From assembly GCF_000003815.2 (NCBI RefSeq), contig NC_049991.1, positions 14,740,154 through 14,804,153 on the forward strand: a DNA stretch of 64,000 nucleotides, written 5' to 3'. This stretch comes from Branchiostoma floridae (Eukaryota; Chordata; Leptocardii; Amphioxiformes; Branchiostomatidae). Position 1 is the stretch's first letter, and every line of letters begins with the position of its first letter. The translations under genes were made by a program, and so were the position numbers. Shown here piece by piece: positions 1 to 64,000 of the stretch. The notes under the pieces are model-generated. The model was not told the origin of the DNA. It ran no database searches and saw only the letters and a program-made list of their open reading frames with translations.

Positions 1-269
1 NNNNNNNNNNNNNNNNNNNNNNNNNNNNNNNNNNNNNNNNNNNNNNNNNNNNNNNNNNNNNNNNNNNNNNNNNNNNNNNNNNNNNNNNNNNNNNNNNNNN
101 NNNNNNNNNNNNNNNNNNNNNNNNNNNNNNNNNNNNNNNNNNNNNNNNNNNNNNNNNNNNNNNNNNNNNNNNNNNNNNNNNNNNNNNNNNNNNNNNNNNN
201 NNNNNNNNNNNNNNNNNNNNNNNNNNNNNNNNNNNNNNNNNNNNNNNNNNNNNNNNNNNNNNNNNNNNN
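1..269. other. Assembly gap
   Basis: Run of N at the left edge. Upstream exons of the RPUSD1-like gene must lie in or beyond it. Confidence 0.99.
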
Positions 270-397
270 ACAGTGAGAGGTCAGGGTCAGTGTGTACGCG
301 TGTACGCGTATGGGTCACGTAGTCAACTACTGTTCAAATTGTCTATCTACAGGCATTGTGATGATCAGATCAGAATTATTTTCTTCTGCATTCCCAG

Positions 398-3116
398 GTT
401 TGTCCACAGACTAGACTACTCCACCAGTGGTCCCGTCTGTATCGCACTGAACAAAAAGGCTGCTGGGCATGCTGGGAAGGCTTTCTGTCAAAAACAGGTC
501 ATCAAGCAATATCTAGCCTTGGTGAGTTATTATAGTGATCAGGAATAGATGGACGTAAGTTTATGTCCACATTTTGCAGCATTTGACATCTAGCTACTAG
601 TCACTTGTAAGTTCCAAAAGTGGGCAAGGGTGTCAAGTGCACAAAATGTGGGTGTTAGATGCACAAAGTTTCAGAGGTCAAGATTATAATATCTGGTTGA
701 CACGTAATACCTGACGGGGGGAAATGGGTGTCAGAAGTAGAAGGAAATCTGAATTTATCTGTTTATGCATAACTTTACTTTAACCACTGATACCTCAGTA
801 GCAACATCGCTGAGAAATGTAGTTATATCATGATTTCCTACTCAGAATCTTCCCATGGCAGCTGTCCTTGGTGCTGAATGTCCTCTGGCCAAACTCCAGG
901 GAACATAAAAGGCCTTCCTCCCGTCCAGCTTTTGTCCATGGTGCTGAATATCCTCTAGCCAGGTTATAGAGGATGGGGGACATTACAGGCTTTTGTCTTC
1001 CTCCCTTCTAGCTGCTGTCCGTGGTACTGAATATTATTTGGCGAAGTTCTAGGGGACATTACATTTCCCTTCTCTCCTTTCTAGCAGCTGTCCTTGGTGC
1101 TGAATGTCCTTTAGCCAAGTTATAGGGGACAGGGTTGAACAAGTTTTCTAAAATCCACTTGTCCTATCGGGCAAGCACATAAAAAATGTACTTGCCCGAA
1201 CCAATTTTTCACTTGCCCAAAATTCAAATGTCACTGTTACTAGTATATGCATTTTCACTTCCAGCAATGGAATTCTCTGTAGACAATTGCTTGATGTCAT
1301 GACTGTAAAAAGTAACAAGTATATCAAAATTGCACTAAAATCAATGGAAAAATCTTACTTGCCCGATCAGGCAAGTGGGGTAGGACATGAACTTGCCCGA
1401 ACAGCACTTTCACTTGCCCTGGACAATAGGGCTAGTGGACTTGTTTATCCCTGGGGGACATTACATACTTTTACCTTCAAGCTTCTGTCTGTGGTACTGT
1501 ATATTCTCTGGCCAAGTTCTAGGGGACATTACATTTTGCCTCCCTCCCTTCTAGATGTTGTCCTTGGTGCTGAATGTCCTCTAGCCAAGTTTTAGGAGAC
1601 ATTACATTTTCCCTCTCTCCCATTTTGCTGCTGTCCTTGAATGTCCTCTTGCCAAACTCCCAATGAAATTACAGGCTTTTGCCTTCTATCCTATACAGCT
1701 GGTGTCCCCTGGCCAAACTGTTGGAAATTTTACATGTAATCAATGTAATCTGGCCAAGTTCTAGGGGACATAACATTTTCCCTCTCTCCCTTCTAACTGC
1801 TGTCTTTGGTACTGAATGTCCCCTGGCCAAACTCCTGGCCTTTGCCTTCTTTCCCATTTAGCTGTTGTCCTTACTGAATATCATTTGGCTAAGTTGTAGG
1901 TGACATAACATTTTCCTTCCCTCCCTTCTAGCTGTTGTCCATGGTACTAAATGTCCTTTAGCCAAGTTATAGGGGACATTACATACTTTTGCCTTCTAGC
2001 TTCTGTCTGTGGTACTGTATATTCTCTGGCCAAGTTCTAGGGGACATTACATTTTGCCTCCCTCCCTTCTAGATGTTGTCCTTGATACTGAATATCCTCT
2101 AGCCAAACTCCCAGGGACATAGCAGGCCTTTGCCTTCTCTCCCATGTAGCTGCTGTCCTTGCTACTAAATGTCCCCATGCCAAACTATTGGAAACATTAT
2201 AGGTTTTTGTCTTCTCTAGATCTCCCATTTAGCTGCTGTCCTTGGTACTGAATGCCCTCCAGCCAAGTTATAGGCTTTAGGGCATCACAGGCTTTTGGCT
2301 TCTTCTCTCCCTTCTAGTTGCTATCTTTGGTACTGAATGTCTTCTACCCAAACTCTAAGGGACATTAAAGGGTTATGTATGCACCCTCACTCCCGATATC
2401 AGTATGAGAATCTCCCTTTTCACAGGTGCGTGGCCACATTAGCGAGGACCACCTGTCCATCGACAAAGCCATCGGTGAGCAGGTCACACCTGATGCACCT
2501 GTCCCCATGTGTGTGGAGGGCACACCTGGCTGTCAGCACCCCAGGGATGCTGTAACTCAGCTGACTGTGGTGGAGAGAGGCCTGTTTGAGGGGCAGCCAG
2601 CTACAAAAGTTCAACTGTGTCCTGTGACAGGTGGGTCGCTCAGAGCTTAAGCATACATAGTATCTACATTCACTAGTAGTATTTAGGGTTGGCCAAGTGC
2701 AAGTGCTTGTAGCTCCATGGTCCACATGCTTTGAAGTGATGGTGCTTTTGTACTGAAAAATAGAGAAAAGGTATTTCCTTGCTGCTGTTGAAAAATGCAT
2801 AGAAGTAATTTGAGCTTCAGGTCAGTGAAAATTTGGAGTAAAGGTATGAAAACTGGTATTACAGATGTGTTGGTAACATATTTCATTCCTTCCTACTACA
2901 GGTAGAAGACACCAGTTACGTGTGCATTGCCAGAGCATCGGACACCCGATAGTAGGGGACTACACTTACAGCTGCCGCCAGGACACCGAGCCTTACAGGA
3001 TGATGCTGCACGCACAGAAACTCCTCATCCCGCTCAAAGGCGAGGTCATCGACATTGAGACCGTTGACCCCTTCACAACAACCTTTGACCCACGTTGGCA
3101 AAGTGCAGAAAGATAG
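398..3116 (+). CDS. RPUSD1: RPUSD1-like RNA pseudouridylate synthase, 3' part (three exons)
   Basis: C-terminal part of an RluA-family pseudouridine synthase domain protein, an enzyme class that isomerises uridine in RNA. Three exons are visible: 398-521, 2426-2630 and 2902-3116 (stop TAG 3114-3116). Donors are GTGAGT and GTGGGT, acceptors TTCCCAG, TTCACAG and CTACAG, and the phases agree (0, then 1). The first exon encodes FVHRLDYSTSG, containing the family HRLD motif whose Asp is the catalytic residue. The second gives VRGHISED...MCVEG...GCQHP, and the third GRRHQLRVHCQSIGHPIVGD, the usual end of the catalytic fold, followed by PYRMMLHAQKL. This order and spacing match vertebrate RPUSD1 better than other RPUSD members. 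The protein ends soon after the domain, without the long proline-rich tail I recall for the human protein. The start and N-terminal exons lie left of the window. Recognition is from memory of the family; the splice sites are seen directly. Confidence 0.86.
848..2390 (+). repeat. Intronic minisatellite, 70-90 bp units with pyrimidine-rich TTCTAG
   Basis: The intron between the first two visible RPUSD1 exons is mostly a degenerate tandem repeat. The unit runs roughly CTGCTGTCCTTGGTACTGAA, then TGTCCTCTAGCCAAGTT, then ATAGGGGACATTACA, then TTTTGCCTTC and TCTCCCTTCTAG. More than a dozen copies are recognisable. Many end in a pyrimidine tract plus TAG, which looks like a 3' splice site. A 324-bp transposon splits the array. 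Confidence 0.9.
1130..1453. mobile_element. Short inverted-repeat transposon inserted in the minisatellite
   Basis: A 324-bp element interrupts the minisatellite. It begins CAGGGTTGAACAAGT and ends with a related inverted end, ACTTGTTTATCCCTG. It is flanked on both sides by GGGGA (1125-1129 and 1454-1458), consistent with a 5-bp target duplication; the flanking array reads through cleanly if the element is removed. The interior is rich in CACTTGCCC and its complement. A second copy lies at about 58840-59208. There is no coding capacity, so it is non-autonomous. Confidence 0.8.
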
Positions 3117-5636
3117 CAGTGTCAGAACTTCTGTTTGTAGGAACTAGTATTTATAATATTTATAATACTTGTACTATGGTATAAAGAATGGAAAAAAAAT
3201 ATTTTGACCTAAAGTTACCAATTACCAGGAATGACGGTGTCCTGAAAAGGAATGAGCGGCCCAAATTGGAACAGGACATTCCTACCTGCGCCAGAGGAAC
3301 TCTACTCTACTCTATTTATTCTACTCTACTCAATTATAAAACTGCATAAAAGTAGATAGATAGACTACCATCGATCAGATCACATACATCTGTGATGGTG
3401 CTGTGGTAGGATTGACACATTTACTTGGTAATATGCAGTTTGAAGATGAATTGAATGGGTGATTACCCAAAACTGCATGTTGGAAGGCAATATCACATAA
3501 TATATGTATTACGCGTGTAAGTACACTAAGACCTCTTTGAAATCTTTTATGACTTGTCATAAAAATTACAAATATAGATATCAAATGACACACACCTCAC
3601 CTTTGTGATACGTTTTATTCTAGTTTCTAGCCCATAGCATAAATACAACATACAATGTACAAATATGTATATGTTACAATTGTATCAGTTTACTCCTTGA
3701 TAATCAAAATTACCTTAAGCATGGTTTTATCAGCATTACTTGATTAATTGTCCATCTAGAGAAAAAGACACTAGGCAATTAAAGCTTCACTTTAAGGTTT
3801 CATCTAACTCTCACAAAGCATTTCAGCATTGGTCGTCATAGTGTTGTATTTTACTTTCAACTGGATGAAGTTTGTCTCTATGTCGGTATTTCACTGGACT
3901 GCAAAGGAAAATTGTGCAAACTTTGTGACTTTGCACCTATTTTCCGTTACGGTCACATCGTTGTGAAACACATTTACATGTACGTATGAAGCCCAGATGG
4001 GTAGGTCATTGGAATTGATGCCAGTGAATTAAAACCAACGTACAATGTATCAAAAAGGTTTGCATCAAAAATAATTGCAGTTATAAAAGGTTTGCAATTA
4101 TAAAAGGATGTTCACGTACTTAATATTGGCGCAGCATAGTGAAATATATTGATTCCATTTTTACGCCATGTTGCATTTAAAAAAAAAACAATTTCAGGCG
4201 ACAAATGTTCGCGTGAGTTATCTCCTTCAGTCACTGCTATTCTGTGGTTTTGTCGGACTTTCTATTTTGTACTGTTTTCTTGCTCTCCACGGCCAACATT
4301 AAAAAAAACGGTACAGAATAGGAACACTGGCAAAAAAGCCTACACAGCCGCCCAGCCATGTAGTATATCGAACGTCGATGGAACGGTTTTTATTTTTTTA
4401 AGTATCCATCCGCCGTGCATAGTAACGCCGTTGCTAAGGGCGCAGTTTTCCCGCGCGCCAACGAGATGAAATTTCATCCGAGTTGACAGCTGATTGCATC
4501 ACGATGTGTGACCTTTCAGCGAAATGACGGTAAGTGTCGGATGTGTTTGCTATCTGCTCTCCATTTAATTCATTTCTGTGGGGTTTTACAACGATTTTAA
4601 TTTGTTTTATGATCAAACTTGGAACACAGTCAAATTAGCAAAATGGCAGCGTCGTAAAGAGTTGAAAATTCGGTGATTTTCAGATTGGGGGCGTTTGCTT
4701 TTCGCACTTAGATCCTTATTCATTTGATGGTGCGTCAGAACCGTTTAACCCTTGTCTATATCCCGTGTGAAAATCCCGTTGGTTTGAAATCTGGGTAGAT
4801 ATGTAATTCAAAGTCTGCCTAAGTCACTTTTTAGCGTTTTTTCGCCAACATGCTGGTGTTCGTAGTGTAAGTCCTATGAGATTTTTTTACTGGGCGGGCC
4901 CTGTTACATGTGACAAATTTGCTTTATCGTCGGTATTTCTTGTAAACACAATAACCACCGAGGTGCAAACCTGCATGGCTTGGTGTAAAATGTTGATATA
5001 CGTGACAAATTTTCTGACTCAGAATTTGTTAGTGAGGATAAACGTTATATTTGGCGCTCAGAGAAATTTTAATCGAAAACAGCGGAGAATTTGGCCGTGA
5101 AAAATCTATCCTTCAATGCGTTACATAGCCTGACATCCTCTGAAAACCCCAAAACTAATACAGGAGGTCGACAAAAAATCCAGCAAAAAACAGATAATAG
5201 TTGCTAAGCCACAGGACAACAAAGCTGGTTTAAAATGTATTACGAATTGAACCACAGAACGTGTATCAAAACAGCAATTGTGTATCAAAAGAAACAACAA
5301 GTCTTTACCATTACTTCTAGGAGGTATTACATTTAGGTTGTCTTGTTCATCTTAGCAGACTCAGCTGAGGTAATCAATGTTTGATATACAACATGTATTG
5401 GCAAGAATGATCAAAGAAGGTACACTTTTATAAGGTAACGGTTATAAATTGACTCCAAGGATGGATGGTACATAGATAGCTGGATAGACTACAAAATTAT
5501 AATAATAATAATATCTGTTGTATTTGCATCCAGTAAAAAAAGATTGCAATCCCATGGCAACTTAGTTGTCCCTATTTGGCCAAATTCTTCTATTTTTTCT
5601 TCCAACTGAGTAGCTGACACATAGTACATACTGTTA
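3117..5636. other. Intergenic region, no recognised gene
   Basis: Holds the RPUSD1-like 3' flank and AT-rich DNA. From about 4150 to 5100 the sequence is more CpG-rich and promoter-like. At 4524 an ATG ACG is followed at once by the strong donor GTAAGT, so a very short first exon is possible, but no second exon could be tied to it. An MITE-like right end (TATTTGGCCAAATTCTTC) is at about 5571-5588. Confidence 0.6.
4684..4796 (+). repeat. Dispersed duplicate of 9868-9982
   Basis: Two blocks, GATTGGGGGCGTTTGCTTTT and GTTGGTTTGAAATCTGG, occur here about 85 bp apart. They recur at 9868-9982 with nearly the same spacing (about 88 bp) in the same order and strand. The DNA between the blocks is poorly conserved. 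It may be an old repeat or a duplicated promoter-type sequence. Confidence 0.6.
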
Positions 5637-5907
5637 ACTGAGTTTTATTCAACTTGTGAGGAGTAAGGGATAAGTGTAATATTGTAACCTGTTAGTAAGA
5701 GTACTTAGTTGTGAGGAGGGAAAGAGATGAGTGTTATATTGCAACCTGTAAGAGTAGTGAGGCGGTTAGAGATAAGTGTGATCATATCAGTGTAACCTGT
5801 AAGAGAAGTGAGGAAGGGGATAGAGATGAGTGTTATACTGTAAACTGTAAGAGTAGTGAGGGGGTGGAGATGAGTGTTATACTGTTAACTGTAAGAGTAG
5901 TGAAACT

Positions 5908-6702
5908 NNNNNNNNNNNNNNNNNNNNNNNNNNNNNNNNNNNNNNNNNNNNNNNNNNNNNNNNNNNNNNNNNNNNNNNNNNNNNNNNNNNNNNNNNNNNN
6001 NNNNNNNNNNNNNNNNNNNNNNNNNNNNNNNNNNNNNNNNNNNNNNNNNNNNNNNNNNNNNNNNNNNNNNNNNNNNNNNNNNNNNNNNNNNNNNNNNNNN
6101 NNNNNNNNNNNNNNNNNNNNNNNNNNNNNNNNNNNNNNNNNNNNNNNNNNNNNNNNNNNNNNNNNNNNNNNNNNNNNNNNNNNNNNNNNNNNNNNNNNNN
6201 NNNNNNNNNNNNNNNNNNNNNNNNNNNNNNNNNNNNNNNNNNNNNNNNNNNNNNNNNNNNNNNNNNNNNNNNNNNNNNNNNNNNNNNNNNNNNNNNNNNN
6301 NNNNNNNNNNNNNNNNNNNNNNNNNNNNNNNNNNNNNNNNNNNNNNNNNNNNNNNNNNNNNNNNNNNNNNNNNNNNNNNNNNNNNNNNNNNNNNNNNNNN
6401 NNNNNNNNNNNNNNNNNNNNNNNNNNNNNNNNNNNNNNNNNNNNNNNNNNNNNNNNNNNNNNNNNNNNNNNNNNNNNNNNNNNNNNNNNNNNNNNNNNNN
6501 NNNNNNNNNNNNNNNNNNNNNNNNNNNNNNNNNNNNNNNNNNNNNNNNNNNNNNNNNNNNNNNNNNNNNNNNNNNNNNNNNNNNNNNNNNNNNNNNNNNN
6601 NNNNNNNNNNNNNNNNNNNNNNNNNNNNNNNNNNNNNNNNNNNNNNNNNNNNNNNNNNNNNNNNNNNNNNNNNNNNNNNNNNNNNNNNNNNNNNNNNNNN
6701 NN
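5908..6702. other. Assembly gap (795 N)
   Basis: Both edges are the same minisatellite, so the gap is probably a collapsed tandem array. Confidence 0.98.
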
Positions 6703-6735
6703 GGAGAGTGTAAACTGTGAGAGTTAGTGGGGAGG

Positions 6736-6826
6736 GGGATAGAGATGATCATTTATGATCATGATGATTATTTATGATTATTTATGATCATGATGATTAT
6801 GATCATCATGATCATTATGATGATGT
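6736..6826. repeat. ATGATCAT-type simple sequence
   Basis: Low-complexity run of GATGATCATTTATGATCATG modules, largely self-complementary, inserted between two units of the surrounding minisatellite. Confidence 0.85.
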
Positions 6827-6869
6827 AACCTATAAGAGTAGTGGGGAGGGGGAGATGTGAGTGATATTA

Positions 6870-9125
6870 TCCAATGTTTGTATAATAGTTATGTGTTATC
6901 AATGAACAGTAACTACCAGTATCATGGCAGTATGACAGATGGAAATTACAGTAACATGTTTTCTGTTTATGGACATGAATTGCTATAAATGTTGTTAATA
7001 ATGCCCTAATTTGCATGATAATAGCAACAATATTATGATATTTAGCAAGATGATATCTCAAGTAGGAATGAGGGTAGTTTTGAATATTCAGCTCAAAAGG
7101 ACTTTTGACTGAGGTTATGCCAATGACATATTACAATATCATACTACTAATGTGCTACTAAACACCTTGATTGCATAATTAATGTCCGAATATTACTAGT
7201 ATGTTCCCTTTGACAGACTTGGTACGTGGTATAAAATTTATACCAATAGTATAGGGAGGTTAGCTAAACATGTGAATATAAGGAATTATATCAAAGTATA
7301 TCCTGGATACTAATTAGGACCGAATGAGCATAATCATGATAATTTGGACTATTTCTCTCATAATTAATGCTATGGGTGTCATATTGGAGGTGAAGGGAAG
7401 GTGCATACAACAAAATGTGAATTATGTTAGTGAGTACTTCATGTGCATATTTAATGCAGAAACTGCTAATTTCTTCTGGTCAATGGTAGGGATTTCCTAT
7501 AAGACATGTAGGTAGCTCTAGGATAGGTAAATACAATGGCATGTGGGTAATGCTCATGATGACCTTATTTCCATTTTAATGCAGAAACTTCATTAATGAT
7601 TCCTTTTGTGGTAAATGGAAGGGACTTCATGGTGGAGACATAAGATTAAGAAGCTTGACAAATAGCCAGTTCCAAGAAGTATGTGTTGTGCTACTTAGCA
7701 TCTAATCTGCATAATAGATAATGACATTTTATACTTTCTTTATTACTGAAATATCATGCATTTTGTTCAAAATGTTACATTTCTATATAGTTGACAGTAG
7801 TCATTAAGGATGTAACAATGATTAGTCATTGTGAATGAAGATTCTTGATATCTATATTTCATAACATACATGAAATATTATGTTTTATACAGGTGATGTT
7901 GTGCTGTGGATCTGAGGAGGGGGACAGCTGTTTTAGCCAGTCATATATCATTCGGCTTGATGGGAATTAGACAAACTTGGCCAAGCAACCACCTGTCAAC
8001 ATATCAAAACAGTCCCATCCATTCTTACAGAGTTTAGAACCCTTCCCAGGCTACCTACTGTCTTACCCATTACCAGCAACATTTTTGTAGTTTTCAGGGG
8101 TCTTTCACACCTCTCTAAACAACCAAAATTGACATAAAGCCCAGCAGCAGCCATGTCTGATGAAAGCTCCTTGGTCAAAATGGGAATGTCTGCATGTTCT
8201 AGCACTAGCAACCATTGATTTTATTCTAACATCATAATCAGAAACAATCCACAAATTAATCTTCACAACAATACCACCATGGATATAGATAGATGCAGTT
8301 TAACAGCAGTAAAAATTTGTTAATGACAATATTATGTACCTTTTTGGGACAATCACATTAAAACCTTGCACTGTGCAAATAGCACCAGTGGGCATTTTGA
8401 CATACTGAGAAACTTATGAAAGCACTTGTTTGGTCTGTTTAGGAACAGATAACTACAAAACAAACCATGTTTAATTCATTGTTAGACAAACTCAGCACTG
8501 ATTGTTAAACAATGGTTTCTTGAAATTTGTTTAACTAACATGGATGTTAAAAACTGTGTAAATACCTTTCATGCGAACTAAGATATCCTGCAAATGGGAT
8601 CATTTTTATGTTTTTGGCCCAACCAACCAACTAGATCCAACTAGTTTTGATCAACTAAATGACCTCAGCATGCATTTTTGCTCAGTCCCATGATATAAAT
8701 ATATATATGAGTGGTTCCCCACGACAAGTTTGTACATCATTTCACTCAACTGTAATTATATAACTCTGGCTATAAATTGTTGTTGTTTGATTACAAATCT
8801 TGTTTCTAATTTGGCATTGATATTTATACCGTGTGACTTGTTTGTTCAATAAAATTTGGCCAGTATTTAACGAATATGACTTTGTTTATTTCATATTGTT
8901 TAATAGCAAGGGCTAGTTATCATAAACTTCAGATGAAGGTAGGAAAGAAGAGAAAGTTGACCCTTCTGGATTAATACAAGGTGCATTATTGACTATGCAT
9001 CATCACATGCCCCTTATATGCAACATCACAGATCAAAATAAACACAATATCTTACTTATCTAATCTAGTGTGATCTACTGTGAGTATGAAATGTAACTAG
9101 CAAGCTGTACTCAGCCCTGGGTAAA
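6870..9125. other. AT-rich intergenic region, no gene seen
   Basis: No frame on either strand shows recognisable protein or convincing splice structure. The sequence is AT-rich throughout. Confidence 0.6.
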
Positions 9126-9385
9126 CCCTGGAGACGTGATTAAAAATGACAATGNNNNNNNNNNNNNNNNNNNNNNNNNNNNNNNNNNNNNNNNNNNNNN
9201 NNNNNNNNNNNNNNNNNNNNNNNNNNNNNNNNNNNNNNNNNNNNNNNNNNNNNNNNNNNNNNNNNNNNNNNNNNNNNNNNNNNNNNNNNNNNNNNNNNNN
9301 NNNNNNNNNNNNNNNNNNNNNNNNNNNNNNNNNNNNNNNNNNNNNNNNNNNNNNNNTACCATTGTCATTTTTAATCACGTCTCCA
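9126..9385. repeat. Inverted repeat bracketing a 202-N gap
   Basis: The 28 bases left of the gap (from CCTGGAGACGTGATTAAAAA to GACAATG) are the reverse complement of those right of it (CATTGTCATTTTTAATCACG to TCTCCAGG). The N run at 9155-9356 therefore sits inside a hairpin or long terminal inverted repeat that probably defeated assembly. Confidence 0.88.
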
Positions 9386-9386
9386 G

Positions 9387-9463
9387 GGGTTTTTCCACGC
9401 TTGAAATAATCAAAACTATGAGACTCATAGTTTTGATTATTTCAAGCTGGAAAAAACCCCTCT
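9387..9463. repeat. Near-perfect palindrome
   Basis: The central arms CTTGAAATAATCAAAACTAT and GAG are followed directly by their exact complement. The pairing extends outward through GGGGTTTTTCCA against TGGAAAAAACCCC with a few mismatches, giving arms of about 37 bp with almost no loop. It immediately follows the gap-bracketing inverted repeat and is probably part of the same foldback element. Confidence 0.9.
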
Positions 9464-9696
9464 TGCTAGTGTCACAAACACATTGAAAACGATACAGTGT
9501 GCGTAGATAAGAACTGAATGTAATTTTAAGTTGGAACGCTTGGTAAGATTTTAAAGGATTGACAACTTGGCTTGATAAATGGGAACTTTCTCTTTGACTG
9601 ATTGATGAGACTTGCAGATGAAACAATTACTTTACAATATGAACGAACGGTCGGTATAGCATATTATAAACTAAAAGAGAAAGTGAGGGACGCGTC

Positions 9697-9756
9697 TATT
9701 CTCCAAGCAGAGATTTCGGTCGGGAGGCGTCGACCGAAACCTCCGCCTGGAGAAAA
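9697..9756. mobile_element. Minimal CTCCAAGCAGA-family MITE
   Basis: A 60-bp hairpin: TATTCTCCAAGCAGAGATTT and CGGTCG on the left, CGACCGAAACCTCCGCCTGG and AGAA on the right. The ends match the MITE family described at 40601-40730 and 62297-62428. Almost no interior remains. Confidence 0.75.
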
Positions 9757-12700
9757 TTACGCGCTCCGCCGCACGCGTGCTGTTTGTAACGTTATAACGT
9801 TTAATATATAGTGGTGCGTTCTTTTTCTGGAATCAAAATAACCGCTCCGAATGACATCGCCTCGCGCGGATTGGGGGCATCTGCTTTTCGCACTCGAAAT
9901 GTATGATAAACCATATATCGACAGAAAGTACAATTTTCGCTCTTTCATACACGCTAAATTTCCTGTTGGTTTGAAACCCACACCATGGTAAAAACAACAA
10001 AGGAATTTACACGAAAATTACGTGTTTTCGAGCCGTAATATTGGCGGGAAGGCGATAAAATAGCAGTTAAAAAAACTATAAGAGTAAAAAATGAAGCTGA
10101 AATATTGTAAATAACTGGAAAATAAGGAGATACAGGGTTAAATACTCCAGCGGCAAGGTTTCTTGCAAGGGGTGTTTACGCCCGGAGTCATGGAACGGAC
10201 TACTTTCTCTCGCGGAAGGAAAATAAAACTGCCTCGAACTCTCGACGTGGCTGGGCGGCTGTACAAACACGTCAGGAACAGCCGGAGTCGAACCTCTGCT
10301 TGGAAAGTTGTCACTCTGCCGTTGAACCCAGACTAATCCGCTATGGGTCGGTTCCCGGTGACACGCCCAACACGTTGCCGCAAAAACCGTGAAGCAGGTT
10401 TTACATATCCTACCGGGCAGGACCGGGGTGAGAACAAACCGTATCTTGGTCAAAAACCTTAACTGTTCACACAAAATTGAAATAAGCAAAAAGTCGTGAT
10501 TATGTTCTTCTAAGTAGTAAGAAGGTTGATATTCTGCCACACCAAGGGACAGAGTAGTCATTGGCCATATTGTTCACTTTGTAAGTACACTATCATTAGT
10601 TAAGTAGTAACGTTATATGCTGTTGCTTACATGCAGGACGAGACAGAACATTGTCAATGGGTCAGCACCACTGACAAACTAAGGGGACTGCATGGAATAG
10701 AGTTACTTATAGGTGTTTCCCATGGCACTTTTCTTGTAAACGATCTTGATGCATGCCCGGAACACAGATCTTTTTCTTGTTTGTGTTCGTTCAGACTCGG
10801 CTGCATTCCGCATGCAGAGTACAGTATAGTATAGCCGTTCTTTTTAAGACATAAGCATTGTCATCCTACTACCATGTCCATCTCTAATGTTCAGTAAACT
10901 TGTGTGACCCATTCACTAGTTTTAAGGTATAGTGGTGAATCGACATTTCCTAAAACCAAAAGGAACGGAAATATTCTGTTGACAGCTATGACGGGTGGTA
11001 GTATTAAACGTGCACTATGTGCTACAGTACTTTTTATGCTAGTTTAATTCGTTTATACAACGATTTTCTCACCTTTTTTACCAATATGCCTCAAACACTA
11101 GTGCTGCATATCGGTAAAACCTGGTGTAGAAGAGACCTGCTTGTACTGTGATTACTTTTCGGTTCGATGCGCAGGTGAGAGCAAAGTTAGCTTAGGGCTG
11201 CACTTGGAATTCTTTTACTTGCGGCTTAAAAGCATCTCCATGGCGTAACTCCTTCAAGTGTCATTCAAGTCCTGCGGCAGTGGCTTAAAGAACCAAGAAC
11301 TGGTGGCTCAACCCGATAATCTCCTGTGCTAGGTTAATGTTTGTGACCTTTGAATAGTACTTGTGGTCGGTCTTTATCCTATGCAGTGACTTTGAATTTC
11401 GATCAAATTGACAAAATTTAAAACATATGGAGTTAGGAATGACAGATAGGTAAGGAAAGTGGTCCAGCTGTAACACGACAACACAAAAGGAATGCGCTGA
11501 CAACTGTCCAAACTTTAAGGAACACCTTTAAGGAACGCCTTAACTCAAGATTGACCTGCTACGCGTTCCGGTTGAACGCCGGTCTACACTTGACCGAACA
11601 ATCGGGACGTCCCATCTAGAATTTTCTCCTGAAATGAAGGCACATTTGCATACGAATTGGGAAGCGGTGACCCGCGGACAGACCCAAATAGGTGCATGTG
11701 CACTATGGGCGGGTCCCCCGCGTAGGTACGGACGCACTTCCGGTGCCACCTGTCTGACAGCCCGACGCCTGGGCATTGTGGGTGCCGTCTGTGTATCCAT
11801 GTGTGAATTTTCATAACACCCCCAGCGGCGTCTGACGCATACTTGTCAACACACCTCCGCTCCCAGCCCCCACGACACGACGCAAGGACAAGTTTTTCGA
11901 GGTGAGTGCGACTCGATCTCGTTCGACCTGTCCTCCAGCCTTGCTTACTGTGTTGGGGTTGGATACGATCCACGGAGATCGGCTTACTACACTAACTTGC
12001 AGTACAAAGGCAGGGGGTGTAAGCGACCAGTCTAAATATTGTGACCAAGATTTGTGTCTGTTTTTGCATGTTTCATGTAGTTAATCTTTAAGTTAACACA
12101 AGACTCACTCTTAAACTAACCTGGCGGCCAAGATCGCGGTCGTTTTGGAAAGTTTTCGATGACAGTGCCGGCCGGTGTCAGCAACATCGAACACAACTTT
12201 AACAATTCATACGGTGTGTCAGTCAAAATACCCTGGTACTAATAAATCAGAGAAACACACAGCTATTTTCAATAACGTGTAGTAGATTTAACCTTACGTT
12301 TTAGAAAGTTGCGAACTTTAGGACGCAAAAACTTGAAAAGCAATCAACAGGTGACATTTTTTTAGTTTGGCTATTCACAAAGTCTATTGTATTCATCCGA
12401 TTAGCCTCGTTGTTCGCTGGGATTGGCATGTTAGAATAGCCTGGAGTGTAAGCCAGCTCATCACGGATGCATGAACATTTATAATAGACCTACATTTGGG
12501 CAAATTGTAAGGTCTGGAACGCCCAGATGAAAACGAGCTCTCTAATTTAGAAGCGTTGAGACGGACAAGCTTTTCATTAATACGGCTTTGATTCTGAAGT
12601 ACTAGCGGCGTCAGCATTCTTGAGCGTCATATTTCAAGTAGAAAAAGTCTCGATTCTTGATTAAAACTTCAACCCGAAAGCTGACAAATTCTCTGTGTTT

Positions 12701-13432
12701 CGTTGCTTTTTTGTTGTTGTTGTTGCTACTTAAGGAAAGTTTTAACGTGGCACGGAAAGCCAGTCCTTAGATGGGAGCTTACCCCACCCACCTGAAGCAG
12801 ACATAACGTTAGATGTCGTAATAAACTACTGCAGTGACATATGCAGTCAGAAGACGGGCCTTCGTGGGTTTTACAAATGGGTTCTTTGACGTCAGACAGA
12901 CAAAGCCACCTGTACTGAACATACTGTAAATATTCACCTTACAGAGATCAAATGAAAAGTTGTGCTGTACAATTCAAGAGAGCTGTTTGTGTCGTCGGCC
13001 ATGTTTGTATTGAGGCTGGTTGGACAGGTCGCAGGGGCTTGTCTCAAGTTACCCGTACCTGCTAAATATAGATGCCCGTGGTATCAATTATTAGCACAGA
13101 TGCCCTAGTTAACGTTAACCACTGTCATTTCGGGTTAGTGAAGTCTTGCTACTAACTACTGTAATCTATCCATCATTCTTAAACAGCTGCTGGTGAAAAA
13201 TAGTTTGAATACAGCAATATATCCGGCCAACTTATCAAGTTGGCGATGGAACTTAAATGCGCACATTTCGTTCCCGGATGTGTCAAATCACGGTTCAATA
13301 CTGATTTTAGGCTGTGCGTACTTAAACATACGGTAGGGTTACTGTTACGTCACTCCAATGACCTGTTAAAGGTATCAGAGTTAACGAAATTTGGTTCAGG
13401 AACCCTGGCAAATGGTTGGTTCAGCACCATCA
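9757..13432. other. Intergenic region, no recognised gene
   Basis: Contains the second copy of the 4684-4796 duplicate (9868-9982) and a lone MITE right end (AACCTCTGCTTGGAAAG, about 10280-10296). GC- and CpG-rich patches lie at 10150-10450 and 11550-12000. A 161-codon minus-strand frame at 10076-10561 has no recognisable domain and overlaps the MITE end, so I do not call it a gene. The patches could include untranslated first exons of a neighbouring gene; the sequence does not decide this. Confidence 0.5.
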
Positions 13433-13694
13433 NNNNNNNNNNNNNNNNNNNNNNNNNNNNNNNNNNNNNNNNNNNNNNNNNNNNNNNNNNNNNNNNNNNN
13501 NNNNNNNNNNNNNNNNNNNNNNNNNNNNNNNNNNNNNNNNNNNNNNNNNNNNNNNNNNNNNNNNNNNNNNNNNNNNNNNNNNNNNNNNNNNNNNNNNNNN
13601 NNNNNNNNNNNNNNNNNNNNNNNNNNNNNNNNNNNNNNNNNNNNNNNNNNNNNNNNNNNNNNNNNNNNNNNNNNNNNNNNNNNNNNNNNNNNNN
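13433..13694. other. Assembly gap (262 N)
   Basis: Frames reported through it are artefacts of the N run. Confidence 0.98.
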
Positions 13695-15282
13695 CAGCAT
13701 GTAGTTTGTTTGTCGTTTTATTGTGTTGAAAGGGGCGACAAAGGCAAGTCCTCGTTCAACACAGGTGAAAATCCTTGCCGATGAAAAGACGCCAGTTAAC
13801 ATTTTAATCGTACCTGGTAATTGATATGAGATAACACCTCAAAAGTTAGGTCTCCGCCACAATAGACGGCGATCGCGCCGAGACCGGATCGGACTCGATG
13901 AGACTGCAAACCATGTAGATCCAAAAAAATATTTGTTTTCCATCTATAAAAGTCTTTAAGCGTCCTGTAAAATTCCCTTAAATTTTTAGGTCACCACACG
14001 GTCACTTGACTACTTTATCAAGCTTATCCCGACTAATATCAGCTAGAAAGTGTGAGGGAAGTCGCAAAGTCATATACGGCGCAGTACATTAGAAGCGGGT
14101 CCATATGGGGGTAGTTGGATTTAGTAAAGGATTATTGTTGAAAAGACAAATGGAGTAACTTTGCCAAAAGTCTAGTGCATTTGTCTCCTAAAGAAATATC
14201 ATCTATCAGAAAATCACACCCGCTTCTGGACTGGAATTCCCCTTTAACTGCCTATCTTACCCTACCACACGACCACGCCACCTGTATTTGTTAGAAAACC
14301 CCATTCGCCCATTACTGTGTATCATGGTGTTTGTTTACCGGCCGTGTTCTTGCTACGACAGGTGTCGTAACGAAGAAGGTCCTCACGACGGCACGTGTAT
14401 TTGTTGTGTACACAGTCCTTTGGAAATTCTTCCACTGCCCCTCCCGGCGACATACATCGTAACAAACCCTCTCCACAAGAGGCTGCGATCACGCTGTGAC
14501 CGGTGAGCGACCAAAGGTTTTACAAATCCCGATAAAAAACGATTTTTACATATTCTGAAGAAGACCTTAGGTTCTCCAAGTTTCCATCGGCACCTGTCGG
14601 TTGCAGGGATCTAGGCCTGTTCCCAAGTGATGTTAGTTCCCTTTGAGTTCTTCTTCTGAAGAAGACCTATAAAATCAGGGGTCGCATAAATTCAATTTAG
14701 TCGCTGTACTATCGTTCAACTATCGTCGTCTAGTGGACAGTGGCCTATGCAGCGACGAGAGTAAGACCACTCTGCAGCAATCCTGGGCGCATAATGCTTT
14801 AATTCATAAGTGTTTGCCCATGTTTGGAATCAAGACGTAACTGCTCTTAAAAGATTAAGATGTCATTTACATCAAGTACTTTTAAGTGGTGGAACAACAC
14901 AAATAAATTTCACCAAGCATTCTTTCATTAATTTGAAACATGGCGTTAACGTAGGTAAAGGTAAAGTTAGCTCCATAACATTTAGGAGGTCATTATGAGC
15001 AGTGGGTTGTTATGACACGATAAAGAAATGGAGAAGCCATCCCTCTCCTTCCACTGCCCACTATTTACCCCCAACCGAAGTCAGATACCCATTACCGCCT
15101 TAGTGGAGTGAGTGCAATGTGCCTTTCCCAAGGGCAACGTATAGCCAAGAGTGCCAGTAATCAAACCCGTGACCCCTCGATCATGTATTTATCAGCCTGA
15201 CGTTCCACGACATTACGAAATTGTCTAAACGTGTGGGGGCGAGTATGAAAAGTTGGGACGACTTTTCGTCATTTGATAAGAA
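13695..15282. other. Intergenic region, no recognised gene
   Basis: No gene seen. The phrase TTCTGAAGAAGACCT occurs twice (about 14554 and 14654), probably a repeat fragment. Confidence 0.5.
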
Positions 15283-15461
15283 GAAAAAATAAGATGCACA
15301 TAGTTTGGGTAAGCTGTCCTTGGGCTGTTTACGTCTTTTTCATAGTTTAAACATTCCATCCCTTTGTTAAAAGGAGAAAAACAAGATACACATAGTTTTG
15401 GTAAGCTGTGCTTGGGCTGTTGACGTCTTTGTCAGATTTTAAACATTCCATCCCTTTGTTG
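15283..15461 (+). repeat. 86-90 bp tandem duplication upstream of the NMRAL1-like start
   Basis: Two adjacent copies (about 15283-15368 and 15372-15461) share blocks such as GGTAAGCTGTSCTTGGGCTG, TTKACGTCTTT and AAACATTCCATCCCTTTGTT. The second copy runs directly into the acceptor CTCCTCTTAG at 15463-15472 in front of the coding exon, so the duplication lies at the promoter-proximal end or in the last 5'-UTR intron. Confidence 0.88.
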
Positions 15462-15483
15462 GCTCCTCTTAGGCAATCCCAAG

Positions 15484-17359
15484 ATGCGGAAGCTGATAAC
15501 CGTGTTCGGCGCCAGCGGCAACCAGGGCGGCGGGGTGGTTCGTGCGCTGGTGGACGACCCGGGCTTCGAGCTGAGAGCTGTGTCGCGGGACCCGAACTCT
15601 GACAAGGCTGCCTGGCTGCGCAAACTTGGCGTCGATGTCGTCCAGGCGGACTATAATGACCCCGAGAGTCTGGAGCGCGCGCTGAACGGCGCGTACGGCT
15701 GCTTCGTGGTCACCGACACCGAGTGGGACAGCGACGACCCTCTTCAACAAGAGCTGATCCATGGACAGAACGTCGCGGACGCGTGCAAGAAGCAGGGGGT
15801 ACAACACGTGGTGTTCAGCGAGCTGCTGCACGTGAAGAAGGCGATCGGGATCTCCGCCAGACACTGTGACGCCAAGGGGCATATATCGGACTACATGAAG
15901 CAGATCGGACTCAACAAGACCGGCATCATCATCCCGTTCTACTTCGAGAACCTCCTGACAACAATGATCCCCAGGAAAACTGGCGATAACACATTTGCAT
16001 TAGGTAAGTACTACCATTGTACTAGGAGACAAATTCACCACTTGTTTTAGTTATATAAGGTCACAACGTAACAAACCTGAATGCCACTGCAGGCTCAAGG
16101 GTTACATGAATAGGACTGAAACAACATAATTGAGACCAGCTCAACTGCTCAATATTTGAAGAGTAAGGACTAACTGAACCAAACAGGAAAAACATGGGTT
16201 AGCCCCATTCTCTTCCTCATTAGATTGAAATGGTTTACACCGGTAAGGGACCTTACTCTCTTCGGTAAGTGTCACATTGCATTAAATACAAAAAAGAGCC
16301 AACTCAAATTTTCCCGGTTTATTCTTTTTCATCCTGGTCCTAACAACATACGGGAAACTTATCTTAGGGTATACAATTATATAATGCTGGTTGTTTTCTT
16401 TTCGCAGGAATTCCGTTCGGAGACAAACCTATGCCGGGAATAAGTGCGGAAGACATCGGGCTTGTTGTGGGCTCGTTCTTCCGCGACTCTGCGGCCTGGG
16501 GCGGGAAGAGTCTGGGCGTGGCGGGGGACATCATGCTAGTCAAGGACTACGCCAAGGTCCTCTCCAACAACCTGGGACCGAAGAAGTTTTTCGACGGCCA
16601 GGTTAGCATACAGAAACCTCGATCTGCCATGTTATGTTTATTTGTATGTCTCCTGAATCATGATCGCCGACATCCTTACATACTACATGTTGATAAAAAG
16701 CTTGCCAACAGGATCCTCGTACTAACCTTACAGTTGACAATTGATAATTGACTGTTACGTACCTTGCTTGCAGCCATATAAGGCAGTCTCTATTGGGCAC
16801 AATATGCATATGTTGATAATAATATCAGTGCATCCTCACTGGAGAATGTATATGTTCCTGTAACTGAATAACACCAGCCAGTGGAGTGTTGGTGTTCTTG
16901 GTATAATAAATTTTATATCAGGAAAGCCCGAAACGTCCAGCTATACAAGGGTGAGTCATTCTGCCTACCCCCAATACGATTGCCCTTCTTCCTACCCCAA
17001 AAACGATTGCCTATCTCCCTACCCAAAAGACGATTTCCCTCCTTCCTACCCCCAAGACGACTGCCCTTCTCCCTACCCCAAAGACGACTGCCCTTCTCCC
17101 TACCCAAAACTTCACGAGTGCCCTTGACCTTTTACACTCTAACCCCCCTTTCCCCTCTCTTCAGGTGACGGTACAACAGGTCCGGGACCTACAGCCCTAC
17201 TGGCCGGCTGCGGTGGACCTCGCCAACATGTACGAGTTCATGATGCGGGCCAGCCTGCCGTACAGCAAGGACCGCACGCTGAAGCTGTGCCCCGCCGTCC
17301 GGAGCTTCGACCAGTGGGTGGCGGACAACAGGGATAAGTTAGACGCCGCTTTTAATTAG
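15484..17359 (+). CDS. NMRAL1: NmrA-like family protein (NMRAL1/HSCARG-like), complete
   Basis: An NmrA-like atypical short-chain dehydrogenase. Vertebrate NMRAL1 (HSCARG) binds NADPH and acts as a cytosolic redox sensor rather than a classical enzyme. Coding exons are 15484-16003, 16408-16601 and 17165-17359 (stop TAG). Donors are GTAAGT and GTTAGC, acceptors TTCGCAG and CTTCAG; the phases 1 and 0 fit. The product has 302 residues; human NMRAL1 has 299. The N-terminal Rossmann strand carries GASGNQG (Gly9, Gly12, Gly15) and Arg35 after strand 2, the expected NADPH-phosphate contact. The text VFGASGNQGGGVVRAL, HVVFSEL and the C-terminal SFDQWVADN fit the family. The ATG in AAGATGCGG is the first in frame; an acceptor at 15471-15472 implies an upstream 5'-UTR exon. 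Coding GC is much higher than in the introns. The second intron contains a 27-bp minisatellite. Confidence 0.93.
16985..17115 (+). repeat. 27-bp minisatellite in the NMRAL1-like intron 2
   Basis: About five copies of a unit like CCCCAAAGACGACTGCCCTT plus CTCCCTA. Because the unit is a multiple of three it leaves an open frame on both strands (a repeating LPFSLPQRR pattern), which is a by-product and not a protein. It lies about 50 bp before the exon 3 acceptor. Confidence 0.92.
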
Positions 17360-18651
17360 CCCTTACATCTTCATAAGCTACCATTCAACATCAATAGTTG
17401 ACTTAGCTCTACGTCACATTTCCAACCCAGGGCCCGGCCGGGCAGCTATTGGGAACGAAAAATATTATATAAGCGACACCAAACTACACAAGACGTAAAA
17501 AGAGAAAAGTCGTGGGCATTATTTGTGTAAACTTTTACGTCTACATTTCTTACATTTCATTCCGTCTTTATAAATGAGTTTCCAAAGTTTTCCAAAGGTT
17601 AACCTCATATATATGAACTCTACTTGCATATTTAAAGAATATCTAATTTGGTCTAAAATTGATATCAACAGCCGGTTTGCCATTTAAGTCTATCTTGTTT
17701 ATCTGTTTCTATCTGTTGTCCGTTTGTTTGTTTGTTTGTTTCTTTGTTTATCGTTATGAACGCGTCTGTGTAAAGATCTCAGATTAGAGAAAAAAACACG
17801 TAAGTGTTGAAAGGCTATAATGTATTTTATTACCTGGGATAGGGTGATATGCTTGAGACTTTCTCAACTTGAGATTCAGAGTCGTATATTTATAATATAT
17901 CCATTTAACAAGGTATATGGGAACAAAATCTGAACTCCTAAGTCCGGATGGATGGGTGATCATGACAATAAAATGTGTAACAGATATTTAGGCCGTGATT
18001 GACTCACTCTACGTCTTGTATTTTTGGTTTCGGGTCGGTATGTTGTCCCAAGAGAATCCACAAGTGTTACAACAGCGATTTTTGTTGTAACAGTATACTT
18101 TCTAATCACTCTTCAAGCAAATCAAGCTTTGTGCTTACTCTAGAGAAGGCCAACTGCATCGATTAAAGTTGTGTCGGAAAGGACATCTAAAACTATATGT
18201 ACGAGGTTTGTAGCAACACAACAAAAATGATTATATAGAGGTAAAGCTGCTCTCCGACACGAACATTGGACTCGCTCTGTCCTCATACACTGTGGTCAAG
18301 TGACGATATCGACTCACCCCCTACCGCCATCCCCGTCCTGGTTGAGAGAAGGTTGATGTGCCATGATGCAGATGACATCCTATGGCAGAACGTAACGCGA
18401 CAACAGCGACCAGACAGCAGAAAAAAACTGAACGAGCTTGAAGTTTCGCTCTTCATAATAAATTTCACCAACTCTAATGAATTTTCATGCTACAGCATAA
18501 AGGATTCTATATTTTCTGACGATAAAGTAGCCTTCAACTGACTTCATCCGGACTTATTGCACTCTACTACTACGCATTACTGATTTTGTCTCTAGCTCGT
18601 AAGATCTCGTATACATAGCAGAACTGTTAACATTGATTTGCACAAGCCATC
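17360..18651. other. Convergent 3' flanks
   Basis: Lies between the ends of the NMRAL1-like gene (+) and the coiled-coil gene (-). No further coding sequence is seen. An AATAAA at about 17967 could serve the plus-strand gene. Confidence 0.55.
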
Positions 18652-21600
18652 TTAAAGGTCCATGCGACGTCTTTTCCTCATTTCCTGCTTCTGCTTGTAC
18701 TTCGGCACCCTGGGACTGAGATCCAGCTCGTACCCGATCTCTCCCCTCTCCTGGACCGCCTGCAGGAACTTGCTGGTCTTCCTCTTGTGCCACACGGGGT
18801 GGCCGGCCGCCTTCATCGACTCGTGCACCTCGTCCTCCATCTGCCGGGCTTTCTTCACTTTGTCCTCCACCTAAGAAGTGGACAAAAAGGAAGCTCCTGT
18901 AGGGTACGATGCTGCATAAAATATTCAATGCCGACTCACCAAGATAAGTTGCTAGATTGACCTCTTCACTGAACCTGCTTCCTGCGTGCATGTTGGCGAC
19001 ATTGCTGAAGCAGACCGCTATCGATTTCACAGATCTCGAGCGCTCAATAAATTTCATCAATCAAAACGAATCTTTTTCCGCCTTTGGCTTTCTTGTCTTT
19101 CTAAATTCATTCGTACTTGAACGTTTTGCATGATATTCATTATATGATTGCATTATAAAGTCCCATTGACATGATATTTCCATTACATGTATAACACAAA
19201 TCAAATTTAGGACGCAGCGACGCCTTGGTAAAGTGAGATATCCGCTTAACATAGCTACAATTGCTCAGTCGATTGGATAATGCCCCAAGGTGAACATTCA
19301 ACATTTTCAAGCGTTGGGGCGTTACCAGTCTACATCAGACTACATGGGTCACTGGAAAAATAGTAGGAATTAGTAGTAGTCCAAATGGACTAAATGATAT
19401 ATTCTATTAGACTGTCTAACAAGCCAGGGGAGTTATCCAGCCATACAATCTATACTCCGACTATAGCTTCTCTTCCATGTTGTACAATACTACAGATATT
19501 TGGCCAATTTCTACTGTTTTTCCAACAATTTATTGAGCTTCATAAAGGCTAGGTGATGATGATGAAAGACTAGGACGTTACCTCGTTAGTGCCCTTCTCT
19601 GCCCTGTTGTAGGTCCTCTCCATGTTACGCTGTTTCTGGTCCAGCACGTCCACCCGGTGGTTGATGAACTTCAGCATGTCCTTCTCAGTCAGGGCGTCCG
19701 GCTGCCGCCGCATGTACCTGTTCTGGTCAGCACAGATCGTTCGTATGTTACGGCGCCAAACTAGGCCCATGGCTAATGAGTCCCACTTGGCCCGACACCC
19801 TGGTCAGATAGGCCCAATAGCCTAACCCTAACCCAAACCCTTATTCTAACGCTAACGTGAAGCCAAACCTGAACCCTAACCCTAACCCCGGCCGAGTTGA
19901 CCAGGGTGCTGGGCCGCGTTGGTCAAACTGTTGGGCCGAGTGGACAGGACCAAGTTGGTCAAGGGCAGTGTTTCTTGGATAGGAAAATTGTCGGAATGAA
20001 AATCATCAAATACATTTATCATTACGAAGGGCAGACACAGGGTGAATGGTTATGTTCAATGATGTTTGATAAAAGCTCATGCAGTTGTTACATATGTTAG
20101 GTCCCTTCTAAAATAAGAATATAGCTCACCACAACAACATCATCATCATCACCATCCTATCAACTGAGATGAAATGACTAAATTTAGAAACTCCAGCTTA
20201 CTCCATCCTCAGCCACAGCGCTACGCACGAACTGAGAGTCCCTGGCGAGCTCGTCCATGCCCTTCTCGGCCTCCTTGATGTTCTTGTTCAGGCTTTGGAT
20301 CTTCAGGTCCATCATGGACTTGACCATGATGCCGTTGTCTCCGTTCAGGCGGGGGTCTTCATACACAACAATTGCCAAAGATCTGGGGACAGATTAGTTG
20401 TTTGTGCAATTAAAGAAACATTTGTTTTACACATGTAAGTTTGATGCTGTAGTTAACTATATTTTCCCGTCTCAGCTGATCTATTGATAAAAGATTGAAA
20501 GACTTTTATTGTACGTTTATACACTCACAAGCTAAGTAGGACATGGTAGTATTGCAGAAGTATCATTCCATGTGATATGGCAATCTGGTACCTTATGACC
20601 GTTGACTAATGTATAATAGTATATGTTCAACTTCTTCTTGTTTCTTAAGACAGCTTTATTGTTTTGATACATTTAAGACAACCCAGCTAATCGGAAGGTA
20701 CAAAGGAAAAAATCGACTAAACATGCTGAGTTTTACCGAGGCTTAGGCTTGTTGGCTCGCATCCTAATGTCCTTCCTGTTGCAGTGGTATTCATCCACCA
20801 GATCATCGAACTTGCCCTCAGTTGTCTTAACGTTCTTCTGGAGTTTCCGCACTTTCAGCTGAACATTGCCGGGGAATGAGAGAGAACATTACATTTGGCT
20901 GTGGTTTGTTTATTATACAAACAAGCGTTTGAGGTATAAGCTGCAATGTGAATGTGGAATTCATGACTGTATGTACTATAACGTTACATGTTTTAAGACA
21001 GGTTACTCGACAACTTCTTCCAGGGACCATTAGACTTAAAAGTCATTCATTGAAAACGACTATGCTAAAAGGTGTGATTGGTTGCAACAATGAAATGTTA
21101 TAAAGAATTCAATAGCCGCCGTCTTGGAAATTAGACCATTCGATAAATTGAAAAGCTATATACATTGCACACGATACTTGGTTTGATACACAAATATGCA
21201 ACAAATTATGCCTTTGAATTAACAGAAAGGGTGAACTCGAAATCAGTGATAGACCTGCATCAAGGTAAAGATAAATCAATTGTGCTCTTATTTATGCAAC
21301 AACATATCTATTTGAATCAACAGAAAACTTGATAATGTTGATGTACAACAGAAATCAAAGGTTAACCTGTAAAATCGTTTCCGACTTGTCCTCTTCTTGG
21401 AGCGGCCCGTCGAGGATGGACACCCGTTTCTTCCCGGGCACACCTACCTGTTTTTAATTGGAGTAAAACAAATTCAAAGACGGAAAACAAGACAAGAAAG
21501 ACAAAGGTTTTTCACTGTTTTCATTTTTTTCAACGTTTCAAAGAACATACAAAAGACGATGGAAAGAAAAAGGATGTGTCAAGCTGCCCACGACAGGTTA

Positions 21601-22659
21601 CTTGTACGCCAAACTCGCACCAATCCACTGCTGCCAATTTGACACATCCAGATAAAATAAAGACATGCGAAACGCACTACAAGATACAATTTTTTTAATG
21701 GCATAATGTGCCCCCTAGTATTGTTTATATTTTATTTCAGTGGAGCTACTTGTTGTGATGTACAGAACAATTCAGGATGTTTCCAACTGGAACATCATGC
21801 TATCCTGTGCATTTTTGATAAACTTGTCAAACTTGTCAAACAAGACAGACAGATTATACCAGTAGACTACAGGGAAGCCGAGAAGGCCCACCTTGCCGCG
21901 GAGGGGTTTGTGGTCGTCAGGCACCCTGCTCATAGGCAGCTTGTACTCCTCGTTCATGTTATCCAGGTCAGTCTTCAGGCTCCGGTACTTATCCGCGAAG
22001 GCTTGTTTACGTCGGTTGACGCTGTGAAGGGGATGATCCCTGGCGAGGAGAAAGGAACGAATTTCAAAATATATCATTATTACTGTGTGTTTGTTTGTGT
22101 GCTTGTTTGTGTGTATGTGTGTGTTTGTGTGTGTGTGTGTGTGTATGCATGCATGTGTCTGTGTGTGTGTGTCTTCGTGTGTCTGTGTGTGAATTTTTTC
22201 AATGATACTCCCTTCGTGATATGATAACAAAACAGAAAAAATGACGCTATGTAACATGAACCCAACAGGTTTTATTGCTGTATTTACAAAACATAGAAGA
22301 AATTTGATGATCTAAAATTTCACAATGATGCCCAGTGTGCTGAAACTATGGGGAGGGGGGTACCCGGATTTGATAGGTTTGATATCTGATATCTTATACC
22401 TTAAGACATCATATCTGTATAATGTTACAATTCTATAGAATAATGCAGAATGTTTAAATGTTAGCAGCAGTTCAATATCAGTACAATGCAGCTGGTTTGC
22501 GACAGCAGTTATTCTTAGACCACCATACACTAACGTTATAACAGATATGACAGAAAACATGTATAGATGCAGAGACAACATAGATACAGTGACTTGCCTG
22601 CTTTCCATGAACTTGGCATGCGGATCGCCCTCCGGCCCGGTATCTCCGTACACCGACAT
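18652..22659 (-). CDS. Uncharacterised 317-residue charged coiled-coil protein, seven exons
   Basis: Exons in transcript order: 22659-22598, 22039-21892, 21447-21367, 20858-20737, 20382-20202, 19722-19582 and 18870-18652 (stop TAA 18652-18654). All junction phases agree, giving 954 nt, 317 residues. The ATG lies in GAAAAATGTCG. The protein starts MSVYGDTGPEGDPHAKFMES and is strongly charged, with heptad-rich stretches (DKYRSLKTDLDNMNEEYKLP; LKIQSLNKNIKEAEKGMDEL; FINHRVDVLDQKQRNMERTY). It ends in a basic tail, KYKQKQEMRKRRRMDL. No signal peptide or membrane segment is visible. The family is not one I recognise; a cytoskeletal or ciliary scaffold would fit the composition, but that is a guess. 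The first intron has donor AG|GCAAGT; the only nearby GT alternative breaks the reading frame. Conserved exon phases and high coding GC make this a real gene. Confidence 0.85.
19796..19908. repeat. Telomere-like CCCTAA repeats between inverted repeats
   Basis: Degenerate CCTAACCCTAACCCAAACCC-type repeats (19820-19890) are bracketed by CACCCTGGTCA (19796-19806) and its exact complement TGACCAGGGTG (19898-19908); the pairing continues outward imperfectly. They lie in the intron just upstream of the sixth exon of the coiled-coil gene. Confidence 0.75.
22081..22192. repeat. (TG)n microsatellite
   Basis: Interrupted TGTGTG/TTTGTG run in intron 1 of the coiled-coil gene. It gives spurious cysteine/valine-rich and histidine/threonine-rich frames. 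Confidence 0.97.
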
Positions 22660-25600
22660 TTTTCGTCCGTTCTTTCTGTAGCTGACTCTGAAAACCGTTA
22701 CAGTGTATGAGGAGTACAAAATTATGGTAGGCGATGTCGGCCGCCCGTCTATTTTGGGAAATTATTTTCGAAATGCTCGCGGACGTGGACTGTGATAGCC
22801 CATCCCGCCCGGCGACGTGTTTTTATTGTCACCTAATCTCGTTGATGACGTCAGATTGATCGAAGCGCGTGCTTCAGTTCTGTAGTTTACATGTTTGAGT
22901 GGGGTCGGTCGAATTGAGTGTGCCAATGTTGTGACATTTTGCCATTGACGCATGGACTGCAAAATAGATATGTTTACGACTTCAGTAAGGCAACATTAAG
23001 CCAATACCATGCATATGACTGTACTGTTATCGATAAAGTTTTGCTGTTGTTTTGTATGTAGCCTCTTAGTGCTATTGTCTGTATAGCTATTAGTTGTTGT
23101 TGGTTGCCATACATTGTAAATTCACTCAGTCATATAGTCTAACATTGAACAGCGGGGATACAATTAATTGGCAACAGGCTTGGAGTTTCGATGGGCAAGT
23201 ATGTTGTGCTTTATCAGTCTCTAGATACAGTAGGACATGTGCATGGCTCAGACAAACCCATCTCTCAGATGCAATAGAACTCATATATAAGAGAACTCAA
23301 AACTAATATTGTATAAAATGTGTACTTGATATGATAAAGGGTCCTCCCTGAAATTATGTTGTGCTGGTCATATGTATCTTTACCTACTAAGTACATATAT
23401 CGGAATGTTTCTTAGCAATTTTGAACATCATGCAAGATCTGGGTATTTTCCTTCAGTCGTGTGGGAGACTAGAAGGGGAGAACAAAAGAACACGAGTGAT
23501 GGCCTGATGCAAGCAAGCCTTCGCCTTTATTCTGGATAGTTCTTCAGTACCAGTCCTCACAAATATTCATGCAATGCACTTTGACTTACTACAGTAAGAG
23601 TCAGGCTTTTAAGTAAAACTTGTGCATCTAGAACAATGCTAATACGTGTCTGAAGCGCGGCGTAACAAAGATTAAACAAGTCAACAGTTTTAAACGCAAT
23701 ATCCGTGAATAATTCCATCAGGTTGTTAAATGATAATCTGACATCCAGTCTTACCGTAGTTGGCCAACTTTCTTTAGTAAAGCCCCAGCGCAAAACTTAC
23801 AATGGCGGCAGAAATTTCTTTTGCCTCAAAGACAACCTACCAAACCACGGTAGCCTGGGTGCCAGGTTATATATTAAGTAAATGACTGAATAGGAAAAGT
23901 TCTTCATTCCCAACCAGGGCATGGGGAGTAACTAGTCATGTTTTGGATCGAATTCCTTGGAAGTAACTTAGGGACTGCATTTGTCAGCAACCACATCTAG
24001 CTGCAGTGCAAAGCAAAGCAGTTAGTGATGCTCCAAGGAAGGTGACAGATGGTCAACGAAACGTCGGCCGTTATGTCACTCCCTCGTTGTTACTAAAACA
24101 AGTGCTTTTAAAAAGCTGGCATTTTGCCAATGTTTGCGTGTGTGAACGTTTTTTTCTAGTTATTAGAATGTCATATAAATAGAACAGAGTAACTAAACCT
24201 GATATTGGCGCATGGAGAGATTCACATATGTGCCTGAATCTAGATCTAGACGCCACCTGTTAAAATTTGCGTGAAGTGCAGCAAATTTCACTACACTGCC
24301 TGTTTTTGAGTGAGCTCTGTTGCGGGGCATTTTTAAGTTGTTTTTTTTTAATTTTTATTTCTATTCGGCAAAAAAACGAAGCGGCGAATCCGTTAACCAA
24401 AGAAATAAATTGGTGTGGCCAAATGGATGTAAAAATTAGTATTTTAATGGTGTAAAAAAGAAATGTGTTGAAAAAATGCCCGTTTTAACAGGTATAGAAA
24501 TGTTTGGCATGAATTGAACAGGTCCGTTCATCTCAACATCACTCCATCACAACGGCGACTACTATGGATAGAAATGCAAACAAGAAAAAATAAAGTTCGT
24601 TCGGTGATTTTTATCATTAAAGATCGACAAATCCTTTCAAGTTGACAAGACGGCGAAGCGCAAGCGCAGTAAAGTGGGGGTTCCCGGAAGTGTGGAAGCA
24701 GGATCCGAAGACCCGACCTCCCCGCTTACACCGGCGAATTTCTGGCATTTTAAAAATTTACAAGCAAAATAAACACATCACAAGAAAAAGAAACTTATAT
24801 CCTTTATTTTGATGGGTAACTTTACCTCTAGAACCGGATAGTTTTTGTACCGCGGGTGTGGGAAGATGGTAGGGAAATTTACGGATCGCCGTACTGCAGA
24901 GGGCGGTTTTCGCGGATCAAATTATGAATATTCGCAAGGGCCTCTGGGACGCTATATGTAAGTGTTATGTATATATATTCGATTTATTTGGAAAACATTT
25001 CATCTTTATGAATTGCTAATGCATGGGTAAATGTTAAAGCAATTATTTGATGATATGCTGCACCAATCTAAGGAATATCATACTTCATTTATTAAATTTA
25101 ATGAAATATCAGGGGCAATTACGGACCACAAACAATGACTTATGACAGAGCTTTTAAGAAGTATACAAATTCTTAGCAGATACTGTAAATCACTTTATCT
25201 TCACGGAGAAAATTGAACTTGTTCTCGGAACTATATGTTCACTGTCGAGGCAAGTGCACATGAAAAATGTCTGTGAATTATTTTTTATCGGTAATGATAA
25301 GTTCACGTTACAGTCGTCACCGTGAAAACAGTGAACATAACATTACAGTGAAAAAAATCAGGAATTACAGTATTGAACAGGTCCGTTCATCACAACGCCC
25401 ACTATTCTGGCCTCAGAGCATTTTGCCGCTAAGGCGGCAAAATGCAAAAAACAACTTTTCTATTAAGTGTTAAGCCCAAGTATTATTAAGTCCGGCAGAT
25501 AGTTCTCGTTAACCAATCATGTAACCATTTCAAGGAGGTGCCTTGAACAGCATTACTACTCCGACGGGTACCTACTGGCTGTTACAATACAACAAGCTGA

Positions 25601-26353
25601 ATGCTAGTATCAAAGCTCACACCGTGTATCATACATTGTACAGATAACGCTACATTTATGCTAATTTGACTGGATGAATAGATTTATGACCGAGGGATAT
25701 GTATCTCATCATTAGTGAAGGCACTTTTCAATGGTGTACAAGCTAGTTTCATTTTTATCATAATGTACTTTGTCTATGTACAGCCGCTATGCATCTCCCC
25801 TGATGCCCGCGGCTGATTGATTGATTGATTGTACTTTGTCTGACCCTTGCCTCTTCCCTCATGACTTCAATGGAAAGCGTCCTCAGGCAGCGGCAGGCCG
25901 ATTTGAGCTTTCATGAATAAACAAAGGTTCATAATACTGCTTACTTTACCATAATACTGTACAGCTCACACTAGTGCTGTCCTAATATATGTGATTTGAA
26001 ATATTGCGGGTCCAGGAGCCGATATCACTTTACCCAGTCTTCTTACATAGCTAAAAGCCAGACAAAATGTCAAGGGTCAGCTTTTTTCTCTATACAAACA
26101 ACAAGAATAAGCTCTGACTCTCAGTCTGCATCTTCGCCTCTATGACTGAAGTTTGTTTTCCTAAGTATATGTATAACGTTATATGGCAAGAACAATGAGC
26201 ATTTTGTATCTTGGCTATTGTGACTAGAGATCTGTTAAGTTCCCATTAAAGTGCAAGAAAACTGAGGTCAGAGTTCTTTTACAACGAGCCTTGCTCCTCT
26301 GGCTTTAAAAAGCATAATGGCCGACGTGCCAAGATGATTTACAGGCCTTAGAG
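22660..26353. other. Intergenic region, no recognised gene
   Basis: The region upstream of the coiled-coil gene start, and downstream of the first MS4A-like gene. It holds repeat fragments: a LINE-like tail (23015-23120), a pair of short inverted ends ACCTGTTAAAA/TTTTAACAGGT (about 24255 and 24483), and two copies of ATTGAACAGGTCCGTTCATC (about 24514 and 25372). A GATTGATTGATT tail lies near 25812. No exon was recognised. Confidence 0.55.
23015..23120 (+). mobile_element. Retroelement-like tail, copy of 31946-32095
   Basis: Shares TGACTGTACTGTTATCGATA, GTATGTAGCCT, CTATTGTCTGTATAGCTA and TTGCCATACATTGTA with 31946-32095. The other copy ends in AATAAAGTCATTCATTCATT, a simple-sequence tail typical of LINE 3' ends. 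Family assignment is inference. Confidence 0.65.
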
Positions 26354-29300
26354 TTAGACAGGCTGAGCCTTCACAGCTTGTTCGGCGGGGGCCGGGGTCT
26401 GTCCCCCGGCAGGGTAGGCCGGGCCCTGCTGGCCAGGCGGCGGCAGGTAGGCTGGGGGAGGCCCGCCCAGCGGCTGGATGTACCCGGCCTGGGGGTAGCC
26501 ACCCGGAACTGCTGTAAAGACAAAACGCATTAATGTAATCGTTGAAGAGATTCATTAGTCACGTTTGTTCACAGTTAATAGAATTTTTCATCAATCTCTC
26601 GGGGGAACTAGGTCACTCCGTGATCAAGATGGACTGATAGCCATCGAAAATTTGGAGGTACGTGTGCTCACATTTAATAACAGTCACTGATTGATGAAAA
26701 ATTCTATTAACTGCATCCATGTAATATTTGTTGTCTCGTACAGAGTGTAACGCTAGTTCACCTTTATCCGCGGAGTGGACCTAAATCTGCTGTTTTCAAG
26801 TGATCTTGGGATATGGTAGTTTCAAACTGCAGTATTTGTCCGTCGACTAGATTTTACTGCTTTCACTGCTTACCCTGTTTTGAAACAACGGATACAGGTT
26901 ATTCCGCGGATAAAGGTGAACTACCGTTAAGTCATTCACGGTAGCAGTTCAGAAAATCACTAAAAGTACATGGTGTCTTCTATATTTTCCATGAGATAGG
27001 CTGGATGTATTCCTTGTAGCAAATCAATGCAATAAAGTTTGTATAACTTGATATCACAATTAAATGTTGCTATGACGTATTTATTTTGAAACATTTTTCA
27101 GAACTATCTAAAATGAAAGCGGGATGACTATACTGACTAACTATGATGTTCAGGGGTGATGTTAGGCTTAGGTCCCATTTGAAACTGGGGCCCGACGGGG
27201 TGGCTTGCGGAAATAAAAAAAATAAAAGTGCTTACCAAGGAATATAACGTTACACAAATTATGCTCATGAATAATTTTGTTTACGTTCTGTGTGTTTTGT
27301 TGCCTTTTATTTCACTTTTTTTCCGAAAACTATCCGGCCGGGCCCCGGGTTGGGAATTGGGACCTAAGCCTTACCTGGGTTGTTGACACTGGGAGGCATC
27401 TGGGCGTACGGCAGGTTGGAAGGCTGCATGATCACCACACTCGAAGCCGGCTAGAACAACAGACTTGCCATTAGATAATATCGCACTGACTTGATTAATC
27501 TATGGAGGACTTCCGTATCTAAATATGAATGACATTCTCGCACGTATCGAGTATTGTTCATTAACAAAAAAAAGTTTGCAAAGAAGCTGCAAAATGAGCA
27601 AATATGATCAAAAGATATGTCTAGCACGACAGTCTCAAGAACAAGTGTAAATCCTCTTGGAAGCTCATCTGTGTTGGTAGTAATGACAGTGCAATTCTAA
27701 ACTTTCTTCCAACACAAAGGTATACACGGATCAAATTTTCGTGCCACGTTTGACCAATTACTGACGTCACGTATCCACAAGATCACGTGTTATCAACTCT
27801 GTAACTCTAGCGAGTCTGAAGTAATTGGTCGTCAGTATTGATCCTAAAGAAATCGATCCGCAAAGTGAAAATTTGATCCGTGTATACCTTTGTGTAGGAA
27901 GAAAGTTTATCATTGTACTAAGTGTTAATCCTGACTGATAAACGACGTCAGTGGTTGTTGAAAATTTGATCCGTGTATTCCTTTGTGTTGGAAGAAAGTT
28001 AAAAATTGTACTAAATCCTGCCTAATTGAAATAAGAAACGACCGAGCGCCCCACCTGCTGGTCGCAGCAGGAACAGCCCACCACACAGCCGACGATGGAC
28101 GAGGCGAAGCACAGGATCATCTCCACCAACCCTAGCGCCAGGCAGGTGTAGTGCAAGGCGATCATGGTCGAGCAGTTCCTGTGATATTAATGGAGGCATA
28201 GGGATGTAACAGCCACTAAGCAGTAAGACTTCAAGTCATCCAAAGCCGAGCTGTCAGGATCATCCTACAACTGAAACGACGATCCAGTGTCCAGGACTTA
28301 CACACCAAACTCAACTGGAGGTACTTGATGCAGCGCCAAAAGGAACACACTGATCTTAGAGTAAATCAGATATATTCTGTAACAAAGTGTACGAGAAGTA
28401 TAACTATAGGAGATGGAGAATACAGAGAATGCGAATCCCCGCTATCTTGAATGCTGTAGGGCATAACACACAGTTGTCCCAGGCATTGTATAACTCTCAG
28501 TGACCACTTTGCATGCATTGCGAGGTTTCTGATCTTAGAGCAAATCGGATATATTCTGTACGCACAACTGTAGGTGTCTGACAATACAGGAGACTACTTA
28601 CGAATCCCCACTCTCCTGACTGCCGTAGGGCATGACATCACCGTTGCCCCAGGAGTCGTAGCCCTCGGTGACGAAGACGTTGTTGAAAGCGCCCGAGAGG
28701 GTCTGCTGTAAGTCCACCACAAGGCAGGCCCAGGTCACCGCGGCGCCCGACACGCTGACCTGGGACAGCGCCACGAAGATGCCGATGATGCTCAAGGTCA
28801 GGAAGGCTGGGGTCTGAAGAACAGATACAGACACAGATTGTCATAACTCGCGTAAACCAGACATCGTGAATGAAATTACGAGCTAGCCAGAAAGGCTGAA
28901 AGTCTTCGGTCGTAATTATGTCACTGGAAAATAGAGGTATATTGTTTTTGGTTTGCCAGTCTCTACATTTGTGTTGTGGTCAGCATAACGTTAGAACCTT
29001 TGGATGAATTGTGATTATGTTTGGTTGGTGAGTAGTTCAGATAAAGATGAAGGTCAAGGTCAATTATGGCTCTCCTGGCGGCTGTTCTTGGTACTGCTTT
29101 CGCACATCTTTTGGTGTATATAGTGATAAGCCACAGAAAAGGCACTATGGGCCATTTTCAAGTCTTAATCAAGTCTTTACCATACGGGATTCGAAACCCC
29201 GACCTTGAAACATTACATAGTTTAGGATAACGTTCTGGATATGACAGCTATAACTTACGAATCCGGTAGGAGCGCCCTCCCGCTTGAAGTTCCTCCCGGC

Positions 29301-30479
29301 CATGATACCCATGGTTCCTGTGATGACCACCTACAGAAGCGGGAAAATATCCAATCAAATTCTCCACTAGCCTAGTAAGGCTAACGTCACATTTCCACAA
29401 AGTACTAGTACGATATAAAAGTCAACAAAAACACAAAACGGACCAAAAAATAATCCAACAGCGCGTCTTGTGCATATCTATTGGCAAACATCTTAATTCT
29501 TCGTTTCCCCAAACAGCCAGGTCGGGACCCGGGTAGGAAATGTGACGTAAGACTAACCATTTTCAACTGGCCGGCTTAGGCTTAGGCTTAGGTCCCATTT
29601 CCGAACGGCGGGGCCCGGCCGGGTTGTTTGCGTAAACGAAAAATAAAAGTGTTCACCGAGGAATATACACAAATTATGCTTCTGTCTGATTTTTTGTACT
29701 GTGTGTGTGTTTTGTTGCCTTTTTTTAAGTGAATAACCCTGACTTAAAAGCAAAAACGTGACATTTTCAAGGCAGCATGTCGACCGCAGGTACATTCTCT
29801 AGATCTAGCTTGACCTTTACCGTTTGACAGGTTCTCATGAGTGGGCGGGCGAAAGTATGTATGGATTATTATGGACTTACATACGTAATGTTTATTGACA
29901 TAACAAAAGTGCAGCGGCTTTCGTACATATGGGGTACACATACAAACATGTGGATACTTCTTAATGAAGTAACAAACATATAAAAATGAAAATATCGACA
30001 TTTACACTTCTAGTTCTTAGGTCTAAATATTATTCAATATATTTACCTACCTTTACACNNNNNNNNNNNNNNNNNNNNNNNNNNNNNNNNNNNNNNNNNN
30101 NNNNNNNNNNNNNNNNNNNNNNNNNNNNNNNNNNNNNNNNNNNNNNNNNNNNNNNNNNCTTAAGGTAAATAGCGTTTATAATATCGCGAACTTTAACTTT
30201 ATTCGAATTGCAACAGGTGCAATACAATGTGGACACTAGGCAGCTACCCAGCTGATGTACAGATACATTTACTGTACAAAAAATGAACAATATCGTGAAC
30301 AATCCATGATGCAGTGATCGACTTACAAATGCTCCAGCCCAGATTGGCCCGCTGATGCGACTGTAGTAGTCCGCCGGGAAGGCTGCGGCGGCGGCGATCC
30401 CCAGCACCGTGCTCAGGGCGCCCAGGCTGACCAGGGCCACCCCCAGCCCGAACATGCCGTGGCCGTTGTTCTTACACAT
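26354..30479 (-). CDS. MS4A/CD20-like four-span membrane protein, paralogue A
   Basis: Exons in transcript order: 30479-30327, 29330-29259, 28813-28602, 28178-28055, 27450-27375 and 26511-26354 (stop TAA). All have consensus splice sites and consistent phases, giving 264 residues. Four hydrophobic segments lie near residues 9-34, 42-64, 76-110 and 150-180, with the larger loop between the third and fourth, as in MS4A and related tetra-span proteins. Short intracellular N terminus MCKNNGHGMF; Cys-rich end of span 4 (GCVVGCSCC); Pro/Gly/Tyr-rich C-terminal tail with PPPAY (230-234), a PPxY motif that could bind WW domains. Function is probably a plasma-membrane adaptor or channel-like protein; ligands cannot be read from sequence. 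An in-frame upstream ATG at 30524 would add 15 residues, but paralogue B supports the ATG at 30479. Intron 1 holds a 100-N gap. Family assignment rests on topology and composition, so it is less certain than the gene itself. Confidence 0.78.
26574..26711. mobile_element. MITE with perfect 23-bp inverted ends
   Basis: The left end GTTAATAGAATTTTTCATCA plus ATC is exactly reversed at 26689-26711. The 138-bp element lies just upstream (in transcript terms) of the last exon of paralogue A. No second copy was seen. Confidence 0.9.
26748..26929. mobile_element. MITE with TAACGSTAGTTCACCTTTAT inverted ends
   Basis: Inverted ends of about 27 bp (TAACGCTAGTTCACCTTTAT then CCGCGGA, reversed at 26903-26929). 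A second, larger copy with the same ends is at 60630-60939. Non-coding. Confidence 0.88.
27701..28000. mobile_element. MITE with a duplicated right end
   Basis: Inverted ends of about 40 bp (ACTTTCTTCCAACACAAAGG then TATACACGGATCAAATTTTC, reversed at about 27867-27906). The right end plus about 50 bp of flank is repeated once more, ending at about 28000. It lies within intron 4 of paralogue A. Confidence 0.88.
30059..30158. other. Assembly gap (exactly 100 N)
   Basis: Unknown-size gap in intron 1 of paralogue A. The neighbouring exons join in phase, so no coding loss is implied. Confidence 0.98.
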
Positions 30480-30596
30480 TGTGGTGAACTTTAAGGGTTT
30501 GTCCTTAACCCTAGGAAATGTCATGAAGTCAATAACAGATTTAAATCAAAAGGAGCAAGAACAAGTCATGAATATATGATACATGTGTTTCTTTTT

Positions 30597-31775
30597 GTTA
30601 CCCAGCACCGTGCTCAGAGCGCCCAGGCTGACCAGGGCTACCCCCAGCCCGAACATGCCATGGCCGTTGTTCTTACACATGGCGGTGAGCTACCCTAGGA
30701 CTGTCGAAGAATTTCTTGAAGTCAATAACCAATTCAAAGTAAGGTCATGAACATATGATACATTTTTTGTTACCCAGGACGGTGCTAACGACACTAAGGC
30801 TGACCAGGGCCACCCCCAAATCGAACATACCATGGCTGTTGCTCTTACACATGGTGGCGAACTAACCACCCTAGGACTGTCGGAGAATTTCTTGAAGTCA
30901 ATAACAAATGTAAATCAAAAGCAGCAAGAACACCTGATGGACATTTATGATACGTGTATTTCTTTTTGTTACCCAGCACCGTGATCAGGGCGCCCAAGCT
31001 GACCAGGGCCACCCCCAGCCCAAACATGCCATGACCGTTGTTCTTACACATGGTGGCGAGCTACCCTAGGACTGTCGGAGAATTTCTTGAAGTCAATAAC
31101 AAATTTAAATAAAGGTTATGAACATATGATACATGTACATTTTTTGTTACCAAGGACGGTTGTCAGGGCGCTCATGCTGACCAGGGCCACCCCCAGCCCG
31201 AACATGCCGTGGCCGTTGTTCTTACACATGGCGGCGAGATACCCTAGGACTGTCGGAGAATTTCTTGAAGTCAATAACAAATTTAGATAAAGGTTATGAA
31301 CATATGATACATGTATTTCTTTTTGTTACCCAAGTCAGTGCTCAGGGCGCCCAGTCTGTTGTTCTTACACATGGTGGCGAACTTCAAGGGCTGGTCCAAC
31401 CCTAGGACTGTCAGAGAATGTCGTGAAGTCAATGACAAATCAAAAGCAGTAAGAACAAGTCATGAACATATGGTACATGTACATCTTTTTGTTACCCAGC
31501 ACCGTGCTCAGGGCGCCCAGACCGACCAGGGCCACCCCCAGCCCGAACATGCCGTGGCCGTTGTTCTTACACACGGTGGCGACCTACCCTAGGACTGTCG
31601 GAGAATGTCTTGAAGTCAATAACAAATGCAATCAAAAGCAGCAAGAACAGGTCATGAACATATGATACATGCACATCTTTTTGTTACCCAGGACGATGCT
31701 CAGGGCGCCCAGCTGCAGGCTGACCAGGCTCACTCCCAACCCGAACCTGGCCTAGCAATACAGCTAAGCAGGACA
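30597..31775 (-). repeat. Array of about seven partial copies of MS4A-like exon 1
   Basis: Directly upstream of paralogue A, units of about 165-200 bp repeat in the same orientation. Each holds the first 26 codons of exon 1 (MCKNNGHGMFGLGVALVSLG and on to TVLG) plus about 100 bp of 5' flank containing CCTAGGACTGTCGGAGAAT. Copy start codons (minus strand) are at 30680, 30852, 31051, 31229 and 31372. The copy near 31574 has GTG instead of ATG, and the one at 31685-31775 is degraded. The 31372 copy has an internal deletion. Each exon piece breaks off at GTGCTGG and runs straight into GTAACAAAAAG, so it lacks the Ala-rich second half of exon 1. Confidence 0.92.
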
Positions 31776-31945
31776 TGGTGTGACCTACCCTAGGACTGTC
31801 GGAGAATTTCATGAAGTCAATAAAAAATTTAAAACAAAAGCACCAAGAACAGGTCGTGGACATATGATACATCTTTTTTCTTTTTGTTCCTCGCACCCTT
31901 CTATACTTCTATTCCCAATGCGAGACCAGATCACTCATACTTGAC

Positions 31946-32095
31946 TGACTGTGCTGTTATCGATAATATTTTGTTGTTCTGTACATGTATGTAGCCTTGT
32001 AGTACTATTGTCTATATAGCTAGTAGAAGTTGTTTTCGGTGGCCATACATTGTACTTTGTGCGATTGTTGAACAATAAAGTCATTCATTCATTCG
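31946..32095 (+). mobile_element. Retroelement-like tail ending in (ATTC)n
   Basis: Homologous to 23015-23120 and extends further, through TTGTTGAACAATAAAGTCAT to CATTCATTC. This looks like the 3' end of a non-LTR element. Confidence 0.68.
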
Positions 32096-32646
32096 CCCTG
32101 ACAATTAATTATACTTAACTTAAGAATGCAACAAGAAACGAGAAACGACAATTTCGTATTGTCTTATTTTTCAAGTGACCGCACAGTATTTTTCTTGTAC
32201 GTTGATGAAGGTTAGACGCTTGAGATAGCATTCCCTACGTTTCGTAAGTGGCTGGTGAAAGACACCGGATGCTGTCTGACACGCCGTTTACAAAACGTAT
32301 GAATAACTTATGTAGTTTATGTTATAGACTATACCACACGAGAAATTGTTTATGTATGTGTGTGATGGTTTTTGTGCAGATGAAGAAAAACAATCTGTCG
32401 AGTGTAAAGGTCTCACTCCTACGCAGAGCTTTTCCGAGATCCATATAATTATATATAATCCATAGACTTATACGTCTACCGGGAAAGCTTTTAATGTATA
32501 GGGTCTGAAAAGGTCTATGTAGAACCATAAAAGGTCTTTGTTCCCGCGCTATAGTTAGAATGTGCGTGGGCAGCCGCAAGCCATTGCAGACTGGCGCCCA
32601 CGTACTGTGCTGGATGGTGTTTTTGATTGCATGTCTGGAGGAGAAG

Positions 32647-33718
32647 TAGCCTGAGTATCACCGGATTTCTACCGGGGCTCCTTACGCTACCCTTGAAAAT
32701 AGAGTAGCGAGTCAAACACCCGAGTGGGGTCCATTTGGACCCCAGGCGTAAATTTTGAAGAACCATTTGAACATTTTTTATCTGACGAAAAAATCCTTCC
32801 GTGACTTTGTCAGCCAATATCTTCTATACCTTCTCCTAAGTTTTTATGAAGATTGGTACAATACTGTGGAAGCTATAAAGAAAGTCCGTGATCAGTCCGT
32901 CTGGGGTCCAAACGGACCCCAGCCAAAAAGTGCAGGTTTTGAAACAAACTTTTGAGTCTAACTCCGTAACTACTTATCCTATCACCACCAAACTTTCAGA
33001 GAATAGTAAACATGTAAAAGTAAATCCTCCTTAAAACTTCTGTGTCATCACCATATAATATGACGACATTATGACGTCATTTAGCTTATAAGGGCGGCCA
33101 TCTTGGATTATGACTAATGAAGTCATGAAATTAGCATAAATTATAAATTTTGAATCATGAAAATAGCATTAAACTTCATAGAATTTAATTGTTGTAAGAA
33201 AACATGCATGGTTTACCAAAAAAAAACTTGTTGAAATCGAAATTGGAATTTTTTTGCAAAAATATGCCTATCATAATTCCGTTGCCATGGCAACCTAAAT
33301 AATGATAAATTTACTTTATTGACAAAAATATTTTGCAAACAATATTTTGTGATATATTACCAAGTTTCGTAGCTTTAGCACTAGCCGTTCATGAGTTATT
33401 GGACATAAAGGTTGCTGATGGCCTCAAAATTCCCCTCTCTGGTCAGAATGGGTTTAGTGCAAAACATGGTCCTTCTGATCTTTTGCATAAATTATGATAA
33501 TGAGGTGGAATTAGCAACACCTTAACATGTCAAAATATTCCTCTTACATTGACGAAGCAATGTATGCACAATGATCACCGATAGGAATTGGAAGTGAGAT
33601 GTTATGAACAAAACATTTTGGGGTCCGTTTGGACCCCACTCGGTCATTTTAGTCGCAAAAAAAGGTCGGGTGCTTGAGGGATAAGGAGCCCCGGTAGAAA
33701 TCGGATGTACCAAGGCTA
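32647..33718. mobile_element. Non-autonomous DNA transposon of about 1.07 kb
   Basis: Inverted ends of about 35 bp include GGATTTCTACCGGGGCTCCT (left) and its complement at 33680-33705. The interior has three short palindromes around GGGGTCCNNNYGGACCCC (about 32728, 32903 and 33620). No coding frame of note. Confidence 0.85.
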
Positions 33719-33740
33719 GTCCTCTAGCCTTGGTACATCC
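33703..33740. repeat. Hairpin at the transposon right edge
   Basis: GGATGTACCAAGGCTAG is followed after TCCT by its exact complement. The second arm repeats the outer end of the adjacent transposon in inverted orientation. Confidence 0.92.
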
Positions 33741-34616
33741 GAACGACAAGTTTAGTTCAGTCCAGTTCAGAAGGACAAACAAACAAAGAAAACAAAACAA
33801 AACACTCAATTCCTTGCACTGTATATGTGATATTTTTTTCCTCGTCGTCTTAGTGCTAAAGAAAGATTCCAGTTTGCAGAATTATACACCTCGTGTCATT
33901 GAAAGGGAATGCCATCCTGTTTATGCATGGCGCAGCAGCCTGAATACTTCCCCAGTAGAATTCAATTACAGGTGAAAGAATGTGTACCAATTATGCCGCG
34001 TGCGTAGTTTCCTCACGAAGAGCTTTCAACGTTTTAAGGCACAAACACGGGTTTATATGTTATGTTTGCGTGTATTTGTTGAGGGGATAAACATTCTGTT
34101 CGTTTGTTTGTTGCCCAAAACCATGTTTTTTTTCTTTATCTATCATAACCGGTAAACCAGCTTAGTACAAAACACACCTGTTTTGTACAGCAAGCATAAG
34201 CTGCGAAGACCAAAGTGTAAGATTTCATTCACTCACACCGGGAAGAACCCCTGCTCAAGTGTAGTGGGATCGAAGTATGGCTTTCCCTAAAGGAAATATA
34301 TTCCTCGCTTTGAATCTATGTCTAGTGTTGAAAAATTCATTTTTCTTAAAAATATGAGCTTTGATCAAACGACATTATACAAACACATGTTTTTCCTTAT
34401 CTTCTGTATAAACTCTGCTCTGTTTAGTTCTACGAAACCCTTGTTTGATGGTTTAATTTTGGTGATTATGATTTGATATCTGGCCTGTTACCCGATACCG
34501 ATTATGTTCCTGACGTTCTTTCATGTTATAATATCCTTTGTTCAATTATGATTTGTATTGTGTGTGTCTTATAAGCCCACGTGGGCTGGGCGTTCTAACG
34601 CATGACACGTTAATAA

Positions 34617-34667
34617 AATTCATTCATTCATTCATTCATTCATTCATTCATTCATTCATTCATTCAT
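34617..34667 (+). repeat. (CATT)n microsatellite after AATAAAA
   Basis: About twelve ATTC repeats directly follow CACGTTAATAAAATT, the arrangement seen at LINE or SINE 3' tails. Confidence 0.95.
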
Positions 34668-34807
34668 ATACAAACACATCTCAAGCTAACGTTACATATT
34701 TAACATTACTAAGAAACGGGAAGAAGCCGAACAAATGTATTAGAATAGTTTTAGAATCTATGTTTTAGTTAAGTCTTAGAAACCATGTTTACTGCATTAC
34801 TACCCTT

Positions 34808-34873
34808 TGTATCTATATGCCCGTACTTAGCCCGATAGGGCATGAATGTGCAATAAAGGCTATTACTATAACT
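34808..34873 (+). mobile_element. Retroelement-like tail, GGGCATGAATKTGCAATAAA family
   Basis: Contains GGGCATGAATGTGCAATAAA followed by a trinucleotide-like tail. Related copies are at 35612-35668 and 37783-37857. Confidence 0.65.
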
Positions 34874-35146
34874 GAATCTAGGTACTCATTTTCTGCGTAG
34901 TGTACAACATTGGGGCTTGCGGGGGATTCGGACCAGAAGCTTTAAGCCAACAACCCTAACCACAATACGACCTTGCCTCCTTGCAACATGAATATGTACA
35001 ACTGTGAAGATGATTAGTGAAACCAGTAGAAGGATTTGGGCTATGGAGTCCACTCGGGAACATTTGGACCGGAATGATTTTAATCCACCCACACTGGGAA
35101 GAACCTAGTCTCTAGCAGACTCCGGCCTGGACGAATAGTAACAGGG

Positions 35147-35265
35147 GAATTTGGCCAAGTTAGGAATAAAAGCCTAGTAGGAGTTAATTGGCATAGGAGT
35201 GGATAGACTGCAAAACACCGACTGAAATCCCATCGCAAGTTATTTGTTCCTATTTGGCCAAATTC
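35147..35265. mobile_element. MITE with GAATTTGGCCAA inverted ends
   Basis: The left end GAATTTGGCCAAGTTAGGAA pairs with the right end TTCCTATTTGGCCAAATTC. Its interior block AATAAAAGCCTAGTAGGAGT recurs at about 42289-42310, and the right end recurs at about 5571-5588. Confidence 0.75.
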
Positions 35266-35611
35266 TTCTTTTTTATCATACAGCTGACATGTCTGCTTGG
35301 ACTAGGAAGAACACCAGATCTTTTCGTCAAGTGTGATGTGTGCTCGAGTTGTGGCTCTCATTAAACACATTTAACATCTTAGTTCCCGCCCCATACATTG
35401 GAAAAATGCGTGGAATGTGTGCATGCCAGGTAACGTTATTAAATGTTGGACAATTCATCTTCCACTGCTTACGGAAAAGAAGTCAAACCCATCATATAGC
35501 TTAGGTAGAAATAGATTTAGTTTAGACGTTATTCCCTTTTGATTTATCTATGAATATCATTTCCCTTCTTTGTTAATCATGTTTATGTATACCACTACTA
35601 CTTTACTTTGT

Positions 35612-35668
35612 ATGCAATTAGCCCTCGGGCATGAATTTGCAATAAAGATTATTGTTATTGTTATTAAA
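35612..35668 (+). mobile_element. Retroelement-like tail, second copy
   Basis: GCAATTAGCCCTCGGGCATG then AATTTGCAATAAAGATTATT, ending in a (TTA/TTG)n tail. Confidence 0.65.
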
Positions 35669-35846
35669 AGGTGCGCCGGCCATCTTAATTTCAACGCTCG
35701 ATGCCATGTACAATTCTAACGCTACGAGTTAGTCCGTACGGTACAAAAACACGGGCACCATCTGTTCTAATGTTACATGTACTTACAATTAGCAGCTTAC
35801 AAACACAAACCACTGAGTTCCATCGCAGTGTTGAAACAAGTGAACG

Positions 35847-36058
35847 CGACATTCTTTACCATCGCAGAAACACAAACAAAACGCCAGGCTTGTTTTTTTC
35901 TTCTGATATCTGCGACATCGATCTCATTCTAAACATTGCATAGAAGGGTTGGGCTCGTAAGGGATGTCTGTTTCTGTGACCATCATTATGTCGCAGATAT
36001 CTGGAAAAACAAGCTTGGCGCTTCGTTTGTGTTTCTGCGATAGAAGAGAATGTCGCAG
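35847..36058. mobile_element. Foldback element with arms of about 70 bp
   Basis: The left arm (35847-35917: GCGACATTCTT, then CATCGCAGAAACACAAAC, then GATATCTGCGACA) is inverted at 35989-36058 with few mismatches. A loop of about 70 bp contains no coding sequence. Confidence 0.9.
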
Positions 36059-37782
36059 GAATAGACCGTTTACTATAGTCTGTATCATACACGGATAGAT
36101 CTGATTTATAAGATTCTGTACGCCGCGACGCCACAATACATCTCAACGTACATGTAATTAATGTATATTAGATAAAACGACAAATGAATAATCTCACAAT
36201 CATGATAGGTACTGCGGATACACGTACACATCACCTGCGTCTTAAGGCAACAAAGAAGCATGACAGCAAATTAAGAAGCAGAAAGAGAGATAACAAGACG
36301 TTTACCTGAGCTGAGCAACAGGTCGCCGTGGACAAAATGTCCGCCACCTGTAGCTGGCAGACCTGCAGCTCTAGTGCGTAGTTGGTAGCCTATCCGGTGT
36401 GCGCCCTAACCAAGCGTGCAAAATATCAACATGAGCGCAGTGGCAATTGTCGGCCAATGGCGCCACGGAATAGTTAACTCGATTTGCGCAGGAGAATATA
36501 CATACATTTGTATGTAAAACAAGGTATTTTTTACCTGGCCTTGGGTCACTGAGAGTCACTGGAAAGGAGGTGGAGTGGTAAATGTTCCACAGCCCATTTT
36601 TCTCAAGGGACCCTTCTTTCTTTCTTGACATGGAGGAAACTTTAAGGAGTTTTGATACCCGCGGCGTGCTCGTGGGAAATTTTTCAGATGATGCTTTTCG
36701 GTTGATGTGTTTCTTGGCCCCTCGTTAGAGATAGAGATAGGAAGGTAGTTTTCCTCTCTTTCGTTGAATCCAGAGGGTTAGTGAGAAACTTGACAAACGT
36801 CTTGCTCTGAGCTTGGTGGGAACCAAAAGGTTCTAGCGTCACTTCTATAGGCTGAGCAAATTGATATTGAATTTCATGGTCACTGGGGCTCAGATATTAC
36901 TTAGACAGAATTACTAGAGGTTTTGCCCTGGCTGTCTTGCTAATACAACATCGGCCAATTTTCAGATAGGATTCCCTTTTTTCATAGTAGACCCTTGCCA
37001 AAGTTATATGTATATCTACAACACACCTACGTCTTGAACTTAAAACACCATGTTCAATGTATTTGATATTATCCTTATACTGTACAGTCACACGAATCAT
37101 GACCACACTCTAGCGCTTCCTCGTTTAAAGTTTGAGGTAGTCATATTGCTCTATGCACGGAAGAGATTTTTTGTCGGCGAGTTCAATAACAGTCATCGCA
37201 GATTATATGGTGGCTTCTTTACTTATTCTTCATTTGCCCCCTTCGGATTGAAAACTTCAAGGCAAAGACTTCGTCAGTGAGAGCTGTTGTCCATTTGCAA
37301 GAGATACTGTCATTGACACACGACTTTCGACAGCACACGCATGTCAGGCACAACAAAATTTTGCGAGAGAGCCTAATTCAGGTTGTAAGAAATGTTTAAT
37401 GACAACGTAATGTTGCACATTCTGTGTACAATGATATATCCTTCAGTCTTGAGTAAAGATAATATAGTCAGTTTCAAGTTCAACATTCTCTCAAAGAAAG
37501 CAGTTCTATTTCAACCAATACAATGCTTTGAAGCTTTTGAAGCAATATTTGTGATTTCTAAATCGAGTAAAGAAGTCAATGATTATTCAATTTGTTGCAT
37601 AGCTATGATGCAAATATTGTGATAGTAGTTAAGCATAGAATACATCCTATTCTATAGACTTAGGTGATTTTCACTTGGGTAACAAAGTTAATGCAACATA
37701 ATAGCAGAAAATATCACTGAAAGGTCATTGCCTGGTTTGCATATGATTCTTGGAGCGACAACTCCGGTAACATATTTTCATG

Positions 37783-37857
37783 TATACTTGCAATTAGCCT
37801 TCGGGCATGAACTTGCAATACAGATGTTAATATTTAAAGATATTATTATTATCCCAC
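37783..37857 (+). mobile_element. Retroelement-like tail, third copy
   Basis: GCAATTAGCCTTCGGGCATG then AACTTGCAATACAGA, followed by a TATTATTATTA tail. Confidence 0.65.
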
Positions 37858-38378
37858 TATGGCTTCAACAGAATTACATATGAAATTAGTCAAGCTGGCA
37901 ATCATTTAACCCACATCCATATTGAGATTCCAAATACGTGCTCAAGTCCATCATCGTTTACAGAAGACAGCAGTGGTAGGCTCTCAAAACAAAGAAACGG
38001 TTAGGTCACCGCCACTGTTCTACAATGTTGGTACGTATGAATGTCACTTTGTTATGAATTGTTCACGATATATATTACGATAAACGCACAAAAGCTGTTC
38101 ACATTTCATTCCGCTTGCTCTAAAGAATTTGCTACTTTCCGTTCGACAGATAAATTTAACTTCATTCTGGGAGGCGATAACCCTTACTTACTGTGTACAA
38201 ATAGCCAAAAGAACCAATAGTGTTAATGACACACTAGACTCAACATGTTGACTTTTTCATATCCATAGATATTCATATATGTCTGTTTATATGTACTGTA
38301 AGAAGTTGCTATAGGCCGTACGAAAGTCGCTGTACTTTTGTCGTGTCAATAAAGATTTTGCATGTCCAGCTGTCCACT

Positions 38379-41300
38379 CTAGACAATCTGGGTCTTCTGT
38401 TCGCCCGGGTAGGGCGGGCCCTGCTGGGCAGGCGGCGGGTAGGCTGGGGGTGCCCCGCCTGGCTGCTGCACGTACCCGCCCTGTGGGTAAGCGTAGGCGC
38501 CCGGCGGCACTCCTGGCGACGAAAAAAACGATTTTCGTCAGAGACCAAGTATTTAATTGGTACGAAGGCAACGTATTCCACATGGTCCAAAATCTTTCAC
38601 AGTTCAGAAAGGACAGTTAAGCCAGCAATAGATACAATCTTCTGCCCGGTTTCGGTGTCCAGCCCTATAGCGATACGTGAACCTGCTGAATAGTCTTAAG
38701 TGTGGTAATGCTGAATCTCCCTCTCTACAGCTCCAAGTTATATAATTCCGTTGATTGACACAGGCTCTCTCAATTAGCATCTAATTGAAACAAGGAACTC
38801 AACTGTGAGGTTTCCATCGATTGAGTGGCATTCCTAATCTCCAAGCAGATCCTACGGTAGCATAAGGTAGTATCAAAAGCAGAGGAGTGAAGCTGCCTTA
38901 GGAGTGTGTTTCGCTACCGGGCAAATGTACACCTCTTGGCTGCCTACACTCCATGGCCAGTTTAGTGCCATCTTATGCCATCGTAAGATCTACTTGGAGA
39001 TTATGACATTCCTACACTGTTCCCAGTGCACATCTACAAACACCAAGAAGTGAAAGTTACCTGTGGTGACGACCATGTTGGCGTTAGGAGGAGCCTGCAT
39101 GAAGACGACACCCTGCGTCTGAGGCTGTAGGGTAAGAACACCGCGAGATGCTTAGTCTTCAGTGTCTTAAGTACTTCATTCATCACAAAACAAAACTTAT
39201 TGAGAGCCACTCAATTAGTTACATTGACGGTGGCTGGGTTCTGATGACAATTGTCTGTTCGACTTTGTCATTAAAAGTTTTAGGTTGTACCAATCAGGGA
39301 AGCAATTACAAGGGAGCTCCATAAAGAAATCGTTATAGGAAAGAAGATTTCAGTGTGACTTCTGGCGTACTTTGATAGATTTCGGTACAAAAATATCAAA
39401 GGAATCACATGTCACAGATCAATTCATAAGTCAGCAAACGGATGAAATTCACAGCACAAAGGTATTTAAAGCTCCAGCTGTTGAAACGTACCTAGACTGG
39501 GTGCCATCATTTTTACAAGGAGCAAGACGGTGCCTCTTTAAACTAGATAAGATGGCACCCAGGCTAACAAGCAAATACCAATAAATCTGAGGATTACTAC
39601 ATTTACAGGTCCGATTATATATGTCTCACCTGCGGAGCACCGCAGTTACAGCCGCCGACCACACAGCCGACGATGGACGAGGCGAAGCACATGACCATCT
39701 CTATGAACCCGAATGCGATGCAGGCCCAGTGCATGGAGGCGGCAGACTGGCACACGCTGTGTGTGTTAAAGAAAAACATGCTTGTCTCATGAACTAAGAA
39801 CACATAGTCTGTGTGTTAAGATTAAGCGCACAGGGTTTGATATGTTCTTGTGTAATATAACTTTGCAGAAGTAAGAATTAAAACTTTTTGTGGCTCAAAC
39901 AGTTTGAAGTTGTATTGGTCATTTCAGGACTCTAACCCGATTGTCATGTACTAGTATCCTGTGTCCCAAACTGACGACAGCGGATGTCGGACGAATAGGC
40001 CTTTTTACCCAACTCGAGCCATGGTTAATCAGGCAAACGCCCTGAACGTCAAGACCCTGAACCCATCAAAACGTTGACCAAGGTTTTAGGCCGAATCGTC
40101 TAATCTACAAGCAGATCCTACATTTGTATGGTAGTATAAGATATTATAAGCTGTCAGAGGAGTGAAGCCGGCCTAGGAGTGTGTACGCTATTGCTACCGG
40201 TGCCCGCCTGATACATTCCCTTTGGCCGGCTATACAGTAGTATACTCCTTGGCCAGCTTTGATACTATCTTAGGATCTGCTTGGAGATTAGAATCGTTCG
40301 GATTCGACGGAGTCACTTACAGACACAGACACCTTGGAAGCCAGTGACTATCTTGAGAAATGGCGAGAATTGAACAAATACCTAGCAGAGCTATCACCAT
40401 GTTGCTTATTGACGGCGTCTGCCACCTCATCCACGAAGCACCACCCCAGGTAGGAGCCCCCCACGCCGTTGACGCTCTGTTGGGCGATCGTCACGAAGAT
40501 GCCCACAATGCTCAGCGCCATGAAGGCTGGGATCTGGGAAAAGACGTTTCAGGCTGTATTTTCTAATGTCAGCCAGTGCTACACAAACTGTCGCTGTTGG
40601 TACTCTCCAAGCAGATGTTGGTGGGAAAAATCGTGACCTTTTTCTTAATTGCCGTATTTTTCGACCAGCCTCCCCACCAACTAAAAGTATAAGGAAAAGG
40701 TCACAATCACCAACATCTGCTTGGAGAGTAGCTGTTGGGGGCTTATTGTAGCCCCTATAGAAGGCGCTCTGGGCCTTTTCCTGTCTTCTGGGCACAAGCG
40801 ACCCAGTACAAAAAAAAGATCAACAAAAGTGTATTATTAGCCCAAAAGACGAAAAAACAGAGAGCCTGCTATGGGGCGGCAGCACAAGTGACCCAGTACA
40901 AAACAGAACAACTAGCAAAATTGTATTGTAATATTATAAGCCCAAAAGACGGAAAGAGACCCAGAGAGCCTGCTGTGGAGGCTAGGCTTATTGGGCCACC
41001 TCCACGACCAGTGGAAGGCGGAGGGCTGCTGGAAGCATCAGGCTATTTTTCATGCCAGCACCAGGAATGAAACGACAATTGCGCAATGTGTAATGTGTAA
41101 TGGTAAATGATATTTGTTAATTTTAACCTTCTCCCTGCTGACAACCGTGTAACGGTTAAACCAATGGAAAATCGGTAGCCAAAGCGCTACTTCAGTTGTT
41201 CAACAATTAGTTTGACGGAAATGGTACTTACGTATCCGTTAGGTCTGCCATCCTGGAGGCCAAAGTTGCGCCCGGCCATGATACCCATAGCTCCAGTCAG

Positions 41301-41871
41301 AATGACCTGGAAGGAGAAAAATTATGTTTACCGTAGGAAACCAAGCAAGCAAGCAACCAACTAACTAACCAACCAACCTGACCAATCAATCTAATAACGT
41401 TGCTGACTGCTTTGTCATACCGCATGGCACTGTAAACTTTACTGCCTTTAACACTATATAATACATGTACATGTACGCCATTTTCTAGGCAAATGCACTT
41501 GATTTATGTCTAGCAATGATATGATAGTACGGACATGAACTTTACTGAAATTTCCATCAGATTAATAGTTGGGCCATGTTCTGCGGATGTCGGGTCGGAC
41601 CGAATCCCCAAAGTTACCCTACTAACCTGCTAGTCTTAGTTTCCTAATATTTGTATTTGACAAATGTACCATTGTTATTTTAGAATAAAGGAAAAAAAAA
41701 GTATGGACATGAACTCACGAATCCCCCTGCCCAGATGGGTGCGCAGATGCGGCTGATCCCCTCCCAGCTGAAGGCCGCGGCCGCCGCCACCCCCAGGATG
41801 ACACTGAGGGAGCCCAGAGACACCAGGGTGATGCCCAGACCCAGCAGGGCCTGCCCGTTACTCTTGCACAT
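38379..41871 (-). CDS. MS4A/CD20-like four-span membrane protein, paralogue B
   Basis: Exons in transcript order: 41871-41719, 41306-41232, 40533-40382, 39756-39630, 39124-39061 and 38512-38379 (stop TAG). The product has 234 residues. Exon number, phases and the 153-nt first exon match paralogue A exactly. Shared text includes ALVSLGALS/TLVSLGSLS, GIMAGRNF, ALSIVGIFV, FASSIVGCVVG and the tail GGYVQQPGGAPPAYPPP with PPAY at 212-215. The third exon is shorter, so the loop between spans 3 and 4 is smaller. Its donor is placed at AG|GTATTT because only this keeps phase with the next exon. An in-frame TGA upstream of the ATG fixes the start at MCKSNG. The pair is a tandem duplication, same strand, about 8 kb apart. 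Like A, it is probably a plasma-membrane protein whose C terminus may recruit WW-domain partners. Confidence 0.8.
38835..39004. mobile_element. CTCCAAGCAGA-family MITE (170 bp)
   Basis: Ends TAATCTCCAAGCAGATC and GATCTACTTGGAGATTA are inverted. Flanks GGCATTCC (38827-38834) and GACATTCC (39005-39012) are an 8-bp target duplication with one mismatch. The interior (GGAGTGAAG, TAGGAGTGTG-like, TTGGC) is shared with 40101-40290. It lies in the last intron of paralogue B. Confidence 0.87.
39493..39566. mobile_element. Small foldback element, TAGCCTGGGTGCCATC ends
   Basis: TAGACTGGGTGCCATC pairs with GATGGCACCCAGGCTA across 74 bp. A lone GGTAGCCTGGGTGCCAGG at about 23849 may be a relic of the same family. 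Confidence 0.75.
40101..40290. mobile_element. CTCCAAGCAGA-family MITE (190 bp)
   Basis: Ends TAATCTACAAGCAGATCCTA and TAGGATCTGCTTGGAGATTA are inverted. The flanks GAATCGTC (40093-40100) and GAATCGTT (40291-40298) match at 7 of 8 bases. It lies in intron 3 of paralogue B. Confidence 0.9.
40601..40730. mobile_element. CTCCAAGCAGA-family MITE (130 bp) with perfect 8-bp duplication
   Basis: Arms of at least 23 bp (TACTCTCCAAGCAGATGTTG then GTG, exactly inverted) and a perfect target duplication GCTGTTGG at 40593-40600 and 40731-40738. An 8-bp duplication is the hallmark of hAT-type insertion. It lies in intron 2 of paralogue B. Confidence 0.94.
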
Positions 41872-44525
41872 CGTCACAAAGATCGGAGTTCACACTCCTG
41901 ATAATGTTGGATGAAAAAAGGGGATACGTCGATGAAGGTTAGACATCCACTGGTAATAAGATACGCCCCCCAAAAACAGTTACTCAAGCAACTGGATATG
42001 ATGTTGGAAACGGTCAGACGTTTCAGATAGAATCTATCTATGAAGATATCGTTATTTTTGTAGAGTTAGAAAGTATATGTTAAAAAGGGAGTATCCGGAT
42101 GCGCCAGGTGTGAAATCGATGCAGGAAAACAATGACACAGCAGAAACGAAAAGTGTCGCCGTGCGTTGAATGTCAATTGAGCAAGACACAACAGGCCTAT
42201 AGCCATTTAGATGACATAACCCTGGGTTGTTTTTATGGGACGGGGCGGGAGACTTCGTAGTCTCTAGCAGACTCCTTCCAAGTTAGGAATAAAAGCCTAG
42301 TAGGAGTTAATTGGCCTAGGAGTACTAGTGTTGGCCGGCCTTGTGTTTAAGTAGGTCGCAAACTGTACATGTACTCCTCGGCCATCTAATTCCTCTGGCG
42401 TTTTTTCTGTCTTATTTGTCCAATTTCTACTATTTTCTCCTACCTGTGGAGCCTGGTAGAGGTTAGAGAATTCGCCCGACAGAATTTGTGTAACACATTG
42501 AGGCTAAGGTTAGGCACCTGCAAATATGGCAGCAAGGTCATCCAATGTTGTTGTCGTTAAGCTGGTCAGTCATGCGGCAGTATTTTCTTACGTTTTCTTG
42601 TCAACACTTGATTATACCGAGGACGTATACTAATATATCTTATATAATATCCTTGATCATACCATCTGTTGCTGAAAACACAAGGTCTATTTGCCTCAAG
42701 TTCAACAAGTGCGAAGCATAACCATTTGACCCGTAGGATGTTGTGGATATTTGCACTTAAGGTATTTCATAGCTGGCCAGGGATCGAGAATGGCGTGGGA
42801 AGGTTACATTACACAGGTACAAACATTGCATTTGCATAATCACGTTAAAGCTCGTCTGAGGCGCTAGAGTTGCTTTTCAGACCTTAAGTTGACTTGCCTA
42901 CTCGCTTAAATGCCCATGCGAGGTGCTGGCCCCTCGCTCCTCTTTGGATTACATGTTTACACATAATCTGGTTGCAATGGCAGGGTAGGGCATTGACATA
43001 CACGCAAGCACACCAGAACAATTTGCACCTACTGCAGCATCAAATACATCAAACCTCTGTCTCATTTCCTAAAGTCTGAACCACAAATACATGTAGGCAA
43101 TAGGTAAAAACGACAGAGGAACAACGCCGTTACCCTCCCGACGATTCTGTTTAAGGGAGTTGGCGTGAGACGTAATCTTCTTTTCAAAATGGGCGTCGGT
43201 GCATTACAAGATACAAACACGCAACATGTCTTTCTTTTACCCTGCGCACCTTTCCTGTGACAAAAAAACAACGGAATTCTTCACGAAAACACCTTTTACC
43301 TAAACATAGACTATCAGTTAAATAGAATACTACGTACCTATACCTGTACAGCACGACCGTCTCAAGAGAAGACAGACAAGCTGGACTTGTCAGCGGCTCG
43401 TGGAATCCCGAAATAAACAGCACCTGGCGTACAGACCCTGTCGCGGCCAAGTACAGTGATAGCGTCACGCGACCGCTAGGCTATTCCAAGCTTGACGAGT
43501 ACTAGTATATCGGGTTACCTTTGTCATGTCTCACCTCAGCTCTCAGGGTCATGCCAGGTAAATTCGGAATAAAACTTGTGAAGGCAGTGAAGCTGTTTTG
43601 CTGCACCTGAAGCGCTTTTGCTTCATTAATGATTTTAATGCATTCGGAAGCTGGAAACCGCCGCATATCCGAACTTATCTATGAAACCAATTAGAAAGAT
43701 ATTCAGAACCGCATTCCTTGGTGGCAAAGAATTTGCTGATATTGGATGATAAAGGATGAGTCTTTGATACAGCAATGAAATTTTTTTTCATTTACTTGTA
43801 TATAGAACATTGTACATAAATGTATATACAAGAAGGATATTTGAATGACAAGGAAAATTTCGCATTCCTTATGCAATTATAAACCATGTACCATAAGTTT
43901 CATCAGTACATACATTTACAGCTGAAGAAGTTGAACCTATATACACATGTACTGATGTTCGTTATTAATTGTCTGAGATGTAATAAAAACACGTTCTACA
44001 TCAACGTCTGTGTCCTTCTGTTTTATCAAAATGACCTGTGCTTAGCTTGTAGGAGTATAAACGTGTAATACGTATTTCTTTCATTAAACTTAAAAAAAAT
44101 TCTCTACCCTACACTTCGTCGCAAATGACGTAGAACCACAGGTGATGCCGTAATATACTAGTAGCGTAATCTCCAAGCAGATGTTAGGTCTTGTCCGGTG
44201 TTTTACACATTTTCGTGGCGTTTGTGCGTCATTCTAATGGTCCACGTTTTTAGCCTGACAAAATATCTGCCATTCGTCGGAAAAGATATTGCTTATCAGG
44301 TTTGAAACGAATGTAGAAGGGATCTCATGACCGATTCTCTCCAATTCCCTTTCTCGCTGACCGCCTCCATTGGACCTGTTCTAGAACATGTCTTATTGTT
44401 CCTCGTCTTGGTCGGCAAGAATTATGACGCAACAAAGACGTCAACGAACAGAGTGTGAACTGAACGCCAAAAATTCAGACGCACGAGTTAAAACTGCGAT
44501 AGTCTCTTGTATTTAACCTGAAAAA
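41872..44525. other. Intergenic region, no recognised gene
   Basis: 5' flank of paralogue B, then a copy of the 35147-35265 MITE interior (about 42289-42310). A lone MITE end ATCTCCAAGCAGATGTTAGG lies at about 44170. No exon recognised. Confidence 0.55.
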
Positions 44526-44969
44526 ATGGAAAGCAAAGCGAAGAACGGGGGAAACTCAGACTCTCAGGAGCCATCCCCTCACCATGGGATGTCCTCGCAA
44601 GTTTTCATGGTAAAACTTGTAAAAGCCGCGTCTACGTCCTCGGACATGGTAAGATTTGATGGCTCCTCCATGAGCGTACGACAGACAAGACTGGTCAACT
44701 TCACCAGCGGTGACCAGCAAACATCCGAATCGTTGCTAGGTGACAACATGGAGGAAGAAACTCTACCTCACCCTCAGCCCGACAGCCTACCAAACCTTAT
44801 CCTCAACACACAGGGTGGTGGGAGAAAACAGGTTGTGGTCGTCAAACGAAGCACCACCATTCTGGATGACGATGAGCCTGTGAGAAAGCAGGGCTGGTGC
44901 TGTAGGATCTGGAAGACCCTGAAGAACAGGCTGACTCCGACCTGTATCAGGCCGCGCAGGCGCCGCTAG
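44526..44969 (+). CDS. Intronless ORF, 147 residues, unknown function
   Basis: An uninterrupted frame from ATG (context AAAAAATGG) to TAG, with clearly higher GC than its flanks. The protein is hydrophilic: a Ser/Asp-rich N-terminal half (MESKAKNGGNSDSQEPSP), a short VVVVK strand, an acidic DDDEP stretch and a strongly basic, Cys-containing end (KQGWCCRIWK, then RPRRRR). No signal peptide or membrane segment. TTGTATTTAA about 20 bp upstream could act as a TATA box. I do not recognise a family. It could be a lineage-specific gene, a retrocopy or the coding exon of a longer transcript. The coding-like composition and length argue for a gene, but nothing proves translation. Confidence 0.5.
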   Translation: MESKAKNGGNSDSQEPSPHHGMSSQVFMVKLVKAASTSSDMVRFDGSSMSVRQTRLVNFTSGDQQTSESLLGDNMEEETLPHPQPDSLPNLILNTQGGGRKQVVVVKRSTTILDDDEPVRKQGWCCRIWKTLKNRLTPTCIRPRRRR

Positions 44970-46319
44970 GACAAATGTTCCCGGAAATAACAGGGGAAAG
45001 GAGGCAGCAGCCAAGAGGCTGCGAGATGTAAATCCACAACTGTTTTATGCTGAAGGTTCAGGCCCCGAATTTTCCCTGGCCGAAAAGCAAATCGAACTTG
45101 TTTCCCCTGAATTTGGACCCGAATTTCTCAGCTATCGTTATAGCTGTGAATTATTTGATTTAATTTCCCTTTTTTTTTGCGAAATGGTGGTTGGTCGCCA
45201 AAGACTCAGTGGTGTTATTCCGCGCCAACTGTTCGTCTCTATTTGTGTTTTGTGTGGGTTTGCGCCATCGCCACGGAAATTCCAAAAAAAAGTACCCTAA
45301 AAAAATTAAAAAAAGAATTATTTCTATTTTGTTATGAGACATGTTGGCCATTGCCAGCATGTCAGTTGTTTTTATGCTGTGAACATGCGAATTCTCGTAC
45401 AGCAGCATTTGAAAAAATTTTAAAAATTGTAAAAAAAAATTTTTTACCATTTTATATTTTGGGTAATGGCAGCTGGGTCATGGCAACTTACCCCTGAGTC
45501 TATCAGGCAGTGGCAAATTCCCATTTTCCACTAGAATCATTGGATTTTCCTGATGATGGTACTTCAAGAAATGGTAGCCTCTTTGCCAGAGTTGGAAGAA
45601 ACTATGAACTGAGGAATGCCAGAGCCTTCTTTGATTTGAACAGCCAAGTGCATCCTCTGAAGAGGACTGAGACTAGAAGCTGAATGCAGGTTAGGATGAA
45701 AATTTTGGGATATGTTGTTTGCCCTGGTGGGGTTTTGGTATTGGAGCACAGTCCCTTTTGGTGGCTTACTGTAATCAATATTTTGTCCCTCTTTGGCTAC
45801 TACAATAATGACAATTCAAAGAAACTTAAAACTTCATTTTTCCCCAATTCTCTTTGTTGGATATACTGTAACACTGCATACTATATCGAAAAAGTTTTAA
45901 CTGTAAGCTCAATAGTAAATGACAAGAGTATATTTTCCCTCTAGCTGCTAAGGAATCAACTTTATTCACTTTTTGTACTGTTACACAAGTTTGATAGTAT
46001 CACCTAATAACCTAATTCTGTCATGTCACATATCAGATTATATTAGGTAACCTGGCAGATAAATGTAATTAGAGGTTACACGTCTTGATATCCTGTTGGT
46101 ACAAAACCATGTTTTACTGAGTGAAGTATCAATAGTGGGATACATGCTTCAGATTGTATAGAATATACATGAAAAAGTCAATTACGCTTGAGATATAAAG
46201 ACATCGCAGTACTAATCCAAGTAAGACGTTGCTTCCAACTTTTCATCCAACATAGTGATATTGACTAAATTTTTTTTACAATTCTTTGTTCTAGGTCTTG
46301 CGTACGGATGGTGACAGCA

Positions 46320-51797
<5,478 letters not shown>

Positions 51798-52189
51798 GTT
51801 GCCGGTTTCAAACGTATCCCACAGTGCTTTGCTCGTCCGCAAGGGACAAGCCACTCATCAGGGGACAAACCATTCAATATTGGAAGGGGGTCGTTAACTC
51901 GTTCATTTGAAGGAAAAAATCTCTTGCGCCTAAAAGTAAACTGGACTGCGCCAACTTTGCGAATTTGTGCCGATTTATATTGTAGCCACACTGACGTGTG
52001 GCGCATTCCTGTATGAAATCCAGATGAGCAGGTCATTGGAAATCGCAGTGTTGCCAACTGAATAATCAAAATTGGGCAACAACGAGGGCTAGTAAATCTG
52101 TCCCCACCTGTTACCTCCACCTTCCACCTGAGTTGTGAATTTCGATAAAGAAATGGATAAACAAACAAATTAGAAATTCTACTCTCCAA

Positions 52190-52290
52190 GCAAGTTTAAA
52201 ATCGTGTCTTTTTGTTATGCCCTTTTCTCTGTCAGCTATGCACACAAGAAAACCGTCACAATTTCCCCATCAACCTCTGCTTAGAGAGTA
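52190..52290. mobile_element. CTCCAAGCAGA-family MITE, diverged
   Basis: Ends TACTCTCCAAGCAAG and CCTCTGCTTAGAGAGTA are inverted with mismatches over 101 bp. No convincing target duplication. Confidence 0.7.
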
Positions 52291-53503
52291 TAAAAATGCA
52301 TCCAAACGATATTTGTAGTGTTTTGGTGGTAAAAGGGTGTTCACTATTGATACTTGTCGTAACATAGTTAGAACATCATATAATGTATATGTTGCACCGA
52401 TTTGCGAAAAAAAAAAAAAGATAGCTATTTCACTAATTTCAGGCGAGAAATAATGCCAATATTTGCGCCACGACTTGGCGAATACTTGGCCACCGGTACA
52501 ATTTGGAGTAGCCGAATGAGATAAAGTACCAGTTTAGTTAGACTTTATGATACATTATCATAATGTATAATAAACTCCTTTTGTAGGCAAAGTTCTCCGA
52601 GGATGAAATCAATTCATACTTAGTAGTACATGTACTTTCCGTGTGTACAGAAAAACATTCACATAACAGCCTGCAATTTGGCCAAATGCAGATGTATTCA
52701 TTCAGCAGCATGCGCAGAAATGTAAAGACACAAAATGATAAAACTTTGTTATTCATAATGAAAATTCTGTATGGCTGGTGGCCTTAAACGGTTCAACGAT
52801 TTCTTCCTTAGTCTTTCGGGCCTGCAGGTAATGCTACACAAAATATGATAAAATGCCACTTCATAATTTCTTTCACCATATCAACAAAATAACGAACGAA
52901 TGGCCAATGACATCGTACCTCGGCAATGAAGGTTAGACATCCAGGAAATAAAATACACAACTTTGGAAATCCTATGACCAATGATGACTTGAGTAACAGT
53001 AACATAACGAAATCGTACCTCCTTCGCAAAGATGAACCAATACATAATTTGACAACAGGTGAAAGGCAAAATCGGGTTTACATGGCAAATTGCGGTGGGA
53101 AAAAGAGTCACTCATCGTATCGATTGAATGTTGATTTGACCGAGCGCTCATTGAATTTCATTGATAAAATCGAGCCTTTTTACGCGTTGTGTGTTTTGTT
53201 GTCCTTTAGTTATACTTGTACGTTCTGCATGATGTTCCCATTACAAAGGCAAGGGTAACTACAGTTAAATTCAGAACGCAGCTATACCGCCAACGTACAG
53301 CGGCTTCCGTGAGATACTATTACCACATTTAGCAATGATATTAATAATATTTGATATGATATCAAAACGAATATGCGTCGAGTGAGTATAGAAGTTCGCC
53401 ATGAATGCACAGGTTGAAGGAGTATTGGTGCCGCAAAGCTGTAGTCGAATGTCGTTCCAAACATCTGGTCAGGGTTCTTCGGGCATAGACACAGAAAGTC
53501 ACA

Positions 53504-54030
53504 TCAAACTTTCAAAGCGTAGGACAGTATGTAGACAATAACACACACCAGTCCTAAACACACGATCCGCACCGCGAGAGAGTCTTCACGCCGTATGAGA
53601 AAGGGAATCCCGCGATTTAACCTCCGCTGGTCTTCTCTGTGTCGTCTGAACTGGATAAAAAAGAAAACAACAACAATGAACTTTTCATAGTACCAAGGAG
53701 CTTTTGGTACGTACAGAGATGTTTGACACATGCTTGACGGATTTCACATTGCAAGCTCAAGGATTTGTTTTATATTTGGGAGTAAATGTACAGGGGAAAC
53801 CAAGGAGGGGTTATAGTAACTCAGTCTGCATAGTACATGTATAAAGGATAAACAAACTGTTCTAGAACCTGGTGGAGCACACGTCGATTGGCCCGGATCT
53901 GTTGTCGCAGCTTGGTCCGGACCTCCGCTACAGTCTCCCGCAGGTCTGTGTCCAGCGTCGCCCGGGACAGGGCGGACTCTCTCATCTCGTTCACAGCGTT
54001 GTCTTGGAAGCCAACGTCTCTCCCTGTCAT
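53504..54030 (-). CDS. Putative tail-anchored small membrane protein, 102 residues, two exons
   Basis: Exon 1 is 54030-53869 (54 codons) and exon 2 is 53650-53504 (48 codons plus TGA). The donor CAG|GTTCTA is weak and the acceptor TTTTTTATCCAG strong; both are phase 0. Exon 1 is charged and helical (RESALSRATLDTDLRETVAE, then VRTKLRQQIRANRR). Exon 2 begins FRRHREDQRRLNRG and ends with a single hydrophobic segment, AVRIVCLGLVCVIVYILSYA, followed only by LKV. That is the layout of a tail-anchored protein of the ER or mitochondrial outer membrane: coiled coil facing the cytosol, anchor at the extreme C terminus. I do not recognise a family; SNARE-like or small integral membrane proteins are possible. 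It lies between divergent PSMD12 and PITPNC1 on the PSMD12 strand. Confidence 0.62.
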
Positions 54031-55892
54031 CTCAGTGCGTCTATTCTGCGGTCACCAAATCTTGCCCGGTAACTTTCCGCACCTGTCCTCTGATCGATAG
54101 TCAGTAGCACACTGACACCGTCACTGATCGTCGCTCCGTGGTAAAACGGCGCCCTAACACAGCCACGGTAAAAACGACTCCAAAACACCTTACGGTACCA
54201 CTGTGATAGTCTATAACTCAGACTAGTCAGAGTCGTGTACGTTGGGCCTGGATGGTGACTGTTCACTTTAAGAGCAAAATGCCAGTATTAAACGAGTAAC
54301 CGACCATGAAACTTCCGAAGTGTTCTGGTCCACAGTGGCAGCAGATCTGTACCCACGCCTGTTGGACCACAGACAGTTACTTCAACTCAAACTTGTCCTG
54401 ACATGAACCCCTAAAACAATGGGTATCGCTGATTACTCCATTGTTTTAGGTGACAATCTTGTATCACCTTGGCGCGGATCATGACTGGGCAGACAAAACA
54501 AATCAGACAGAAGAAGAAATACAGACTGAAGCGTTCATTTTGACGCAATAAAGACCCAACAAAAAAGTACAGCGGCTTTCGTAAGGTCAATTACAAACGC
54601 AAGATAGAATGCAAAATAAATCTTTAAAATTCATCAGCCTCTGCGCTAAATAACATTCGTCACCGACCTGCAGTGCCTTTGCAACTTATGCCGACGTTCA
54701 GTGTTTTCGGACACTGACATTGCCTCCCTCGCCTTTTCATCGGTTTAACGTTTTGAAGTTTTGTGCATTTCATACTGGTTGTTTATCAATATGTTCAGAA
54801 GAGGGCTGTAGCCATATTGTTGACCATGGCATTTGCCATTCAGTACGTTAGCCGGCGTTCAAAACGATGTTAGGTGAGACATGAGCAATCTGCAGTACGA
54901 ACAAACTCCGATTGAGGACGCTTCTGAGCGCGATTTCTGAAAAAAAAAAGAAAAGAAAAAAGAAACAAAGACAACAAGTGGACATGCGTCTTAGCTGTCA
55001 CTTGCACACGAACGCATGGCTCGTCGCATAATGTTTTAGGTAACAATATCCAGGTTCGCATTACCTCAGAACTTTGGGAGGTGGGGTGGATCACACAATT
55101 ATCAAATCAATGACAATTTGCTGGGCACAAGGGCTTCAAAGGTTAAATCACGACCAAATCACCAACGTGTACATGAGCTAGAGGTGTCGCTTTTTGCCGG
55201 ATTGCCTCTGATAATGAGTTTGACATTGTCTGATAGCGTTACATGATACAAGTGTGATATCTAAATTATTTCTTTCAAACTTATTTCTTTTATTGTGTGA
55301 AAGCCTTGGATAGCGACTCTTAGTTCTTCCTGCATTTAATATACTTGTAACATTAATACTGTAAAACGTATAACTGTTTTTAAACGGCCTGGAGAGTTTT
55401 AATTTGTTGATCTGTGCTTGATCTGTGCATATGACTGTTATGCAGGCCTGATATAAAAACGACACAAAGCAGACTCTCTTAACATCCCTATCATAATCTT
55501 TCTAATAAACCTCTTGAGGTCCATTCATGCTATAGAAATGGAAGATGAAAGGATTGAAAATCCGATACTAGTGTCATGACATGACGCCATTAATCTGCCT
55601 CCCCCCGCGTAACGTCACGTTGGTATAGTCTAATTCAGCCCACGTGACTTTGTTTCCCCTGCAGGAGTCACCAAGCGGCTGGCCCAGGAAAAGTCAGGCG
55701 GCCGTCGTCCCGTCACAACACCGCCTCCAGTCGGCCTTCCCTCCGTCTGTGGAGGACCCCGTTACCTCCACCGCATTCCTGCTGCATGGATACAGCACTA
55801 CCGTGCTTCAGATAACCCCGGATCGCTCCCAAACGTCCGTACCAGCGACATTTCCTCTCTGTCCGGCCCGTACTGCAGTGAAGCTCACCACC
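54031..55892. other. Promoter-side region of PITPNC1 and the small membrane-protein gene
   Basis: No additional coding exon recognised. GC and CpG content rise from about 55600 towards the PITPNC1 first exon. An acceptor-like CCCCTGCAG at about 55656-55664 could precede its 5'-UTR/coding exon, which would imply an upstream non-coding exon. Confidence 0.5.
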
Positions 55893-55940
55893 ATGCTGAT
55901 GAAGGAGTACCGCATCTGTATGCCTCTAACGGTGGAGGAG
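55893..55940 (+). CDS. PITPNC1: Cytoplasmic phosphatidylinositol transfer protein 1 (PITPNC1), first coding exon
   Basis: ATG in a strong context (CACCATGC) opens MLMKEYRICMPLTVEE, followed exactly by donor GTAAGT. This is the N terminus of class II phosphatidylinositol transfer proteins. KEYRICMPLTVEE matches PITPNC1 (RdgB-beta) more closely than PITPNA/B or PITPNM. The family carries phosphatidylinositol and phosphatidic acid between membranes, and this segment forms the first strand of the lipid-binding START-like fold. The exon ends in phase 0 after 16 codons; the next exon should begin with Tyr. No such exon appears in the remaining 8 kb, so the gene continues beyond the window. The upstream in-frame sequence from about 55644 is GC-rich and probably 5' UTR. 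The call rests on 16 residues plus the PSMD12 neighbour. Confidence 0.87.
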
Positions 55941-57985
55941 GTAAGTCTGATCTGCCGGCATTTCTCTGGCGACATTCGGCCGGTATTCCTCCCACGATCC
56001 CAAACACGTAGCGCCACAGACGCGCCTGGTTTTTGGTGAGAGGTTACAGGAAATGGAATGGACGATTTACAGCTGTAGCCAGGAGGTGAAACGCGTGTCA
56101 TCTCCGACGATTTTCAGGAAAAGACCTTTCCGGGTCAGCGTTTTTATAACAGCGCGGTGTTCACGGCTAGATCGGAAAGGGACAAGGTTAACGCATTAAT
56201 TTGCTATAAAATGTTGCCCTGCACAGTTCTTTTCATTGGCACAATAAACGGTAATGTGCATCCATGTGATTTCAGTGGAAACCTGGAGATTAGAACAGAA
56301 GCACTTGCCATAAATCAGGGAGCAGGTGTATGGAGCACAGACATTGACGCCCCCATTGTACGCAATGTTGTTTTGATTGTTCATGCGAATTCCGCAATGG
56401 TCCATACATTATATATTTACTTCATATGGCTAGTTTTTCATCTTCTTAGTTTTTCTGTAGATGGTAGTAGATTGATTGATATAATCGTCTTATAACCTCC
56501 TTAATACAATTCAAGCCAATTCACATCATTGAATTCATAATGACACTTAAGTAATATTACTGCTTTGGAAAAAAAATAATTGAACAGCAGATTTCTAGAT
56601 TTTTTAGAAAGCAAATAAATCATATGAAGAGTTTAAGGTTTTTTGCTGTCCCTACTCCCTTGTCAAGTTCCATTTTGATGAATGAAATATTGGACAAAGT
56701 AAATGATATAGAAAATTCAAATGGATATTAAGTAATGTTACAAAAAGTCTGCATTGATAGAGCACAGCTTGTCATGGCTTTATGTTAATATGTTAAGTTA
56801 TATGTATGTGTTAAGAGTTTAATATCAGAGTAATAATATTGAGATTTTCATTTAAAAAAATGCTTGAAACCAAGAACTAAACAATTAAATTAGATTTAGA
56901 GTGGCCTAAAGCGGAAAGACACTGAAATTACCGTATGATGCAGTTTTTAACATGCGCTACTAGCTTGCCTCTGCGCACCATAATTTCCCACCGGTGTTAT
57001 GGGCTGGGAAATAAAGTGATTTCACAGGCATTACCATATATGTTAGGAGGAAAGGCCAACAGCTGGACTTGGTCATAGGATTTCTAATAGTAAAAGGTCG
57101 GAAAAGGGCCTCCTTAAAAGCCTAGCTGCTTGGTCACAGCATGGCAAAGTTCCTGCATTACTGAATTTACTCCATTAGCCCTTTTAGGCAGCATGCAAGG
57201 TTCTCTCTAGCTAATGGATAATGGAGCAACGAAGGAAAAAAAAAACTCATGACTGGTCCCAAAGGTGTATATGGTTATCTTCATCGTGTTACTTTAATAC
57301 TACCTTGTATTTTTTTACCATCTTTTGTGTGCTGGACTATTCTAGAATACTTGAAATTGAATATTTTGTAACCAAGAAAGGAGCTTTTGCACCTGCTAAC
57401 CAAGTTTTTATGAAACCTCATCGGTGACTTCCCCGGCTTCTTTAAAATATTCCCAGATACTGTAAATAAAAATATAGTGTAATAATATAAAATCATGAAT
57501 TTTCCTTGAAATTTAGGTCAGAAAGAAGAAAAAACTTGTATGTTTCTAAAGATGATTAGAAAGGTAAAGATGTAGTCACAATTGACACAAAAGTACTTGA
57601 TAATGCAGTATTTAGTGAGGCAGATTGAACACCTGTGTGGCACACCCTGTTGGAATGTACTAGCTGGTCCTATTCTGGGCAATTCACCACCTCCTTGGTA
57701 TGTTAAGATCATGTATGCTTAAGAACAGGTGCATTGGCGGCCAACAGCAAAAATTCGTATCTTTTGGTGTTAATAGTGCCTACATTATTATTAATTATGC
57801 ATTTCTATACTAGTATAGGGGAAGGGAAGTTGCTGTTGTTACAGATCATGTTTGTCCCTTGATCTTATGTCAAATACAAAATGTACTGATTTGTTTGAAT
57901 TTTAGTTTGAATGCATGTACACCTGCTAAATACACATGTTTCTGACTCTTTTGATTGCATGTACACGTTCTACATGTTGTGTAAA

Positions 57986-58250
57986 TAATAGTGTGAGACA
58001 GTTTGCACTGTTTTCCCCATATAACATTGCATGGAAGCCCATAACATACACATTCTGTATATACTGTGGGTATAAGTGTGGGACAGTTTTCAGTTTTTTG
58101 CCCATGTATGATAATAAAATTGAGATATCATTTCATAGAGGCCCACCAAATATACATTCTGTAGATACTGTGACAGTGTGAGTATTAGTGTGAGAAGATT
58201 GTCATTTTTTCCCCCATATACCATTGTATGGAAGCCCATACATGTTGTAA
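57986..58250 (+). repeat. Three degenerate tandem units, 85-112 bp
   Basis: Units begin near 57986, 58070 and 58182 with AGTGTGRGACAGTTT-like text, continue TTTTSCCCATATAACATTG, and include ACATTCTGTAKATACTGTG. The middle unit has an insertion. Confidence 0.8.
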
Positions 58251-58839
58251 GCCAAGAGGTGTAAATCATCCTTATTGGCAGACTGCTTAATAATATGTGT
58301 CAATATGCTACAGGTATATGAAAATCATTTCCCACAGATTTGCTACAGTATGTCATACTGACTCATACATACACACACACATGCACACACATGCGCACAC
58401 ATACACGAGTATACAAAATGTACATTCTGCTTTATATATATTTTTGGAGGAGATGTACACTAAATAAATGTCTAAATGAAACTTTATTTCATATTGATGA
58501 CAAAGTACATGTAGTATTGCGCAATGCCTGTTATCAGTACTTGTGATAGCTAATTGCGCATCTAATTATATGTAAAACACAGCAGTTACTGTGTTTGCAG
58601 TGTAACAGCTGTTTTATTGCCGAATTCTAAACCATATAAATCTTTCCTTACCCTTTGTCCAAGTAGGCCTGTTGCCAGGAGTGCCCACATAGTTGCCCCA
58701 GGTCAAAATTGCCACCAGAGTTCAGTGTGTAATAATTTGTTTTGAGCTCCATTCTAAATCTACTGACATGTGTCAAGAATTTTAACATGCGTCAGAAGTA
58801 GGTTTCTCTGAAGAATTGTGTAGTCTCATCCCACGTAAA

Positions 58840-59208
58840 CTTTGTGTAAAAATTCATTTGTCCTATAGCCTAGTTGGACAAGTACAAAAGAATTCCACTT
58901 GCCCCAACCAACTTTTCACTTGCCTGAAATTCAAATGACATATGTTTATGCATTTTTACTTTCAATAAGGAGATCCGTTTATTTTTCAGTAAAGAGAGCA
59001 GTTCAATTCACACTCTTTGTGAATGTTATCTACAACTTTATAGTAAACAAAAAGAAGTAAGACCTTAACTACATCTTAATTATTGTTACCTGGTAATATC
59101 TTGCTTTATGGGTGTCTTGCTATCTGACAAATAGGGATGGTCAGTTGGGTGAACTGCTAGTTGTGCGGTTTAGTCAGTCTAGTGGACCAATGGACTTGTC
59201 CAACCCTG
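58840..59208. mobile_element. Second copy of the 1130-1453 transposon
   Basis: Shares CACTTGCC blocks, CAACTTTTCACTTGCCTGAA and ATTCAAATGACA, and the right end GGACTTGTCCAACCCTG. That end is an even better match to the left end of the first copy. The left end is eroded. Confidence 0.78.
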
Positions 59209-60629
59209 CCATACCTACATAGCTTTTCTGAGGCTAGAATTACCACCTGCATGCACACCTTGTTGCACGTAGAATTGGAGGGGTGCACATATTCTTTACT
59301 GCACATGCACCAGTGCAAGTAGCTTCATGACTATTATATCACCTAGAATTATCTAGTAAAGATATGAAATGGTAAAAAACAATTTTTCCAGTAAAAATTC
59401 CAGTTGTCATTTTTACCATTGTGACGAAGGCCGCCACAAGGCAAAGATTGCTGTAGTCAGAAAAGTTCCGCTATATTGATCATGTGATACAAAGCTCATG
59501 TCCTCAAACCATTAAAAGTGCAGGTTATCTTTTGTAAACCAACCAGAGGCTAGAGCATGGCGTTATGTTTGCATACTAATGAGTAAAATCCTGAAGGTCA
59601 CACACATGCGACTTTGGTCTCTCAACAGTTGGCTTAGCAATTGCTGTCTAGGGGGCCTTACATAGAATAAAATACAAGGTTAACAGGGCTAACTGTGGTA
59701 AAGTTTATAATGTGGGAAGATTATGTAGAATCTGTTAACTGAAAGTCAAAGGGAGTTTTGCAGGTCGTGCAGTAAGAATCTAGGGAATTGATGCCAATTG
59801 TCTTTTAAACAATAGTGTAATAATTTGTTTTGAGTTCCATTTTATTGTACACATTTAATTTTGTGGTCGGGAGAAAATTTTAGTGTTTGTAGTGTTTTTT
59901 AGTTTATGGTTGAAATGGGAATAGGCAGGCAGATGACAGCACGAGCATTTTCTCGGTGGTTTTAATTTAAGGTTGCCCTGACAAGGTTTCCGTGAAAACT
60001 GCAACCATTGAAGTACTGCAAAAAGATCAACATTTACATTACTTCTGCTCCCTCTTCCATTCTGCCCGAAGACGGGTCAATTTGTTGGCAAGGAGGATCT
60101 GAAGTTCTTTGGCCTTTTGCAAAAAGGCCAAGACGTCAGAGGGAATGAAATTTTGCTCGTGTACGTGGTGGTCTGACGTTTTTGACAGCTGTGTTTGGCC
60201 TCAGCCATGGTGTGATGTAAACATCACTGTAATAAATGATCTGTCTCCATGGAGACAAAATACGTCATCTTTACATGACCAGCATGTTGATTAGCTACTT
60301 GGTCAGTTACAAGAGCATCAAGCCCAGCTTTAATGGCTGTTAATGAGATGTTAACGAGATGTTGAAACGTCTTTGTTTTCATTTAGGTGTCATGAGCACT
60401 GCATTAGGACCTGTCAAGTTCAGCATGGCAACTGGGCTTTCTCCAGCTTTGATTTTTTTCGTCCCCTTATTGTTTGAGAGCCCATGTTGTCAATTTCCGT
60501 TATTAAATCTGTCATATTATGCTTAAGAAAACACAATTTCATGTCATAAAGTTCTTTTTTTTTGACAGATGAAGTAGAATTTTTGTCAACCGCAGGGACG
60601 GTTCCTGGAGACAGCCCTGAGTGTACATG

Positions 60630-60939
60630 TAACCCTAGTTCACCTTCATCCGCGGTTTAACCTATATTCGCTTTCCTTCTTCTTCTTCTTAGTGATACAG
60701 GACAATGGGCCTTGCGGCACATCACGTCTTGGGAAACAAGGTGCAGCTAGTGTGGCAGGTGGTGGTGTGCAAACCAAAAACGAAGTGAAATTAAGGGATA
60801 TCAAGTCGATGAACAGACGGTGGTTTCAAACTGCAATATTTTAAAATGTTGTAGTTTGAAACCACTGTCTATCAACTTGACGTCCCCAAATACTAGTACC
60901 CTGTTTTTAAAAACAATGGATAAAGGGGAACTAGCGTTA
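60630..60939. mobile_element. Second copy of the TAACGSTAGTTCACC MITE
   Basis: Left end TAACCCTAGTTCACCTTCAT then CCGCGG; right end TAAAGGGGAACTAGCGTTA. Inside is a hairpin, GGTGGTTTCAAACTGCAATA paired with TGTAGTTTGAAACCACTG (about 60820-60870). Larger than the copy at 26748-26929. Confidence 0.82.
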
Positions 60940-62296
60940 TGTATGCGTGTAATGAAAGATGTCCCCATGGTTCAGCTTGGTACACCTAACAGCTGGGGAA
61001 CTGCAGATAGCACTTAATGACTGAGGTTCTGGGACAGGGGATGATGTCATTACCTCACGCATGGTGATCTCCTTACTGCCGTGTCCATCATTTTTATAAT
61101 GAGGGATGGTTCGTTGTTTTGCGGAATTTAAAAGCCCACAGATGTCATAAAACATATACTGAGTTAGTGTGTATACACATGAATATACAACTTGCTCATT
61201 CATTATTACAGGCCATGTCCTATATAAAGACAACGTAGACAGCGAATACACATTTATGTATAACATTAAAAAAAATCACCTCTTGTAATATAGAAACGAG
61301 TTGTACCTTGTTGTAGTCACATTCGCATGCAGTATTGTCATCATATGATTTCGAGACGGCTTCTTCTGAATCAAGAAAGCCGAATCTTGTTTGACACATG
61401 CATGGCTATTCCAAGACTGCAAGAGTGCCTTTGATGAAGGTAAGCAGGCTCCTGTGGCATCATATGATCGAAGAGTGAGGGAGACAATGTCTTCAGGACT
61501 AGACTGAAAAGGCTCCATTTATTGACAAGAAGGAGGAATGCACTAGCCATATTTGCACCTGCAGCAGCCAGGCGCCCGGTATGATGGATCAGACAGGCTG
61601 AAGTAACTGCTGTTTGCTGAGGTCACTCCAGGACAAGAGTGTTGTATCTGTATTTGTATAGCCGTTATAACCGCCCTTCTGTGTAACACACCAGCTTGGC
61701 ATGCACGCGGTTGTCAGCAGTGGTTATATTACACTGAACAACCTGTCACACCTAAGGTTTGCATATCTAATTGTACGTGTTATAGTACTTGGTGGCTACT
61801 CTATTCTACTCTTTTTTTTTTAGGAAAAACAAATTGTTGAACACAGCTTAATAATCCTGGTACCTGATGGTATGACTATTTCATGTTCTTTTCTGAGCTG
61901 GTATTAGATATTTCCTACTTGGTATGTCTACCAGCTTGTTTGTCATCTTTGTACATCATCCATTGTCTGAACATTTTTCTTCTGTCTTCAAGTGACATCT
62001 ACTGTAGATCTGTTTTCACTGTAGTGCCTGTTACACCTGCATCTCCATACCTTGTTGTTGTTGGTTGGCCGACTACATACTCTCTCTTTGGTTGTAGCAT
62101 GGGGATGAATTGTGAGAAGCTTACTATTGGTGGAGCTAAATCACAAAATTCACAATGGTCTGTAATGGCAGCCTGTACACAGTGCCTTGTGACCTCAATA
62201 TAACAATAACTGCCCCAGTTGCAGCCACTGAACTGTAAGGATATGAGGGTCATCACGCATAAGACTTATTAAGAGTCTTCAGGACATACCTAACGG

Positions 62297-62428
62297 TATT
62301 CTCCAAGCAGAGGTTTTGGTCGTGGTTGGTATTTCTTAGTCTTACAGTTGACTCCCTTCACTAAGGAGGCAGCCCTAAGAATTCCCAGTCACCACTATCC
62401 CCCGACCGAAACCTTTGCTTTGAGAATA
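62297..62428. mobile_element. CTCCAAGCAGA-family MITE (132 bp)
   Basis: Ends TATTCTCCAAGCAGAGGTTT (then TGGTCG) and CGACCGAAACCTTTGCTTTG (then AGAATA) are inverted. Same ends as the 60-bp copy at 9697-9756. Confidence 0.82.
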
Positions 62429-62629
62429 CTTAAGTGGCTCCACTGTGGTTCTTTGCTGTTTACTTCTTTCATTACCAGTTCGTCTTGGAATTCATAATTG
62501 TTGAAGTCACACATCAGCACAGGGCAGGCTTGTTCTTATGCTAATAACTAAACAAGACTGGCAGCAGGTAGTCAATAGAATTGATAGAGGAGCCAAGGAG
62601 TTCAAACCAGAATAAGAACTAGAGTTCCA

Positions 62630-63539
62630 CGACCCCATACCTTCGCCAAATGATCCTAACCTTTCTCTACAACTGCTGTATTAATTGTGTTTGTCATTAA
62701 TTATGCAAATAAGGTTCTCATTTTATAAACTATTCCAGTTGATCATCTCCTCCACCATACAACAGAAGTACACAATCTATGTTAAGAAAGAAGGCTTTTA
62801 TCGCATTTTCTGATAATTTATGCAAATGAGATCCTCATTTGCATAATCAATGTTCAACGATGTTCGCCTGTACATAACTTCCAAACGCTACAAGTAAGAA
62901 GTTCCTGTCATCTACCAAAATGAAATTAAAGCATTTTCTCATTCATTATGCAAATTAGGTCTTTATTTTGCATAATATATATCAATCAATATTCTTCTCC
63001 TTCTCAGTTACAAATGTCACATGTTGCAATGGTCCCATAATGGCACTGAGCATGTTTAAAAAATGTCCTAATTAATTATGCAAATTAGATGCCAATTTGC
63101 ATAATTAATATGTCATTATATGAAGCATCACTTAAGCTATCTACATACCAAAAATCATAACAATCTGTTAAACCCTTCTTGAGTTATTCCCTTTTAAAGT
63201 CTGACACTAAACCTGCCCTGCAGTTCTAAAACAAGCCGCTAGGGGGCCCAAACCTACACCACTTACACTCTGCATCAAGAGCTGTCTAACACTCAAAAAT
63301 CATAGCCACAGCATGTTCAGAACTTGAGATATCAAACCAGGAAGTTCCACTGCAGTACCGTAACAGGCCGCCAGGTGGCCCAAAATCTAATCATTTTCAG
63401 GTGTCATCAAGACCTACCCACATACAAAATATCAATACAATCCATCCAGGCGTTCTGTAGTTATTTTGGTCTTCTACACACACACACACACACACAAACG
63501 CTACCCAAAATATAACCTTCTTGGCGAAGGTAAAAATGG
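62630..63539. mobile_element. Composite repeat of about 0.9 kb with ACCTTCGCCAA ends
   Basis: ACCTTCGCCAA near 62639 is inverted at about 63521-63531. The interior has four spaced modules of TTAATTATGCAAATNAG facing CATTTGCATAATTAAT (about 62692, 62815, 62940 and 63072), roughly 125 bp apart. Two copies of CCGCYAGGKGGCCCAAA (about 63236 and 63369) follow. No coding potential seen. Confidence 0.75.
63478..63496. repeat. (CA)n microsatellite
   Basis: Short pure CA run near the right end of the composite repeat. Confidence 0.95.
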
Positions 63540-64000
63540 TTCTGTCTTCTGTTTTTGCTATAAATATTTTATTTGATTCATTAAAATGTATAAAAAGACC
63601 AGGGGTACCCAACCAGCCAGAGACAATCTCAAACTCAAAGGACTAGTCCTGGTAAATAAGCACTTATGATACAATATGTGAGTGCACAGTAACATTACAA
63701 TACAAGCTACTAAGTGGTTACAGTGCACTATTAAATGTGTTCACAAAGATAGTTTTTTTAAGTAGGGTTATACAAATTCTAAAAATGAGAAGCACATCCT
63801 GTGTGAGGATGATAGTCTGTCAAGATTATCTCTTGAGCAGATTGTGCTATTAATGGACCTCTTAACATGTCTATGGGAAAGTACTTATCCGTGTCTATAT
63901 GTGCTTGACTAGTGGTCAAGATCTGTACCTTGATATTACTAGTAACATAGCCTTTGTATCTTCAGACTTTTTTGTGCTACATGTAAATTGTGCATCCAGA

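Follow-up and report, generated by a model that had tools for sequence, protein, structure and literature searches.

Truncated start-exon copies upstream of an amphioxus CD20/MS4A-like gene: most likely an intron–exon boundary duplication of the mirage type

The 64,000-nt window of the Branchiostoma floridae genome analyzed here contains a CD20/MS4A-like gene (gene A) whose intact first coding exon is preceded by a row of truncated copies of itself. The array is tandem, its units share one junction and carry a mosaic history, the nearest paralogue has no such array, and other arrays at exon edges are present in the same genome. We consider it probable that the array is a mostly neutral amphioxus "mirage", that is, a minisatellite-like duplication of an intron–exon boundary that grew by unequal exchange and is spliced out with the 5'UTR intron. 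Most likely it is a side effect of DNA rearrangement and not a device for regulation.

Gene A lies on the minus strand and has six coding exons that stay in frame throughout (Table 1), with the start codon beginning at 30479. Exons 1–2 score 28.5 bits against the Pfam CD20/MS4A family (PF04103; cut-off 27.9), and the six-exon protein only 22 bits, below the cut-off, so that "CD20/MS4A-like" is used here as a loose name. A search of solved structures with the gene A protein gave a single match with an E-value of 0.95, and the passages of PMC7776563 dealing with MS4A make no mention of an amphioxus MS4A gene. The nearest paralogue, paralogue C (on C6), is 83–89% identical to gene A in the best stretches of exons 1–5 (83% in exon 1), 80% in the second part of exon 3 and 69% in exon 6. 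When the start exon of paralogue C was scored with the duplication criterion used for all loci, no array was found. By the same criterion there is no array at the first exon of paralogue B, which has an acceptor scoring 7.4 located 26 nt 5' of its ATG.

The array consists of seven head-to-tail units of 166–203 bp each (30602-31890, minus strand), in the same orientation as the intact exon and upstream of it, as the original prediction had it; the range proposed then, 30327..31775, stops short of the outer end of the array at 31890. Each unit combines 93–123 bp of 5' flank with coding sequence from the start of gene A exon 1. The coding part is 79 nt long (26 codons plus one nucleotide) in U1–U4 and U6, and thus the copies end in phase 1 whereas the intact exon ends in phase 0, a mismatch that had been rightly foreseen. 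The claim of a common break point is borne out at all seven junctions, each of which carries GTAACA. At least four copies were said to keep ATG and an open frame; we found five (U1–U5), all with a purine at −3. The outermost unit has gaps that break the frame, and beyond it the plus strand reads TTTTTGTTCCTCGCACC. In pairwise comparisons of U0–U7 the flanks differ at 5–18% and the exon parts at 4–23% of positions (gaps not counted), and this identity between units rules out chance similarity. A search of the genome (513 Mb in 431 contigs; match counts are lower bounds) gave one full place for the array among the matches listed. The array is read in one haplotype of the assembly, and a gap of 100 N is located some 170 bp past exon 1 (30059-30158), so the exact copy number rests on the assembly.

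Table 1 Gene A, the units of its array and the first exon of paralogue B (positions in the window)
Feature	Position	Strand	Remarks
Gene A coding exon 6	26355..26511	−	proline-rich tail
Gene A coding exon 5	27375..27450	−	
Gene A coding exon 4	28055..28178	−	
Gene A coding exon 3	28602..28813	−	
Gene A coding exon 2	29259..29330	−	
U0, gene A intact first coding exon	30327..30479	−	51 codons, phase 0, donor TTT|GTAAGT
5' flank of intact exon	30480..30601	−	probably end of 5'UTR intron
U1, truncated copy	30602..30773	−	ATG, open 26 codons at 30602-30680, plus flank
U2, truncated copy	30774..30972	−	ATG, open; 15/79 exon positions unlike intact exon
U3, truncated copy	30973..31150	−	ATG, open
U4, truncated copy	31151..31329	−	ATG, open
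U5, truncated copy	31330..31495	−	in-frame 36-nt deletion, 43 nt coding left; ATG, open
U6, truncated copy	31496..31687	−	GTG in place of ATG
U7, outermost copy	31688..31890	−	decayed
Paralogue B first coding exon	41719..41871	−	

The nature of the copied flank is suggested by the paralogues. Splice sites were scored with approximate weights. Of 21 scored paralogue loci, which include close relatives and are not 21 independent cases, 19 have a 3' splice site that reaches a score of at least 7 no more than 60 nt from the ATG; the same test was passed by 14.1% of 940 random windows. The 21 loci remain from 24, as two had no ATG that could be found and L016, whose 5' side is filled by an array, was dropped. 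Because strong acceptors stand so regularly near the ATG, a 5'UTR intron probably precedes the MS4A-like start exon, in which case the array would duplicate an intron–exon boundary. Each unit runs across the 5' edge of the first coding exon, where the paralogues would place this intron. The flank copied in the units thus most likely belongs to the end of a 5'UTR intron and is not a promoter, even though gene A's own site is weak: the candidate acceptor ...GACATTTCCTAG|GG, which would put the exon's first base near 30510 (31 nt upstream of the ATG), scores 5.7, lower than at any of the 21 paralogue loci (lowest 6.2).

A splice donor created at the junction had also been proposed. The GTAACA is indeed there, and paralogue C, judged by homology, appears to use a donor with these letters (CAG|GTAACA) at exon 5, but the junction donor scores only 3.5–3.7 (86–87th percentile of GTs in the window), compared with 4.3–4.6 (90–91st percentile) for the donors of gene A exons 1–3. 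By sequence it thus seems to be a mediocre donor, not an absurd one. In a hypothetical splice from the junction donor of U1 to the candidate acceptor of the intact exon, the frame would stop after six codons. Viewed on the plus strand, the unit junctions (30601-31687) carry an acceptor-like TTGTTACCCAG that scores 9–11 in five of the seven; antisense exons were considered, and besides these plus-strand acceptors we found nothing that points to an antisense gene.

The units have a mosaic history. Codons 24–25 are ACC-GTC in paralogue C, U2 and U4, with GTC shared by U7, and ACG-GTG in U0, U1, U3 and U6; U5 has neither version. The simplest account would be that the array is older than the change in codons 24–25, with later units copied anew from the exon after it had changed. 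U0 differs from U1 at 3/79 positions in the exon part and at 10/84 in the flank, and from U6 at 3/79 and 14/104. The mean flank divergence of U0 is 12.8%, against 8.9% among U1–U4 and U6. Set against the mirage pattern of homogenised inner and diverged edge units, U0 and U7 at the edges have flanks that on average are more diverged than those of the inner units, but U2, an inner unit, equals U7 in the divergence of its exon part. In addition, GCACC on the plus strand is common to one of the junctions (TTTTTGTTACCCAGCACC) and to the sequence at the array's outer end (TTTTTGTTCCTCGCACC), consistent with a duplication across short similar sequences.

From these features we infer how the array may have arisen. 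The first duplication would have joined codons 26–27 of the start exon to a point about 100–120 bp upstream of the ATG, the two sides of the break sharing GCACC (plus strand), and would have created a unit made up of the end of the 5'UTR intron, the 3' splice site, the ATG and 26 codons. The unit then probably multiplied by unequal exchange, and later copies may have been re-made from the live exon. Lying inside the 5'UTR intron, the array would normally be spliced out through use of the acceptor that belongs to the intact exon, and would be of little effect on the protein.

Whether the copies are under coding constraint was judged from the differences between them, and the evidence is mixed. 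The differences amount to 20 synonymous and 13 others, with about 29% expected to be synonymous (p ~1e-4); counted as distinct changes they are 16 to 12 (p ~0.002, kappa 2). Pairwise among U1–U4 and U6, the exon parts are without gaps and the flanks have 1–6 gaps per pair. Both the synonymous lean and the gap-free exon parts speak for constraint, part of which may be explained by inheritance from the live exon. On the other hand, the exon parts of these units are 14.9% diverged and their flanks 8.9%, and with U2 left out the values are 10.5% (50/474) and 8.5% (49/576); substitutions are thus no rarer in the exon parts than in the flanks, which argues against constraint on the copies.

Tandem repeats over an exon–intron boundary have been described in amphioxus under the name of mirages. 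The passages of PMC3087553 on these repeats cite them in Adh3, state that their length differs between haplotypes and that the results suggest no interference with regular splicing, and propose them as raw material for new introns; those of PMC3902484 report such repeats in PGBD5 and cite Adh and troponin C. As described there, the mirages of BflGb6, BflGb9, Adh3 and PGBD5 resemble the gene A array in that tandem units of similar length stand before a live exon, each made of an intron end, a splice signal and an exon start, the intron of the gene A unit being the one suggested by the paralogues. The gene A array likewise consists of head-to-tail repeats of the minisatellite type in a cephalochordate genome. 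As candidate splice signals its units have GTAACA at 7/7 junctions and AGs before the ATG in U1–U6, but the scores of these acceptors (3.9–5.5) are no better than those of random windows. Unlike the published cases, the exon is a start exon and the units carry an initiation codon and an open frame; in this open-licence literature, the passages of PMC3087553 and PMC3902484 on mirages make no mention of initiation codons within them. An expanding minisatellite with captured coding sequence, one of the options raised in the original prediction, is the best supported.

The globin loci serve as a positive control. A globin on C18 has a 158-bp unit repeated 4.2 times across the 5' part of its exon, and two globins on C7 lie on opposite strands 42 kb apart, one of them with a duplicate of an exon's 3' edge shifted by 157 bp. 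According to the relevant passages of PMC3087553, BflGb6 has units of 150–160 bp that are 81–100% identical, BflGb9 has a 157-bp duplicate, and the genome draft places BflGb5 and BflGb9 40 kb from each other in a head-to-head arrangement, with trace data disagreeing on the orientation. Matched by description, our loci fit these published genes in spacing and unit length, a fit that by itself makes B. floridae very likely.

We next compared exon edges in three gene families. The search with exon 1 returned 35 matches (gene A, five array copies and 29 paralogue matches), and the MS4A-like sample comprised 25 loci, namely gene A and 24 of the 29 paralogue matches, with locus E-values up to 0.52; five matches had no locus. 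All nine globin matches were used, together with 20 of 41 tetraspanin matches, hand-picked and mostly from the top of the list. Short-chain dehydrogenases were left out as a control, many of their matches lying within one long open frame. Duplications touching or abutting the exon were found at 8/25 MS4A-like, 2/9 globin and 3/20 tetraspanin loci, 13/54 in total, five of which (L016, L029, L030, L031 and, in the next intron, L070) have arrays that merely abut the exon. Control intervals of 150 bp gave 14/169, that is, 6/63 off exons in MS4A-like and globin loci and 8/106 in the window, where they were not cleared of exons; the comparison gives Fisher p=0.004, with exon intervals mostly of 96–250 bp and on average longer than the controls. 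With one gene cluster counted once and without two control hits that lie in exon-abutting arrays, the counts are 10/51 against 12/167 (p=0.016). This suggests that tandem duplication at exon edges is common in amphioxus, as a hint from a small sample rather than a measurement. A specific enrichment in MS4A-like genes is unsupported (8/25 vs 5/29 in globins and tetraspanins, p=0.34), and four of the eight MS4A-like positives belong to one cluster on C158, leaving five lineages with gene A included.

Several of these loci were inspected individually. The MS4A-like start exon at C7:17174106 is preceded by 35.6 copies of a 39-bp unit (L034:3190-4605, C7:17172689-17174104) made of CTAAC, a pyrimidine-rich stretch and AG, which together look like a 3' splice site, and ATG. 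A single frame is open for 537 codons through the exon, with 36 in-frame ATGs including the live one. Changes among the 39-bp units are 7 synonymous to 20 others, with 21% expected to be synonymous, giving no sign of constraint. At C7:17189617, about ten units of 62–73 bp (L040:2806-3616, C7:17188805-17189615) stand directly before an MS4A-like start exon and contain an acceptor-like CTACAG and a relic of ATGGCGTAC. The C158 cluster (L035, L036, L037 and L038) consists of related MS4A-like genes with start-exon duplications of 125–140 bp, containing an intron end, ATG and 7–28 codons as read by eye. All these arrays resemble that of gene A in standing directly before the live exon and in having units that join a 3'-splice-site-like stretch to a start codon, or its relic, and 3–28 codons (by eye). 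Their units are unlike those of gene A in length (39, 62–73 and 125–140 bp) and differ in sequence, so the arrays look independent.

Four other readings of the gene A array can be considered. The units could be duplicated promoters or alternative transcription starts, each giving rise to a short transcript that contains an ATG of its own. They do lie directly upstream of the start exon in its orientation, ATG (with a purine at −3) and reading frame survive in five of the seven, and the weakness of gene A's own acceptor would also fit. Tandem first exons upstream of a common body are known from genes of the protocadherin and UGT1A type, and in this respect gene A looks alike; there, however, the copies are complete exons with usable donors, while those of gene A break off after codon 26 and do not match in phase. 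With the copies ending in a weak donor in the wrong phase, and with the acceptors at 19 of the 21 paralogue loci marking the flank as an intron end, the proposal of duplicated promoters made earlier is weakened and is in our judgement very unlikely. Alternatively, the copies might act as cryptic acceptors with start codons, whose upstream frames of about 29–68 codons lower translation so that array length tunes expression. In favor of this, ATTGACTTCA with a branch-point-like TTGAC is kept in 8/8 units, AGs precede the ATG in U0–U6, the copies read into short frames, differences lean synonymous and the exon parts of U1–U4 and U6 are gap-free, and arrays with start codons occur in other MS4A-like paralogues. 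However, the best acceptor among U0–U6 is that of the intact exon (5.7, against 3.9–5.5 in the other units), and the acceptors of the copies are not above chance because scores of 4 or more are reached in 52% of random 90-nt windows. We regard this reading as unlikely, though not to the degree of the promoters. The broader idea that arrays of 3' splice site and start codon, such as those of gene A, C7:17174106, C7:17189617 and the C158 cluster, have arisen time and again, each independently, in amphioxus MS4A-like genes, with splicing into the copies as a length-tunable switch on these membrane proteins, would if true yield N-terminal variants or upstream frames whose number varies with array length; it seems very unlikely indeed.

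The array might also be an artefact of assembly, with haplotypes or mis-joined reads stacked as tandem copies. Amphioxus is highly polymorphic, and the 100-N gap is close to the exon. However, the units differ from each other by 5–18% in the flanks and 4–23% in the exon parts, which we judge to be above what stacked haplotypes would give, they have shared derived changes and different gaps, and globin arrays resembling the published mirages are present in the same assembly, making an artefact extremely unlikely.

Taken as a mirage, the gene A array is most likely an ordinary member of a known but little-studied class, and the start codons in its units are what would be novel about it. The few mirages that we found in print, in the open-licence literature, would thereby gain a case whose units bear start codons. 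At the gene A locus alone, little effect on the protein is expected. If mirages are common in the amphioxus genome, the idea that they are raw material for introns becomes testable gene by gene.

Further repeats near splice-site-like sequences were noticed. On C4, a 49 bp × 3.9 array (L069:447-636) repeats an acceptor-like stretch with the start of a tetraspanin exon, a mirage-like arrangement in a third family. At L041 / L025 (C19:8620109), two further copies of the 3' part of an MS4A-like exon, donor side included, follow downstream at spacings of 235 and 224 bp. Within the window, an NmrA-like gene (named by eye) has an acceptor-like site shortly before its ATG, and two 92-bp repeats (15285-15460) stop 12 bp short of the end of this site; a pyrimidine-rich 27 bp × 5.6 array (16959-17109) lies in an apparent intron of the NmrA-like gene.
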